From contig JAFLZH010000003.1 of assembly GCA_029785615.1 (NCBI GenBank), forward strand, positions 51,719-115,718: a stretch of 64,000 bases of DNA, in the 5' to 3' direction. The notes under the pieces were generated by a model. That model did not search any database. It had not been told where the DNA came from and saw nothing but the letters and a program-made list of their open reading frames with translations. Below are positions 1 through 64,000 of the stretch, piece by piece; within the stretch, counting starts at the first letter, position 1, and the number at the start of each line of letters is the position of its first letter. A program made the position numbers and the translations under genes. The DNA comes from Nitrososphaerota archaeon (GTDB lineage: Archaea; Thermoproteota; Nitrososphaeria; Nitrososphaerales; Gagatemarchaeaceae).

Positions 1-5
1 GCAAG

Positions 6-371
6 GTGATCGACGTCGAGGACCAGGCAGGGAAGGCGCTCACCGCGAAGCAGCTCCAAGGGGTCTGCGAGGCCTCCTACCCTGAGTTCGCGGAGAAGTT
101 CCTGGTCTACAGGAAGCTCAGGGAGGGAGGGTATGTCGTGACGCCGGGGATCAAGTTCGGCTCCGACTTCGCCGTCTACGAGCACGGCCCTGGGATAGAT
201 CATGCCCCATACATCGTCCAGGTGATGCCCCCCGGCTCGAAGATGACCGCCACCGCAATGGTCAGGTCAGGGCGGCTGGCTACAACCGTGCGCAAGCAGT
301 TCATCATAGCCATCCCGGACATGGAGAGGAAGTCCATAGAGTTCCTCCGCTACGACTGGTGGCGCGCGTAG
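6..371 (+). CDS. endA: tRNA-splicing endonuclease, C-terminal catalytic part (probably 5'-truncated by window edge)
   Basis: Protein ...LVYRKLREGGYVVTPGIKFGSDFAVYE.G...HAPYIVQV...RSGRLATTVRKQFIIAI resembles the tRNA intron endonuclease catalytic domain. Confidence 0.85.
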   Translation: MIDVEDQAGKALTAKQLQGVCEASYPEFAEKFLVYRKLREGGYVVTPGIKFGSDFAVYEHGPGIDHAPYIVQVMPPGSKMTATAMVRSGRLATTVRKQFIIAIPDMERKSIEFLRYDWWRA

Positions 372-380
372 GGGCCTGGC

Positions 381-1223
381 ATGGGCTCGGCGGGGGTTTC
401 GTTCGACCTGGGAGGCGCCCGGGCGGCGTCTTTCAATGTGGGGGACCTCTACCTGAGGCTTGACGAGGTCTTCGACCTGAGGGCCGACCTCGCGCCCTAC
501 TTCGGCGGGAGGGACCTGGCCGTCCCCGAGGCGTTCCCCACACAGTCGTTCTTCGTCGCGGCAGGTCCGCTGCGGGTGGTCGTGGACCCCAGCGACTACG
601 GCAGGCTCGTCGCCCCGGACCACTTCAGGTCTCCGGAGGGCTATGCGCGCCCTCCTCCGCTGGACGCCCAGCTCTCAGCGGCCGGGGTCTCCCCCGGGTC
701 GGTGACCCACGTGGTCGTGACCCACCTCCACTTCGACCACTACGCGGGGGTCACTAAAGGAGGCGCCCTCGCCTTCCCATCGGCGAGATACATCGTCCCT
801 GCGAAGGACTGGGCGATGCCTGACATTGCCGAGGCCAGGAAGAAAGGGGACCGGGACGTCACCGAGACACTCGGGGTCGTGGAGGCCGCGGGGAGGCTGG
901 AGCTGCTCGATGGGCCCCTCGACCTGGGGGACGGCGTGACCGTGGAGCCGTACCCTGGCGAGAGCCCCGGACACCAGGTGGTGGGGCTCCGGTCCGCCCA
1001 TGATTCCTGCTACTTCGTAGGCGACCTCTACCACCTGGCGGAGGAGGTGGAGCACCCGGAGCTCGCGGCCGCCTGGGCCGACGCCAGGGCGCTGACTGCC
1101 AGCAGGCGGCGCTTCTCCGAGCGCGCGGCGGCCGAGCGGGCACTTGTCCTCCCGGGGCATCTTCCGGCGGGGAGGATCGGCTTCAGGGGGTCGGCCCCGA
1201 CCTGGACCGAAGAGCCCGCGTAG
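381..1223 (+). CDS. MBL-fold metallo-hydrolase
   Basis: HLHFDHYAG metal-binding motif, later GHxxG and D residues of the metallo-beta-lactamase fold. Confidence 0.85.
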   Translation: MGSAGVSFDLGGARAASFNVGDLYLRLDEVFDLRADLAPYFGGRDLAVPEAFPTQSFFVAAGPLRVVVDPSDYGRLVAPDHFRSPEGYARPPPLDAQLSAAGVSPGSVTHVVVTHLHFDHYAGVTKGGALAFPSARYIVPAKDWAMPDIAEARKKGDRDVTETLGVVEAAGRLELLDGPLDLGDGVTVEPYPGESPGHQVVGLRSAHDSCYFVGDLYHLAEEVEHPELAAAWADARALTASRRRFSERAAAERALVLPGHLPAGRIGFRGSAPTWTEEPA

Positions 1224-1259
1224 ACGCAAGCATATAGAACTGACACCCAGGGGCCGGCC

Positions 1260-2042
1260 GTGGATTCGATCGGAGAAGACTCGTACCTGTTGGTGTACAG
1301 GGACAGGCGGAGGCGCTGGCTGGTCAGGCCCAAGGACACCCCGAAGCTTCACACCCACCTGGGGATACTCGACGTGTCGTCACTGATAGGGCGGGGATAC
1401 GGGATAAAGGTCACGACGACTATGGGGGACGAGCTGACGATACTCAGGCCCACCATCGAGGACATGGTGATGAAGCTCGCCAGGAAGACGCAGGTAATCT
1501 ACCCCAAGGACCTCGGCCTGATGGCGCTCAAGTTGGGGGTGCACTCAGGGTCGAAGGTGATAGAGACCGGGACCGGGAGCGGTGCGACGACGGCCTTGAT
1601 GGCCTACCTGGTACAGCCCAGCGGGATGGTCTACACTTACGACCTGAACCCTGAATTCCAAGGGGTGGCCAAGAAGAACATAGAGAAGCTGGGCCTGTCG
1701 CCCTATGTAACCTTCAAGGCCGGGGACTCGCGCCTCGGGTTCGAGGAGGAGGACTTCGACGCTGGGATACTCGACGTCGGGGACCCCTGGGAGGTGGTGC
1801 AGAGCATGAAGCGCGCCCTCAAGCCCTCAGCTTCCATGGCCGCGGTGACGCCGACGACAAACCAGGCGGAGAAGCTTGTGGCGAAGATGAAGGAGGAAGG
1901 GTTCGTCGCCATCGAGACCATGGAGATACTCCTCCGCCACCTCGAGGCGAGGGTGGGCATGACCCGGCCCTCCAACATAATGGTGGGGCACACGGCCTAC
2001 CTTACCTTCGGGAGAGCCACACGGTCGGCGGCCTCATCGTAA
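1260..2042 (+). CDS. trmI: tRNA (adenine-N1)-methyltransferase, TrmI-type
   Basis: IYPKDLGLMALKLGVHSGSKVIETGTGSGATTALMAYLV, SAM-binding motif and TrmI-like order. Confidence 0.85.
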   Translation: MDSIGEDSYLLVYRDRRRRWLVRPKDTPKLHTHLGILDVSSLIGRGYGIKVTTTMGDELTILRPTIEDMVMKLARKTQVIYPKDLGLMALKLGVHSGSKVIETGTGSGATTALMAYLVQPSGMVYTYDLNPEFQGVAKKNIEKLGLSPYVTFKAGDSRLGFEEEDFDAGILDVGDPWEVVQSMKRALKPSASMAAVTPTTNQAEKLVAKMKEEGFVAIETMEILLRHLEARVGMTRPSNIMVGHTAYLTFGRATRSAASS

Positions 2043-2078
2043 TAGTTTTAAGCCCAACCCGGTCGCGCAGCCCAGTAA

Positions 2079-2705
2079 TTGAGCAGCAGGGAACGCAACG
2101 AAGACATCGCGACATTGCTCTACATGGTGCCGTTCGCTGTCAGCGGGGTCTACGGCCTCGCCGTCTGGTTCCAGCAGGGGATCTCTGCCATCCTCCCGTC
2201 GCGCGTGTATCTCGCGGTCACCCAGAGCCCCGAGGTCTTCGTCATCGGCTCCCTGGCGGTGCTGGCCGGCGTGGTGATGGAGATCCACGAGACAGACGCA
2301 ACCCAGAGGCGCGCGATGGTGGGCTCGCTGGGGACTACCCTGCAGACGATAGCCGTGGCGAGCGTCTTCTTCGCCCTGGTGGGGACGTTCTACTCCAACG
2401 GCGCCAACGTCGCCGCCGCTGTGGGTGACTTCATGGGCGGGAAGTACAACCTCATCTTCCCTGCGATAATGATCCTCATGAGCTACCTCATCACCGTCCC
2501 GCTCCGGTTCTCAGCCCTAGCCAAGAGTAAGACCCTGGGCCTGGTCCTGCTGCTCCTCGTCCCCGTCGCGATTTACGAGGTCGGGAAGCGCCAGATCTAC
2601 GTGGGGCTGGGTCTGGCCTTCGCCCTCCTCATCATCGGCATCATGACGTACATTCTCCCTGAAAGAGAGAAGGGCGCGGAAGAGGCCCTGGCCCGGGCGA
2701 CCTGA
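2079..2705 (+). CDS. Multi-pass membrane protein, unknown
   Basis: ORF with several hydrophobic segments; TTG start. Confidence 0.6.
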   Translation: MSSRERNEDIATLLYMVPFAVSGVYGLAVWFQQGISAILPSRVYLAVTQSPEVFVIGSLAVLAGVVMEIHETDATQRRAMVGSLGTTLQTIAVASVFFALVGTFYSNGANVAAAVGDFMGGKYNLIFPAIMILMSYLITVPLRFSALAKSKTLGLVLLLLVPVAIYEVGKRQIYVGLGLAFALLIIGIMTYILPEREKGAEEALARAT

Positions 2706-2724
2706 CCGCAGACATACTGGGCCC

Positions 2725-3324
2725 ATGGCCGCCGCCATCCTGTCTCCCTTCGCCACGATCGCCGCCGCCATGTTCGTGACCGAGCTCACCGACAAGGACG
2801 CCATCCTGATCCTGGGCGTGTCGTCCAGGGGGAGGCCGGTGCTCACATTCCTGGCGGGGGTGACGGCGTTCACCCTCACCACGGGGCTGTTCGTCAGCAT
2901 CGGCTCGGTCCTGGTGCTCTACGTGCCTGTCGCGTGGATCCGCCTGGCCGGCGGGGCGATGATGCTCAGCTACGGCGCCTGGGAAGCCAGGGGCCTGGTT
3001 GGCGCGAAGGTCTCAGAGATGGAGGAGTCCAGGGTGGAGAAGCGGAAGTCGGCGGCCGGCTTCTTCCTCGCGCTCGTGGGGGCCCTGGTCTTCCTCGACG
3101 TCGCAGGGGACGCCACAGAGGTCCTCACAGTCGTCCTGGTCGCCCGCTACGCAGAGCCGCTGCTCGTGTTCGGCGCGGCGTGCGCCGGCCTCTATGCCGC
3201 CACGGCCATGGAGGCCGCCCTGGGGAGCAGGCTCGGCAGGCTGCTCAGTCCGCGGAGGCTGAGGGTCCTCTCTGCGGCCGTCTTCTTCGCCCTGGGGGGT
3301 TTCATATTCCTGACGAGCCTGTGA
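2725..3324 (+). CDS. UPF0016/GDT1 (TMEM165)-like membrane protein
   Basis: Two-repeat membrane protein with ELTDKDA and DVAGDATE in place of the two E-x-G-D-(K/R)-(T/S) motifs. Confidence 0.6.
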   Translation: MAAAILSPFATIAAAMFVTELTDKDAILILGVSSRGRPVLTFLAGVTAFTLTTGLFVSIGSVLVLYVPVAWIRLAGGAMMLSYGAWEARGLVGAKVSEMEESRVEKRKSAAGFFLALVGALVFLDVAGDATEVLTVVLVARYAEPLLVFGAACAGLYAATAMEAALGSRLGRLLSPRRLRVLSAAVFFALGGFIFLTSL

Positions 3325-3355
3325 CCGGGGGCACCTTCATTAAGAGCAGGCGGGC

Positions 3356-4813
3356 ATGGGACCACGTTCCATGTCAGGGGCGAGCCAGGAGGGCATCACA
3401 ACGAAGAAGGCCGACAACTTCGACGAATGGTACACCCAGGTCGTCCTGAAGTCAGAGGTAGCCGACTACAGCCCCGTCTCCGGGTGCGTGGTCTACAGGC
3501 CGTCCGGGTACGCCATCTGGGAGAACATCCAGAGGGAGACCGACGCCCTCTTCAAGAAGGCTGGCATCTCGAACACATACTTCCCGCTCTTCATCCCCGA
3601 GCGCCTCCTGAAGAAAGAGGCCGCGCACGTGGAGGGGTTCGCCCCAGAGGTCGCCTGGGTCACCGAGGCCGGGAGCTCGAAGCTAGACGAGAGGCTGGCC
3701 ATACGCCCTACTTCGGAGTCGCTGATGTACGAGGTGGTCTCGCGCTGGATAAGGTCGTGGAGGGACCTCCCCATGAGGCTGAACCAGTGGAACAACGTGG
3801 TCCGCTGGGAGTTCAAGAACCCGGCGTTCATACTCAGGTCCAGAGAGTTCCTCTGGAACGAGGGGCACTCGCTCTTCGCGACCAGGGAAGAGGCTGAGGC
3901 CGAGCGCGACCAGATACTCGGGATCTACCGCAAGGTGACCGAAGAGTGCCTCGCCCTGCCGGGGTACCTGGGGAAGAAGACCAGGGGGGAGACCTTCGCC
4001 GGGGCGGAGGGGACGTACAGCATCGAGCACCTATTGCCGGACGGCAAGGCCATCCAGGGGCCCGACTGGCACGCCGACGGACAGAACTTCTCGAAGGCCT
4101 TCGGGATCGTCTTCATCGACAGAGAGGGGAACAAGCAGTTCGCCTACCAGAACACCTGGGCCATCTCCACCCGGGAGATAGGGGTCATGCTCGCTGTCCA
4201 CAGCGACGACAAGGGGGCCGTGGTCCCCCCCAGGCTGGCGGCGATCCAAGTCGTCCTCGTCCCCATAGTCAACGACGAGAGCAAGCAGGTCGTCCTCGCC
4301 GAGGCGAGGAAGCTGATGGACTCGCTCTCCGGGTTCAGGTCCCGCTTTGACGACAGGGACCACCTCACCCCCGGCAGGAAGTTCAACGAGTGGGAGCTCA
4401 AGGGGGTCCCGCTGCGGATCGAGTTCGGGCCCAGGGACATGAGGGAGGGGCAGGCAGTCCTGGTCAGGAGGGACACCGGAGGGAAGAGGACCGTCAAGGC
4501 AGCCGCCCTGGCGGCCGAGGTCTCCAAGGAGCTGGAAGACATCCAGTCCAACCTGTTCGCCAGGGCTGCGGAGGCGCTCAGGAAGAACACCCACGACGCG
4601 CGGACCCTGGACGAGCTGAAGACGGTGATGGCGGAGGAAGGGGGGATCGTGCGCATCCGATGGTGCGGGGACGCCAACTGCGAGGCGAAGGCGCGGGGTG
4701 CGGCCGGGGGGAAGATACTCAACGTCCCGCTGGAGCAGGAGCCTGGGAAGGGGGGGTGCGTCGCCTGCGGCGAGCCCGCCCCGGTGGTCGCGCTCTACGG
4801 CAAGTCCTACTAG
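3356..4813 (+). CDS. proS: Prolyl-tRNA synthetase (archaeal/eukaryotic type)
   Basis: NFDEWYTQVVLKSEVADYSPVSGCVVYRPSGYAIWENIQ, class II motifs, C-terminal zinc-binding region ending KSY. Confidence 0.96.
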   Translation: MGPRSMSGASQEGITTKKADNFDEWYTQVVLKSEVADYSPVSGCVVYRPSGYAIWENIQRETDALFKKAGISNTYFPLFIPERLLKKEAAHVEGFAPEVAWVTEAGSSKLDERLAIRPTSESLMYEVVSRWIRSWRDLPMRLNQWNNVVRWEFKNPAFILRSREFLWNEGHSLFATREEAEAERDQILGIYRKVTEECLALPGYLGKKTRGETFAGAEGTYSIEHLLPDGKAIQGPDWHADGQNFSKAFGIVFIDREGNKQFAYQNTWAISTREIGVMLAVHSDDKGAVVPPRLAAIQVVLVPIVNDESKQVVLAEARKLMDSLSGFRSRFDDRDHLTPGRKFNEWELKGVPLRIEFGPRDMREGQAVLVRRDTGGKRTVKAAALAAEVSKELEDIQSNLFARAAEALRKNTHDARTLDELKTVMAEEGGIVRIRWCGDANCEAKARGAAGGKILNVPLEQEPGKGGCVACGEPAPVVALYGKSY

Positions 4814-5724
4814 GCCATCGGCACGGTGGCGACGGGGTCCGCGGCCGAATAGAGCCTGACCGAAGTCTCGTCGACGCTCATGGGGAGGTCCACCTTCGCC
4901 AAGGCTATCATCTGGAGCGAAAGGGAAGACGCCGCTATCCCGAAGCAGGCGCTCCGGAGGAAGTCCCTGCTCTTGAGGTACCAGGCGACGGTCGCGCCGC
5001 TCAGCACGTCGCCTGCGCCGGTGCTGTCGAGGACCGGGGACTTGGGGACCCCCACCCGGTAGACCCTGGAGCCGTCGAGGACGTAGCACGAGTCCCCGCC
5101 CTGGGTGACGATCCCTTTCCTTACCCCGAGGGCGGATATCTTGCCGAGGGCCTCCACCGGGTCCCTCCTCCCGGTGAGCATCTCCGCCTCGGTCCTATCC
5201 ATCTTCACAGCGTGGACCCTGGAGAGCATCTTCGGGTCCCTTGGTGGGGCGAACGCCACCGTCCCGTCGGCGCCGAAGGACCTGACGAAGCCCTGCGGGT
5301 CGAGGAAGACGAACTCGCTGCGGGAGGCTATCTCGTCCAAGAGGGCCGGCGACACCTCTCCGGCGACGGGGCTGACCAGGGCGGCGTTGAATCTCGTGTC
5401 CGGAGGGATCTGCGCGGAGCTCACGTCGTCGCACCTGCTGGTCAGCCTGAGGGTCCTCGTCCCGGCGCTGTTGCCTACGCTGAACCTCGTGGTCGGCTTC
5501 GTCGGGCTCCTGTCAGCGGCCCTGAGCACCACCCCGTTCCTCATCAGCCACACCGCCTGGTCGTCTGGGAAGTCGGCGCCCACCCTCGTCAGAGGGATCA
5601 CTTCGTTGCCGAACCTGGAGCAGAGCAGTCCAGCGTAGGACGGCGGGCCGCCCACCGACATCACCTGGCGCGTCGGCAGCTGGATCGTGTCAATGGTTAC
5701 GAAGCCGGCGACCAGGACCTTCAT
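4810..5724 (-). CDS. PfkB-family carbohydrate/nucleoside kinase
   Basis: PVLDSTGAGDVLSGATVAWYL (PfkB C-terminal signature) and N-terminal VGGPPSYAG. Confidence 0.9.
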   Translation of the reverse strand: MKVLVAGFVTIDTIQLPTRQVMSVGGPPSYAGLLCSRFGNEVIPLTRVGADFPDDQAVWLMRNGVVLRAADRSPTKPTTRFSVGNSAGTRTLRLTSRCDDVSSAQIPPDTRFNAALVSPVAGEVSPALLDEIASRSEFVFLDPQGFVRSFGADGTVAFAPPRDPKMLSRVHAVKMDRTEAEMLTGRRDPVEALGKISALGVRKGIVTQGGDSCYVLDGSRVYRVGVPKSPVLDSTGAGDVLSGATVAWYLKSRDFLRSACFGIAASSLSLQMIALAKVDLPMSVDETSVRLYSAADPVATVPMA

Positions 5725-5871
5725 TCGGCGCGCACCGGCTTCTAGGTTTTATCAAGATTTACGAAACGGCGGCGTGTTCCTGCCGGGGGCGCGGGGCGCT
5801 GTCCGTGAGAAGTCCGACGGAATCTTGGCGATTCGGCCACTTTATTAGACCGGCGGGGCACCACCCTGCGG

Positions 5872-7263
5872 TTGTCCTACTCCAGCAAACTGGAGGAATC
5901 AGCATGGACGTCGTCGCACAGTTGGATTTTCATCTCCTTCTCGGTGGGGATGTTGCTTGAGGCTTACATCTACGGCTTGGGGAGTTTCGCGGCATACTGG
6001 TTCAGCGCGCTTCCTAGCCTCTTGGGCACGCTGGCCCTTGTCTGGTCCCCCCTGTGGCTGATAATCGGGATCGCGTTTGCCGGTCCACTCTCCGACGCCC
6101 TAGGACGCAGGACGACGTTCTTCCTCACGATGGCCCTTTACGCCGTAGGCTCTGTCGGAATGCTCATAAGCGGGGCGTACCAGTCCGTACTATTCTTCCT
6201 CGCCCTATTGCTCTTCGCCGCGGGGGGCGAGATGAACACCATAATGGCGGCCAACCACGAGCTGATGCCAAGGAAGTACAGGAGCAGGACCATGTTCTGG
6301 GAAATCAACTTCATCAACGTCGGGGGCGTCCTGCTCGGGATAGTGGGTATCGTCGCCGCCACCTCCTATGGCTCCCTCGACTACTCGAGGGACATGATTG
6401 CCGTCATCTTCCTTCCACTGCTCCTGCTACTGATATACAGCAGACTGAAGATCCCCGAATCAGTGCGCTGGCTCGAAGCGAAAGGCAAGACCGCGGAGGC
6501 GGCTGCCCTGGCCCAGAAGCTGTCTGCGGGGCCGGCCAAGGACGACCCCCCGGTAGCCGCACCGGCTTTGCAGGCTGCAGCGGGGGGGAGGCGTCCATCT
6601 ACCGCGACAAAGATCTTCGTGGTGACAGCCATCGCCGGAGCCAACGCCGTCGGGTTCGGACTCATGACCTATTCTCTCGGCTACTACTACTATGCCAGCC
6701 AGATCGCGAGCATCATCCTGGTGGCGAACCTGGTGGGCTTCTTCGCAGGCGCGGTCGTGTCCATCATGGCGGAGAAGTGGAGCAGGAAGAAGGTGCTCAC
6801 CTACTCGATGATAGGGACCTTCATAGTCACCTGGGGAATCTATTTCCTGAACATCTCCACCGCGGCGTTCTCTAACTCGCTGATAACATTCTACGTTGTC
6901 CTGGTCATCCTCAACGTGTTCGTGGGGGCCGGGTATCTGGCAGAAGACACCCTGAAGGGGGAGGTCTGGAACACCACGAGGAGGGGGACCCTGACGGCGC
7001 TCACCAGGTTCCTATCCATAGGGGCGGCCATCCCTGCCTACTACATCGGCCTGAGCCTCTCCGAGAACAATTACATCCTGTTCAACGCGCTGGTCTGGAC
7101 CGTCGGAATGGTCGCGGTCCTGGTCTGGCACTTCCGGGGGATCGAGACGGGCCAGGGGGTCAGCATCGCCGTCGCTTCTGGGGAGGGGCCCGTGGTCTCG
7201 CCTTCCACGCCCGCCATGGGTACGCCTGAGGCGCGGGCGCTGAACCAGCCGGACGCAAAGTAG
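5872..7263 (+). CDS. MFS transporter (sugar-transporter-like)
   Basis: GPLSDALGRRTTFFLTMALYAVGS loop motif and about 12 hydrophobic segments. Confidence 0.88.
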   Translation: MSYSSKLEESAWTSSHSWIFISFSVGMLLEAYIYGLGSFAAYWFSALPSLLGTLALVWSPLWLIIGIAFAGPLSDALGRRTTFFLTMALYAVGSVGMLISGAYQSVLFFLALLLFAAGGEMNTIMAANHELMPRKYRSRTMFWEINFINVGGVLLGIVGIVAATSYGSLDYSRDMIAVIFLPLLLLLIYSRLKIPESVRWLEAKGKTAEAAALAQKLSAGPAKDDPPVAAPALQAAAGGRRPSTATKIFVVTAIAGANAVGFGLMTYSLGYYYYASQIASIILVANLVGFFAGAVVSIMAEKWSRKKVLTYSMIGTFIVTWGIYFLNISTAAFSNSLITFYVVLVILNVFVGAGYLAEDTLKGEVWNTTRRGTLTALTRFLSIGAAIPAYYIGLSLSENNYILFNALVWTVGMVAVLVWHFRGIETGQGVSIAVASGEGPVVSPSTPAMGTPEARALNQPDAK

Positions 7264-7361
7264 AAGCCGAGACGGGCTGAGCTTTAGGAACAGACTCCAG
7301 TTCCAGGTGGCGCACCTGCTCCATAGGTTTAAAGAGGGACGGCGCGGGCGCGGACTCTGCT

Positions 7362-7637
7362 TTGTCCAAGAAGAGGAAGAGTCGAGGACGTTCCAAGGGA
7401 GGGAAGGGGCGCAGCGACACCATCTACTGCAGCAACTGCGGGGCTTCTGTCCCCAGGGACAAGGCGAAGAAGGTCACCAAGCGGACCAGCCTAGTCGAGC
7501 CGACCCTCGCCAGGGAGCTCAGGGCCGCGGGGGCATACATTGCCTCCCCCACCCAGGTGGCTTACTACTGCGTGTCCTGCGCAGTGCACTACGGGATCGT
7601 GAAGGTCAGGGCCAAGTCCGAGCGGCGGTCCTGGTAG
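7362..7637 (+). CDS. rps26e: 30S ribosomal protein S26e
   Basis: KKRKSRGRSKGGKGRSDTIYCSNCGASVPRDKAKK...YYCVSCAVHYGIVKVRA. Confidence 0.94.
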   Translation: MSKKRKSRGRSKGGKGRSDTIYCSNCGASVPRDKAKKVTKRTSLVEPTLARELRAAGAYIASPTQVAYYCVSCAVHYGIVKVRAKSERRSW

Positions 7638-7797
7638 CATCCAGGCACCCGTTCTCCACCCACGCCGTCATTGCCATTCATCGCGCTGCCGCCTTAGTCG
7701 CCCGACGGCGGGCTTTCACTCGTCTCTGACTTGATCTGAGGCGCGAGCGGGGGGAGGTGCGGCCTTCCGCGGGCTGTGCCTATCTCTCGCCAGGGCG

Positions 7798-8514
7798 CTA
7801 GGGGCACGCGGTGAGGGCTTGCGGCGACGGGGCTTCGGAGGCCGGTATGATGGTGGCGTTGTTCAGCATCGCCTTGGACGGGTAGGCTGGCTGGGAGTAG
7901 TAGGGCGAGGAAGAAGACAGCGTGGGCTCGATCTTGCCATAGGTCGGGTCGGTCTTCGGGTTCGCCAGCGCGCAGACGGCGCTCATCCCGGATATCACCT
8001 TGGCGAAGACCGTGTAGTTGTCATTGAGACTGGGGTTGTTGACCAGGTTGATGAAGAACTGGGACGTCGACGAGCCCTTCGGCGAGGTGCTCGCCATCCC
8101 CAGATACCCAGCGTCGTTGTGGAGCGTCCCGCACCATTCGAACGGCACGGACTGGCTCGAGCCTCCCTGACCCCAGGTCGACCTGGTGCTGTTCACGGCG
8201 CCGCGGGTGTTCGGGTCGCCGGTCTGTATCACGAAGCCGGGCATGATCCTGTGCCAGACCAGGTTGTCATAGAACCCGGAGCTGGTCAGGTTGACGAAGT
8301 TCGCCACCGCCTTGGGGGCGCAGCTTGGGTAGAGCTCGAGGTAGATGTACCCCTGGCTGGTCCCGAGCTTCGCATAGACCGGGGGTGTCTGGTAGATGTA
8401 CGTCCAGTAGATCTCCCACCCCGCGGCGCCGACCAGGAGCGCTATTATCACGACGCCGGCTACCTTCCCCCAAGGGGTCTTCTGCGCCTTCCGCCGGCCC
8501 GGCTTGTCGACCAA
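7798..8514 (-). CDS. Membrane-anchored cyclophilin-type peptidyl-prolyl isomerase
   Basis: N-terminal TM then VANFVNL...YDNLVWHRIMPGFVIQTGDP...SQFFINL...NYTVFAKVISGM. Confidence 0.92.
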   Translation of the reverse strand: MVDKPGRRKAQKTPWGKVAGVVIIALLVGAAGWEIYWTYIYQTPPVYAKLGTSQGYIYLELYPSCAPKAVANFVNLTSSGFYDNLVWHRIMPGFVIQTGDPNTRGAVNSTRSTWGQGGSSQSVPFEWCGTLHNDAGYLGMASTSPKGSSTSQFFINLVNNPSLNDNYTVFAKVISGMSAVCALANPKTDPTYGKIEPTLSSSSPYYSQPAYPSKAMLNNATIIPASEAPSPQALTACP

Positions 8515-8631
8515 GTCTAGGCCGCAGGCGTTCCCGCGACCGTAGAAATACGCTTCGCTTGTCTGAGCGCCTGGACGGCCCTTGCGCGCTTCGCCCCGGC
8601 CTCAGGGTGAGTGATTCGCCCACGCGGGACC

Positions 8632-9234
8632 CTACGGAGAAGCCGCGGCCGGCTTCTGCCCCTCCGCCCCGAGCCCCTTGACCGCGGTGTAGCTCCTTTC
8701 GATGAAGGTGAACGCTGCCACCGCCACTACCAGAAGCAGCCCCCAGCCGAGGAGGCCCACCAGGGAGAAGACTGCAACTATCAGCAGCCTCTCGCTCCTC
8801 TCCCCTATCCCGACCCCTGCGAGCTTGACCCCGAGGGCGTCCCCTTTGGCCCTGGTGTAGCTGACCAGGAGGCTGAGCGAGAGCGCGAGGAGGACCGTAG
8901 CCGGGTCGGCGAACCCCCCCATGAGTATGCCTGTGAACAGGGCGACCTCGGCCACCCTGTCCAGGGTCGAGTCGAGGAACGCCCCCCTCCTGGATGTCCT
9001 GCCGGTCACCCGGGCGACCGCGCCGTCAACTATGTCGAACCACCCGCCCATGAGTATCAGCACCCCGCCGAAGAGCTCCCCGGAGTACCGCCCCGTGGAG
9101 TAGGAGGCGGCCGCAAGCACTGAGAGGACGAGGCCGACGGCTGTCCACGCGGTGGGGGACCCTTCCACCTTCGCGAAGGCTCTCCCCACTGACCCTAGGG
9201 ACGACTCGAGCCTCCCGCGCAGCCTGTCCAGCAC
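8632..9234 (-). CDS. CDP-alcohol phosphatidyltransferase family (archaetidylinositol phosphate synthase-like)
   Basis: DIVDGAVARVTGRTSRRGAFLDSTLDR matches DGx2ARx8Gx3Dx3D. Confidence 0.92.
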   Translation of the reverse strand: MLDRLRGRLESSLGSVGRAFAKVEGSPTAWTAVGLVLSVLAAASYSTGRYSGELFGGVLILMGGWFDIVDGAVARVTGRTSRRGAFLDSTLDRVAEVALFTGILMGGFADPATVLLALSLSLLVSYTRAKGDALGVKLAGVGIGERSERLLIVAVFSLVGLLGWGLLLVVAVAAFTFIERSYTAVKGLGAEGQKPAAASP

Positions 9235-9256
9235 GGTCCGGCGGTCTCCACCTTTT

Positions 9257-9266
9257 CTATATATAC
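9257..9266 (+). promoter_or_regulatory. TATA box for the 9291 ORF (predicted leaderless)
   Basis: ctatatatac centred about 28-30 nt upstream of the TTG start. Confidence 0.55.
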
Positions 9267-9290
9267 CAAAGGGAGGCGGAGTCGGTAGCG

Positions 9291-9494
9291 TTGGGTAAGA
9301 TAGACAAGGGGGTCAGCTGCGGAGTTTCTGGTTGCAAGAACCAGGCGGAACGCTCCCTCAGCAGGGAGGACATGGGGGGGAGCGGACTGTCCGTCGGGGG
9401 GGAAGGGCGGAGGGTCTACCTCTGCCGGGACCACTACAAGCAGTGGAAGAAGGCGACGAAGAAGTCGAGGACCCTAGAGAGGTCGCGCTGGTAG
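9291..9494 (+). CDS. Small putative zinc-binding protein, unknown
   Basis: CxxxxCKN...YLCRDHY; preceded by a TATA box at about 9257. Confidence 0.6.
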   Translation: MGKIDKGVSCGVSGCKNQAERSLSREDMGGSGLSVGGEGRRVYLCRDHYKQWKKATKKSRTLERSRW

Positions 9495-9501
9495 TGCGGC
9501 T

Positions 9502-11202
9502 TTGAAGATACTGCAGATGCACGCCGATTTCATAGAATACACCCCTGTCAAGAAGGAGATACGCGCGGCCGAGGAGGCTGACCCCCGGACCGTAAGGGAG
9601 GAAGACATCGTCGTCCTGTTCACTGCCTTCGAGGCCGGGGACGGACCCGCGCTGGTCAAACAGGCGGTGTCGGAGGCCAAGGGGTTCCTCGCCAAGCTCG
9701 GGACGACCAGGGTGATGATCTATCCGTTCGCCCACCTGAGCCAGAACCTGGCTCCCCCCGGCGAGGCGCTGCAGCTCCTGCTCCAGATGGAGAAGGACGC
9801 GGCCGACGCAGGCCTGGACGCCCGGAGGGCGCCGTTCGGGTGGACCAAGGCGCTGCAGATCAAGGTGAAAGGGCACCCGCTCGCCGAGATGTCCAGGAGC
9901 TACGGGGGAGCGGCCGCCCCCGTCCAGGTCCAGGCCAAGGGCAAGCCGAGGCGCGAGCTGACTGACGCCGAGGCCATGGGGAGGCTGAGGCGGAGCGACT
10001 TCGTCGGTCTCCCGGAGGGGGACCACAGGGCCATAGGGGAGCGCCTCGACCTTTTCAGCTTCCAGGAGGTCTCGCCGGGGATGGTCTACCTCCACGCGAA
10101 GGGGCTGGTGCTGAGGAACCTGCTGGTCGACTTCCTGAGGGCCGAGCTCCTCCGAGACGGATACCAGGAGGTCAGCACCCCCGCCCTGGCCAACACTGCG
10201 CTCTGGCAGGTGAGCGGCCACTCCGCCCACTACAAGGACAACATGTTCCTCACCGCCCTGGGCGACGAGGAGATGGGGCTCAAGCCGATGAACTGCCCTT
10301 CGCACTTCCTGATTTACAGGTCGAGAAAATGGAGTTTTCGGGAGCTCCCGGTCAGGTACGCCGCCTTCGACCCCCTCTACAGGAACGAGCTGAGCGGGGT
10401 GGCCAGCGGGCTGTTCAGGGTCAAGTCGCTCACCCAGGACGACGCTCACATCATAGCCATGGAGGAGCAGGCGGAGGGGGAGCTGGCCAAGATGCTCGAC
10501 ATGATGGGGAGGGTCTACGGCACCTTCGGGCTGCAGTACAAAGTGAAGATATCGACGAGGCCCGACGACTCGATGGGGACCGACGACGAGTGGGAGAGGG
10601 CCACAGGGACCCTCATACGCGTGGTGAAGTCGAAGGGGTGGCCGTACGAGATCAAGGAGAAGGAGGGGAACTTCTACTCCCCGAAGATAGACGTGGACGT
10701 CAAGGACTCGCTGGGGAGGGAGTGGCAGTGCGGGACCTTCCAGCTGGATCTCCAGATGCCGAAGAGGTTCAAGCTCAGCTACACCGGGTCGGACGGCAAG
10801 GAGCACCTCCCGGTGGTCCTGCACAGGACAATACTCGGCTCCCTGGAGCGGTTCATGGGTGTGATCCTAGAGCACTACAGGGGCGCCCTCCCCGTCTGGC
10901 TCTCCCCGGTGCAGGCCCGGGTCATCCCGCTCTCAGACGAGCACCTGCCCTACGCCACAGCGGTCCTCTCCTCCCTCGCGTCGGCCGGGGTGAGGGCTGA
11001 CGGGGACTTCGCCAGCGGGACCATGGGGGCGAAAATCCGCGACGCTCAGCTCCAGAAGATACCATACATGCTGGTGGTGGGGAAGAAGGAGGAGGACTCG
11101 GGGACCGTGGCCGTGAGGACGAGGGGCGGGGAGCAGACCTTCGGCGTGAAGGTCAGCGAGTTCGTCGCCAAGCTGCAGGAAGAAGCCTCGGCTCACAGGT
11201 GA
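9502..11202 (+). CDS. thrS: Threonyl-tRNA synthetase with archaeal N-terminal editing domain
   Basis: MKILQMHADFIEYTPVKKEIRAAEE (archaeal editing domain) and class II core MNCPSHFLIY... Confidence 0.96.
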   Translation: MKILQMHADFIEYTPVKKEIRAAEEADPRTVREEDIVVLFTAFEAGDGPALVKQAVSEAKGFLAKLGTTRVMIYPFAHLSQNLAPPGEALQLLLQMEKDAADAGLDARRAPFGWTKALQIKVKGHPLAEMSRSYGGAAAPVQVQAKGKPRRELTDAEAMGRLRRSDFVGLPEGDHRAIGERLDLFSFQEVSPGMVYLHAKGLVLRNLLVDFLRAELLRDGYQEVSTPALANTALWQVSGHSAHYKDNMFLTALGDEEMGLKPMNCPSHFLIYRSRKWSFRELPVRYAAFDPLYRNELSGVASGLFRVKSLTQDDAHIIAMEEQAEGELAKMLDMMGRVYGTFGLQYKVKISTRPDDSMGTDDEWERATGTLIRVVKSKGWPYEIKEKEGNFYSPKIDVDVKDSLGREWQCGTFQLDLQMPKRFKLSYTGSDGKEHLPVVLHRTILGSLERFMGVILEHYRGALPVWLSPVQARVIPLSDEHLPYATAVLSSLASAGVRADGDFASGTMGAKIRDAQLQKIPYMLVVGKKEEDSGTVAVRTRGGEQTFGVKVSEFVAKLQEEASAHR

Positions 11203-12227
11203 GGCGAAGGCACCTGCTGGGTGACGCAGTGTATCGTGCCGAGCCCATGGACCAGGGCCCTGCAGTCGACCCCCACGACCTCCCTTGACGGGAATAGCCT
11301 CCGCATGGCGCCGAGGGCCGCCCTGTCGCTCTCAGAGCCGAAGGTGGGGACCAGCACGGCCGCGTTGCCGATATAGAAGTTGAGATGGCTGGCGGGGAGG
11401 CGGCCGTCGGACGAGGCGACCGCGGGGGGCATGGGGACCTCTTCCACATGGAAGTCCCGTCCCTGGCTGTCCTTTTCGCCCCGCAATATCTTCAGGTTCT
11501 CGTCCAGCGCCACGTGGTTGCCGTCGGACACGTCGGCCTCGCTCGCGGCCGCGACGACGCGGGGGGCCACGAACCGGGCGATGTCGTCAACGTGCCCGTC
11601 GGTGTCGTCCCCTTCGATTCCCCTCTTCAGCCAGACCACCTCCTCGCCCCCGATGTAGTCTGCCAGCACCCTCTCTACCCCCTCTCTCCCCAACTGGGGG
11701 TTCCTGTTGGGGTTGAGGAGGCACTGCTCTGTGGTGAGGACCGTCCCCGCGCCGTCGGAGTCGATGGACCCGCCTTCGAGGATCACCCCCGGCCTGAACA
11801 CCCGGAGTCCAGACCCAAGGGCGACGGCCTCCCCTGACCCGTCGTCCGGGAGGAGGTCCTCGTACTTCCCTCCCCAGGCGTTGAACCTCCACTTCACCAT
11901 GGCGACGTCGCCCCCCCGGACGTAGGTGGGAAGGTAGTCCCTGGTCCAGACGTCGACCGTCCTGACGCGGTGGAACGCGACCTCATCGGTGCTCCCGACC
12001 AGGCCAGACACCCTCTCTTCCGCCTTCGCGTCGTCCACCAGGATCCTCACCTCCTCTCCTGCCGCCAGCGCCCGCACCATCTTCACGTAGGCCTCCTCGA
12101 CCTTGGGGAGTATCCCGCCCGGGAACGTGTTCGGGTCCTTGGGCCACGAGACCCAGGTCGCTTCGTGCCGTTCCCACTCGGCCGGCATCCTGTAGCCCAA
12201 GGACCTTGGGGTCTCCCCCAATGTCAC
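11193..12227 (-). CDS. aguA: Agmatine deiminase (peptidyl-arginine deiminase family)
   Basis: MPAEWERHEATWVSWPKDPNTFPG...VWTRDYLPTYV...LEGGSIDSDG...DDTDGHVDDIARF; GTG start overlaps stop of upstream amidase; the longer ORF to 12989 is an over-extension. Confidence 0.93.
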   Translation of the reverse strand: MTLGETPRSLGYRMPAEWERHEATWVSWPKDPNTFPGGILPKVEEAYVKMVRALAAGEEVRILVDDAKAEERVSGLVGSTDEVAFHRVRTVDVWTRDYLPTYVRGGDVAMVKWRFNAWGGKYEDLLPDDGSGEAVALGSGLRVFRPGVILEGGSIDSDGAGTVLTTEQCLLNPNRNPQLGREGVERVLADYIGGEEVVWLKRGIEGDDTDGHVDDIARFVAPRVVAAASEADVSDGNHVALDENLKILRGEKDSQGRDFHVEEVPMPPAVASSDGRLPASHLNFYIGNAAVLVPTFGSESDRAALGAMRRLFPSREVVGVDCRALVHGLGTIHCVTQQVPSPHL

Positions 12228-13099
12228 CGCTTCCCTATGGCCGAGTACGTCCCTCTCTGCCTGTTCCTGAAGAACCCCCAGCCTGCCTCGACAGCCTTCC
12301 CCAGGCCGAGATCGCAGTCCGCGGTGAACACGCCCTCGCTGTCGTCCGCCCGGAGCATGACTCTCCCGAACTGGTCGCAGACGAACGATCCTCCCCAGAA
12401 CGTGGTCGGGCCCTCTTTCCCCACCCTGTTCACCGCGCACACGACCACGCTGTTGGCTATGGCGTGGCCCACCTGGACCTCCTCCCAGGCCCGCTTCCAG
12501 TCCCCCTCGGCCATGTCGATCCCGTCCACCCAGCCGATGGCCGTCGGGTAGAGCAGGATGTCTGCCCCCATGATGCGGTTGACCCTCGCGGCCTCGGGGT
12601 ACCACTGGTCGAAGCAGATGAGCGTCCCCAGGCGACCCTTGGCGGTCCGGGCGACGGAGTACCTGTCCCCCGGCTTGAAGTAGTCCTGCTCGTAGTAGTG
12701 CTCGTCCTGGGGGATGTGCACCTTCCTGTACTTGGACGCCCTCTTCCCCTTCTCGTCGTACACGAGGCACGTGTTGTACCTCCGCCTCCCGTCCTTCTCG
12801 AAGATGCTCCCACCGACGAGTATCACCCTGCTCTCCTTCGCCGTCTCCGAAAGCCATCTGCTCGTCGGGCCTGGGACCTCCTCGGCCTTCTCGAAGGACC
12901 CCCGGGCGCTGGGGAAGTAGCGGGACTGGAAGAGCTCCGGGAGGCAGACGATGTCGGCCCCCTGGGAGGCGGCTTCTCTGACGTACCACCGGGCCTTCCT
13001 CTGGTTGGACCTGCGGTCCGCACTCATCGACATCTGCACCAGGCCCAGCCTCACCTTGTCCTGCGTCAACCGTCCAGCCACCGCCTGCTCACTATACAA
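12224..13099 (-). CDS. aguB: N-carbamoylputrescine amidase (nitrilase family)
   Basis: Catalytic E in CLPELFQSRYFP, KYRKVHIPQD, LICFDQWYPE; 4-nt GTGA overlap with aguA. Confidence 0.93.
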   Translation of the reverse strand: MYSEQAVAGRLTQDKVRLGLVQMSMSADRRSNQRKARWYVREAASQGADIVCLPELFQSRYFPSARGSFEKAEEVPGPTSRWLSETAKESRVILVGGSIFEKDGRRRYNTCLVYDEKGKRASKYRKVHIPQDEHYYEQDYFKPGDRYSVARTAKGRLGTLICFDQWYPEAARVNRIMGADILLYPTAIGWVDGIDMAEGDWKRAWEEVQVGHAIANSVVVCAVNRVGKEGPTTFWGGSFVCDQFGRVMLRADDSEGVFTADCDLGLGKAVEAGWGFFRNRQRGTYSAIGKR

Positions 13100-13141
13100 A
13101 TCGAGCGCTCGCGCTCCCCCGGCGGAAGACAGGAGCCGGGG

Positions 13142-16100
13142 CTAACCGCCCCAGAAGAGGTCCAGAGTCGTGGCGCCCATTATCTCATCGAAGGAGAAGT
13201 CCAGGGCGTCAAGGAGCTGGTCGAACATGGAGTGGGCGTACTCGATGTACTTGTCCGCGTCGACCTCGTCGGTCCTGGCCAGCTTTGCCGGCTTCACATA
13301 GGGGGGGCTCTTGGTCTTGACGAAGGCGATTATCTCCCCCGCCTTGATTTCCTCCCCCTTCTCCTCGAGCTGCTTGGCGGCCCTCACGTGCTGGGGGGTG
13401 GTGCCGCTGTACTTGGCCGTGGGCTTGCTCATCATGACGGTGAACGCCAGCTCGGAGACCGGGATCCGCTTCCCCCTCAGGTCCGACACCATCTTGGTTA
13501 GGACCTCCCTTGTGCTGGTGCGGGCTCTCTCGAAGTCCTCCGGGTTCTTGACGGAGCTCAGTATCCCCAGGGTGTCGTAGAAGATCCGCTTCAGGTACTC
13601 CGGCGTCTGGCTGTTGTGCAGGAGGGTGGGCAGGTTGCCTGCCACAAACCTTTCGAAGGTTGGAACAGAGAAGTCAAACATAGTCGCGCCACCGCGTAGT
13701 CTCCTTACAGAAATGACTTCGTCGAAAGTCACGTCTTTGACATTGAGCATCCTCGCAATTCTGATTAGGCCCTTTCTTTCTCCGCTGTTGGCCATCTGAA
13801 GGAGTCGCCCAAGCACAGAATTGTAGCGGTCCAGCAAAGACAGGTCGTAGTAGCGCGCATCGTGCAGATTCAGGTCCCTCTTGCGCTTGAGGCCGCGCCG
13901 TCCGAGCATCTGTGACTTGATATTCAGAAGCCCGTCGGTGGAGATAGGGATTAGCTCCTTGTTCCTTGGGGCCGTGCCCGCCTTAGCTCTGAATCTGCGT
14001 TGCATGAATCCGATGTACCGGTAGAAGCGCTCCCGGCTGAATGCCCCTATCACGCTCAACTGATGGTACCTCGTACCCTTCACCGAAATCTCTCTTATCC
14101 TCACATCGATATCGAAACGTGCCAGAAGATAGGCGACCTCCGTGAGTAGCGTCTTGCTCCTCGAAGCGATGTTCACTCTCCTTCCATCGCCGTATCCGCC
14201 TCCAGAGAAGACTGCCCTCAGGAACTCCGCTACGAACCCCCCATCTGCGTCGAAGACTATCCCTGGGACGTGCTTTGCCTCGCCGGACCCCCCGCAAAGA
14301 GCCCTGAAAAGCTCCGCGTGAAGCCTAGGGAGATGGTATGTGTTGACTCCCCCCCGCCGGCGCAATGTCTTGATTGGCCTCTGAAACAGAACCTCCCAGC
14401 AGCGTTCTATCTCAGCACACACCTCTGGGTTCGCCAGCCAACTCTGGGTGATTGAGTTGTTCCTGGACCTGTCGTCCTCCGAAGCACCCCCTCCAGACAC
14501 GTACAGCCCGAGCATGGTGGCCAGCTCCCTCGACATCGGCAGGCTGCAAGGCAAAGGCGTCGATACAGTCGCGTGGGCCCTGGCCGAGTACGCATGTCCG
14601 TCCCTGAACAGGAGCGGGCTCGTCAGGTAGTGCAACACAGGGAGGCGTGGACTGGGGTCGCGCGGAGGCACGTACTGGGCTCCAACGACCACGTCACCTG
14701 GTCTCAGCGTTTTCGTGCTTCTGTGGAACAGTCGCCCAAGCGAGTCCATGAGATACACGCTGTGGTCTCCCGACAGTCTCAGCTCCCTCCCTTTGCTCGT
14801 TCTGATTTCAAAGACATCAGACACCTCGTGCTTCATGGCATCTGAGATGTGCACCCATGCAGTGCTGAGCCCGTCAACCACTGTCACTACCTCAACGTCT
14901 TTCCCCGCCTTGAAAGCTTCGTACACCTCAGCCACTGCGGCCAGCCTGACTCTCTCGTCATAGCGGGCGAGCATGGGGGTGCTGCCGTGCACGGACTTCT
15001 TCCCCGTCAGTCCCTTTATGTCGACGGTCCCGTCCGGGAAGACGCCGAAGTAGTTCTTCTTCCTGCTGCTGAAGGCGACATACCTGTAGACCTTGTCGAG
15101 GTCGAGCTCGACCCCCAGCCCCGAATCGGCCCACCCTGATATGGTCGACACCTGCTCTTTCGACGGGCTGTGCAGGAACAGGCTGTCGGTGTCGGAGTAG
15201 AGGACATCCACCCCGAGCTCCTTGCACTTCGCTATCGTCCTGGTGATGGCGTCCCTGCCGAGGGCTGCGGTGGCTTCGGCGACCGGGAGGCAGTAGAACG
15301 CGAACGACTCGAACCCGAAGGAGCCGTAGGCGCCGTTGAGGTACACCTTGAGGCTCTGGGACACGACCCCGTAGAGCTCCCTGTCCTGCTTCGACAGGGT
15401 GGGGTCCTTCGCCAGCTGCTTGTAGTGACCGACCCTCAGGTCCCTGAGCGAGCCTATCACGAGGCTCGTAATCCCCTTCTTCTTAGTGCACTCCCAGGAG
15501 TCTGTGTCGGGGATCTTGTTTGTCCTGCACTCCGGGTGGGGGCAGTTGACTGTCTCGTAGGAGAGGTTGTGCACCTTCATCAGCGAGGGGTACAGGCTGG
15601 CGAAGTCGAGCACGGAGACGTCGAAGTACACCCCCGGCTTGGGGTCGATTACGAGCCCGCCCTTGTACTTCTTCCCCTTGATGATGGACTTGGAGGACGC
15701 GCCCCCCTTCTCCGCGAGCTCGTCCTGCCTCGGGATGAGCGCCCCCATCCTCCTGTGCTCGTAGAACAGCATGCTCCGGATCCAGTTGGATATGCCGAGC
15801 CTCGAAACGTCGTTCATCGGCATCTTCCCGATCCTCGAGATCATCAGGAGGAGCTTCATGACGACGGAGTCGTTCATGGACGTCAGCTCGTAGGTCAACT
15901 GGGCGTCGTTCAGGCAGTACTCCCCCAGCTTCCGCAGGGGGAGGTCCCCGACCTCCCCTTCGAAGTCCACCTTCGACTTCCCGATAAGCGACTCCGAGAT
16001 CCCTCCGAGGGTGTGATCGGTGTACTTGTTGCCGAACGCGTAGACCTGGATGGACCTGTTGCGGAAGAACTGGTAGAGGTCGATGTGGATTCCATGCTTC

Positions 16101-17065
16101 AGCGACGCCGCCACCCGCTCCAGCTGGATCGGGTCCTCCTCCTCCGCTATCCCTAGCCTCTTGCCCCTGTGCTGGATGTACCGCAGATCGAAGTCGTCCC
16201 CGTTGAAGGTGACTATCACGGGGTAGTCCATCACCTTGGAGAGGACCGCCCTCAGTAGGTCTGCTTCGCTGTCGAAGAGCCGGTACTCGAAGGGCGCACC
16301 TGAGAGCCCTTCCTCGCTCCGCGCACCCTTGAGCATGTAGACAGTCTTCTCCTTCTCATTGTAGAACGACACGGCGATGACCTCCCTGTTGGGGTCTTCG
16401 ACGTCGGGGAGCCTCCCCGGCTCGTTGTCGACCTCTATGTCGAGAGCGACCCTCTTGAAGTCCACGAGGGGCTCGCCCAACAGCTCCGCCCACTCCTTCA
16501 GGAACGGGGTGAAGGACGGCGGGCTTTTCGTCATGATCTCTTCGAGGGAGCGCGCGACCCTCTCCGGGACCGCGTGCCTGACGGGGACCATCTCGCCCCC
16601 GGCGACCTTGTAGTAGGTCCCCATGCGGAGGCCGCGGTCGTAGGCATAGTTCTCGTAGTACTTGATGTCGGCCTCCCAGGCTTTGATCTGGTCGCGGATG
16701 CTGTCGTTCCCTCCGCCGATGGCCAGCGGGTCGGTGGTGATGATCTTCCTCAGCTTGGCCCTGGAGTCGGTGAGCAGGTCGAGCTTCTCCTCCTCGACTA
16801 CGTCCAGGACGTCCTTGCGCGCCCTTACCGCCTGCAGCTCGTCCATGGGGAGCCTGGTATAGCAGTAGGGCTTGTGCCCGGTGTCGTCTTCCCAGAGCCA
16901 GAACATCCCGGCCTTCTGATCGTAGAACTTCAAGACCGCCTTCTTCCTGTCACCGTCGTAGGTCGCCGAGGCAAGGAGCGACTCTCCCATCTCCTTCACC
17001 GGCCTGGTCAGCCCGGCCAGCTTCTCTGCGAGGCCGGAGGTCTGGACCGAGGACTGGGAGGCCAT
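13142..17065 (-). CDS. polB: Family B DNA polymerase precursor containing an intein (1307 aa; 846 aa after splicing)
   Basis: ALDIEVD (ExoI), DFASLYPSLMK (motif A), LNGAYGSFGF (motif B), LYSDTDSLF (motif C), C-terminal tail LDLFWGG. Confidence 0.96.
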   Translation of the reverse strand: MASQSSVQTSGLAEKLAGLTRPVKEMGESLLASATYDGDRKKAVLKFYDQKAGMFWLWEDDTGHKPYCYTRLPMDELQAVRARKDVLDVVEEEKLDLLTDSRAKLRKIITTDPLAIGGGNDSIRDQIKAWEADIKYYENYAYDRGLRMGTYYKVAGGEMVPVRHAVPERVARSLEEIMTKSPPSFTPFLKEWAELLGEPLVDFKRVALDIEVDNEPGRLPDVEDPNREVIAVSFYNEKEKTVYMLKGARSEEGLSGAPFEYRLFDSEADLLRAVLSKVMDYPVIVTFNGDDFDLRYIQHRGKRLGIAEEEDPIQLERVAASLKHGIHIDLYQFFRNRSIQVYAFGNKYTDHTLGGISESLIGKSKVDFEGEVGDLPLRKLGEYCLNDAQLTYELTSMNDSVVMKLLLMISRIGKMPMNDVSRLGISNWIRSMLFYEHRRMGALIPRQDELAEKGGASSKSIIKGKKYKGGLVIDPKPGVYFDVSVLDFASLYPSLMKVHNLSYETVNCPHPECRTNKIPDTDSWECTKKKGITSLVIGSLRDLRVGHYKQLAKDPTLSKQDRELYGVVSQSLKVYLNGAYGSFGFESFAFYCLPVAEATAALGRDAITRTIAKCKELGVDVLYSDTDSLFLHSPSKEQVSTISGWADSGLGVELDLDKVYRYVAFSSRKKNYFGVFPDGTVDIKGLTGKKSVHGSTPMLARYDERVRLAAVAEVYEAFKAGKDVEVVTVVDGLSTAWVHISDAMKHEVSDVFEIRTSKGRELRLSGDHSVYLMDSLGRLFHRSTKTLRPGDVVVGAQYVPPRDPSPRLPVLHYLTSPLLFRDGHAYSARAHATVSTPLPCSLPMSRELATMLGLYVSGGGASEDDRSRNNSITQSWLANPEVCAEIERCWEVLFQRPIKTLRRRGGVNTYHLPRLHAELFRALCGGSGEAKHVPGIVFDADGGFVAEFLRAVFSGGGYGDGRRVNIASRSKTLLTEVAYLLARFDIDVRIREISVKGTRYHQLSVIGAFSRERFYRYIGFMQRRFRAKAGTAPRNKELIPISTDGLLNIKSQMLGRRGLKRKRDLNLHDARYYDLSLLDRYNSVLGRLLQMANSGERKGLIRIARMLNVKDVTFDEVISVRRLRGGATMFDFSVPTFERFVAGNLPTLLHNSQTPEYLKRIFYDTLGILSSVKNPEDFERARTSTREVLTKMVSDLRGKRIPVSELAFTVMMSKPTAKYSGTTPQHVRAAKQLEEKGEEIKAGEIIAFVKTKSPPYVKPAKLARTDEVDADKYIEYAHSMFDQLLDALDFSFDEIMGATTLDLFWGG
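13613..14995 (-). other. Intein within polB (461 aa) with degenerate LAGLIDADG endonuclease domain
   Basis: Starts SVHGSTPMLARY after GLTGKK; block B-like LSGDHSVYL; ends ERFVAGNLPTLLHN followed by S (QTPEYLKR). Excision restores GLTGKK-SQTPEYLKR. Confidence 0.92.
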
Positions 17066-17138
17066 TGATATGTGCGGAGCGGCCCTCCTACTGCAAATAA
17101 GGCTACCTCGGCCTCGTCCCGCCGGGCGCGGCGGACGA

Positions 17139-17146
17139 TTTATAAC
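17139..17146 (+). promoter_or_regulatory. TATA box for the 17170 ORF
   Basis: tttataac about 25-30 nt upstream of ATG 17170. Confidence 0.45.
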
Positions 17147-17169
17147 AAGTGCCGGGGGCGCCCCCTCAG

Positions 17170-17532
17170 ATGACTGACGTCGGAGGCTTCCTGAGGGAAT
17201 ACTCCCCGTACCTCTTCTGGGTCATAGCCGCGGTCTGGGCCGTCGTGGGGGTGGACGGGAGGTCGGTCCTGATGGCCTGGCCGGTGGTCGCCTGCGCCCT
17301 CTCCGGGGTGCTGCTGAAGTTCAAGCCCGGGTGGAGGGTCACCTTCTCGTGGGCGGCTTCGACAGCCGTCATGGGCCTGCTGATATGCGTCTATCAGGTG
17401 TACGCCTGGTCCCCGCTGCTGGCGGGGGACTTCTCGGCCCTGGCGGCGTCAACCCTGGGAGCGTTCGCTGTCCTCGCCGTGGTCCACGTCTTCCTGCTGT
17501 ATGCGGGGACCGCGAGACCCATCCAGGCCTAG
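17170..17532 (+). CDS. Small membrane protein, unknown
   Basis: Four hydrophobic segments; ATG 17170 fits TATA spacing better than the upstream GTG at 17149. Confidence 0.55.
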   Translation: MTDVGGFLREYSPYLFWVIAAVWAVVGVDGRSVLMAWPVVACALSGVLLKFKPGWRVTFSWAASTAVMGLLICVYQVYAWSPLLAGDFSALAASTLGAFAVLAVVHVFLLYAGTARPIQA

Positions 17533-18062
17533 ACCGAGCCGGACTTCGAGAACTTCCGCAGGTAGTAGACCGAGTAGCCGCTTATCACGAACAAGGCGCT
17601 GAACGCCCTGGTGGCGAAGACTAGGCTCCACTGCGACGGGTATGTCGTGGCTAGGGTGTCAGGGTTGCAGTTCCCCAGGCCCACCGGCGGAGGGGTGCAG
17701 GACACCGAGAAGAGCGCCCCCCACACCATGAAGTTGTACATCACCTCATAGGCCGCGGAGAAGGCGACCACGAAGCCGAAGAGCTGGAGGAACATGAGGA
17801 GCCAGCGGGGCCACTTCGAGACCGTGTCCTCCCAGATCCTCAGCCCGCTGTAGAAGAGGGCCACGCAGGCGACACTGAAGTAGGTGATCGGCTGGGCGAA
17901 GTAGGGCGGGAAGGGGAAGTAGACGTCCACCAGGGCCTTGCCGATGGGCTCGTTGGTGAGGGAAAGCGACCTCGCGATGCCGTACACCGCTACCACGACG
18001 ATTATGACGAAGGAGACCCAGGCTACAATCTTGTACATCCGCCTGGCCCCGGCTTCGCTCAT
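17529..18062 (-). CDS. Membrane protein, unknown
   Basis: Multiple hydrophobic segments, ATG start; TATA-like cttaaag upstream. Confidence 0.65.
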   Translation of the reverse strand: MSEAGARRMYKIVAWVSFVIIVVVAVYGIARSLSLTNEPIGKALVDVYFPFPPYFAQPITYFSVACVALFYSGLRIWEDTVSKWPRWLLMFLQLFGFVVAFSAAYEVMYNFMVWGALFSVSCTPPPVGLGNCNPDTLATTYPSQWSLVFATRAFSALFVISGYSVYYLRKFSKSGSV

Positions 18063-18091
18063 CGGAGCGGTGCGACCACTGATTCTGCTCT

Positions 18092-19102
18092 TTAAGCCTT
18101 GGGAAGGCGCTTCCTCGGAGCGCGTACCAGGCGGCCAGGAGCATCAGCGGGAGCTCGAAGTAGCTCCAGAAGGCGACCCCGGGGAGCAGGAAGAGGGCCA
18201 CGGCTGCGAAGCACCCGGAGCCCAGGGCCAGGGCGCCAAGGCTGCCGTCGCAGCGCCAGAGCAGGACCGCCAGGGCAGCGAGCGCTAGCAGCACCCTCAG
18301 CGCCGTCGGGGCCGAGCCGCCGAGGCTTACGAAGATTCCTTGGAGGCTGGGGTTCAGGGTCGGCCCGAACGCGCCGGCGTAGACGAGGGGGAGCGGGGAG
18401 CGCTGGAACTGGAACAGCACCGTGTCCAGGACGAAGGCTGCCGGGTCCCAGGCCAAGAACGGGAGGGCCACCGCAGTGGCCGTCAGGACGGAGAGCAGGG
18501 GGGGAATAGTCCGCCGCCTCCGGAGGGAGAACGCCGCATAGAAGGGGAACGCGAGCCACGCCTCGACGCTGGCCCCGAAGGCGAGCCCCCAGAAGACCGC
18601 CGATGTCTTCGGCCTCCCTTTCGCCTCTGCCAGCATCGCCACGGCCACGAATGCGATGGCAGGGAGGGAGTCGTTGATCAGGTAGGTCGAGAAGAGGACC
18701 ACCGGAGGGAAGAGGAAGTACGCCATGGACGAGAGTGGCCCCCTGGGACCGAGGAGGCTGAGCGAGACGACGGTCACCAGGTCCGTCGCCACCATCCCCA
18801 GGGTGGCGGCGCCGAGGGCCCCGGCGGGGGCGATGAAGACGAAGATCCCCGGGAGATAGGCGAAGACCTCCGCCGCCCCCGGGGTGGCGAGACCGCTCGG
18901 GGCAGCGTAGAAGGCGCCGTAGGGGTCCACGCCGCGGAGCAGGTAGCCGACCGCCTGGGCGTTGTAGTAGGACACGTCGGTGAAGTAGTGCGAGTTCGCG
19001 ACGAGCAGGGTGACCCTAGCGGCCAGGCCGATGGAGAGGGCGAGGAGGACCCAGGGGGTGAGGAGGGTCCGTCCTCGGGGGGAGCTAGCTGCCAAACTGG
19101 GC
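18092..19102 (-). CDS. Polytopic membrane protein, glycosyltransferase-like (GT-C/DUF2029-like); 3' end ambiguous
   Basis: Hydrophobic protein TPWVLLALSIGLAARVTLLV...DVSYYNAQAVGYLLRGVDPYGAFY...; frame stays open to 17746 through the next gene. Confidence 0.55.
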
Positions 19103-19164
19103 CGAAACCTGGCCCCGCCGGGGGTGCCGAACTTAAAAGCGAAGCCGCCCCGGGGCGGGCTGCC

Positions 19165-20277
19165 TTGGCTTTCATCCCCGTGAACAAACCGCTCATCGGG
19201 GAGGAGGAGAAGAAGGCGGTCCTCGACGTGGTGTCCTCGGGCATGTTGGTCAACGCCTCCTACGAGGGAGGCCCCTGGGTGAGGGCGTTCGAGGGGAAGG
19301 CGAAGAGCCTGCTCGGGACGCGGCACGTGGTGGCGGTGAACTCGGGGACCGCGGCCCTGCACACGGTCCTGATGGCCCTGGGGGTCAAGCCCGGGGACGA
19401 GGTGATAGTCCCGTCGTTCACCTTCCTGGCGACGGCCAACGTGGTCCTCGCCTGCGGAGCCAAGCCGGTCTTCGTCGACATAAAGGAGGACTACAACATG
19501 GACCCGGCTGCGCTGAAGAGGGCGGTGACCGGGAAGACGAAGGCGGTCATACCGGTCCACATCTACGGCTACCCCGCTGACATGGACGAGATACGCGAGG
19601 TCGCCGCGGAGAGATCGATACGGGTGGTCGAGGACGCCGCCGAGTCTCTGGGGGCGACCTACAGGGGGACCCAGACGGGCAAGCTCTCAGACGCAGGGTG
19701 CTTCAGTCTCTACGCCACCAAGGTGGTTACCTCCGGGGAGGGGGGCGCCATCTCGACGGACGACGACGAGCTCGCCGACAGGCTCAGGCTGGTCAGGAAC
19801 CACGGCCAGGTGCATGGCTACGACTCCAGGCACCTGGGGTACAACTACCGCCTGCCGGAGATGAGCGCTGCCCTCGCGTCGGTCCAGATGGACAGGCTGG
19901 ACGGGTTCCTGAAGGCGAGGGCCAGGAACGCGAAGTACCTCGGCGAGCGCCTTGCAGGGGTGCGGGGGTCGAAGTTCACCCAGGCCTCCGCCGACAGGAC
20001 GCACGTCTTCTATCTCTATACGCTGCACCTCGCGAAGAACAGGGACAAGGTCCAGCAGGCACTCAAGGCGGCGGGGGTCGGATCTGCCGTTTACTGGCCG
20101 ACCCCGGTGCACAGGACTCCCCTGTACAGCGAGCTCGGCTACGCTGAGAAAGAGCTGCCTGTGACCGAAGACTCCGCGGGCCACGTCCTCTCCATCCCGG
20201 TCCACCCTGGCCTGACCCAGGACGAGCTCCAGACGGTGGCCGACTCGTTCCTGGCCGCAGCGCGCGAGCACCTGTAG
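19165..20277 (+). CDS. DegT/DnrJ/EryC1 family PLP aminotransferase
   Basis: VNSGTAALHTVLMALGVKPGDEVIVPSFTFLATANVV, VEDAAESLGATY, FSLYATKVVTSGEGG (PLP Lys). Confidence 0.94.
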   Translation: MAFIPVNKPLIGEEEKKAVLDVVSSGMLVNASYEGGPWVRAFEGKAKSLLGTRHVVAVNSGTAALHTVLMALGVKPGDEVIVPSFTFLATANVVLACGAKPVFVDIKEDYNMDPAALKRAVTGKTKAVIPVHIYGYPADMDEIREVAAERSIRVVEDAAESLGATYRGTQTGKLSDAGCFSLYATKVVTSGEGGAISTDDDELADRLRLVRNHGQVHGYDSRHLGYNYRLPEMSAALASVQMDRLDGFLKARARNAKYLGERLAGVRGSKFTQASADRTHVFYLYTLHLAKNRDKVQQALKAAGVGSAVYWPTPVHRTPLYSELGYAEKELPVTEDSAGHVLSIPVHPGLTQDELQTVADSFLAAAREHL

Positions 20278-20290
20278 AGGGAGGGCCCGC

Positions 20291-20839
20291 ATGAAGACAT
20301 TCGTATCCATGATGTGCCATCCGGAGCGGGAGCCGAAGATAGACGTCCCCCAGGACGAGAGGTACGAGCTCTACGTCAACAAGACCCCGAACTACGCCGA
20401 GGCGTACAAGCAGGCGATAGGGATGGCGCTGGAGAGGGGGGCAGACCTGGTGACGGCGGACACAGACGGCTACCACCCTGCGGCCGAAATCGCCAAGCTC
20501 GCCGCGGGGGATTTCGGGGACGGGGCGTTCCTCGTCCTCCCATACCGGGAGAACATAGGGTTCCAGTCGAAGTCGTTTTCGTACTTCTTCTCCCTGCTCG
20601 AGAGGAGGCGGGTCAGGGACTCAACCAGCGGGCTCTGCAGGCTGTCGCTGGACCTGATGAGGTCCCTCCCGCCCCTGAAGGCGACGGACATGACGGTCCA
20701 CATCGAGATACTGAAGCGCGCCCTGAAGTCAGGGGCGCGGCTGGTCCAGTACGGGTACCTGTCATCGGCCAACGACGAGGCGGAGTCGAGGAGGACGAAG
20801 TACTACCAGCTGAAGCTCATCGGGGCGGCCTTCAGGTAG
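20291..20839 (+). CDS. Short GT2-like glycosyltransferase (DPM1-like fragment/minimal form)
   Basis: NYAEAYKQAIGMALERGADLVTADTDGYHPAAEIAKLA resembles the GT2 DxD region. Confidence 0.6.
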   Translation: MKTFVSMMCHPEREPKIDVPQDERYELYVNKTPNYAEAYKQAIGMALERGADLVTADTDGYHPAAEIAKLAAGDFGDGAFLVLPYRENIGFQSKSFSYFFSLLERRRVRDSTSGLCRLSLDLMRSLPPLKATDMTVHIEILKRALKSGARLVQYGYLSSANDEAESRRTKYYQLKLIGAAFR

Positions 20840-20953
20840 CCCCCAGACGTTGCCCCGGCGGGGATGGACATCGGCGGGCCGCGACAGAAGGCGGTCGGGT
20901 GGAACCGGCGCGTCCCAGCACTCTCCTTGACCGAGGCGGAAGGGAGCTCCCGG

Positions 20954-21205
20954 CTACCTCTCGGCGCGGCTCCCAAGCAGCACGAGCTTCGACTTCTGTC
21001 CTCGCGACCCGTCGCCTTCGGGCGATGAGCACGGGCAGTCCCGTCTGCACTCAACGGTAATCACGTGCCCGGTCGGCCAGTGGGGGACGCCCAGCAGCCT
21101 GCTGCGGGTCACGTGGTGCTTCCAGCGTCCCCCCTCGAACACCACTTCGTGGCCGCAGTTCCTGCAGCGGCCGAACTCAAGCCTGGCGAACTCAAGCCTG
21201 GCCAT
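20954..21205 (-). CDS. Small zinc-ribbon protein
   Basis: CRNCGHEVVF...CRRDCPC; 83 aa. Confidence 0.5.
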   Translation of the reverse strand: MARLEFARLEFGRCRNCGHEVVFEGGRWKHHVTRSRLLGVPHWPTGHVITVECRRDCPCSSPEGDGSRGQKSKLVLLGSRAER

Positions 21206-21331
21206 CCCCTCTGAGGGATGCTTGCGGCTTATTAGGCGATAGGCGCGGGATGCGGGTAATGGTGCGGCGGGTCAGCTCTGCGGAGGTCGGCCCTTGCAAG
21301 GTCAGGGAAGCAGTCGGGCGGCTGGGATAAG

Positions 21332-21640
21332 ATGGAGCATGCGCGCCGGGGGGTTGGGTCCCTGGGACGGTCGAAGTTGGTGCGGACGGTGGTCTGTCTT
21401 CTGGCAGCCGCGGGGTGCTTCGCGGTCGCGCTGAGCCAGTATGAAGTCTACGCGCAGCCTTCCACTCGGTACTGCACCAGCCCGGTTCTCAGCGCGCCGT
21501 TTCCCTGCGACATCGGGGCGGTCGGCGTGGCGTTCATCTTCGCGCTGGCTGCCCTGGCGCTCCTGGCGATGGGCGTCCGGGGGGCGCTGAGGAACATGAG
21601 GGGGTCGGGCCGGGTCCGCAGCGGGGGCGACTGGGCATGA
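21332..21640 (+). CDS. Small two-TM membrane protein
   Basis: Two hydrophobic segments; no family recognised. Confidence 0.4.
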   Translation: MEHARRGVGSLGRSKLVRTVVCLLAAAGCFAVALSQYEVYAQPSTRYCTSPVLSAPFPCDIGAVGVAFIFALAALALLAMGVRGALRNMRGSGRVRSGGDWA

Positions 21641-21736
21641 CCGCCAGCCGAGCCTTCGCTCCGAGGGCTGATGAGCCGTTCGACCCGGTCGCTAGCATAA
21701 GATAGAAATACGAGGGGAGGCGGGCGAATCAACGAA

Positions 21737-21949
21737 TTGAGCGAAGCTACCCCCGCGCCAGCCCCGGAGACGACGCCGAAAGAGCAGCCAGCCAAGGTCT
21801 TCGCGGGTGCGGTATACGAGTGCGTGCGGTGCGGGACCAAGACCACCCAGGAGGAGCTTTCGAGGCTCCCCGAAGTGAAGTGCATCTGCGGCTACAGGGT
21901 CTTCCGAAAGGTGCGGCCGTCTGTCGTCAAGCAGATCAAAGCCGTCTGA
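21737..21949 (+). CDS. rpoP: DNA-directed RNA polymerase subunit Rpo12 (RpoP)
   Basis: YECVRCGTKTTQEELSRLPEVKCICGYRVFRKVRP. Confidence 0.9.
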   Translation: MSEATPAPAPETTPKEQPAKVFAGAVYECVRCGTKTTQEELSRLPEVKCICGYRVFRKVRPSVVKQIKAV

Positions 21950-22030
21950 GCGGCCTTCCAATCCTTCGTCGATTGTCTATCCATAGTTCACAGGTTTAAT
22001 TAGCCGCTGCAATGCGGCGGTCTGACCGCT

Positions 22031-23074
22031 TTGTATCTGATGCAGAGCAAGGAGAGGGCAGCCATACTGGGGTATGGGGCCTACGTCCCATACTACAGGC
22101 TCCCGACCACCGAGATAGCGCGCGTCTGGAAGGGGGGAGGTTCCGGGCCCAACGTGGAGAAGGCAGTGGCCGCCATTGACGAGGACACCGTGACCATGGC
22201 AATCGAGGCGTCGCGGTACGCCATGAAGATGGCCGGGACGGATAAGCTGGGCGCAGTCTTCGTGGGGACCGAGTCGAAGCCCTACGCCGTGAAGCCCTCA
22301 AGCACCATGGTCGCCCAGGCCCTGGGCCAGCACCACACCCTGGCCGCTGACCTGGAGTTCGCCTGCAAGGCCGGGACCGAGGCGATGCAGATAGTCACCG
22401 GGCTGGTGGGGTCGGGGATGATCGAGGCGGGGCTCGCTGTGGGGATGGACACCGCCCAGGGGAGGCCCGGGGACGACCTCGAGTACACGGCCGCGAGCGG
22501 GGGGGCAGCCTATGTGATAGGCAGGATGTCAAAGAAGGCGCTGGCGGTCATCGACTGCAGCACTTCGTTCGTTTCAGACACAGGGGACTTTTGGAGGCGG
22601 GCCCACGAGAGGTATCCGCGGCACCTCTCCAGGTTCACGGGTGAACCGGCGTACTTCTATCACATCGAGAACTCCGTAAAGACGCTCTTCGAAGAGACCG
22701 GGCACAAACCGTCGGACTTCAAGTACGCGGTCTTCCACCAGCCGAACCCTAGGTTCCCCGTCGAGGTGGCCTCCAGGCTGGGGTTCACCATGGAGCAGAT
22801 CAAGACAGGGCTCCTCAACCCGCTGATAGGGAACACCTACTCCGGGAGCTCCCCCATAGGGCTGGCCGCCGTCCTGGACGAGGCCCAACCAGGGGACAAG
22901 ATACTCGTGGCGAGCTTCGGCTCGGGGGCGGGTTCCGACGCTTTCTGCATTGAGGTTTTGGAAGGGGTCACTGGTGCGAGGGGGGTGAACCCCACTGTGA
23001 GGTCGATGCTGGAGCGGAGCACCAAGATCGATTACTCCACATACTCGAAGTTCAGGGACAAGCTGCACAAGTAG
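22031..23074 (+). CDS. Hydroxymethylglutaryl-CoA synthase
   Basis: ILGYGAYVPYYRLPT...EFACKAGTEAMQIV (catalytic Cys)...FHQPNPRFP...GNTYSGSSPIGLAAVLD. Confidence 0.95.
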   Translation: MYLMQSKERAAILGYGAYVPYYRLPTTEIARVWKGGGSGPNVEKAVAAIDEDTVTMAIEASRYAMKMAGTDKLGAVFVGTESKPYAVKPSSTMVAQALGQHHTLAADLEFACKAGTEAMQIVTGLVGSGMIEAGLAVGMDTAQGRPGDDLEYTAASGGAAYVIGRMSKKALAVIDCSTSFVSDTGDFWRRAHERYPRHLSRFTGEPAYFYHIENSVKTLFEETGHKPSDFKYAVFHQPNPRFPVEVASRLGFTMEQIKTGLLNPLIGNTYSGSSPIGLAAVLDEAQPGDKILVASFGSGAGSDAFCIEVLEGVTGARGVNPTVRSMLERSTKIDYSTYSKFRDKLHK

Positions 23075-23082
23075 GCGATAGT

Positions 23083-24246
23083 GTGAGCGGACAAAGGGCG
23101 TACGTGGCCTCGGTCGGGATGACCCCCATCGGGGACCACTGGGGCAAGTCCATCCTGGACCTGGCCGTCGACGCATCGAGGGGTGCTCTGGCAGGGCTGG
23201 GGGGGAAGAAGGTCGACCAGGTGATAGTCGGGAACATGTTCAGCGCCGTGGGCGCAAGCCAGGAGCACCTGGGGGCCCTGGTGACCAGCGCTCTGGGGCT
23301 TAGGGGGACGCCGGCGTTCAAGGTGGAGGCGGCCTGCGCGTCCGGGGGGTCGGCGTTCAACACAGGGTACAGGCTGGTGAAGTCTGGGGCGATAGGGAGC
23401 GCCCTGGTCGTAGGGGTCGAGAAGATGCGAGACCTCGAGCCAGAGGAGGCGTCCCGGGCCCTGGCCATGGCGGAGTCGGCCGAGTACACCCAGTTCGTCG
23501 GCGCGACATTCGCGGCCCTCAACGGCCTCCTGGCCAGGCTCTACATGGAGCAGGAGAACGTCACCAGGGACGAGCTGAGCGCGATGCCCGTGCTGGACCA
23601 CGCCAACGCCGTCACCGCCGCCCATGCGCAGTTCAGGAAGGCCATCACCCCCGAGGTGGTGTCCAGATCCGCCCTCATCTCCGACCCGCTGAGGCTCTTC
23701 GACTGCGCCCCGGTGGGGGACGGGGCCGCGGCGGCCCTGATCGTGAACGACGACGCCCTGGCGGGGGCCAAGGGGGGGCACGTCGAGATCCTTGGAGGGA
23801 AGATCGCGACCACCGAGTTCAGCGTGTACGAGAGGGAAGACATGCTCGACTTCCTGGCCACGAAGGAGGCGTTCAAGGGGGCCATGGCGGAGGCAGGGCT
23901 GGCCCCAGGCAAGCTGAGCCTGGCGGAGGTGCACGACGCCTTCTCCGTGGTCGGCGCGCTCTCACTGGAAGCCATGGGGTACTCGAAGCGCGGCCAGGGC
24001 TCCAAGGACGCCAAGGCAGGGAAGTACTCGATGGACGGCGAGCTCCCCATCAACACCTTCGGGGGGCTGAAGGCCCGGGGGCACCCGGTTGGCGCGACCG
24101 GGATGTACCAGATAGCGGAGGCCTTCCTCCAGCTGGCTGGGAAGGCGGGGAAGAACCAGGTGGAAGGGGCGCAGTACGCCGCCACCCAGAACATCGGAGG
24201 GGTGGACTCCACCAGCGCGGTGCACGTCTTCGGGAGGGCTTCGTAG
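23083..24246 (+). CDS. Thiolase (acetyl-CoA acetyltransferase family)
   Basis: VEAACASGGSAFNTGY, EVHDAFSV, GGLKARGHPVGATGMYQIAE. Confidence 0.95.
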   Translation: MSGQRAYVASVGMTPIGDHWGKSILDLAVDASRGALAGLGGKKVDQVIVGNMFSAVGASQEHLGALVTSALGLRGTPAFKVEAACASGGSAFNTGYRLVKSGAIGSALVVGVEKMRDLEPEEASRALAMAESAEYTQFVGATFAALNGLLARLYMEQENVTRDELSAMPVLDHANAVTAAHAQFRKAITPEVVSRSALISDPLRLFDCAPVGDGAAAALIVNDDALAGAKGGHVEILGGKIATTEFSVYEREDMLDFLATKEAFKGAMAEAGLAPGKLSLAEVHDAFSVVGALSLEAMGYSKRGQGSKDAKAGKYSMDGELPINTFGGLKARGHPVGATGMYQIAEAFLQLAGKAGKNQVEGAQYAATQNIGGVDSTSAVHVFGRAS

Positions 24247-24633
24247 TTGGCCATACAGTACTGGAGGATAAGGGACAGGTACTACCGGCTCATCGGGAGC
24301 AGGTGCGGGGCCTGCGGGTCCGAGTTCTTCCCTCCTGTCTACAGGTGCAAGAAGTGCGGGTCCGAGGACATCGCCGACAGGGAGATGCCCAGGACAGGCA
24401 AGATACTGACGCACACCCTGCTCCACGAGCCGCTCCCAGGGTTCGAGGCCCTGGCCCCGTTCTACCTCGCCGTGGTGAAGCTCGACAACGGGGCGAAGGT
24501 GCTCACCCAGATAGTCGACTCACCCCCTGATGCGGTGAAGTCGGGGGCCAAGGTCAGGGCGGTTGTGAGGAGGGCCAAGGTGGACGGAGACTCGGGGCAG
24601 ATCTTCTACGGCTACAAGTTCGTGGTGGAGTAG
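24247..24633 (+). CDS. DUF35 zinc-ribbon/OB-fold protein, thiolase/HMGS partner
   Basis: CGACGSEFFPPVYRCKKCGS plus OB fold; starts immediately after thiolase stop. Confidence 0.92.
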   Translation: MAIQYWRIRDRYYRLIGSRCGACGSEFFPPVYRCKKCGSEDIADREMPRTGKILTHTLLHEPLPGFEALAPFYLAVVKLDNGAKVLTQIVDSPPDAVKSGAKVRAVVRRAKVDGDSGQIFYGYKFVVE

Positions 24634-24638
24634 GCCGC

Positions 24639-25227
24639 TCAGGGCGCCTCCCGCATGACGACGCTGCTCTTCCCGTAGGGCCCGACGACCTCGAACCCCT
24701 CCCTCTCGAACATCGACTTCGTCCCGAACCAGGCCGCCAGCGCCCCCCTGTGGGTAATCGGATACGCCTCCACTGTCCCTCCACCCCGGGCTCTGATGGA
24801 GTGAGTCCAGGGCGGCCGCCAGGGCCAGCTTGGCGACCTCTCTGCGCCGGTACGCCCTGTCGACGGACAGGCAGGTGACCCTCCAGATCTTCTCCCCTCC
24901 GTCAGGCCCGAGGGCCTTGTAGCTTCTGGCCACGTCGACCCTGGGGAGCTCCTCCCTGGGGCCGTACTGGCACCACCCTACGGGCTCCGCGCCGTCGTAC
25001 ACCAGGATGCCGTGGGCCCGCCCCTGCTCGACGAGAGGCTTCTTCTCGTCCCGGTTCCTCCTGGCCTTCCGCTCCAAAGGCCACCCCCTGGTCTCCTTCG
25101 GGGGCCGCTCCCGCTGATAGTAGATGCACCAGCAGACCCCCCACTCGCCATGCTTGCCGAAGAGCTTCTGGAAGTCGGGCTAAGTCTCCTTCGAGAGCTC
25201 CCGCGTGTAGAAGTCGGGCCGGGGCAC
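24639..25227 (-). pseudogene. GNAT-family N-acetyltransferase disrupted by in-frame TAG and a frameshift
   Basis: VPRPDFYTRELSKET*PDFQKLFGKHGEWGVCWCIYY...WRVTCLSVDRAYRRREVAKLALAAALDSL (frameshift about 24795) IRARGGGTVEAYPITHRGALAAWFGTKSMFEREGFEVVGPYGKSSVVMREAP*. Confidence 0.85.
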
Positions 25228-25330
25228 GCCCTGGCATGCGGCCGGGGGCGTTAACTGCGTCGCGCCTGAGCCAAGGGATCCCGGAGAGCCACGACAGTTA
25301 AGACGAATGCGGCGGCAAGGGTGCGGGGCG

Positions 25331-26641
25331 ATGGCATACACAGAGCTCGTGCTCGCGTCATTCCTGCTCATAGCGCTGGCCTCGGTCCTGATATCCAGGA
25401 AGGTCAAGACGCCCTATACCATCCTCCTGGTGCTGATGGGGCTGATCCTGGCCGCCGTCCCTGTGGCGGGGTTCACCGGGCTGACAGGCTTCTTCACGAC
25501 CCTGGCGAACGAGCAGCTGTTCGTGGGGCTCGTCCTCCCGCCGATACTCTTCGAGAGCGTCATGAGCATCAAGGCTGCCGACTTCCGGGCGGTCTACAGG
25601 CACGCCTTCGTGATGGCCACCGTGGGGGTCCTGATCTCCGTCCTGGTGGTGGGGGTGGTCCTGTGGAAGGTGGTCGGCTTCTCCCCGCTCGTGTCCTTCC
25701 TCTTCGCCGCGCTGATCTCTCCCACGGACGTGGCCACGGTCCTCGAGGTCTTCGCCAGGGTGAACGTCCCGTCGAAGCTCGCCGCCCTGGTGGAGATGGA
25801 GTCTGTCTTCAACGACCCGACAGGCATCGCCGTGTTCACCGTCGTCCTGACCTCTTCGGCGGCCGCAGGCCTTCAGCCGGTGAGCGCCCTTGCCACCTTC
25901 ACCTACATCCTCACGGCAGGGATGCTCGTCGGGTTTGGCGTGGCCTGGGGGGCGCGCCAGGTCCAGCCATTGGTCACCGACGCGGTGACCCAGGTGGTGC
26001 TGACTCTGGTGGCGGTCTACGGCTCCTTCGCCCTGGCATCGGCCATAGGGGCGTCGGGGCTGATAGCCGTCGCCGTCACGGGGCTCTTCTACGGGAACAC
26101 GGTCCTGCTGAACATAGAGAGCAAGAAGGTGGGGGACGTCACCAGGGAGTTCTGGAGCATCATCGCGTTCGTGGCGAACGCCGCGGCCTTCTTCTTCATC
26201 GGGGTCAGCACCAACATATTCCTCCTGGCCACGAGCGTGGGCGCGTTCGTGGTGGCCTACGGGGTGGTGGTCATGGCCAGGATAACGTCGGTCTACCCTA
26301 TCCTCAGCATCATGAAGGTGGAAGGGCGGGAGACCGCCTCCAGCTGGATGAACGTCTCGACCCTGGGGGGGATGAGGGGGGCCCTGGCCATAGCCCTCGT
26401 CTCCGCCGTCCCCCTGGCGGCCAGGCAGCCCGTGGCGACCCTGACCTTCGGCGTGGTGATGCTGAGCATCCTCCTCCAGGGGCCCCTCCTCGAGCGCTAC
26501 GCCAACAGGGTGTTCGGCCACCAGGAGACCCTGCAATCAGGCGAGGCTGACGAGGCGCCCCCGGCCCGGGGGCCGGCCCAGACCTCCGCGGAGCCTTTAT
26601 CACCGGAGCCCGAAGAGCGGGACGACGATGAGCTTCGATGA
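25331..26641 (+). CDS. Na+/H+ (cation:proton) antiporter, CPA1/NhaP type
   Basis: PTDVATVLEVFARVNVPSKLAALVEMESVFNDPTGIAVF signature. Confidence 0.93.
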   Translation: MAYTELVLASFLLIALASVLISRKVKTPYTILLVLMGLILAAVPVAGFTGLTGFFTTLANEQLFVGLVLPPILFESVMSIKAADFRAVYRHAFVMATVGVLISVLVVGVVLWKVVGFSPLVSFLFAALISPTDVATVLEVFARVNVPSKLAALVEMESVFNDPTGIAVFTVVLTSSAAAGLQPVSALATFTYILTAGMLVGFGVAWGARQVQPLVTDAVTQVVLTLVAVYGSFALASAIGASGLIAVAVTGLFYGNTVLLNIESKKVGDVTREFWSIIAFVANAAAFFFIGVSTNIFLLATSVGAFVVAYGVVVMARITSVYPILSIMKVEGRETASSWMNVSTLGGMRGALAIALVSAVPLAARQPVATLTFGVVMLSILLQGPLLERYANRVFGHQETLQSGEADEAPPARGPAQTSAEPLSPEPEERDDDELR

Positions 26642-28106
26642 GATAGTCAGGCTGGGGCAGCAGAGAGGGTTCTTCTTCAAGACGGCGGAGAGCTACCCCA
26701 ACACCCCGGCCGGGTTCCTGGACTACGGGCCCCAGGGGGTCGGCCTGAAGAACAGGATGGTGGAGCTCTGGCGCCGCGTGGTGGTCAAGAGGGACGGGAT
26801 GCTCGAGATAGACGGGTCCCAGATACTCCCCAGGGCGGTCTTCGAGGCGTCGGGGCACCTCTCCAGCTTCACCGACCCCTTCGTGAAGTGCGCGAAGTGC
26901 GGCTCCGTCTTCCGGCCGGACAAGCTCATCGAGGAGAAGACAGGCAAGGGGGTCCCTGAGAAGCTCGGCGACGCCGAGTACGACCAGGAGATGGAGCGGT
27001 CCGGGGTGAAGTGCCTGAAGTGCGGGTCCAGGCTCTCCGGGACGACCAGGTTCAACATGATGTTCAAGGTGGGGATCGGGCCCGCCCAGGAGGAGGCCTA
27101 CCTGAGGCCGGAGACCTGTCAGAGCATATTCGTCGACTTCCCGCTACTCTTCAAGACCCAGAGGGTCAAGCTCCCCGTGGGGATCGCCCAGGTGGGGCGG
27201 AGCTTCAGGAACGAGATCGCCCCGAGGCAGGCGCTGATCAGGCTCAGGGAGCTCAACCAGGCGGAGGTGGAGGTGTTCTTCAACCCGAAGAAGGCCGACG
27301 ACCCGCGCTTCGACGCTTCGCTGGACAAGGCCCTGTCGTTCAGGCTCCCGGACGGGACGGACGCGAGGATGACCGTGGGCGAGGCGAGGGAGAAGGGGGT
27401 GGTCCCGCACAAGCTGGCGGGGCACTATCTGGCGCTGATCGCGGGGTTCTACGAGGACGCCGGCATCGGACCAGATGCCATCAGGTTCAGGGTCCTGGCA
27501 GAGGAGGACAGGGCGTTCTACTCGAGGGCTGCCTTCGACCTCGAAGCGAAACTCTCCTGGGGGTGGGTGGAGCTGGTGGCCTGCAACTACCGGGGGGACT
27601 TCGACCTCGGAGGGCATGCGAGGGTGAGCGGGAGCAACTTCACAGTAGACGACGACGGGGAGAAGGTCCTTCCGCACGTCTTCGAGCTGTCCCTCGGCAT
27701 AGACAGGAGCATGTTCGCCGTGATGGAGTCGTCGATGAAGGGGGAGGGGGAGAGGAGGGTGATGGCGCTGCGGCCCTACCTGTCTCCAACCCAGGTGTGC
27801 GTGTTCCCGCTGGTGAACAAGGACGGACTGCAGGAGGGGGCGCGGAGGGTCTACGAGGACCTCAGGGAGTCCTTCGACGCTTTCTACGACGAGTCCGGGG
27901 GGATAGGGAGGCGCTACGCCCGGGCGGATGAGGCCGCGGTCCCCGCCTGCGTCACATTCGACTACGACTCGCTGAAGGACGGGACCGTCACCCTCCGCGA
28001 CAGGGACACGAGGGCCCAGGAGAGGGTGTCTGTACCCGAACTAAGGTCGAGGCTCGCGGAGCTGACCCGCAGCCCCGCTATAGGGAAGAGAGGGCCAGGT
28101 AGATAG
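26628..28106 (+). CDS. glyS: Glycyl-tRNA synthetase (class IIa, archaeal)
   Basis: GYGPQGVGLKNRM-like YGPQGVGLKN, FNMMFKVGIGP, LRPETCQSIFVDF, C-terminal anticodon domain. Confidence 0.95.
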   Translation: MSFDEIVRLGQQRGFFFKTAESYPNTPAGFLDYGPQGVGLKNRMVELWRRVVVKRDGMLEIDGSQILPRAVFEASGHLSSFTDPFVKCAKCGSVFRPDKLIEEKTGKGVPEKLGDAEYDQEMERSGVKCLKCGSRLSGTTRFNMMFKVGIGPAQEEAYLRPETCQSIFVDFPLLFKTQRVKLPVGIAQVGRSFRNEIAPRQALIRLRELNQAEVEVFFNPKKADDPRFDASLDKALSFRLPDGTDARMTVGEAREKGVVPHKLAGHYLALIAGFYEDAGIGPDAIRFRVLAEEDRAFYSRAAFDLEAKLSWGWVELVACNYRGDFDLGGHARVSGSNFTVDDDGEKVLPHVFELSLGIDRSMFAVMESSMKGEGERRVMALRPYLSPTQVCVFPLVNKDGLQEGARRVYEDLRESFDAFYDESGGIGRRYARADEAAVPACVTFDYDSLKDGTVTLRDRDTRAQERVSVPELRSRLAELTRSPAIGKRGPGR

Positions 28107-28902
28107 CCAGGGCGGCCCAGGCCCCGGCTACCGTCGAGAGGACGTTCACTATGTTGTTCTCCACGAACGGGGAGCCCCGGGTGGCCCTCGTCTTCTCCCC
28201 GCAGTGCTTCAGCGCCTCGGTGGGTTTCAGGCAGACCACGCAGTGCCCCCTCCTCTGGACCGCGGCGCCGGCCAGGCTGTCGGCCAGCGCCCCGAAGAGG
28301 CCGCCGCCGAGGCAGGCGGGGATCGTCAGGTACGGGTCTTGGAGGACCCCCAGCGAGAGCGCGATCACCCCGATGACCACCGAGGCGACCATGGCGCCCG
28401 CGAACCCGAGCGGCGAGACCCCCCCTGACGTCCCAGGCGACACGGCCTTCGACGGGTTGGTGATCAGCCTGGGCTGGGAGCGGCTGAGGAGCCCGAGCTC
28501 AGTCGCCGCCGTGTCGGCCGCCGAAGCGGAGACCGCGCCGAGGAACATGGCGGCCAGGGGCTGGCCGGGCTGGACGAGGTTCCAGACGGCGATGATGGAC
28601 GCGAGCCCCCCGTTTGCCAGTATGTGGGGCCAGTTGCGGGCGCCCCCCTTCCCCTGGGCGCCCCCCAGCCGCCTCTTGTAGCCGTACTTGTAGAGGGTGA
28701 AGGCGACCCCGAGGACGAAGAAGACAGCGACGACCACGAACCACTGGAGGCCGCCCCCGTAGATCACAGAGAACCCCACCGCGGCGCTGGCCAGGAACCC
28801 CCTCGAGTCGATGGCCCTCGCGACCACGGCAGCCAGGGCCACGGCCAGGACCAGGAAGAACTCGACCACGGCCCACACGAAGGTGATCAATGTCGTCCCC
28901 AC
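28078..28902 (-). CDS. DUF92 family integral membrane protein
   Basis: ATAALVGFS-like N-terminus, ASAADTAATELGLLSRSQPRLIT, PGTSGGVSPLGFAGAM. Confidence 0.88.
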   Translation of the reverse strand: MGTTLITFVWAVVEFFLVLAVALAAVVARAIDSRGFLASAAVGFSVIYGGGLQWFVVVAVFFVLGVAFTLYKYGYKRRLGGAQGKGGARNWPHILANGGLASIIAVWNLVQPGQPLAAMFLGAVSASAADTAATELGLLSRSQPRLITNPSKAVSPGTSGGVSPLGFAGAMVASVVIGVIALSLGVLQDPYLTIPACLGGGLFGALADSLAGAAVQRRGHCVVCLKPTEALKHCGEKTRATRGSPFVENNIVNVLSTVAGAWAALAIYLALSSL

Positions 28903-29274
28903 CCGCCTTGGCGGTGTTAAATACGCAACTGACCGTTAACTTCGTCCATTATGCTATAGGCGAAGCCTGCCCGTCTTGGTGGCGGCCGAGCTCTTTCTCC
29001 AATCCGCAGCCTGACTGAACTCGTGAGGAACCTGGCGGGTGAGGCCTCGGCCACGGGTGACAGGGTGGACATGCGGCTCGAAGAAGAGGAGGAAGGCGCA
29101 TTCTCCCCTCGGTTGGACTTATCAGACGCCAATAGGCTTGAGTTCGGTAAGCGATGCTAGCAGGGGTGAAGGCCAATTTGAGCAATAACGAAGCATTCAA
29201 CTTCGACGAGAAGGCACGGGATACTGTGAAGAGGGCTAAGCTGGTCTTTTTTAGGCTGAGTCAGCTATAGCCTC

Positions 29275-29946
29275 TTGTTCTATCTCGCGGTAGAGTCTGT
29301 AAAGCGGATACACCGATACATCGTCGAATCATAGGGTGGCACATCAGACGGCGCAAGGCCGCCACAGGAAGGAAACGTCGTTTCAGCTGTCGAGAGGCCT
29401 AAGACACAAGTGATTGGGGAGAACCCTGCAGGAGAACCGGTGGAGGCATTCGATAACCTGCTAGCAAAGGCATGTGCCCTTTGCTACGAACTGAACCGAG
29501 GGCACGGGTTCACGGACGGAAACAAGAGAACCTCGCTTATGTCAATGGTCCTGATGCTCTGGATCAACGGGGCAGACATGATCTTGCCTCGTGCCATGAC
29601 GAAGTATCTTCTCATGGTCGCAGAGGATCGGATGACCGAGAAAGAGTTCCTGAACGCGATCCGGAGATATGCCTACTCAAATCGCTTCGTGGGCGTGTGG
29701 AAAAGATACAGATACAACAAGCTCCCTGAATTGGTCTATCAGTTCTATAGACGCGCTCCGGGACTTTGGTATGTTCATCGGATGAACATCGACTGGTTAG
29801 GTGCTGGAAATGAAGAAGCTCTGAATCGGTTCTGGGATGAGGAAGAACCTTGGGAAGAGCGGGGGTATCCAAAAGGCGATGTCGAGCTTGGCATTGAAGG
29901 GGCGCTGCCCGAACTTGTCAAAAGAGGCCTCCTGACCGAAGAGTAA
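29275..29946 (+). pseudogene. Doc/Fic-like toxin interrupted by in-frame TAG (29332-29334); downstream ORF 29410..29946
   Basis: FYLAVESVKRIHRYIVES*GGTSDGARPPQEGNVVSAVERPKTQ...HGFTDGNKRTSLMSMVLMLWING (Doc-type HxFxDGNKR). Confidence 0.75.
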
Positions 29947-30234
29947 ATGCCGCTTGGCTCAAAGAACAGCGTCAATCCCTTTCACCATCTGACGCTCGGT
30001 ACCATAGGTTCTCGCTGTGGCATGGATCGCTTATCCTGGGTCCCTGAGGCGCGCCCCATCAGAATCTGGCGAAGCTCGAGAAGTCTCCAAGGATGCGCGA
30101 GCCTGGGAGTGACCATCAGTCCCGTTGCCCTGGGGCACGAGATGAAGGACGGCGAAGGCCGTGCCGGAGTGCAGGGCCCCTCTCCAGTCATGGGCCGAGG
30201 GGCAAGGCTATTCAATAAATACGCACTACCGGGT

Positions 30235-31272
30235 ATGAACATCGTGCCGAGGATACTCTACGGGGTCAGCCCCATAGGGCTGGGGCACGCCACCCGGTCC
30301 CTGGTGGTAGCCAGGGAGCTGGAGAGGAGGGGGGCCGAGGTCATGATGTTCTCCGGGGGGAAGGCGGCCGAGTTCCTGAGGGGGTGCGGCGTGGCGGTGG
30401 AGGACTTTGTGGAAGACGCCGGGCCGAAGGTCGTCGGGGGAGAGATGAAGAACGCGGCCGCCTGGTACGTCAGGTCTTGGCTCGCGCAGCGGAGGAACGT
30501 GCCGAAGGCTCTGAGGCTGGCGGGCGCCTTCGCCCCGGACGTGGTGGTGTGCGACGAGGAGTTCTCAGGCACGGTCGCGGCTGGGGAGCTGGGGGTCAGC
30601 CGGGTCTTCATAGCCGACGAGCTGGAGCTCGGCTTCGCCCGCGGACGCGTGGCCCGGGCGATAGAGAGGAGGGTGGAGAGGTGGTACGGGGGGCTACTCG
30701 ACGCCGTGGACATGCTGATAGTCCCCGAAGAGGGGAAGGACGCCGGGAACAGGCGGTACGTGGGCCCGATCGTGCGGGCTACGACGGCGGGGTGTCTCGA
30801 GGTCCGGAGGAGGCACGGCCTCCCTGAAGGGAGGATGGTGCTGGTGAGCCTGAGCGGGAGCGGCGCCGGGAGGGAACTCGCGTCCAGGGCCCTGGACGCC
30901 CTTGGTTCCGTGCAGGGGGGCCGTCCCTCGCTGGTCGTGACAGGGAACAGGGGGCCGAAGTTCCATGGCGAAGGGGTCTATGACCTCGGGGTGGTGAGGG
31001 ACAACCAGGACCTGGTCGCCTGCGCGGACCTGGTCGTCTCGACCGCGGGGAAGAGCACGATAGACGAGGCGGCCGCAGCGGGGACCCCCATCATCGTCGT
31101 CCCCATCAGGAACCACGCGGAGCAGGAGAGGAACGCGGCGGCGTTCGGCTACTCGGCGGGGGACTCGGCCAGGCTGAAGGAGCTGATACCGTTGAAGCTG
31201 TCAGCCAGGGAGGGAGCCAGACCCTGCCACGGCGAGGTCAAGGCGGCGGAGCTCATCATGTCGCTAGCCTAG
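30235..31272 (+). CDS. MurG-like GT-B glycosyltransferase (GT28-like)
   Basis: ILYGVSPIGLGHATRSLVVARELERRGAEV...DLVVSTAGKSTIDEAAAAGTPIIVVP; ATG 30235 preceded by ttcaataaata; ORF track over-extends to 29947. Confidence 0.85.
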   Translation: MNIVPRILYGVSPIGLGHATRSLVVARELERRGAEVMMFSGGKAAEFLRGCGVAVEDFVEDAGPKVVGGEMKNAAAWYVRSWLAQRRNVPKALRLAGAFAPDVVVCDEEFSGTVAAGELGVSRVFIADELELGFARGRVARAIERRVERWYGGLLDAVDMLIVPEEGKDAGNRRYVGPIVRATTAGCLEVRRRHGLPEGRMVLVSLSGSGAGRELASRALDALGSVQGGRPSLVVTGNRGPKFHGEGVYDLGVVRDNQDLVACADLVVSTAGKSTIDEAAAAGTPIIVVPIRNHAEQERNAAAFGYSAGDSARLKELIPLKLSAREGARPCHGEVKAAELIMSLA

Positions 31273-31296
31273 CCCCGCGGGCCGCACGGCAGCAGG

Positions 31297-32016
31297 TCAG
31301 GGCGCCCTGCGGGCCTCGGCTTCCTTCTCCTGGACCTCGCGGAGCGAGGAGATCAGCGCTTCGTCGGTCGGAATCCCGGACAGCGCCAGCACGAGTTGCT
31401 CCTTCCTGGCCAGCTCGACGGCCAGGGGGTCCACCTCCCTCGGTCCGTGGATCACCACCATCCTCGGCTTGAGCTGCGACACCCTGATGGCGACCAGTGG
31501 GCTCCTCCCCATCCCCACCTTGGTGAAGACCAGCGCCCGCTCGGTGGTGGCCCCGAATATCCTGTAGAAGTCGTAGCCAGAAAGGGCGTAGATCGTCTTT
31601 ATGCTATCGACGACAGTGTACCCGTAGAGCTTCACCTCGTCGGGGTCCCCCGCGAGGACAGTCGCGTCCAGGGCGCGGAGTAGCTTCGAGGCCTCGAGGG
31701 GGGCCGGGAACTCGCCTATGGAGAGTATCGCCTGGTCGTCCCCGCTTGAGACGAGCTTGGAGACCACCCTCTCCTTCCCCTCGTCGAGCCTCACCAGGGC
31801 CTCGACGTACTTCTTGACGAACTGCACCCCCGGGGAGGGCCTGCGGCCCGACTCGTAGTCGCTGAGGACAGATGCGGAGATCCCGAGGGCGCGCGCCAGG
31901 GCGACCTGCTTGATCCCGAGCCTGTCTCTCCATGCCCTCATGGCCCGCCCTGCGTCTGGGCTGGCGACCACGTCCCCGGCTATGCGCGCCAGAGCGTCGC
32001 TGGCTGGTGGTTCCAT
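31297..32016 (-). CDS. Archaeal XRE/MBF1-like HTH transcriptional regulator
   Basis: WRDRLGIKQVALARALGISASVLSDYESGRRPSPG HTH plus C-terminal domain. Confidence 0.85.
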   Translation of the reverse strand: MEPPASDALARIAGDVVASPDAGRAMRAWRDRLGIKQVALARALGISASVLSDYESGRRPSPGVQFVKKYVEALVRLDEGKERVVSKLVSSGDDQAILSIGEFPAPLEASKLLRALDATVLAGDPDEVKLYGYTVVDSIKTIYALSGYDFYRIFGATTERALVFTKVGMGRSPLVAIRVSQLKPRMVVIHGPREVDPLAVELARKEQLVLALSGIPTDEALISSLREVQEKEAEARRAP

Positions 32017-32058
32017 GGAGTTAGCCGGTTGACGTAGGACAGATAAGCCTTTGGCGAA

Positions 32059-33036
32059 CTATTCGCCCCCACGAGGCCTCTTCGCCAGAGCGGCGACCTG
32101 CTCCTTCAGCGACGCCACGCCATGCCTGACGGCAGGTTCCTCTCTGGCGAGCCCCAGCTGCCTCACGAGCCGCTCCCCCAGGAGCCGACCGTCCCCCGAG
32201 GTGAGGGTGGAGAGGCTGTCCTTGGGGCGGGGACGAAGGAGGGCCGTGACCCCGTCCACAAGCTCTTTGCCGAGGAACGAGTAGCATTCGGCGAGTTCCT
32301 TGCGGGTCACAAGCTCCTCGGCCTTGGCCGAGAGGATCTCGGTCTTGGCGGCGGACCACTCGGACTCCCCTGACATACCTCTTGCCCGGAGTATGTCGTG
32401 CAGGACCGTCACCCCCTCCAGCCTCGCCCCGCACCCTGCCCGGCTGGCCGCCTCCAGGCCTGCCCCGGCTGCTACGGCCTCGAAGCTCTTCGCCGCGCCC
32501 TTTGAGAGCGCCCGGAGCTGGGACAGCAGGTGGCTGGGGGACGGGACAGTCTCGCTGGCGAGGAGGAATGCGCCAGCGAACTCTTGGCTCGCCGCGAGGA
32601 GCCAGAAGTCGGCGTCGATGAGGGTCCCCTTCTCGAGCGCATCCTCGGCCCTCCCCAAGGCCTTCAGGGCCGAGCCCAGGCGCGCCGTGCTCGCCGCTTC
32701 GGCCGAGGAGGAGAGGGTCGCCGAGCTCGTGGCTATGGCTGTGGAAAGAACCAGAGTGGTGTCGCGGACCGGCTTCGCCGAAGCAACAGAGAGGGCGCGC
32801 TCCGGCTTGGGTCTCAGCACCTCGTCCTCGGTGACAAAGGCCGCGTCGACGAACACGTCGCCCAGCTTGAGGGACGTCCCAGGCCGCGGCTCGTCGGTCA
32901 CTATCAGGATGTCGAACTCGCAGCTGTACCTCTGAATCCCCCTCGACGCGCATCCCACCAGGGCGACCGCCGAGTCGAGGTATGTGTCGAGGATCGGCCT
33001 CAGGTGCTCGGCCACTGGCCCGGTCTTGCCTTTCAT
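32059..33036 (-). CDS. Nucleotidyltransferase-fold protein, uncharacterised
   Basis: ALVGCASRGIQRYSCEFDILIVTDE resembles NTase GSxxxG...DxD core. Confidence 0.55.
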   Translation of the reverse strand: MKGKTGPVAEHLRPILDTYLDSAVALVGCASRGIQRYSCEFDILIVTDEPRPGTSLKLGDVFVDAAFVTEDEVLRPKPERALSVASAKPVRDTTLVLSTAIATSSATLSSSAEAASTARLGSALKALGRAEDALEKGTLIDADFWLLAASQEFAGAFLLASETVPSPSHLLSQLRALSKGAAKSFEAVAAGAGLEAASRAGCGARLEGVTVLHDILRARGMSGESEWSAAKTEILSAKAEELVTRKELAECYSFLGKELVDGVTALLRPRPKDSLSTLTSGDGRLLGERLVRQLGLAREEPAVRHGVASLKEQVAALAKRPRGGE

Positions 33037-33151
33037 GAGGGAGTCGCCTTTCTGCAGCTCTGAAAACGACCTATGAAAACGTGCCAGAGGGCCGGTCGCG
33101 CGACTCCTGCCGCTCTAATTCTGTTCGATAATTTGAATGTGCGTTGAAATT

Positions 33152-33161
33152 CCTATAAAAG
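33152..33161 (+). promoter_or_regulatory. TATA box upstream of tfb
   Basis: cctataaaag about 27 nt upstream of GTG 33181. Confidence 0.5.
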
Positions 33162-33180
33162 AGGCTAAACACATAAATAT

Positions 33181-34164
33181 GTGTCAGGGAGGGAGTTCCA
33201 TGTAAGTATTTCGCTAGTGGTAGATTTGTTCGCAGACAAAGACTTCTCGCGACTGATGCGCCTGCAAAAGGCAATGGACAAGTGTCCCCGATGCGGCAAG
33301 GGTCCAATGATCGTCGACTCTGCAGGGGGGGAGCTCTTCTGTGGCGCATGCGGTTTCGTGGTCAAGGAGAAGATAGAGGAGATCGGGCCCGAGTGGAGGG
33401 CGTTCTCCAAGGAGGAGAAGGACGACAGGAGCAGGGGAGGCATACCCACCTCCATAGCCATGCACGACATGGGGCTGGCCACTGTCATAGGCGGGATCAA
33501 CAAGGACGCGTCGGGGAAGTCGCTCTCGGCGTCCATGAAGGCGACGGTGGAGAGGCTCAGGACCTGGGACTCGCGCAGCCAGGTGCACGAGCCTGTGGAC
33601 AGGAACCTGAGGCAGGCTTTCAGTGAGCTGGACCGGCTTTCCGACAAGCTGTCGGTCTCTGACGCCGTGGTCGAGAAGGCGGCCTACGTGTACAGGAAGG
33701 CCCTCGAGCGCGGGCTGGTCAGAGGGAGGTCGATCTCGGCGATAATCGCGGCGTCGCTCTATGCGGCTTGCAGAGACACCCAGACCCCGAGGACCCTGAA
33801 GGACCTGGCCGCGGTCAGCAACGTGAAGAAGAAGGACATCGCGCGATGCTACAGGCTCCTGCTCAAGGAGATGGACATCAAGATGCCCGTGGTGGACCCC
33901 ACGAAGTGCATCTCGAGGATCGCGTCCAAGGCAGGGCTCTCCGAGAAGACGAAGAGGAGGGCGCTCGAGATACTCAAGAGGGCCGAGGAGACGAGGATTT
34001 CAGCCGGGAAGGACCCGATGGGCCTTGCGGCCGCCGCCCTCTATGTCGCCTGCACCCTCGAAGGGGAGGACAAGACCCAGAAGGACGTCGCCGAGGCGGC
34101 GGGGGTGACCGAAGTCACGATAAGGAACAGGTACAAGGGGCTCAGGTCGGCCCTGGGCATCTGA
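33181..34164 (+). CDS. tfb: Transcription initiation factor IIB (TFB)
   Basis: CPRCGKGPMIVDSAGGELFCGACGFVV zinc ribbon plus two cyclin-like repeats; start may be 33181 (GTG) or 33274 (ATG). Confidence 0.96.
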   Translation: MSGREFHVSISLVVDLFADKDFSRLMRLQKAMDKCPRCGKGPMIVDSAGGELFCGACGFVVKEKIEEIGPEWRAFSKEEKDDRSRGGIPTSIAMHDMGLATVIGGINKDASGKSLSASMKATVERLRTWDSRSQVHEPVDRNLRQAFSELDRLSDKLSVSDAVVEKAAYVYRKALERGLVRGRSISAIIAASLYAACRDTQTPRTLKDLAAVSNVKKKDIARCYRLLLKEMDIKMPVVDPTKCISRIASKAGLSEKTKRRALEILKRAEETRISAGKDPMGLAAAALYVACTLEGEDKTQKDVAEAAGVTEVTIRNRYKGLRSALGI

Positions 34165-34359
34165 GGATATTCAGGTCGCTCCCGACCGTCGGACCCGCCA
34201 TCTGCCGCTCTCTTTCTCTCTCCGCCCCTGCAGATGACAGAGGGGCCAGCGCTGAGGTGAGCGTGCTTCACACGCGAGGCTTTCTTGGCTCCACGCTCCC
34301 CGCTCCGCGACCCCCCGACGTCCGAGAGCGCTGGGCAGCCCTGACGGGAGGCGGTCAGC

Positions 34360-34875
34360 CTAAGTCGGCGGGACTGTCTCCAGGCCTGTGACGACCGGCC
34401 TGAGAGCCTGCGAGGTGCTTATGGCCGTCATGTCGGCTGAGATCTCAAGGACTATGGTGGTGGTCTTCCCCGACGCTATGGTGAAGCGCATCGGGACCTT
34501 GATCTGCCCGCTCGGGACAGTCAGTGTGACGTTGGTCCCGCTCACCGTGGCCACCGCGGCCGTTATCCCGAACCTGACCATGGTGTAGTTCCCCGCGGGG
34601 ATGCTGTTCTTCCCGAGCATCCTGGTGACGCTCTGCAGCGCCAGAAGGTCGAAGGTCGTCGCGTTGACTTTGTAGTTCACGCTGGCGTTACCAGGCCCCT
34701 GTAGGGTGATGTCAGTGATCGTGAGATAGATGTGGGTGACGTTGCTCCCTGCGGGGGAGTCCTTCACACCGACGACCAGGCTTCCGCTCGGGGTTCTCAG
34801 CAGCGCCGTCGCCGCGACACCTACGACCACTATCACCACGACGGCTATCGCGACGGCTACGATCTTCGTCTTCAA
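34360..34875 (-). CDS. DUF4382-like secreted/lipoprotein-type protein
   Basis: N-terminal TM/signal then GSLVVGVKDSPAGSNVTHIYLTITDITLQ... IPAGNYTMVRFGI. Confidence 0.75.
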   Translation of the reverse strand: MKTKIVAVAIAVVVIVVVGVAATALLRTPSGSLVVGVKDSPAGSNVTHIYLTITDITLQGPGNASVNYKVNATTFDLLALQSVTRMLGKNSIPAGNYTMVRFGITAAVATVSGTNVTLTVPSGQIKVPMRFTIASGKTTTIVLEISADMTAISTSQALRPVVTGLETVPPT

Positions 34876-34983
34876 TCCTCGCTCTGCTTCGCGAAGGGCG
34901 TATTTAGCATAGCGCGTTTGAACATGACGGGCTGCCGCCGAGCGACTGCGTCAGATATCAAATCCCGGCCACCGCATTTCTGA

Positions 34984-35010
34984 TTTGAACCTAACTACGT
35001 CTAGGAACCG
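34984..35010 (+). repeat. Degenerate intergenic repeat copy A
   Basis: tttgaacctaactacgtctaggaaccg. Confidence 0.4.
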
Positions 35011-35100
35011 CTCTACTCAGATTCACTGTTCTGCATGTGGGGTGCCCGACCGAAATTCCAGGTGGTAGCAAATTCAGGCGTTCTTGAGTTCGTTCCAGTC

Positions 35101-35601
35101 CTACGAATCCTCAGCCTGTCTCCCTTGCAAGGTATTCTCCCATTTGAAGTACTCCTCTTGCAGCGCCTCCCACAAGGGAGGAAGGTCAACCGACTGTCTC
35201 AGAATGTCTGCACTTGTCACCACACGCACCTTGGACTGTTTCTTGAAGTGCGGGTCGTGAGACCAGACGGGGAGGCCGTGTGCCATCGCGAGTGCCAAGA
35301 ATTCGGCGTCCTCTGGATCTATCGGGTCCATAATCGATTTCGCTTCCGACATCTTATGGGTGTACTCCTTTGTCATCGCGGTCCTGACGTAATAGCCAAT
35401 TTGGTTCGTGAAGGCCCGGAAGTCGAAGTCAGGTCTCCGCTTTGTCCACTCAGTTCTGTGCTCCCAGAGCTCGTCGACCCCTTTATAGGGAGTGGACAAC
35501 TCGAGCTCGAGGCTCTTGACGATTTTCCCCGTCAACTTCCCCGGGTCGAGCAGCCAGGATACTAGGATGGTTGTATCGACGACGTACTTGGTCTGCACCA
35601 C
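35101..35601 (-). CDS. PIN-domain toxin (VapC-like)
   Basis: YVVDTTILVSWLL...DPEDAEFLALAMAHGLPVWSHDPHF, acidic PIN residues. Confidence 0.85.
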   Translation of the reverse strand: MVQTKYVVDTTILVSWLLDPGKLTGKIVKSLELELSTPYKGVDELWEHRTEWTKRRPDFDFRAFTNQIGYYVRTAMTKEYTHKMSEAKSIMDPIDPEDAEFLALAMAHGLPVWSHDPHFKKQSKVRVVTSADILRQSVDLPPLWEALQEEYFKWENTLQGRQAEDS

Positions 35602-35603
35602 GG

Positions 35604-35861
35604 CTACGCCGTTTTCTTGATGACGCTGCGAGGATGCTGTACTGCGAGGGCCCGCCGGAGTATCTCCTCGTCCGAAAGGCCCGGTTCCGCGAACCGCTCC
35701 AGTAGCTTCTCCGCCTGAAGCTGCCTTTCAAAGGCCTTCGTGGCGACCCTGCTCCAGTTCGTCTCTGGATGCTCCTTCAGTTCTCTCTTCAGAGTCGCTG
35801 GTATGCTGATGTTCATGGGAACCGTTCCTTCCTTCTTGCTCATGACAGTCCCGATGCGCAT
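35604..35861 (-). CDS. Cognate antitoxin of the PIN toxin
   Basis: MNISIPATLKRELKEHPETNWSRVATKAFERQL; ends 2 nt before the PIN start. Confidence 0.8.
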   Translation of the reverse strand: MRIGTVMSKKEGTVPMNISIPATLKRELKEHPETNWSRVATKAFERQLQAEKLLERFAEPGLSDEEILRRALAVQHPRSVIKKTA

Positions 35862-35894
35862 TGGTGCGCATTTAAGTCTTTAGCCGAAGACGTA

Positions 35895-35955
35895 TTTGAA
35901 CTAAATTGCGTTCAAGAACCGGCCACCGCAGTTAAGATTTGAACCCAGTTGCGGA
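35895..35955 (+). repeat. Degenerate intergenic repeat copy B (two units 43 bp apart)
   Basis: tttgaactaaattgcgttcaagaaccg-gccaccgcagttaaga-tttgaacccagttgcgg. Confidence 0.4.
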
Positions 35956-36054
35956 CTGTGAAAGACGGCCTGCTCCTGCCAACTTTTCTGTGCAGTTGCA
36001 GTACCGCTCCTTGACTGACTGAGCGGCGAGGGTCTCTCGTCCGTGGACGACCCA

Positions 36055-36252
36055 TCAAGCAGGGACCGCGGCTCGGGCCAACTGTTTGAGTACTCCCTTC
36101 TTCCTCAGGCCCCAGACTTCAATTCCCATCACTTCGCCCTTCTTGTCGAGCTCCACAACCACCTCGTCCTCCACCTCCCTCACGCTTTCCGCTGGGCCGT
36201 CCTTGAAGTGGAAGTATAGTATGTCGACTTCAGGGTCGTAGCTGAGCTTCAT
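36055..36252 (-). CDS. DUF2283 family protein (putative antitoxin)
   Basis: MKLSYDPEVDILYFHFKDGPAESVREVEDEVVVELDKKGEVMGIEVW. Confidence 0.85.
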   Translation of the reverse strand: MKLSYDPEVDILYFHFKDGPAESVREVEDEVVVELDKKGEVMGIEVWGLRKKGVLKQLARAAVPA

Positions 36253-36527
36253 ATTTCCGTCCAGACTCCTCTTCCGAGCTTCCGCCTAATAAGCCTGTTA
36301 ACGTCTGACGCGTGATAGGCTGTGACCACCCGGTTCGCCTTCACCCGGGGGACATAGATTACGACGGGGTATCTGTGATTGGTCTTCTTCACGGCTACTA
36401 GGGACGAAGATTCGGTGTCCTTGAACAAGCTGTCGGGTCTTTGGACGGCTTCAGCCACCTGTTTCCTTGTCACCCGCCTTAGGTGAAGCCTCTCCCAGGC
36501 GTGAATACTGAACTCCAGCGATGTCAG
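36249..36527 (-). CDS. DUF4258-like putative toxin partner of DUF2283
   Basis: In-frame LEFSIHAWERLHLRRVTRKQVAEAVQRPD... extends upstream of the GTG at 36473 with only CTG available as start; 4-nt ATGA overlap with DUF2283. Confidence 0.6.
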   Translation of the reverse strand: MTSLEFSIHAWERLHLRRVTRKQVAEAVQRPDSLFKDTESSSLVAVKKTNHRYPVVIYVPRVKANRVVTAYHASDVNRLIRRKLGRGVWTEI

Positions 36528-36602
36528 CGAGCTCCTGCGTCATCGCCGGGGCGGGTCGGGAATTTAAGGCAGGGTAGGTAGCAGTCACGTGCAGCACCAG
36601 GG

Positions 36603-36824
36603 CTACGCCGCCTTCTTGATGATGTCTCGAGGGTACTGGACGCGGAGACCCCGCCTGAGGATTTCCCTGTCGGAAAGGCTCTGCTCTGCGAGCTGCTCCA
36701 GAATCTTGTCCGTCTGGAGCTGCCTTTCGAAGGCCTTCGTCGCGACCCTGCTCCAGTTCGTCTCCGGGTGCTTCTTCAATTCTTTTTTCAGGGCCGCCGG
36801 GACGCTGATGCTCATAGGAATCAT
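36603..36824 (-). CDS. Orphan paralogous antitoxin (duplicate of 35604..35861)
   Basis: MSISVPAALKKELKKHPETNWSRVATKAFERQLQTDKILEQ near-identical to the other copy; no PIN gene downstream. Confidence 0.8.
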   Translation of the reverse strand: MIPMSISVPAALKKELKKHPETNWSRVATKAFERQLQTDKILEQLAEQSLSDREILRRGLRVQYPRDIIKKAA

Positions 36825-36838
36825 ACGGCCTGAAGTGA

Positions 36839-37184
36839 ATGTACGAGCTAGAAGTCAGGCAGCACGTCGACCGGATCTTCAAGAAACTCTCGAAAAGGGA
36901 CCGGAAACAGATGGAGGCGACAGGCAGAAAGATTGGCGAGATTCTGCGGGAGCCCCACGCCTTCAAGGCCATGCGCTTCCCGCTTGTGGGGATGAGGAGA
37001 GCCCACTTCGGAAAGTCACGCCCTGCTGTTCTCGATTGACTGGTAAAGGAAGACTGTCGTTCTCGAAGACTACGAGCATCATGATCGGGTCTACGAGGGG
37101 AGGTGGCTCTGGTTTGCCCGCGTAACTCATTCCCCGGAGGTGTCGCAGCCAGACGGGTTCGACACCTTCAATGCGTCAATCTGA
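36839..37184 (+). pseudogene. RelE-like toxin remnant with frameshift and premature TAA
   Basis: VDRIFKKLSKRDRKQMEATGRKIGEILREPHAFKAMRFPLVGMRRAHFGKS / (frameshift about 37018) LLFSIDW*RKTVVLEDYEHHDRVYEGRWLWFARV. Confidence 0.75.
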
Positions 37185-37206
37185 ACCTGGCTAGGTCTAA
37201 GAACCG
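37180..37206 (+). repeat. Degenerate intergenic repeat copy C
   Basis: tctgaacctggctaggtctaagaaccg. Confidence 0.4.
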
Positions 37207-37242
37207 AGGCGCGCGCCGTGGACGATGCGCAGGTGGATGGAC

Positions 37243-37773
37243 CTAGTCCTCCCGGACCAGGCGTTCCCTCCCCCTCTGGGCCAGGGGCTCCCGGGGGTAT
37301 ATGGCGGGGAAGCTGGCTGAGAGTATGTCGACGTATCTCTCCGTCTCCTGGTCGTTCATGAACTGGAACATGTACCTCCCCGAGTAGGGCTCGTGGGGCC
37401 CTTCCCTCCTCATGAACTCGATGTGGATCAGCGGGTCCCCCTGCCTGATGGTTATGGGGGTCCTCTCGTTGCTGAGGTTCACAAGCTCCAGGGCCAGCCT
37501 CCCGACGAACCCGCTGTGGACCTTCACCGAGTTGAGGAAAGAGAGCCCGAGCCTCCCGAACTTGCTCTTGGAGGTGAGGTGGGCGACCACGTCGGGGGGC
37601 GTGAACACAATCTCCCTCGATATCATGTTCCTGTGCTCCAGGTAGTTGAGGGTCCTGTCCTCGCGGACCGTCAGGACGTACCCGTCGCCGTCGAACGCCG
37701 AGTCCTCCGACGGGTAGATGCAGCTGTACTTGCTGACCATCTCCTTCAGGAGGGGTGCACCGATAACGGTCAT
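37243..37773 (-). CDS. dcd: dCTP deaminase/dUTPase family protein
   Basis: GDGYVLTVRED...SKSKFGRLGLSFLNSVKVHSGFVGRLALELVNLS. Confidence 0.82.
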   Translation of the reverse strand: MTVIGAPLLKEMVSKYSCIYPSEDSAFDGDGYVLTVREDRTLNYLEHRNMISREIVFTPPDVVAHLTSKSKFGRLGLSFLNSVKVHSGFVGRLALELVNLSNERTPITIRQGDPLIHIEFMRREGPHEPYSGRYMFQFMNDQETERYVDILSASFPAIYPREPLAQRGRERLVRED

Positions 37774-38837
37774 GTTGCGAGCGGAGGCCCTGTCTCAGGC
37801 CCCTTATCAATCAGCCCCTCGCCTGACCCCCGGTCCGTCAGCAGGTACTTTTTGATGGCCAGATACGCCACGAGGACGAAGGACGCCACGCCGAAGAGCA
37901 GGACGAGGTCATAGTCCACCAGCGTCTGCCCCACATATTCGTTCGTCGCGTTGACAGATATCCCGAAGGCCGACTGCCCGAAGAACGAGTACGCGCTCCC
38001 GAAGTAGTCGACCCCCCAGTGGGCGAGGACGGCGACGTGGAACCCGTACCTGACGTAAAGGTACCCCAGGACCAGGCCCCCCCACACGGCGTCCGGCAGC
38101 TTCGCCCAGGACCACCCCCCGGTGCCGCCGCAGTTGACGTGGCAGAGCCCGAAGGTGACGGCGCTCCCGACGGTCGCGGCCCAGATGATCACCCCCGCGG
38201 CGCCCCCGACCGCCGCCCCTTCGAACACGGCGGAGGGCCTCCACAGCGCCCTCAGCGCCTCGCGGGGGGACCTGCCAACTGACAGCACCAGCGCGAAGAG
38301 CCCTATCAGGACGACCCTGAACCCGAGCTCCTCCCTGAGCGGGGCGAGGGCCAGGGAGCCGAACTCCAGGAGGGGGTCGAAGTTAGCGAAGGGGTTCCCC
38401 ACGGACCCCAGGGCGGAGACGGAGACCGCCGTGATGAACGTCCCGGTGAACCCGAGGAACCCTATGGCCACCAGGATCACGAAGAGGGGGCTCTCCATCA
38501 GCGCCCCCACCCCGGTGGCAAAGGCGTCTCTCATCGCCGCGGCGGGCCTCTTCTGCTGCGCTGCGCCGTAGGCGAACATCCCGGCGTAGACCGCCAGGAC
38601 AAGGAGGAACACCCCGCCTATGGGGACGGTGAAGGGGAGGATGGCCGCGACCGGGCCGATGAAGAGGAATGTCTGCACGTAGGACCCGTAGCTCAGCTGG
38701 TTGGACAGCCCCCCATGGAACACCGCGTAGACGCCGGCCGGGAAGGAGCCGACAATCAACCCCAGGGTGAGGAAAGCCAGGCCGAGGAAGACCACGACCA
38801 CCAGGCTGGACTCATGTCTCGCTGGCTTCCTCTCCAA
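37770..38837 (-). CDS. CPBP-family intramembrane metalloprotease-like protein
   Basis: REELGFRVVLIG (EExxxR), FGLCHVNCGG, HWGVDYF in a polytopic protein. Confidence 0.78.
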   Translation of the reverse strand: MERKPARHESSLVVVVFLGLAFLTLGLIVGSFPAGVYAVFHGGLSNQLSYGSYVQTFLFIGPVAAILPFTVPIGGVFLLVLAVYAGMFAYGAAQQKRPAAAMRDAFATGVGALMESPLFVILVAIGFLGFTGTFITAVSVSALGSVGNPFANFDPLLEFGSLALAPLREELGFRVVLIGLFALVLSVGRSPREALRALWRPSAVFEGAAVGGAAGVIIWAATVGSAVTFGLCHVNCGGTGGWSWAKLPDAVWGGLVLGYLYVRYGFHVAVLAHWGVDYFGSAYSFFGQSAFGISVNATNEYVGQTLVDYDLVLLFGVASFVLVAYLAIKKYLLTDRGSGEGLIDKGPETGPPLAT

Positions 38838-38838
38838 C

Positions 38839-39054
38839 TCAGCCTGTCTCCTCGTCCGGCCCCTTCTCCAGGAACACCGACCCGGAGTAGCCGCACTTCT
38901 GGCAGTAGTACTCGGAGGGGACGAAACCCCAGAGGTCCTTGTTCATGGTGGTGAGCGGGGCGAGGCACCTGGGGCAGAGCTTCGTTTCGGGGGCGAAGGG
39001 GCTCCGCCTGGCCAGGACAGGCTCCCTGTCGTCGGGGCTCTTCTGAGGGTGCAT
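38839..39054 (-). CDS. Small zinc-ribbon protein
   Basis: LCPRCLAPLTTMNKDLWGFVPSEYYCQKCGYSG. Confidence 0.7.
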   Translation of the reverse strand: MHPQKSPDDREPVLARRSPFAPETKLCPRCLAPLTTMNKDLWGFVPSEYYCQKCGYSGSVFLEKGPDEETG

Positions 39055-39107
39055 GCGGGCCCGGATTCACCGCGCGCTTAAAACCATTCGAGGCGAGGAG
39101 CGCCCCG

Positions 39108-39230
39108 TTGGCCACGGAGAAGTGCTACGCCTGTGGGGAAGCGATGGTCGGGATACAGGCCTGCAAGTACAGGTGCAACAGCTGCGGGGCGCTGTTGGAC
39201 TGCGAGGATGTCTCCGGGCTCCCGAAGTGA
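39108..39230 (+). CDS. 40-aa putative zinc-finger microprotein
   Basis: TTG ORF: MATEKCYACGEAMVGIQACKYRCNSCGALLDCEDVSGLPK; TATA-like gcttaaaacc upstream. Confidence 0.6.
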   Translation: MATEKCYACGEAMVGIQACKYRCNSCGALLDCEDVSGLPK

Positions 39231-39237
39231 GCCGCCG

Positions 39238-40020
39238 CTACTGTGCCGGAGGACGGCTCCCGCTGAACGCCGCGTAGGCCTCGTCCGCGCTCTTCCCTTC
39301 GTGGACCACCCCCCTCACGGCCTTGATTATGGAGACTGGGTCGGCGGACTGGAATATGTTGCGCCCCATGTCCACCCCCGACGCCCCCTCTGCGACGGCG
39401 TCGTGGGCGAGCTGCAGGGCGTCCCTCTCCGGGAGCTTCTTCCCCCCGGCTATGACGACGGGGACCGGGCACCCGTCGACCACCCGGCGGAAGTCGGCGC
39501 AGTAGTACGTCTTCACTATGCTGGCCCCCAGCTCGGCCGCTATGCGGCAGGCGAGGCCCAGATACCGCGCGTCTCTGGCCATCTCCCTCCCCACCGCTGT
39601 CACCGCAAGCACCGGAATCCCATACCTCTCCCCTTCGTTGACCAGCTCAGCCAGGTTGGCCAGGGTCTCCTTCTCGTGCTCCGAGCCCACGAAGACAGAC
39701 ACGGCCACCGCGGACGCGTTGAGCCTCACCGCCTCCTCGATGGAGGTGGTCACGACCTCGTCCGAGAGCTCCTTCAGTATGCTCGTCCCCCCTGACACCC
39801 TGAGGACGATGGGGATGTCCTGGTTCGCGTCGACGGACGTCCTGAGCACACCCCGGGTCAGCATGAGCGAGTCGGCGTAGGGGATGAGGGGGGTGAGCGT
39901 CTTCCTCGGGTTCTCGAGACCGGTAGTCGGCCCCTGGAAGTACCCGTGGTCGACAGCCAGCATCACGGTCCTCCCGCCCTTCATTATTCTCTCGACCCTG
40001 TTCTTCAGCCCCCAGCTCAT
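39238..40020 (-). CDS. DeoC/FbaB-family class I aldolase (LsrF-like)
   Basis: MSWGLKNRVERIMKGGRTVMLAVDHGYFQGPTTGLE...IVKTYYCADFRRVVDGCPVPVVIAGG...GRNIFQ. Confidence 0.88.
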   Translation of the reverse strand: MSWGLKNRVERIMKGGRTVMLAVDHGYFQGPTTGLENPRKTLTPLIPYADSLMLTRGVLRTSVDANQDIPIVLRVSGGTSILKELSDEVVTTSIEEAVRLNASAVAVSVFVGSEHEKETLANLAELVNEGERYGIPVLAVTAVGREMARDARYLGLACRIAAELGASIVKTYYCADFRRVVDGCPVPVVIAGGKKLPERDALQLAHDAVAEGASGVDMGRNIFQSADPVSIIKAVRGVVHEGKSADEAYAAFSGSRPPAQ

Positions 40021-40061
40021 GGGGGCGCCTCGCGCCGGACTGTGGTAATAAAGGGTCCGGG

Positions 40062-41084
40062 CTAGGCGGTCACTACGACCTTCATGGCTGTCCCCCCCGA
40101 GGCGGCCTCGACCGCCTTCTGGAACTCAGCGAGGGCGAACCTGTGCGTGACCAGCGCCCCGAACTCACCTCCACGCGACTCGAGGACCCGCAGGGCGGCT
40201 TTGGTGTCTGTCTCTGTCGCCCCGTAGCTCGTCTGCACCTCCTGCTCGGCGTTGTAGATGTCGCTGACGTCGTAGTCGAGGACCGTCTCCTTGGGGGGGA
40301 CCCCGAACAGGCAGACCCTCCCGCCCTTCCTCACAGACCTCAGCCCCTGGAGTATGGCGGCCCCGCTCCCCGACGCCACCATGGCGACGTCTGCCCCCCT
40401 CCCGTCCGTCTCGCCCCGGACCTGGGCGGGGACGTCTTCTGTCGCGGCGTTCAGGACCCTCGCCACCCCCGCCTTCTCGGCGAAGCGGAGCCTCCATTCG
40501 GCTACGTCGCTCACCAGCACCCTGGCGCTGGTCGGCGCGAGCAGCAGCGCGTGCATCATCCCCACCGGGCCCGCGCCGGCTATGAAGACTGACTCCCCGG
40601 GCTCTATGTGGCACTTCCTCACCGCCCTGACGCAGCAGGCCAGGGGCTCGACCAGCGAAGCGACGTCGAAGCCCATCCCTTCAGGGAGCTTCAGGACCCC
40701 TCCCCTGTCCACGTTCCACTTCGGGACGGCGAACAGCTCGGAGAACCCCCCGGGGACGAGGTTGCTCCCCCGGTAGTGGTCGCACATGGTCTCGTTCCCC
40801 GACCTGCAGAGGTAGCAGGTGTAGTCCGGGACGTGGTGGTGGGGGAAGACGCGCTCCCCGACGATGAAGCCCTCGACCCCTTCTCCTGCGGCGACTATTG
40901 TCCCGACGGCCTCGTGCCCGAGCACGGGCTTCGACGCCGTGTACTCCCCCCGCATCTTCTCGAGGTCGGTCCCGCAGAGCCCGCAGGCCGCCATCCTGAC
41001 GAGGAGCTCCCCCGGGCCGGGGACGGGCTCGGGCGTCTCGGCCACCGTCGCCCCCATGCCTTCGTTCATCAGGACCGCCTTCAT
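40062..41084 (-). CDS. Zinc-dependent medium-chain alcohol/polyol dehydrogenase
   Basis: CGLCGTDLEKMRGE...GHEAVGTIVAAGEGVEGFIVGERV...GAGPVGMMHALLL. Confidence 0.92.
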   Translation of the reverse strand: MKAVLMNEGMGATVAETPEPVPGPGELLVRMAACGLCGTDLEKMRGEYTASKPVLGHEAVGTIVAAGEGVEGFIVGERVFPHHHVPDYTCYLCRSGNETMCDHYRGSNLVPGGFSELFAVPKWNVDRGGVLKLPEGMGFDVASLVEPLACCVRAVRKCHIEPGESVFIAGAGPVGMMHALLLAPTSARVLVSDVAEWRLRFAEKAGVARVLNAATEDVPAQVRGETDGRGADVAMVASGSGAAILQGLRSVRKGGRVCLFGVPPKETVLDYDVSDIYNAEQEVQTSYGATETDTKAALRVLESRGGEFGALVTHRFALAEFQKAVEAASGGTAMKVVVTA

Positions 41085-41202
41085 CCTGGCCTGTCCGTCT
41101 CTCCTGGCTCATTTAAGCCAGTCTCGACGCGAGGCCGATGCTCCGGTGCGTTAGGCGTCACCGCAGGTTAATAGCCCGCCCTTCGGCGAAGGTGAACGTC
41201 CC

Positions 41203-42300
41203 ATGGGCGTCCCCGAGAAGATCAAGAAGCTGGAGGACGACATCCACAAGACACAGGTCAACAAGAAGACGGAGCACCACATAGGCCTGCTGCGGGCGAA
41301 GATAGCCAAGCTCAAGGCGGAGCAGGAGGAGCAGCGGAGCCGCAGGTCAGGAGCGAGGCTCGGGTACGACGTGAGAAAGTCCGGGGACGCCACGGTGGTG
41401 CTCATCGGCCTCCCCAGCGTGGGGAAGTCCACGCTCCTCAACAGGCTGACCAACGCGAAGTCCAAGGTCGCCGCCTATCAGTTCACCACCCTGGACGTGG
41501 TCCCCGGGGTGATGGAGCACAGCGGGGCGAAGATCCAGGTCCTGGACCTCCCGGGGATAATCAAGGGGGCCTCGTCCGGCAAGGGGCTGGGGAAGAGGGT
41601 CCTGGCGGTGGCCCGGAGCGCCGACCTGGTACTCTTCGTCGTTGACGTCTTCCAGCCCGAGGCGAGGGAGCTGCTCGAGCGCGAGCTGAGGACCACCGGC
41701 ATCAGGGTCGACGAGCGCCCCCCGAACATCGTGATAGAGAAGGTTGACTCCGGGGGGATCAGCGTCACCTCCCAGGTGAAGCTGACAAGGGTGAGCGAGC
41801 CACTGGTGAAGGACATACTCCGGGTCTACGACGTCAACGGGGCCAGGGTGGTGATAAGGGAGGACATAACTGACGACCAGCTTGTGGACGTCCTCTCGGG
41901 GAACAGGGTCTACGCCCCGTCCCTCACCGTGATGAACAAGATAGACCTGGTCAACACGGGGTTCACCAGCGAGCTGGGGCGGAAGCTGGGCTATGGCTTC
42001 GTCCCCGTCTCGGCCGAGTCGGACATGAACATCCAGGCGCTCAAGGAGGAGATATACAAGAGGCTCGACTTCGTCCGCATCTACATGCGGAGGAGGACCG
42101 GGGAGACGGACTTCGAGGAGCCCATGATGCTCCGCGGGGGGGCCACCATCGGCGACGTCTGCGACAAGGTCCACAGGGCGATGAAGGACGAGTTCAGGTA
42201 CGCCCAGGTCTGGGGGAAGAGCGTCAAGTTCGGCGGGCAGCGGGTCGGCATCGCCCACAGGCTGATGGACCAGGATGTCCTCACCATAGTGACAAAGTAG
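41203..42300 (+). CDS. DRG-family GTP-binding protein with TGS domain
   Basis: GLPSVGKSTLLNRLTNAKSKVAAYQFTTLDVVPGVMEHSGAKIQVLDLPGIIKGASSGKGLGKRVLAVARSADLVLFVVD. Confidence 0.95.
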   Translation: MGVPEKIKKLEDDIHKTQVNKKTEHHIGLLRAKIAKLKAEQEEQRSRRSGARLGYDVRKSGDATVVLIGLPSVGKSTLLNRLTNAKSKVAAYQFTTLDVVPGVMEHSGAKIQVLDLPGIIKGASSGKGLGKRVLAVARSADLVLFVVDVFQPEARELLERELRTTGIRVDERPPNIVIEKVDSGGISVTSQVKLTRVSEPLVKDILRVYDVNGARVVIREDITDDQLVDVLSGNRVYAPSLTVMNKIDLVNTGFTSELGRKLGYGFVPVSAESDMNIQALKEEIYKRLDFVRIYMRRRTGETDFEEPMMLRGGATIGDVCDKVHRAMKDEFRYAQVWGKSVKFGGQRVGIAHRLMDQDVLTIVTK

Positions 42301-42373
42301 GGCCTCGGGCCGCCAAGGCTCGGCGCTCAGCGCAGGGGCCCGGGTTCTGCCCGGTCCACCATGCTGTGCAGGC

Positions 42374-42619
42374 CTACGCTCCAGCTCGGGCGGCCTTCGG
42401 TTTGACGACGAAGGAGAGCCCAAGGGCCGCCGCTGAGGCGAGGACGACCGCGAGTCCCGCCCAGAGTTCCTGGGAGGCATGTAGGGCGCAGCTGCACGAA
42501 TATGGCTGCCCCACGATTTGAGCGGGGCACATGCACGCAGAAAGTGCTGCGTTTAGGAGGAGCGCGCCGAAGGCGAATCCGAGAAAGCAGAGCAGCCTGA
42601 CTTGGCGCTTCAGTCCCAT
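42374..42619 (-). CDS. Small two-TM Cys-containing membrane protein
   Basis: Hydrophobic segments flanking CMCPAQIVGQPYSCSC. Confidence 0.4.
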   Translation of the reverse strand: MGLKRQVRLLCFLGFAFGALLLNAALSACMCPAQIVGQPYSCSCALHASQELWAGLAVVLASAAALGLSFVVKPKAARAGA

Positions 42620-42756
42620 TTGTCATCAGCTTCGCCGGTGACCGGCTTTATCAACGTGAGCCGCTCCCCACAGGGCACTGTCCCGTCTATGGGTGATCAG
42701 CCCCCGCTGCCTTATCATGGGTGATTGGCCCTGAAGCGTTCGCCAATGGTGCGCAG

Positions 42757-43077
42757 TCAACGGTGTAGGTCTGGGCGAGAGGGTATCCTCGTGCTCCCCC
42801 TGAAACCCAGGGTTGTGATTCCTTTTCTCAGAAGGTAGACCCCCAAAACCAGCAACCCGATTCCTACAAAGAATGCAGGTTCAAAGAAAAGGACGACCGT
42901 CCCATAATGTAGGACGACGATTGTGCCTTTTGGAGCGATGACGTGTGCAAAGCAGCAAGCGGAGTCAGTAAATGGGAAGCCGCCCACCCCAGAAAACGTC
43001 ACTGGTATGGCGACGACGACAGCAAACAGTCCTGCCGCTAGGAATACAGCCGCTGGCACCGCGTTGGCCGTCTTCAT
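42757..43077 (-). CDS. Small membrane protein, unknown
   Basis: MKTANAVPAAVFLAAGLFAVVVAIPVTFSG... two or more hydrophobic segments; ORF track over-extends N-terminus. Confidence 0.4.
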   Translation of the reverse strand: MKTANAVPAAVFLAAGLFAVVVAIPVTFSGVGGFPFTDSACCFAHVIAPKGTIVVLHYGTVVLFFEPAFFVGIGLLVLGVYLLRKGITTLGFRGSTRIPSRPDLHR

Positions 43078-43365
43078 GGGTGCCATGTGACCGAGGACCG
43101 CGTAGTTACGCCTTGCGGGGCGACTCTTCAAATGGCACTTTCCTACGGGGACGGCTGGAAGGGCACGCATCACCCAAGGTGGGACCCCCCTTCTCGTCAC
43201 CCGGACATTGGACAGAATCCCCCACAGCGGTCGAAGCCGACCCTGCGGCGTCTCCTCGCCCTGTCAGGTTGCCTGCGGGGCGGCTCGGGGTGAAGCCCGG
43301 TCCGTTTGAGAGCCCGAGGTCGTCAGCACGCTTTTATAACTGGACGCGTCCGTCGGCCACCCAAG

Positions 43366-44016
43366 ATGCCCACCGCTCCGGACATGGCGCTGATCGACGC
43401 CATGCTCCAGTTCATCGGGGTGTTCGTGTCCTTCTCGGTGGCCTACGTCGCCCTCAAGGGGGTGAGGCAGACCGAGAGCATGTCCCTGATGAGGCTCGGC
43501 CTCGCCTTCGCCTTCCTGGGGTTCGGGTTCCTGGTCGAGAGCCTCGTGGGGCTCGGCCAGCTCTTCCCTCGCCTGTCCATCACGGCGACCGACGTGGTGG
43601 TGGGGGGCCTCCTCCTGGAGACCACGGGCTACTTCTTCCTGGCCTTCTCCCACGCCGTGGACGTTGTCCTGTCGAAGCGCATGGGGGCGGCGCTCCTGAT
43701 CCTCCCTGTGATGTCGCTCAGCGGCCCCGACCTGGCGAACATCCTCTCGATCCTGTCGTTCTACTTCGTCATGTACGGGGTGGTGGAGACCATCTACTCC
43801 TACTCCAGGACCAGGAAGCCGGACACCCTCTTCATAGCCATGGGGCTCTCCCTGCTGGGCGTAGGGACGTTCTTCCAGTGGTTATCGCTTCTGTACCAGT
43901 ACGTCGCCGTTCTTTCACTACTGCAGATTATACTCCAGGTGATGGGGCTTACGATATTGTTCACCCCCGTGCTCAGGTTCGCGGTGGGAGGAGTGAAAGT
44001 AAATGGCCCAGTATAG
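43366..44016 (+). CDS. Polytopic membrane protein (putative sensor)
   Basis: Seven-TM-like hydrophobic pattern, overlaps downstream wHTH gene by 14 nt; start ATG 43366 likely. Confidence 0.6.
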   Translation: MPTAPDMALIDAMLQFIGVFVSFSVAYVALKGVRQTESMSLMRLGLAFAFLGFGFLVESLVGLGQLFPRLSITATDVVVGGLLLETTGYFFLAFSHAVDVVLSKRMGAALLILPVMSLSGPDLANILSILSFYFVMYGVVETIYSYSRTRKPDTLFIAMGLSLLGVGTFFQWLSLLYQYVAVLSLLQIILQVMGLTILFTPVLRFAVGGVKVNGPV

Positions 44017-44290
44017 GACGCAGGTCAAGATCATAGCCGACGTGCTCAGCACGGCTAGGGACATGAACGTCGAGGGGACCGGGGTGGGGGTCACCGCCCT
44101 CCTCCGCAGAGGGAACATATCGTACACGAGGATGTCCAAGCTCCTGTCCGAGCTCGTCGGCTCGGGGCTGCTCCTGGAGCTCACAGGGGAGAAGATATCG
44201 AAGTACATGATATCGGACAAGGGGATACAGTTCCTGGCAGCCTACTACTCCTTCGAGGACTTCGCCCAGACCTTCGGCCTTCGGCTCTAG
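44003..44290 (+). CDS. Archaeal winged-helix DNA-binding protein
   Basis: TALLRRGNISYTRMSKLLSELVGSGLLLELTGEKISKYMISDKGIQFL. Confidence 0.85.
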   Translation: MAQYRTQVKIIADVLSTARDMNVEGTGVGVTALLRRGNISYTRMSKLLSELVGSGLLLELTGEKISKYMISDKGIQFLAAYYSFEDFAQTFGLRL

Positions 44291-44360
44291 AGAGAGGCCG
44301 AGCCCGCCTGGCGCCGGTTCGGGGAAATCAGTTTATACTTCTGCCGAGCAACCGCGAACC

Positions 44361-45278
44361 ATGATCGGGGTAGCGGGGGCGGGGAGGATAGGCGCCCAGT
44401 CCGCGCTGGAGATAGCGTCCATGGGGCTGGACGACGTCGCCCTGGTGGACATAGTCCCCGGGCTCGCGGAGGGCGAAGCGCTGGACATCAGCCACAAGCT
44501 CTCCGACCTGGGGGTCGACGTCGACGTGGCGGGGTCAACCGACTACTCGGTGCTGGACCGGGCGAGCCTGGTGGTGATCGCCGCCGGCATGGGGCGGAAG
44601 CCGGGGATGACGAGGATGGACCTCCTGGCAAAGAACGCCAGCATAGTCGCGCCAGTGACCAGGGAGGTCGCGAAACACGCCCCCGACTCGGTCCTGCTGG
44701 TGATGACCAACCCCATGGATGTCCTGACCTACGCCGCCCTGAAGGCGTCAGGGTTCCCGAAGGGGAGGGTCGTCGGCCAGGGGGGCCTGCTCGACAACTC
44801 GCGGTTCAAGTACGTCCTGGCCAAGAAGCTGGGGGTGTCCAGGGGGTCGATCTCCTCGCTGGTGATAGGGGAGCACGGCGAGAACATGATCCCGCTCGCG
44901 AGCCACACCTATGTGAGCGGGGTCCCGCTGACGACGCTGCTCGACGAGGAGGAGATCCAGCAGGCGATAGATGACACAAGGAAGGTGGCGGCCGACGTCA
45001 TATCGAAGAAGGGGGCCACCGTCTTCGCCCCCGGGAGGGTGGTGGCGCGGATGGCGAAGGCCATCGTGGACGACACCAAGGAGGTCCTCCCCGCGTCCGC
45101 ATACCTGGAGGGGGAGTACGGGGTCAGCGGGATCTGCATGGGGGTCCCGCTGAGGCTCGGGGCCGGCGGCATCGAGAAGATCTACGAGCTCAAGCTGACG
45201 GACAAGGAGCGGGACTGGTTCAACAAGGGCGCGGACACCGTTCGCGAGGCAATCGCCACCCTCAAGGTCGCCGACTAG
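44361..45278 (+). CDS. mdh: Malate dehydrogenase (LDH/MDH superfamily)
   Basis: GVAGAGRIGAQSALEIASMGLDDVALVDI...VMTNPMDVLTYAALKASGFPKGRVVGQGGLLDNSRF...GEHGENMIPL. Confidence 0.94.
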   Translation: MIGVAGAGRIGAQSALEIASMGLDDVALVDIVPGLAEGEALDISHKLSDLGVDVDVAGSTDYSVLDRASLVVIAAGMGRKPGMTRMDLLAKNASIVAPVTREVAKHAPDSVLLVMTNPMDVLTYAALKASGFPKGRVVGQGGLLDNSRFKYVLAKKLGVSRGSISSLVIGEHGENMIPLASHTYVSGVPLTTLLDEEEIQQAIDDTRKVAADVISKKGATVFAPGRVVARMAKAIVDDTKEVLPASAYLEGEYGVSGICMGVPLRLGAGGIEKIYELKLTDKERDWFNKGADTVREAIATLKVAD

Positions 45279-45297
45279 CGGCGAGCCCTCGCCGCGG

Positions 45298-45852
45298 ATG
45301 CGCCCGGAAGCTCCGCATCAGCCTTATGTCAACCAGGGGGGCGGGGAACGCATGGCAGAGGGGAGGGGGCGCGGGACGCCGAGGAGGAATCCAGCCTTTC
45401 GGGTCAGGGAGGCTACCGCTGCGGACATCCCAACCCTCGTCAGCCACAGGCGGAAGATGTGGCTGGACATAGGCCACGACCCCCTCTCGTCGATCGAGGA
45501 GGCGGACCGGCCGTACGAAAGGTGGGTGCGCCTCATGATGCGCAGGCGGAGGTTCGCAGGCTTCGTGGTGACCACGGGCGAGGAGGTCGCAGGGAGCGGC
45601 GCGGTCTGGCTGAGGGAGGAGCAGCCCCGCCCTGGCCTGAGCAGGGGGTCCGCGCCTTACCTGCTCTCGATGTACACGGAGCCGAGGTTCCGGAGGTCCG
45701 GGGCGGCCACGGCCATCGTAAGGGCGGCCCTCCGATGGAGCAGGGCCCGGGGGTACCGGAAGCTAGAGCTCCACGCGTCGAGGGCGGGGAGGCGCGTCTA
45801 CGGCCCCCTCGGCTTCGAGAGGACCTGGGAGATGAGGGCGGAGATCGGATGA
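45298..45852 (+). CDS. GNAT-family N-acetyltransferase
   Basis: FRVREATAADIPTLVSHRRKMW...MYTEPRFRRSGAATAIVRAALRWSRARGYRKLELHAS. Confidence 0.88.
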   Translation: MRPEAPHQPYVNQGGGERMAEGRGRGTPRRNPAFRVREATAADIPTLVSHRRKMWLDIGHDPLSSIEEADRPYERWVRLMMRRRRFAGFVVTTGEEVAGSGAVWLREEQPRPGLSRGSAPYLLSMYTEPRFRRSGAATAIVRAALRWSRARGYRKLELHASRAGRRVYGPLGFERTWEMRAEIG

Positions 45853-45934
45853 CCGACGACCGTCAGTCCCGACCCGAGACTTACCTGTAAAAGAGAAAAC
45901 TAAAGAACCGTGATATTTCGCGTCAAGAACGGCT

Positions 45935-47113
45935 TTGCTGATCGTCGTCCTGCTCAAGGGGGTCCCGGCGAGGACCACCCAGGCCGTCCAGATAGGGGGT
46001 GTCCTGAACAGGGAGGCCATGGACCTGGTCCTCAACCCCCACGACGCGAAGGCCGTCGAGGCCGCGGACTATCTCAAGCGCAGGGCAGGCGGGAAGGTGG
46101 TGGCCCTCAGCATGGGCCCGGACATGAAGCTGATACCGTTGATGAAGCCCCTCTACGACGCCGAGGTGTCGGGGGTCGACGAGGAGTACATCCTGAGCGA
46201 CCGCAAGATGGCGGGTTCGGACACCCTGGCGACCTCCTACGCCGTCTCACTCGGAGTGAAGAAGCTCGTGGAGAGGCACGCGGCCCCCATCGACGAGCTC
46301 TCCGTCGAGATCAGGAAGGCAGGCTACTCCGACACGGTGAAGGCGAAGGCCGCGGCCCTCTACGGCGCGAACCTCCTCACCAACAGGGTGTACAGCGAGC
46401 TCCCGTCCGTCAAGGACAGCATCGTGCACAGGTTCCTCGCCGGGGAGCTGACGTCCGAGGCGGCCCTGGCCGAGCTCTCGGCGGAGAAGGAGAGGGTCTC
46501 CAGGTTCATAGTGCTTTCAGGGGTGAAGACCACCGACGGGGAGACGGGGAGCGTCGGCCCCCAGGTCGCCGAAGGGACCTCCGAGCTCCTGGGCAGGGTC
46601 ATCCCCCACGCCACCTACGTCGAGGACTTCGACGTCGACCCGGAGGCGGGGACCCTGTCGTCGGAGCGGAGGATCGGCTACCTCTCGCAGAAGCTAGAGA
46701 TGAAGCTCCCCGCCCTGCTCACTGTCTCGACCGAGTACCGGCCGAGGGAGGCGCCGGCCTCCGGGGCCAAGGAGGTGCGGGCCAACAACTACCGAGGGAA
46801 GGTCATGCTCGCGACGAAGTGGACCGCCGAGGACCTCGGCGCAGACCCGAAGAGGCTGGGCCTAGCCGGCTCCCCGACCATCGTCGGGGCCGGGATCGAC
46901 ATAGGCAAGCCGCCTGTGCAGAAGACTGTCGGGGAGAGCATGGTCTTCCTGAAGGCCGTCCCCCAGATGGAGGTCGACTCGAAGAAGTACGGGCCGTACT
47001 CCCCCGGGGACCTCGTGCCTGCGCTCCCTCAGGCTGCGGCAGAGAAGCTGAAGTCGGAGGGGGCCGTGGGGACGTTCACCACAGAGATGCTCGCGGAGGA
47101 GCTCTTCCGATGA
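45935..47113 (+). CDS. Electron transfer flavoprotein beta subunit (FixA-like) with large internal insertion
   Basis: MLIVVLLKGVPARTTQAV...LNPHDAKAVEAADYL...VVALSMGP...SDRKMAGSDTLATSYAV; 392 aa. Confidence 0.88.
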   Translation: MLIVVLLKGVPARTTQAVQIGGVLNREAMDLVLNPHDAKAVEAADYLKRRAGGKVVALSMGPDMKLIPLMKPLYDAEVSGVDEEYILSDRKMAGSDTLATSYAVSLGVKKLVERHAAPIDELSVEIRKAGYSDTVKAKAAALYGANLLTNRVYSELPSVKDSIVHRFLAGELTSEAALAELSAEKERVSRFIVLSGVKTTDGETGSVGPQVAEGTSELLGRVIPHATYVEDFDVDPEAGTLSSERRIGYLSQKLEMKLPALLTVSTEYRPREAPASGAKEVRANNYRGKVMLATKWTAEDLGADPKRLGLAGSPTIVGAGIDIGKPPVQKTVGESMVFLKAVPQMEVDSKKYGPYSPGDLVPALPQAAAEKLKSEGAVGTFTTEMLAEELFR

Positions 47114-48192
47114 GCGGGGAGTCCCAGGGTGTATGGGTCTACCTGCAGCACAGCCGAGGGGACCTGACCAGCGACTCGCTGGAGCTGCTGGCAGCAGCCA
47201 GGGGGGTCGCGTCGAAGCTCGGACAGCAGGTGGTCGGGGTGCTGGTGGGGAACGGGATGGGGCCCATGGCGGAGAAGGCGATCGCCTATGGGGCCGACTC
47301 TGTCCTCACCGTCGACGACCCGCTCCTCGAGAACTACTTCAACCTCGCCTACGCCGACGCCATCTACTCGCTGGTCTCGGAGAGGAAGCCCTACATCCTG
47401 CTCTTCGCCGCCAACGAGATAGGCAAGGACATAGCGGCCAGGGTCGCGTTCCGCGTCCCCACCGGCCTGGCCACCGACAACGTGCAGCTTGCGGTGGAGG
47501 ATTACAGCAACCCGGTCCTGGGACAGTTCAAGAACCTGCTCATCCAGATCAGGCCCGACTTCGGGACCAGGCTGGCCAGGATCTACACCCCGAGGCACAG
47601 GCCCCAGATGGCCACCGTCAGGCCCGGGAGCTTCTCCTCCCTGGACCCCGACCCGGGGAGGAAGGGGACCATCGAGAAGGTCGCCTTCACGCCGAAGGAG
47701 TACCCTGCCAGGGTCGCAGAGGTCAGAGACCTCCCGCCCCCCGTCCCGGACCTCGCGGGGGCCGACGTAGTGATCAGCCTCGGCATGGGGGTCCTGAAGG
47801 ACGGCTCCGGGAACGCGAGGGACCCGGCGGAGGCATACAGGTACGCCGAGCAGCTCAAGGAGACCCTGGAGAAGAAGTACCACCTGAGGGCCGAGATAGG
47901 CGCCACCCGTGCCCTTGTCTACGCCGAGGCGAAGAGCCTCGAGGGGCTGCTCAGCAAGGCGAACCAGGTCGGCCAGACGGGGACGACGGTGAAGCCGAAG
48001 GTGTACGTCGCGGTGGGCATCAGCGGGGCGCTGCAGCACAGGGTCGGGATGCAGAACTCTGCCAAGATCGTGGCGATCAACACCGACCCCGGGGCGCCCA
48101 TCTTCAAGATAGCCCATTACCCTATAGTGGGGGACCTGTACGAGGAGCTCCCCCGGCTCATCTCGGCCATAGGAGGCGCCGGCGCTGCCTGA
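47110..48192 (+). CDS. Electron transfer flavoprotein alpha subunit (FixB-like)
   Basis: ATGA overlap with ETF-beta; C-terminal KPKVYVAVGISGALQHRVGMQNSAKIVAINTDPGAPIFKIAHYPIVGDLYE. Confidence 0.94.
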   Translation: MSGESQGVWVYLQHSRGDLTSDSLELLAAARGVASKLGQQVVGVLVGNGMGPMAEKAIAYGADSVLTVDDPLLENYFNLAYADAIYSLVSERKPYILLFAANEIGKDIAARVAFRVPTGLATDNVQLAVEDYSNPVLGQFKNLLIQIRPDFGTRLARIYTPRHRPQMATVRPGSFSSLDPDPGRKGTIEKVAFTPKEYPARVAEVRDLPPPVPDLAGADVVISLGMGVLKDGSGNARDPAEAYRYAEQLKETLEKKYHLRAEIGATRALVYAEAKSLEGLLSKANQVGQTGTTVKPKVYVAVGISGALQHRVGMQNSAKIVAINTDPGAPIFKIAHYPIVGDLYEELPRLISAIGGAGAA

Positions 48193-49855
48193 TTTCGACG
48201 TCGTAGTGGTCGGAGCGGGCCCGGCCGGGTCTGCGGCCGCTCTCTCCCTCGCCAGGAAGGGGGTCGACGTCCTGATGCTGGAGAAGGCGAGGGTCCCTGG
48301 AGAGCGGAACATGACCGGAGGCGTGATCTACGGCGACGCCCCGGGCGGGTGGGGGCTGGTCCACCTCGTCCCCGACTTCGAGTCCGCCGCGCCCCTGGAG
48401 AGGAAGATCACCTCCCACGAGGTGATGGTCCTAGACTCGCCGGACATGGCCCGGGGGACCTCCAGGTACTACAGGCTCTCGAAGGACTCGCTCCCGGCGC
48501 GGGTGGGGCTCTTTTCCATGGGGTTCGAGACAGGGCACGACTACTCGGTCCTCCGCCGGAAGTTCGACCGATGGTTCGCCGCCCTGGCCGTCCGGGCCGG
48601 GGCCATGCTCTCTACGGAGACGACGGCCGAGGGGCTGATCATCGAGGGGGGGACGGTGGTGGGGGTCAGGACCCCCAAGGAGGAGCTCAGGGCGAAGCTT
48701 GTCATCGACGCCTCAGGGGTCACGTCCACCCTGGTGTCCGAAGCCGGGCTGAGGGGGAGGCTGACCCCCGAGGAGCTCTACCACGGGATAAAGCGCGTCT
48801 ACAAGCTCGACCCTGCGGCCATCGAGCAGCGGTTCGGCGTCAAGCCAGGGGAGGGGAGGGCGATATTCTATCTCGGCCAGTTCATGAACGACATCAGCGG
48901 GGGGGCTTTCGTCTACACGAACCGGGACACCCTGTCAGTCGGGCTGGTGGTGTCGCTGGGCTCGCTGATCAGGAGGACGACGGAGCACTTCGACCAGGTG
49001 GGGAAGCTCCTGGACGTCCAGGACGCCTTCGAGGCCCACCCAATGGTGGCCGAGCTCCTGGACGGGGCCCAGGCGACGGAGTATGCGGCCCACAACATAC
49101 CTAAGGGGCACAAGGCGATGCTGAAGCGCCCCTACGCCGACGGCTACCTGGTCGCCGGGGACGCCCTCGGGTCGTTCGTCAAGATAGGCCCCATGATAGA
49201 CGGGATGCGGCGGGCCATAAGCTCCGGGATGATGGCAGCGTCGGCGTACCTGCAGGCGAGCGCCTCGGGCTCGTTCAGGGGCAAAGGCCTCGCCAGGTAC
49301 AAGGACCTCCTGAGGCCCATCTACGAGGACGTGGGCAGGTCCGGGAGGGACAGCTTCGTCACCGAGAGCTCGTTCACCTACCACGCCCTCCCCAGGCTCC
49401 TGTTCTCAACAGGGGTCATGACCAAGGTGCACAGGTTCGAGCCCAAGGCCGGGGCCGCACCCCGCGACGCCATCGCCAGGGTCCAGGAGGGGACGGGGCT
49501 GCTGGACTACGACGAGGACGAGGGCTACTCGCACATCAAGGTGGACACGGCCCTGGCTTCGAAGTCGCTCACCAAGCCCTGGGTCCCCGGGTGCCCTACC
49601 AACTGCTACAGCATATTCACCCCCAAAGGTGTCTTCGCGTCCTTCAAGGACCTCTACGAGCACAACCTCGCCCAGAACGGCGGGAGCAGGTCTGGGGCCA
49701 TGTCCCAGACGATGGAGGACATCGGCGGCGCCGAGCTGAGGTTCGACCACGTCCCTTGCGTCGCCTGCGGGACGTGCGGCGCCATAGGCCCGCCCGAGAT
49801 GGTGAAGTTCGGCCACGAGAGGGGGGGCCACGGCGTGAGATACAGGTACGGCTGA
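48185..49855 (+). CDS. FixC-like ETF:quinone oxidoreductase with C-terminal FixX-like ferredoxin domain
   Basis: PDFDVVVVGAGPAGSAAALSLARKGVDVLMLEKA; C-terminal CPTNCY...CVACGTCGAIGPPEM. Only CTG (48185) gives a complete Rossmann beta1; track starts at GTG 48206. Confidence 0.88.
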   Translation: MPDFDVVVVGAGPAGSAAALSLARKGVDVLMLEKARVPGERNMTGGVIYGDAPGGWGLVHLVPDFESAAPLERKITSHEVMVLDSPDMARGTSRYYRLSKDSLPARVGLFSMGFETGHDYSVLRRKFDRWFAALAVRAGAMLSTETTAEGLIIEGGTVVGVRTPKEELRAKLVIDASGVTSTLVSEAGLRGRLTPEELYHGIKRVYKLDPAAIEQRFGVKPGEGRAIFYLGQFMNDISGGAFVYTNRDTLSVGLVVSLGSLIRRTTEHFDQVGKLLDVQDAFEAHPMVAELLDGAQATEYAAHNIPKGHKAMLKRPYADGYLVAGDALGSFVKIGPMIDGMRRAISSGMMAASAYLQASASGSFRGKGLARYKDLLRPIYEDVGRSGRDSFVTESSFTYHALPRLLFSTGVMTKVHRFEPKAGAAPRDAIARVQEGTGLLDYDEDEGYSHIKVDTALASKSLTKPWVPGCPTNCYSIFTPKGVFASFKDLYEHNLAQNGGSRSGAMSQTMEDIGGAELRFDHVPCVACGTCGAIGPPEMVKFGHERGGHGVRYRYG

Positions 49856-49893
49856 GCCCGAGCTTCATATACGCGCCCCCGGGCCGAACAGCC

Positions 49894-50841
49894 ATGGACG
49901 TCCCCCGGGTCACCATCGCCCAGATTGAAGACGCCGCAGCCAGGATACGAGGCTCTGTCTACAGGACCCCCCTGGTCCCCTCGTCACGCTTCGACCGCGG
50001 CTCCGTCCTCCTCAAGCTCGAGGCCCTCCAGCCCACAGGGAGCTTCAAGGTCAGGGGCGCCTGGAACAGGATGAGCCGGTCCGACGAGGGCGAGAGGGAG
50101 AGGGGTTTCGTGGCTGTCTCCGCTGGTAACCACGGCCAGGCGGTCGCCTGGAGCGCGAAGAGGCTGGGGGCGCCATGCACCGTCTACGTCCCCACCGACG
50201 CCGTCCAGCGGAAGGTCGACTCCATGGAGTCCATGGGGGCGAAGATAGTCCGCCGCCCCCACCGCGAGATCATGGAGGCCATGACAGACGACCGCATGGC
50301 CAAGCTCGGGATGACGTTCGTCCACCCCTTCGGTGACCCTTACGTCGTCGCCGGCCAGGGGACGATCGGGCTGGAGATACTCGAGGACCTCCCAGAGGCG
50401 AAGAGCATAGTCGTCCCCGTAGGGGGCGGCGGGCTGGTCTCTGGGGTGGCCCAGGCGGTCAGGGCAAGGGCCTCCGGGGTGAAGGTGTACGGCGTCCAGG
50501 CCGAGGGGGCGGCGCCGGTGCCAAAGTCGCTGGTGACGGGGAAGGCGGAGGACGTCGGCGAGCCGCACACCATAGCCGACGGCATAGGCGCGACCAAGGT
50601 TTACGACTACATGCTCCCTCTGTTGAGGGAGCACCTCGAAGCGGCGCTCACGGTGAGCGACGACGAGATCCGGGGGGCGATGAAGAGGATACTCATGGAG
50701 TCCCACGTCACGCCCGAACCGGCCGGGGCTGCTTCGTTGGCCTGCGCGCTGAAGTACGCCGAGAAGATACCGAAGCCGGCGGTCTGCATCGTCAGCGGGG
50801 GGAACGCCGACCCGGCCCTCCTGGCTTCGCTCCTATCGTAG
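49894..50841 (+). CDS. PLP-dependent threonine/serine dehydratase-like (threonine ammonia-lyase)
   Basis: LKLEALQPTGSFKVRGAWNRM, SAGNHGQAVAWSAKRLGAPCTVYVP, VPVGGGGLVSGVAQAV. Confidence 0.93.
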   Translation: MDVPRVTIAQIEDAAARIRGSVYRTPLVPSSRFDRGSVLLKLEALQPTGSFKVRGAWNRMSRSDEGERERGFVAVSAGNHGQAVAWSAKRLGAPCTVYVPTDAVQRKVDSMESMGAKIVRRPHREIMEAMTDDRMAKLGMTFVHPFGDPYVVAGQGTIGLEILEDLPEAKSIVVPVGGGGLVSGVAQAVRARASGVKVYGVQAEGAAPVPKSLVTGKAEDVGEPHTIADGIGATKVYDYMLPLLREHLEAALTVSDDEIRGAMKRILMESHVTPEPAGAASLACALKYAEKIPKPAVCIVSGGNADPALLASLLS

Positions 50842-50850
50842 GGGTCTGCG

Positions 50851-51894
50851 TTGAAAGCCCTCTTCGTGGGTGCCGAGCAGGCATCAAGCATGCTCGGGAT
50901 CAATGAGTGCATCGATGCCATGGACGGGTGCTTCAGGGCGATGGCCCGCGGGGAGGCGGGCTTCCCTCCGAGGTTCGCGATGCCCCTCCCTTCGAAGAAG
51001 GGGGCCCTGGGCCTGATGCCCGGGTACCTGGCGAAAGAGGGGGTCTTCGGGCTGAAGGCGACCTCGGTCTTCCCCGGGAACGCGGGGACGAAGTACGAGT
51101 CCCACCAGGGGGCGGTGTTGATCTTCGAGGCTGAGCACGGCAGCCTCTTGGCGGCGGTGGACGCAGCAACCGTCACCCGGCTCAGGACGGGCGCTGCCAG
51201 CGCCGTCGCCACCATGGCCCTCGCCCGGAAGGGGTCCAGCGTGCTCTCGATCCTCGGCTCCGGGACCCAGGCCATGAGCCACCTCGACGCCATGGCGGAG
51301 GCGATGCCCGGGCTCTCGAAGGTGCGCGTGTGGTCCAGGAGCCGCTCCAACGCGGAGGCCTTCGCGGAGGGGGCCAGCCGCAGGGGGGTGGACGCGGAGG
51401 CGTGCGAAGGGGCGGAGGGGGCGGTCCGCGGGGCTGACGTCGTCTGCACGGTCACCGCGTCAACGTCCCCCGTCCTTCTCGGGCGCTGGCTCGGGCCGGG
51501 GGCGCATGTCAACGCCGTGGGGGCTTCGAGGCCGCCGGCGAGGGAGCTGGACAGCGACGCGGTGAAGATGGCCAGGCTCTTCGTCGACAGCAGGGAGTCG
51601 GCCCGGCTGGAGGCGGACGACTACCTGGTCCCCCTGAGGGAAGGGGCGATAGGCGAAGGGCACATACTGGGGGAGATAGGGGAGGTCCTCGAAGGGAAGG
51701 TCCGGGGGCGGGCCGGTGACGTGGACGTGACCGTCTTCAAGTCGCTGGGGCTCGCGGTCGAGGACCTGTCCGCCGCTCTGCTTGTCTACCGGCGTGCCCT
51801 CGAGTTGGGGGCCGGGACCACCGTGGAGTTCGGCGCCGAGAGAGGGACGGGGGACAACGGGCCCTCGGCCCCTCCCCCTGCGAAGGACAGATAA
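50851..51894 (+). CDS. Ornithine cyclodeaminase/mu-crystallin family
   Basis: GLKATSVFPGN...LLAAVDAATVTRLRTGAASAVATMALARKGSSVLSILGSGTQAMSHLDA. Confidence 0.93.
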   Translation: MKALFVGAEQASSMLGINECIDAMDGCFRAMARGEAGFPPRFAMPLPSKKGALGLMPGYLAKEGVFGLKATSVFPGNAGTKYESHQGAVLIFEAEHGSLLAAVDAATVTRLRTGAASAVATMALARKGSSVLSILGSGTQAMSHLDAMAEAMPGLSKVRVWSRSRSNAEAFAEGASRRGVDAEACEGAEGAVRGADVVCTVTASTSPVLLGRWLGPGAHVNAVGASRPPARELDSDAVKMARLFVDSRESARLEADDYLVPLREGAIGEGHILGEIGEVLEGKVRGRAGDVDVTVFKSLGLAVEDLSAALLVYRRALELGAGTTVEFGAERGTGDNGPSAPPPAKDR

Positions 51895-51921
51895 TCATCC
51901 GATTCAGGGGGGTGGCGCAGA

Positions 51922-53118
51922 ATGTCATCAGCATACCTCGAGAGGCTAGACAGGACCGTAAGGCAGCACCAGGACTGGCGGACGAAAGAGTGCTTGAACC
52001 TGATCCCGTCGGAGAACCGCGGGAGCGCGCGGATGAAGTCCATGTTCTTGTCGGACTTGGGGAACAGGTACACCGCCCCCGACAAGTTCTACCGTGGGAC
52101 CAAGTTCGCCGACGAGCTCCTGTCGCTCACCGAGGAGCTGGCGAGGAAGGTCTTCAACGCCCGCTACGCCGACGTCCGCCCCCTGTCCGGACACACCGCC
52201 GACATGGCCGTCCTCCTATCCCTGACCGAGGCCGGGGACAAGATACTCTCGGTCGACCCGGCCAACGGCGGGTACCCGGGCATCACACACCTTGGCCTCG
52301 GGAGCATCCTGAAGCTACAGAACGAATACTTCTCCTTCGACGACGGGGCTGTGAACATAGACGCCGGAGGGTCCGAGCCGCTGATGACCGGGCCCAAGGT
52401 GGCGTTCTTCGGCTCCAGCTACATCCCGTTCCCCCACCCTACTCGGCAGCTCTCCTCGCTGGCGGACGGGGTCTGCGTCTACGACGCCTCTCACGTCCTC
52501 GGCCTGGTGGCCGGGGGGGAGTTCCAGGACCCGCTCAGGGAGGGGTGCTCGCTCATGATCGGCTCGACCCACAAGAGCTTCCCCGGGCCCCAGGGTGGGA
52601 TCATCCTTTCCAACGACGAGGAGGTCTTCGCCAGGGTGTCAGGCAAGATATTCCCGGGGATAGTGGACAACGTACACCTCGACAGGGTCGCCGCCCTCGC
52701 CGTGGCCCTGGTCGAGATGATGCAGTACGGCAAGCCCTACGCCCAGGCCATGGTGAAGAACTCTCAGGCGCTGGCCAAGGCCCTGGCGGAGGAGGGGGTC
52801 AAGGTCCGGGGGGCGTCCAAGGGATACTCAAAGTCCCACCAGGTCCTCCTCGACTACGACCAGGCCAGGCTGAAGCCCCTCTCCGTGCGCCTCGAGCAGG
52901 CCAACATCATCCTCGACGAGGCCGGGAGGATAGGGACCACGGAGGTCACCAGGATGGGCTACGGGCCGGGGGAGATGGAGACGGTGGCAGAGCTGATGGC
53001 AATGATCATACTCGGGAAGAAGGCCCCTGACTTCGTGCAGAAGAAGGTGAAGACCCTGGTCAAGCAGTTCCAGCAGCCGAGGTTCGTCCTCTCGTCCCCG
53101 CCCAGGCTGACGGAGTGA
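51922..53118 (+). CDS. glyA: Serine hydroxymethyltransferase (archaeal-type)
   Basis: LNLIPSENRGSARMKSMFLSDLGNRYTAPDKFYRGTKF...SHVLGLVAGGEFQDPLREGCSLMIGSTHKSFPGPQGGII. Confidence 0.92.
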   Translation: MSSAYLERLDRTVRQHQDWRTKECLNLIPSENRGSARMKSMFLSDLGNRYTAPDKFYRGTKFADELLSLTEELARKVFNARYADVRPLSGHTADMAVLLSLTEAGDKILSVDPANGGYPGITHLGLGSILKLQNEYFSFDDGAVNIDAGGSEPLMTGPKVAFFGSSYIPFPHPTRQLSSLADGVCVYDASHVLGLVAGGEFQDPLREGCSLMIGSTHKSFPGPQGGIILSNDEEVFARVSGKIFPGIVDNVHLDRVAALAVALVEMMQYGKPYAQAMVKNSQALAKALAEEGVKVRGASKGYSKSHQVLLDYDQARLKPLSVRLEQANIILDEAGRIGTTEVTRMGYGPGEMETVAELMAMIILGKKAPDFVQKKVKTLVKQFQQPRFVLSSPPRLTE

Positions 53119-54140
53119 CCCGGCCCAGTCCGACTTGACCCCGGCCCGGGACTCTGCCCCTGCCGGTAGAGGTGGGCGAGGGGCATCCTGTGGACGGGTC
53201 CCCCGAGAGGGCGATGCCCCGTTCCTTCTTCGCCTTTTCGCGCTCCTTCTCGTTGACGAGGCTCCTGACCGCGCCGTCGTAGGGCAAGTCCGCCTCGATG
53301 TAATCGGTTGCCTCCGAAGCTCGCCAGCAGCTTCAGTCTTGGGAAGGCCACCCTGAATGGCGGCTCCGTCGGCTTCCCCCCCACGGGCCTCCTCCTGACC
53401 ACGGCCGCGTAGTCTTCCAGGCTCGGGATGAGAGAGTCCACAGCCTCGGTCTTCTGGGGATAGAGGAGCTTGGCCAGCTTCCTGGAGTCGTCCGGGCTGC
53501 TCCTGAAGGCGAGGACCGAGCCCACGTCGGACTGGATGGAACCCATCAGGTCGTCGGGGATCTCGGAGAGGGTCTGGGCGACCATCCAGAGGTGGAGCCC
53601 GTACTTGCGCGACTGGGAGAGGATGGTCCTGAGGATCCTCAGCTGGGCTATGTCGCGGAACTCGTCGGCGGCGAGTATCACAGGCGTCCTGGCGACCGGC
53701 TCCTCCCCCGCCCTCTCCGGCCTCTTGACGCGCTTCAGGCTGACGAAGCACATCTTCATCACCACGGCAGAGGCGAAGATCCGCCTGAACTCGCTAGGGA
53801 GGCTGGAGGGGATCCTGAAGATGGTGAGCATCCCCGGCTCCATCCTCTTCTCGAGGTCGATGGTGGACTCCCTGCTGCAGAAGGTCCTGAAGGTGATAGA
53901 CGACGGGGGGAGGACGAAGTTGGATATCCTGTTGGTGACCGGCATGAAGGCGTCCTTGGGGAGCTTGGAGATCGCCTCGATGGTCTCGTGGATGAGGCAG
54001 ATAGTGCGGAGATACGGTTCCGCCGAGTATTGCCAGAAGAGGGCGCTGCGGTACATGGGGGAGGCGGAGAGGCTCCTCGGCTCCGTCAGGCGGTCGGAGG
54101 CGCGGAGCAGGCTCTTCGAGCTCTGCGATTATCTCTCGAA
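53060..54140 (-). pseudogene. C-terminal remnant of a HerA/VirB4/TraG-like P-loop ATPase (conjugation/DNA-pumping type), 5'-truncated and frameshifted
   Basis: PVILAADEFRDIAQLRILRTILSQSRKYGLHLWMVAQTLSEIPDDLMGSIQSDVGSVLAFRSSPDDSRKLAKLL; no Walker A; frame change about 53305-53315 to TDYIEADLPYDGAVRSLVNEKEREKAKKERG. Confidence 0.72.
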
Positions 54141-54286
54141 CCGGGACTACTGACCCGATCCGTCCGGAGGGCCTGCCACGGTCCCCCCTCGCCGCGCGGC
54201 GGCGCGCGAACCGGCTTGCCTGCCTGCGGACGCGGCCCGTCCTCGCGCTTTAAACGGATATATCGCGGCCAGCCGATGGCACGGCC

Positions 54287-54532
54287 ATGAACGAATCGAG
54301 GGAAGCTGAAGACATAGAGAAGGGACTCTTCGAAGGACTCATCGAGGCGTTGAGCGACAAGCACTCCCAGCTGGACATCAACTTTCAGCACGCGAAAATG
54401 AACCTGCTGGGCTCGCAGCTCGGCTGCGAGCTGAACGGCGTCCTGAGCGTCAGCGTCCACATGAGAGAGCTGACAGAGGACGAGAAGAGGGCCTCGGCCG
54501 AGAAGAACGTCGCGCTGATGTCACAGAAGTAA
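54287..54532 (+). CDS. Small conserved-looking soluble protein, unknown
   Basis: 81-aa acidic ORF with TATA-like gctttaaac upstream. Confidence 0.5.
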   Translation: MNESREAEDIEKGLFEGLIEALSDKHSQLDINFQHAKMNLLGSQLGCELNGVLSVSVHMRELTEDEKRASAEKNVALMSQK

Positions 54533-54591
54533 GGGCCAAGGCGGCCCTGTCCCTCCTTCTTGCTCTTGGTCGCTGCCGGTCAGGTCTTCCT

Positions 54592-54948
54592 TTACCGTAG
54601 GGTTTCCAGCAGTCTCCCCAGTTTCAGGGGATTCGCCGTCATGTGGCCTGTGAGCCTCGACGCCCTGTTCCCCATGCTCAGCAGTCTCTGGTCCTTGTCG
54701 TAGAGCGTGAGCGTCCAGCCCATCTCAGAGAGCCTCCTCGCCATCCCCTCCGACTCCACGAGCAGCGTCCCCACGCCGCCCCGCCCCCTTCCGAGGCCGA
54801 GCATCTTCCCCAGCCTGATGCCGCTCTGCTTTATCCCGTCGGCCTCTATGCTGAGCACCCTGGATTCGGAATCTAGCCGCACCATTGGGGCCCCGTTCAC
54901 CGACACGCTCAGGCCCCCTGACTTGAAGCGGGGGAGAAGGCCAAGCAC
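54592..54948 (-). CDS. Uncharacterised 118-aa protein
   Basis: Coding-like composition: MLGLLPRFKSGGLSVSVNGAPMVRLDSESRVLSIEADG. Confidence 0.5.
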   Translation of the reverse strand: MLGLLPRFKSGGLSVSVNGAPMVRLDSESRVLSIEADGIKQSGIRLGKMLGLGRGRGGVGTLLVESEGMARRLSEMGWTLTLYDKDQRLLSMGNRASRLTGHMTANPLKLGRLLETLR

Positions 54949-55179
54949 TGCCGCGAACTGCAGACGGGCAGGAGGCGGCTTCCTGCCGTCTCGTCCCTTC
55001 CGGACTTTCGACGTAGATCTCAGCCCCTGTTCGTACGTCGTCCCCGCTCGATGAAATAAAGCGTTCTGTCGGAGCTGCCTGGCTGTCCGTGTGAGGGAGT
55101 TTGCCTTTCGTTCTCGTTCGCTCGCCGGCCACGCGAAGAAAGACTAAATCGGCGGCGCGGTGGAACGGCTACGTCGTCG

Positions 55180-56637
55180 TTGCAGCCCACCTACCTGTCT
55201 TACGATAGGGGGACCCTCCTCGTCAGGGGCGAGGCCAAGGTCCCCTACTCCACCTGGGACGACAGGGTGAGGGCGTTCAGGGCCCAGGCCCTCTACTACA
55301 GGGAGATAGTCGACTTCCTGAGGAAGAGCGAGCTGGGGGAGGTCAAGGACGGGGTGGAGGACCTCCCACCCTGCCCCGAGCTGAGGTTCAAGGGGAAGCT
55401 CAGGGCGTACCAGAGGAAGGCGCTCGACTCCTGGGACAGGGCGGGGAGGCGGGGGGTCATAGTGCTCCCCACGGGCGCGGGCAAGACGGTGATAGGCATG
55501 AAGGCGATGGAGCTGGTGAACAGGCCCGCGGTGGTGATCGTCCCGACCCTGGACCTCCTAGAGCAGTGGAGGAGGAGGGTCGCGGAAGACCTTGGCATCG
55601 AGGTCGGCGTCTACGGCGGGGGAGAGAACTCTCTGAAGGCAGTGACCATCGCGACGTACGACTCCGCCTTCCTGAGGGCGTCGGAGCTGGGCAACAGGTT
55701 CTCCCTGTTAATCGCTGACGAGACGCACCACCTCCCCGCGGAGAGCTTCAGGCAGATAGCGGAGATGTTCACGGCCCCATACAGGCTGGGGCTCACAGCC
55801 ACATACGAGAGGGACGACATGCTCCACCTGGAGCTGCCGAGGCTCATCGGTGGCGTGGTCTACAGGCTCGACCCCGAGGACCTTGCGGGCAGGTACCTCT
55901 CGGACTACACCGTGGAGAGAGTGAACGTGGAGCTGACCGAGGGTGAAAAAGCAGAGTACCGCCAGAACTACAGGCAGTTCACGGACTACCTGGAGAAGAA
56001 CCGCATCTGGATGAGGACACCCATGGACTTCCAGAGGTTCATAATGAGGACGTCCAGGGACCCGGAGGCGAGGAGGGCACTCCTCGCCAGGAACAGGGCG
56101 GTCAAGGTGGCCTTCGACTCGGAGGCGAAGCTTGACAGGCTGGAGGGAATACTCCGGGAGAACCCGGACGAGAGGGTCCTGGTCTTCACCCAGCACAACG
56201 ACCTGGTCTACAGGATATCGAAGCGCTTCCTCCTCCCTTTCATCACCCACACCACGGCGAAGGGGGAGAGGTTCGAGGTCCTGAAGGGGTTCAGGGAGGG
56301 GAGGTTCAGGGCCGTAGCCACCTCGAAGGTCCTCGACGAGGGGATAGACGTCCCCGAGGCCTCCATAGGGGTGATAGTGAGCGGGACTGGCTCGTCAAGG
56401 GAGTTCGTCCAGCGGCTCGGGAGACTTCTCAGGAAGAGCGAGGGGAAGGGGAAGGCGAGGCTGATCGAGCTGGTCTCGAGGGAGACTGCTGAGACGAGGA
56501 CGAGCTCGAGGAGGAAACGAACCAGGGGAAGGAGGGGTACGCGGAAGGGAGAACCAAAAGCCGAAGAAGAGGAGGAAAGCGCCCCCGAGCCTGTCGTGAC
56601 GAAGGGGGCCGACGAGGGAGAACTCTACGAGGAGTAG
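55180..56637 (+). CDS. xpb: XPB/Rad25-type superfamily 2 helicase
   Basis: LRAYQRKALDSW, LPTGAGKTVIGMKAM, ADETHHLPA, GLTATYERDD, ATSKVLDEGIDVPEA, QRLGRLLRKSEGK. Confidence 0.95.
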   Translation: MQPTYLSYDRGTLLVRGEAKVPYSTWDDRVRAFRAQALYYREIVDFLRKSELGEVKDGVEDLPPCPELRFKGKLRAYQRKALDSWDRAGRRGVIVLPTGAGKTVIGMKAMELVNRPAVVIVPTLDLLEQWRRRVAEDLGIEVGVYGGGENSLKAVTIATYDSAFLRASELGNRFSLLIADETHHLPAESFRQIAEMFTAPYRLGLTATYERDDMLHLELPRLIGGVVYRLDPEDLAGRYLSDYTVERVNVELTEGEKAEYRQNYRQFTDYLEKNRIWMRTPMDFQRFIMRTSRDPEARRALLARNRAVKVAFDSEAKLDRLEGILRENPDERVLVFTQHNDLVYRISKRFLLPFITHTTAKGERFEVLKGFREGRFRAVATSKVLDEGIDVPEASIGVIVSGTGSSREFVQRLGRLLRKSEGKGKARLIELVSRETAETRTSSRRKRTRGRRGTRKGEPKAEEEEESAPEPVVTKGADEGELYEE

Positions 56638-56646
56638 CGGATTGGG

Positions 56647-58239
56647 ATGCTCCCGTCGAACCTGCTAAGGGCCAAGATATCCAGGGGGAAGATGCGCCCC
56701 CTCTACGTCAGCCTCGACGCGGACATGCTGGCCCTCGCCGAGAGGGTCACCGGCGTCTACCGCGACTCCCTAGGGAAGAGGAAGGGAGAGCTCCTCGAGA
56801 GGCTCGCCGAGGTGGAGGGGGAGGGGTACGACTTCAAGCTGGTCAGGGGCCTGGCGGCCCTCCTCGAGAGGAGGTGCGTCTTCGAGGCCGAGAGCGCTGT
56901 GGACCCGATGCAGGCGAGGACGGCCGTCTTCGAAGAGGCGAGCAGGAGGAGGGTGACGTCGGCCAAGGAAAGGGGAGAGGTGGTCCTGGCACTCGCTGCG
57001 AAGCTGGGCGTGACTGAAGAGGCGCTCGAGAGAACCCTCTACAGCGACCTGGACGAGGAGCTGGTGCTTAAGGGGTTCGAGCCTCTCGACCCAGGGCTCC
57101 TCCTCAAGAGGTACAACCTCTCCCTCACCCAGACCCTCCTCTTCAAGTCGCTCAGGGTCGAGTTCTCCGCGTCTGGGAACTGGAAGAACATCTTCCGGGG
57201 CGTGAAGAGGTTCGGTCTGATCTACTCGGTGGAGAAGAACGACGACGGGGATGGCAGGGGCGGATACACCGTCTCCCTGGACGGCCCCCTCTCCCTCTTC
57301 AAGCTGACCGACCGCTACGGCACGTCCGTGGCCAAGCTCCTCCCCATGATCGCAGCATCCGAGTCTTGGAGGATCAAGGCCGAGATACTCTCGAGGAGCA
57401 GGGGGAACCGGGTCTACACCTTCGAGACGGAGAGCGGTGAGCTGAAGGGCACGATAGACACGTCCGACGACTGGGGCGGCCCGACGACCAAACTCTACGA
57501 CAGCTCCGTGGAGGAGAAGTTCGCGAAGTCTTTCGCCTCCTACGGCTCCGGGTGGTCGGTGAAGAGGGAGCCGGAGCCCCTCATCGCGGGGAGGCACGTG
57601 CTGATACCCGACTTCGGCTTCGAGAAGGGAGGGGCGAAAGTCTACCTGGAGGTGGTCGGCTTCTGGACCCCGGGATACCTGGAGAGGAAGATAGACAAGC
57701 TGGAATCAATCGTCGGAGTGGACATGGTCATAGCGGTGGACGAGAGCCTCGCCTGCGCCAAGGTGGAGAGGCTGAAACGCAAAGCCGTGGTCATATATTA
57801 CAAGAAGGAGGTCCCGGTCAAGCCGGTGATCGAGCACCTGAAGGAGAGGGAGGCGTCGATGCTGAGGACGCAGGCGGGGACGATCAGGAAGGAGGACATC
57901 GCCCTCGATGGGGACGTCGTGAGCCTGGGAGACATCGCGAAGGAGAAGGGGGTCTCCGTCGAGTCGCTGACATTGGCCCTGGCGGGTTTCGAGGCAGACG
58001 GGTACGTGAGGGCAGGAGACCTTTTCGTCTCGAAGGCGAAGCTCGGGGAGATAGACGGGAAGCTCGCGGGGGTCGAGATGCTCGTCGACGCCCTGAGGAT
58101 AATCGAGGCTTCAGGGGTAAGAGAGGAGGACGGGCAGAAGGTGCTGGACGCCCTGGGTTACACCTCAATCTGGACGGGGATGGAGGTGGAGAAGGTCAGG
58201 ATATCCAAGAGCAAGGCCGCATCGGAAGGCGCGGCCTAG
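56647..58239 (+). CDS. bax1: Bax1 (DUF790) nuclease, XPB partner
   Basis: MLPSNLLRAKISRGKMRPLYV..., nuclease-like VLIPDFGFEKGGAKVYLEVVGFWTPGYLERK. Confidence 0.93.
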   Translation: MLPSNLLRAKISRGKMRPLYVSLDADMLALAERVTGVYRDSLGKRKGELLERLAEVEGEGYDFKLVRGLAALLERRCVFEAESAVDPMQARTAVFEEASRRRVTSAKERGEVVLALAAKLGVTEEALERTLYSDLDEELVLKGFEPLDPGLLLKRYNLSLTQTLLFKSLRVEFSASGNWKNIFRGVKRFGLIYSVEKNDDGDGRGGYTVSLDGPLSLFKLTDRYGTSVAKLLPMIAASESWRIKAEILSRSRGNRVYTFETESGELKGTIDTSDDWGGPTTKLYDSSVEEKFAKSFASYGSGWSVKREPEPLIAGRHVLIPDFGFEKGGAKVYLEVVGFWTPGYLERKIDKLESIVGVDMVIAVDESLACAKVERLKRKAVVIYYKKEVPVKPVIEHLKEREASMLRTQAGTIRKEDIALDGDVVSLGDIAKEKGVSVESLTLALAGFEADGYVRAGDLFVSKAKLGEIDGKLAGVEMLVDALRIIEASGVREEDGQKVLDALGYTSIWTGMEVEKVRISKSKAASEGAA

Positions 58240-58371
58240 ATTAGGTTCCGACCTGGCTAGGAAACCTATCAAGAGCGGTCACGGTGTAATCCTGCCTGTC
58301 CCGGATTCATGTAGGACGGCGGACGAAGAGAGCGGGAACGCTAAAGGGAGAGGCCGTAGCCTGACGCCTCG

Positions 58372-58476
58372 ATGCGGTGTTATTGCGGGAGGCCGCTGAC
58401 GAAGACCGAGAGCGGGGCTTGGGTTTGCCGTCAGTGCAAGCGGGACCCGGTGAACTGTGAGTGCTTCCCGGTCTGA
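58372..58476 (+). CDS. 34-aa Cys-rich zinc-ribbon microprotein
   Basis: ATG ORF: MRCYCGRPLTKTESGAWVCRQCKRDPVNCECFPV. Confidence 0.5.
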   Translation: MRCYCGRPLTKTESGAWVCRQCKRDPVNCECFPV

Positions 58477-58759
58477 CTTCCGGGTTTCGTCGAAGTCAAT
58501 GGGTAGTCTGCCGATGATTCTGCTCGTATCCAGATCGAAGAACGCCTGACAAGGAGATGGGACTGGTCAATACTTCCAAAGGAAGATGCGGCTCCCGCAA
58601 CGGACTGTTTGAATTCAGAGCTATGGAGGAGCATCTGGAATCATGCAAACGGCGAAAGAGTGAAGAAAGTTCTGCTCCTTCACGACGGAGACATGGTAAA
58701 CATCCGCCCAAAGGGAAGACGAATATCTTCTCTCTTGGCGTCGCTTGCTCGCCCTGTCA

Positions 58760-59032
58760 GCGGCCACCAAGGATTTGGTTGGTGTCATGTTCTCCGAAAA
58801 GATTTGAACGAAGGAGGCTGTTCAGTTTTCCATCTTCAAGTCGTCTCCTTTGATCGGAAGAGGGCTGCAAGGAATGAGCGAATACGCGATGGTGACAGGC
58901 GTGGTCAGAGGAAACGACGCCGTACGAAATCTATTCGAACCTGGTTTTGTCCTTCAAGAAAATGACGCCCTGCTGGCCTCGGGCGGCTCAAGTGACCTCG
59001 GAGTCTTGGAGGCCAGAGCAAAGGCGGCCTAA
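58760..59032 (+). pseudogene. RCK/TrkA-C-like domain remnant with in-frame TGA
   Basis: KDLVGVMFSEKI*TKEAVQFSIFKSSPLIGRGLQGMSEYAMVTGVVRGNDAVRNLFEPGFVLQENDALLASGGSSDLGVLEARAKAA. Confidence 0.45.
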
Positions 59033-59212
59033 TCTCGTGGCGGCACCGGCGGGCAATCCTGAGGAATAAGAGCTAACATAATCTAACTCGTATAAGTTCG
59101 CATTGCGCTCGATTTTCTAGCAGCTTGCTCCGCGTTCGAATCACCCCAGAGAAAATTGGCCGATTCTTCCCGATGGGTAGAGTCTTGCAGGAACGAATCA
59201 GGGGAACCTAAC

Positions 59213-60157
59213 CTAAACTGCCATTTCCGGTGCCCTCCTCTTCTCTGCTGTCTGCTCGTCAAGCCACGCATCTATCTGTCCGGAACAATCGTGAGTTCCA
59301 TTTACGAAGTCCATGTAGACATTCGTTACACCTTCTATGGCCTTGGCTTTCAAGTAGTTCTGCTCAGCATCGGTGATTCTGCTTGTAAACATCATAAACA
59401 TCGCATTCGACGATGAAGGATCTACCATCCTGCAAAAACTATTCTGCTTGAACGTTTCCGTTATCTCCTCGATGGCGTAACGCCATTTTGCACTGTCTAT
59501 CCAGAACATGAGGCCGTAGAGAATGGTGCCCGTCACATGTTTCATGTCAAAGACAGGAGCTACGAAGAAGGCCCGATCTCTCACCAATTTCCCAAGACGG
59601 TAGTTTATAGCGCGAGGGGTCAGGCCTAGCTCCTCGGCTATCTTCCTTGATGGTTTCAGGGCATCGTACCTGAGTGACTTGATGACTTTCCAATCACCTT
59701 CGCGCAGCCTTCGCTTTACGGGCGGCATCTGAAAGTCGTAAAGTTTCAAGGGCTCCGAGTTTGTGAGCGTCTTCGCGAGAGCGAGAATCCTGTCCAAATC
59801 CAATGACTTTTCGTAGACGACGGTAACGCGGAGAGAGTTGACGCACTCGTCTATTCGCAAGATTTCTTTGACAAGTTTTAGCTTGGCAAGTGCACTATTT
59901 TTCGCCGCGGCATCCTTGAATGGGAACAGGTAGGAGGACGACTTTGATTTTATGGCAGCCACGTTGGGGTAAGTTTGGTAGTATTTTACAAAGCCATTTT
60001 CTTCCATCTTCCTGACTCTTTCTCTCACAGTCTTTTGATTAATGCCTAGATTCGCTGCAATCCTCGCGAAACTTGGCCGCCGATTCGTTGCACGGATAGG
60101 GAATTGATAGTCAAAGCCCAAATCCCACAAGATGACCGCGTCAAGCGAGTCCAACAC
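59213..60157 (-). CDS. Lrp/AsnC-like regulator with two winged-HTH segments
   Basis: FARIAANLGINQKTVRERVRKMEENGFVKYY and PSRKIAEELGLTPRAINYRLGKLVRDRAFFV. Confidence 0.82.
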   Translation of the reverse strand: MLDSLDAVILWDLGFDYQFPIRATNRRPSFARIAANLGINQKTVRERVRKMEENGFVKYYQTYPNVAAIKSKSSSYLFPFKDAAAKNSALAKLKLVKEILRIDECVNSLRVTVVYEKSLDLDRILALAKTLTNSEPLKLYDFQMPPVKRRLREGDWKVIKSLRYDALKPSRKIAEELGLTPRAINYRLGKLVRDRAFFVAPVFDMKHVTGTILYGLMFWIDSAKWRYAIEEITETFKQNSFCRMVDPSSSNAMFMMFTSRITDAEQNYLKAKAIEGVTNVYMDFVNGTHDCSGQIDAWLDEQTAEKRRAPEMAV

Positions 60158-60314
60158 TTGTCTTGCGCTATGTGCGGGCGTGATTGCATAATAAGTGCTT
60201 TTCCGGACGCCCTTTATTTCTGGCTTCTTGGGAAAGACACCGCATCATTGTTTCCCATTCGACCACCATCGCCGGCATTGATGAGATATAGTCTGGGCGC
60301 ATCAAGCCGAAGCC

Positions 60315-60839
60315 ATGGAAAAGAAATACAGCTACATCCACATCTTCGCTCGCGACGTGCCCGTAGACACCCGTACAGCTTTTGATTGGATGACGGAGTA
60401 CAGCCAGGATGACATGCGATTCTACGACGCGGAGGCGGGGACTCGCAGCTTTCAGCGGCAGGGTCAAAACAAGATTAAGCTTACAACCGAGGAACGAGAA
60501 AAGGGGCATGAGCTCAAGATAGACGGTATAGTCACTTTGTCTCCTCCAGATCGCTGGAATTATGTCGGGGTGATGATCCGCGATGGGACGGTCGTCGCAA
60601 GTTTCGAAGAGTACTTTTCGCTAGACCAACTCGCCGAAAACACGTCTAGATTTACGATCCGCATCGAGGCACGACCGTTGGCTCTGAGCTTCAAGCTCTA
60701 CGTGACTTTCTTCTCCAAGAAGCTGGATGCTTGGCTGGATGGACCTCACGATAGGATCGTGCGTGCGATGGTCTCTGAATGCACCGGCAATAGACCACCG
60801 TCACCACCAACAACAACGGCAACTATAGCTCAGGTGTAG
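60315..60839 (+). CDS. SRPBCC-like soluble protein, unknown
   Basis: FARDVPVDTRTAFDWMTEYSQDDMRFYDAEAGTRS... pattern of polyketide-cyclase-like folds. Confidence 0.5.
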   Translation: MEKKYSYIHIFARDVPVDTRTAFDWMTEYSQDDMRFYDAEAGTRSFQRQGQNKIKLTTEEREKGHELKIDGIVTLSPPDRWNYVGVMIRDGTVVASFEEYFSLDQLAENTSRFTIRIEARPLALSFKLYVTFFSKKLDAWLDGPHDRIVRAMVSECTGNRPPSPPTTTATIAQV

Positions 60840-60859
60840 AGCGAGCAAGCACACGCATA

Positions 60860-61375
60860 ATGGTGAAATCGATGTCGCTGATCGTGACCGCTCTAGCATT
60901 CTTGCACGTCTTCTCGGCCATAGGCTACCTGGGAAGCGCGTTGACCTTCGGACTGGTTATAGGTCCTAGACTTCCGAAGCTCTCGCCGACCACTTCGAAC
61001 GAGTTTTTCGCCAAGGTGGGTCCAGCGTTCGTCAGGTTCACTGAAATATTCTCTTGGATGACCATCATATTCGGTCTGGTATTCCTGTATGCGATCACGG
61101 GCGGTAATCTCTCGCTGGTTTTCCCTTCGAGCTCATGGGGCCTCAGCATGAGCGCTGGCATGGTCTCGGCGCTGGCGGCATTTCTGATAGGAATCGTGTG
61201 GGTCACTAGATCGGCGAAGCGTTTGGTGAAGCACGCACAGGCCTTGTTGTTGGCTCCTGGCCAACCCCCTCAAGAGATGCTGAAATTGGCACGCACACTG
61301 AAGATTTCGTCAACAATTGGACTCTTGCTCCTTATTGCTGCAGTCGTGTTCATGGTTGTTGCTGCGTCCATGTAG
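60860..61375 (+). CDS. Four-TM membrane protein (CopD/DUF2269-like)
   Basis: LAFLHVFSAIGYLGSALTFGLVIGPRL... four hydrophobic helices. Confidence 0.55.
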   Translation: MVKSMSLIVTALAFLHVFSAIGYLGSALTFGLVIGPRLPKLSPTTSNEFFAKVGPAFVRFTEIFSWMTIIFGLVFLYAITGGNLSLVFPSSSWGLSMSAGMVSALAAFLIGIVWVTRSAKRLVKHAQALLLAPGQPPQEMLKLARTLKISSTIGLLLLIAAVVFMVVAASM

Positions 61376-61509
61376 AACTTTGTGGGTTGATCCTTTCCAG
61401 AGGACACAGATTGTAAGCTACCGTGCTTTGCGATTAGACCGCCATTGAAATCAGCGCGTGTTGACTTGCCTTATATCCAGACCCAGTGAAGCCAATGTCG
61501 GCGCCGTAA

Positions 61510-61848
61510 TTGGACCTGTTGGACACAGGCATACTCCGGGAGCTCATCACCGACGTGCCCAATAGGTGTCTCCAGCCCGACATCAAGAAGTCATACGTTT
61601 CGATTGCGAAGAAACTCGACACCACGGAAGACACAGTCAGGAACGGGGTGAGATGGTTGCATGATAGGGGCATCGTCAGAGGCTGGAGACTCGGCGTGGG
61701 CCCGACTCTGTTCGGTTACCGAACCAGTTTCCTCTTTTTTGACTCTCCTTCGCGAATGGACAAGTACGAGGTCTTGGGAAGGCTCAGAAGGATTTCCGGG
61801 ATACTTTGGATTGTCGATTACTCCGGGAACTTCGCCGGATTCTACTAA
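61510..61848 (+). pseudogene. N-terminal half of an Lrp-like HTH regulator (truncated)
   Basis: YVSIAKKLDTTEDTVRNGVRWLHDRGIVRGWRLGVGPTLFGYR...; ends abruptly at 61848 with no effector part. Confidence 0.55.
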
Positions 61849-62702
61849 TGTGTACAATAACTCTTGCTTGATTAACCTAATGTCGAATCCTTCATCATCA
61901 AGTGTAGGAGACCACGTCGCATTATCTATCTACATCTCAGGAGGGAATACATGGTTTCCAAGTTGACGATTTGACTAACGGCGCGCTTACCTATACGACG
62001 GTGACGGGCACGAGCGACTGGTCATACAACGAGTTCCAGACTATGGCGGAAGCGCAATGCGAAGGTTGTTCAATCGGAAGTCTGACTTACGAGAACTCTT
62101 TCCTAACTACACCGAGCGGTTCGATCGTGTATATCGCGACAGGATCCTCCAGCCTCACTGGGGTATCGCCTTATGGTAGTGCCTGTGCCACCTCATCCTA
62201 CTCCGGTTTGAGTACTTGGACGAACTCTCCGAGCTACGGCCACTCCGAACCATGGTTCACCACCGAAGGAACTTGCGCTTATGCTGTGACCTCAGACGGG
62301 TTCACGGGGAGCGGGTCTGTCTCCAATGTTGGTTACATTCCAGGCGGTCCGGATGGCAATTCAGCAAACCTCCATGCAGCAAACAGTGGAGATTCGTCGT
62401 ATGCCGTCCTCACGTTCGGGACTCAGATTACTACAGGCGCGACACTCTGGATAGACGGCTATTCCTACAACAATGGTAACGGCGCGTACTACAGCACAAT
62501 TGACGTATACTACTCAGCAGATGGCTCGACATGGTACGCCTTCACAGACAATCCGTATCACTTGAAGCCATCTTCCACAAACACTCCTTCATGGATTCAG
62601 ATTGGAAAGACGAGTAATGTCAAGGCAGTATACGTTGAAGTCGTCGCAATCGATGGCTCTCAGAGTGGCGGGAATAGTACTAGTGTAGCGTCTCTTAATT
62701 AG
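61849..62702 (+). pseudogene. C-terminal fragment of a secreted Ser/Thr/Gly-rich surface protein (possibly G1-peptidase/lectin-like), frameshifted near 61958
   Basis: NVYNNSCLINLMSNPSSSSVGDHVALSIYISGGNTWF(extra C)QVDDLTNGALTYTTVTGTSDWSYNEF... Confidence 0.6.
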
Positions 62703-62703
62703 C

Positions 62704-63837
62704 TAGCATTATTATATACAAACCCCTCCAAGCCCTACTGCATGAGGATAGCTCCTCTTGTGGAATTGAATGCTGAGGAGCGAAGCCAGCTCACGAGGTG
62801 GTCTCACGGCCGCTCCACGCCTCAGAGGCTGGTCCTTCGTTCGAGGATCGCTCTCCTCGCAGCCAGAGGATGGGAGAACAGACGGATTGCCAGAGGACTC
62901 AAGACCAACCAACACACGGTATCGCTCTGGCGAAGTCGCTTCGCCTCTCAGCGATGCGAAGGGATAGAGAGGGACGCTCCCCGCGCAGGAAGGAAGCCGC
63001 GGCTAAGCAAGAAGAAGATCGACGAGATAATCCAGACTACCCTCCAGACCAAGCCGAGAGGGGCCACACATTGGAGCACGCGCACCCTGGCCAGGGAGGT
63101 GGGCGTGAGCCGCGCTACTGTCAGCAGGGTCTGGAGGAGCCACAGGATCCAACCTCATCGGGAACGCTCCTTCAAGCTGAGCAGGGACCCGAGGTTCAAC
63201 GAGAGGGTCACTGACGTGGTCGGTCTGTACATGAACCCTCCAGATAAGGCCGTGGTGGTCTGCGTCGACGAGAAGACGGGGATACAGGCGCTGGACAGGA
63301 GCCAGACCGTCCTCCCTCTCCGCCCCGGCGTGCCTACGCCCCTCTCCTGGGAGTATGAGAGGAACGGGACGGTTGACCTCTTTGCCGCACTCAACATACT
63401 CAATGGAACGGTCATGGCGGAGTTCCACCACAGGCACCGCCATCAGGAGTTCCTCATCTTCCTTCGCAGGATAGAGGAGAGCGTCCCCAGAGAGCTCGAT
63501 GTGCACATGGTCTTGGACAACTACGGAACCCACACCCAGCCGGATGTGGAGAGATGGTTCGCGAGACATCCTCGCTACAAGCTTCACTTCACTCCCACCG
63601 ATGCCTCGTGGCTCAACATGGTCGAGGCGTGGCTGGGCATCCTGACGAAGAAGCAGATCAGGAGGAACTCGTTCAGGAACGTTAGGGAGCTCACGAAGGC
63701 AATAACCGAGTTCGTCGCGGAGTATCAGAAGAATCCTCGCCCGTTCGTATGGACCGTCAACGCGAATGAGATTCTGAGGAAGGTCGCGAAGCTACGACAG
63801 CTGCAGGCCAAGTAACACGTCCATCAGGATAATGCTA
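62704..63837 (+). mobile_element. IS630/Tc1-type insertion sequence with TA duplication and short inverted repeats
   Basis: TA-GCATTAT (62704-62712) ... ATAATGC-TA (63829-63837) bracket an IS630-type transposase. Confidence 0.8.
62742..63815 (+). CDS. IS630-family DDE transposase
   Basis: HTH N-terminus (ARGWENRRIARGLKTNQHTVSLWRSRF), DEKTGIQALDR, MVLDNYGTHTQPDVERWFARHPRYKLHFTPTDASWLNMVEAWLGILTKK. Confidence 0.95.
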   Translation: MRIAPLVELNAEERSQLTRWSHGRSTPQRLVLRSRIALLAARGWENRRIARGLKTNQHTVSLWRSRFASQRCEGIERDAPRAGRKPRLSKKKIDEIIQTTLQTKPRGATHWSTRTLAREVGVSRATVSRVWRSHRIQPHRERSFKLSRDPRFNERVTDVVGLYMNPPDKAVVVCVDEKTGIQALDRSQTVLPLRPGVPTPLSWEYERNGTVDLFAALNILNGTVMAEFHHRHRHQEFLIFLRRIEESVPRELDVHMVLDNYGTHTQPDVERWFARHPRYKLHFTPTDASWLNMVEAWLGILTKKQIRRNSFRNVRELTKAITEFVAEYQKNPRPFVWTVNANEILRKVAKLRQLQAK

Positions 63838-63890
63838 GATCTGTTAGAGACACTACACTAGTTAGCGTCTTCTTGGCACGCCCGGAAACT

Positions 63891-64000
63891 ATGGTTGCGG
63901 AGAACAAGTCAATGACATTTGGAGAGCTAATCAAATTATCCAAGATAGAAGAGGCTGTGGAGATGATTGCTGAACGGCGTGCAAAGGAGATTGTAGATGA
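63891..64000 (+). CDS. 5' end of an unidentified ORF running off the window
   Basis: MVAENKSMTFGELIKLSKIEEAVEMIAERRAKEIVD, open at the edge. Confidence 0.3.
   Translation, partial: MVAENKSMTFGELIKLSKIEEAVEMIAERRAKEIVD

Follow-up and report, generated by a model that had tools for sequence, protein, structure and literature searches.

The polB locus and its intein

The window analysed here, a contiguous stretch of 64,000 nucleotides, comes from a Nitrososphaerota genome that hosts an intein-interrupted family-B DNA polymerase gene (Table 1). Profile searches with the polB frame gave matches to the Pfam DNA_pol_B and exonuclease domains and to NCBIfam PRK05761. The initial annotation had placed a 461-aa intein in this gene, and its coordinates proved to be exact: positions 13613-14995 of the minus strand are translated without a stop within the PolB frame, and the flanking residues (...KGLTGKK and SQTPEY...) are contiguous at the insertion point in intein-free relatives, where the uninterrupted junction region reads GLTGKKSQTPEY. 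In the homologous DNA of the intein-free genome G024, two blocks were aligned whose ends coincide with the intein borders. The relatives therefore have a precise empty site and the insertion is in frame, as is characteristic of inteins. The comparison with intein and LAGLIDADG profiles that had been proposed earlier gave scores above the cut-offs for both Intein_splicing (PF14890; 49.1 bits, cut-off 35.8) and LAGLIDADG_3 (PF14528, residues 254-329; 49.0 bits, cut-off 22.5), as well as for TIGR01445 intein_Nterm (residues 2-81; 30.3, cut-off 24.5).

Table 1 Features of the interrupted polB gene, in window coordinates
Feature	Position	Strand	Basis or remark
polB, family-B DNA polymerase precursor with intein	13142..17065	-	1307 aa from ATG; open frame
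Intein, 461 aa, Ser1 to Asn461	13613..14995	-	Profiles; exact junctions against intein-free relatives
N-terminal splicing region, residues 1-147	14555..14995	-	TIGR01445 residues 2-81; model; boundary approximate
Block B SGDH, residues 75-78, intact	14762..14773	-	Invariant in 12 alleles
LAGLIDADG endonuclease region, residues 148-410	13766..14554	-	LAGLIDADG_3; 2cw7 alignment; model; boundary approximate
Codon 168, GGA (Gly), first catalytic acid position	14492..14494	-	GAA (Glu) in closest relative; ends helix 156-168
Lys241 of block D (KHVP), retained	14273..14275	-	Allele alignment
Codon 266, GGC (Gly), second catalytic acid position	14198..14200	-	GAC (Asp) in closest relative; ends helix 252-266
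C-terminal splicing region, residues 411-461, ending His460-Asn461	13613..13765	-	Profile; allele alignment
Ser+1 codon of the C-extein, AGC	13610..13612	-	Comparison with relatives

Ser1, the SGDH of block B, the penultimate His460, Asn461 and Ser+1 were invariant in all 12 distinct alleles found at this site, which agrees with the earlier statement that Ser1, the penultimate His, the terminal Asn and Ser+1 are intact. The nucleophiles at positions 1 and +1, the block-B His and the terminal His-Asn pair expected of an intein are all present, and the window intein is predicted to be splicing-competent. Both parts of its splicing region are free of cysteine, with serine at positions 1 and +1, so that it can be described as a cysteine-less intein of possible use in protein engineering.

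Loss of both catalytic acids in the endonuclease domain

In the window intein, motif 1 reads MLGLYVSGG and motif 2 reads FLRAVFSGGG. A phmmer alignment with PI-PkoII (2cw7), a DNA-polymerase intein of Thermococcus kodakarensis, placed Gly168 on the Glu of LGYYVSEG and Gly266 on the Asp of FLEGYFIGDG, and in the family alignment both residues fell in columns where eight distinct intact alleles have E or D. The absence of an acid from motif 1, noted in the initial annotation, was thus confirmed, and the finding that would have spoken against its reading, an intact D or E in either motif, did not appear in either alignment. For motif 2, the replacement of the acid by Gly stands, but the form FLRGLFDADG that had been expected there does not: family members normally have FLRAxFSGDG, in which Ser264 and Gly265 are ordinary and only residue 266 is abnormal.

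The AlphaFold model of the intein (mean pLDDT 86.5, pTM 0.88) has a complete fold. Modelling of the domain, also suggested earlier, puts Gly168 and Gly266 at the ends of the LAGLIDADG helices, since helices 156-168 and 252-266 terminate at these residues, and the TliVMA, PI-PkoII, PI-PfuI and PhoVMA inteins were among the best Foldseek matches. A LAGLIDADG fold with two motif helices is therefore indicated by the PF14528 match, the model and the fold matches, while the acid that ends each motif helix in active enzymes is replaced by Gly in both. Judged by its sequence, the domain is a LAGLIDADG homing endonuclease by descent that is predicted not to be an active enzyme.

Sequencing error was ruled out as an origin of the Gly codons, because another assembly (G029), which differs from the window at 2 positions in 4383 nt, carries both of them. 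They are also not a background feature of the family, because GAA and GAC are found at the same positions in an allele of 94% identity. There is hardly any probability that the acids are present at shifted positions and keep the domain active. The string FDADGG (residues 248-253) does resemble a motif, but in the predicted structure it is located at the beginning of helix 252-266 or ahead of it, its acids vary among active-looking alleles, and Gly occupies both catalytic sites in the 2cw7 and family alignments. The FDADG string, a non-conserved stretch ahead of the second LAGLIDADG helix, was thus rejected as a surviving motif.

Timing of the losses and transfer between species

The closest allele, L011 of genome G022, is the 94%-identical one (amino acids) and contains YVSEG and FSGDG. 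Comparison of its codons GAA and GAC with GGA and GGC in the window indicates that each loss was a single A-to-G transition in the window lineage, and polarisation with outgroup alleles showed both changes to be derived there. Further changes at endonuclease positions that are conserved in several relatives (for example R186W, S238G, A257E and R365G) are also derived in the window.

The dS separating the window from L011 amounts to 0.071 for the intein, against 0.44 for the extein (0.51 in its 3' part); the neighbouring DNA is 88-89% identical, and the drop in identity starts at the intein borders. The much lower dS of the intein points to an exchange after the hosts had split, or to a common source for both lineages. 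The extein and intein trees also conflict: the extein tree groups the window with G004, and G022 with intein-free G024, whereas the window and G022 are sisters in the intein tree. From the dS contrast and this conflict it follows that the intein moved between species after their divergence and that the acids were lost later. The decay of the acids is therefore young and postdates the transfer. This supports the earlier reading of a degenerate phase of the homing cycle, as the acids were present in a recent ancestor and are gone here.

For another pair of genomes, G015 and G030, the extein has a dS of 0.32 and a dN of 0.014 and the intein a dN of 0.33, so that their inteins are as divergent as other intein pairs in the genus. 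A scan of viral contigs for relatives of the intein found none, and thus gave no evidence of a viral carrier.

Alleles at the polB site and selection on the endonuclease

Fourteen occupied alleles of the polB site were found, of which 12 are distinct. Four of these 12 lack at least one catalytic acid and the rest keep both. Apart from the window allele, both acids are lost in L016 of G004 (YVAGWG, FSAAG) and the second in L019 (FSGAG) and L050 (6001-6936); the latter is eroded to 312 aa by large deletions in the endonuclease, with conserved splicing ends. Within the genus, 8 polB sites were seen to be occupied and about 15 to be empty, which means that decay did not await fixation throughout the genus.

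Several side observations were made on inteins in these genomes. The G012 bin contains an occupied polB (contig C81, L015) and an empty one (C41, L058) with closely similar exteins, and may be a mixed bin or comprise two strains. PolB frames of more than 2000 aa occur at L017 (G035), L018/L046 (G043) and L019 (G036). A further intein in L046 has its end at the YxDTDS motif; the other frames, to judge by their length, may also contain several inteins. In the same small genome as the window there are at least six further inteins (G000 contigs C30, C2, C22 and C11; L001-L006). Read by eye, all six have an acid at both LAGLIDADG positions; two of them lie in an AAA ATPase gene and the others singly in eIF2-gamma-like, GlmS-like, RadA-like and NADH-dehydrogenase-subunit-like genes, all likewise named by eye.

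In the codon model, the window branch had an endonuclease omega that exceeded the background (p 6e-6) and was not different from 1, whereas that of the splicing part was not significantly raised (p 0.14); the window-branch value reached its bound on a short branch and is unreliable as a number. The independent dead alleles L016 and L019 had a raised omega in the endonuclease (p 0.013 and 0.041), while their splicing region showed no such rise (p 0.49 and 0.97). The branch of the intact L011 was raised in both regions, and simple counting gave an omega of 0.41, below neutral, for the endonuclease between the window and L011. Because the window value is at its bound and an intact branch is also raised, relaxed selection on the window endonuclease is suggestive only. 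The chance that both catalytic codons fall among about 12 replaced codons of 263 is 0.002; as the case was chosen for this feature, the figure does not speak for selection towards inactivation.

The Ser+1 codon and the target site

Serine codons of the AGY and TCN classes cannot be interconverted by a single synonymous change. In a comparison of window positions 13610-13612 with the homologous site in L009-L019, L047, L049, L050 and L052-L069, the Ser+1 codon of the 14 occupied alleles was AGY without exception, whereas 12 of the 18 empty alleles had TCN (Fisher p 1e-4 when kinship is ignored). A test on independent pairs yielded four, of which three or two agree and none disagrees, too few for significance. 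When 300 genomes of the order were searched by pattern, 209 gave a TCN site and 27 an AGY site. Most other conserved PolB serines showed 0-3 switches of codon class; the exception, Ser628 with 6 switches, adjoins the other intein site seen in L046. In this control over the whole extein, Ser691 was misread in occupied loci, where the alignments run into the intein; the valid Ser+1 counts are those given above.

As the protein is identical with either codon class, a link between Ser+1 and the intein must act at the DNA level. The pattern could arise either because AGY was brought in by co-conversion with the intein or because TCN alleles resist the endonuclease. Co-conversion of a flanking residue during intein invasion has been reported for haloarchaeal MCM (PMC10643990). 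A DNA footprint of homing may be left in the Ser+1 codon at this polB site, though we consider this rather doubtful. Under co-conversion, empty sites with AGY may be scars of lost inteins, and such a footprint, if real, would make past invasions and losses readable from empty genomes.

Comparison with known inteins and proposed explanation

The closest known parallel is the Pyrococcus horikoshii VMA intein (PhoVMA, 7qst), likewise a complete intein in which both LAGLIDADG active-site residues are absent (PMC8966425); the window model matches its fold with an E value of 2.9e-15. It has been reported that PhoVMA, without both acids, cuts DNA only once they have been put back (PMC8966425), and on this ground the window intein has probably lost cleavage too. 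However, block E of PhoVMA carries a deletion and its host protein is a V-ATPase subunit, while the window intein differs from an intact 94%-identical relative by two point changes at these sites on a short branch. PI-PkoII, the best PDB sequence match (E 9.4e-11), shares the two-motif LAGLIDADG domain, but is distant in sequence and carries Glu and Asp at the two positions that are Gly in the window. The archaeon Haloferax volcanii also has a polB intein that encodes a homing endonuclease; this enzyme is active, and homing of the intein was shown in vivo (PMC3024317).

The explanation we favour, with a probability of about 0.87, is a splicing-competent PolB intein with a catalytically dead LAGLIDADG nuclease, which arrived late and then underwent two A-to-G losses. 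An active form would circulate among species of this Nitrososphaerota family, cleaving empty polB genes in the region of the GKK/S codons and being copied in by repair; circulation and homing are suggested by the trees and the intact relatives. As the dS values show, the intein arrived in the window and G022 lineages well after their divergence, with earlier homing as the probable driver of the transfer between species. On the window branch, the metal-binding Glu168 and Asp266 then became Gly, together with the changes at other conserved nuclease positions. The intein would persist because splicing is needed for polymerase production, and its next fate may be erosion, as in L050, or loss through recombination with an empty allele. 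The homing cycle has also been proposed in an asynchronous version, with subpopulations at different stages at different times (PMC1654191), and this version fits best given the empty sites in congeners. The degenerate stage named in the initial annotation is accordingly retained, with the addition that the decay is asynchronous, taking place while empty sites are common in the genus, and does not follow full fixation.

A cleavage-dead domain might instead be kept for another job, such as support of splicing or folding, or DNA binding. An open frame and complete fold, the retention of Lys241 and most block residues and the pairwise omega below 1 would agree with this, and the TliVMA endonuclease domain was reported to contribute to splicing (PMC8966425). 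On a short branch, however, retention of the fold is expected by default, and the dead alleles L016, L019 and L050 lose conserved endonuclease residues and length, with omega of L016 and L019 raised only in the endonuclease; we therefore regard another job as improbable. It is more improbable still that the dead intein is mobile in trans, being copied into empty sites after a related endonuclease that is active has cleaved there. Active-looking alleles occur at this site in congeners, occupied and empty polB are found together in the G012 bin, and PMC10643990 cites trans homing of a defunct endonuclease for phage T4. Against it, no genome with two occupied alleles was seen, the G012 bin may be mixed, and the dead allele was not seen to spread beyond one near-identical assembly.

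Dead endonucleases are a familiar finding in inteins, and the present case is ordinary in kind and fits a known life cycle; what is unusual is how well it can be dated. A survey of 18 thaumarchaeal genomes reported one single-intein gene, with no detectable endonuclease (PMC10643990), and against this scarcity a Nitrososphaerota family rich in inteins, in which intact endonuclease motifs occur, offers a new and useful setting. Since a young dead allele, intact alleles, empty sites and older dead and shrunken alleles are found at one site, stages of the homing cycle can be observed in one clade. The allele series at the polB site is thus a good natural experiment, which makes simple tests possible.
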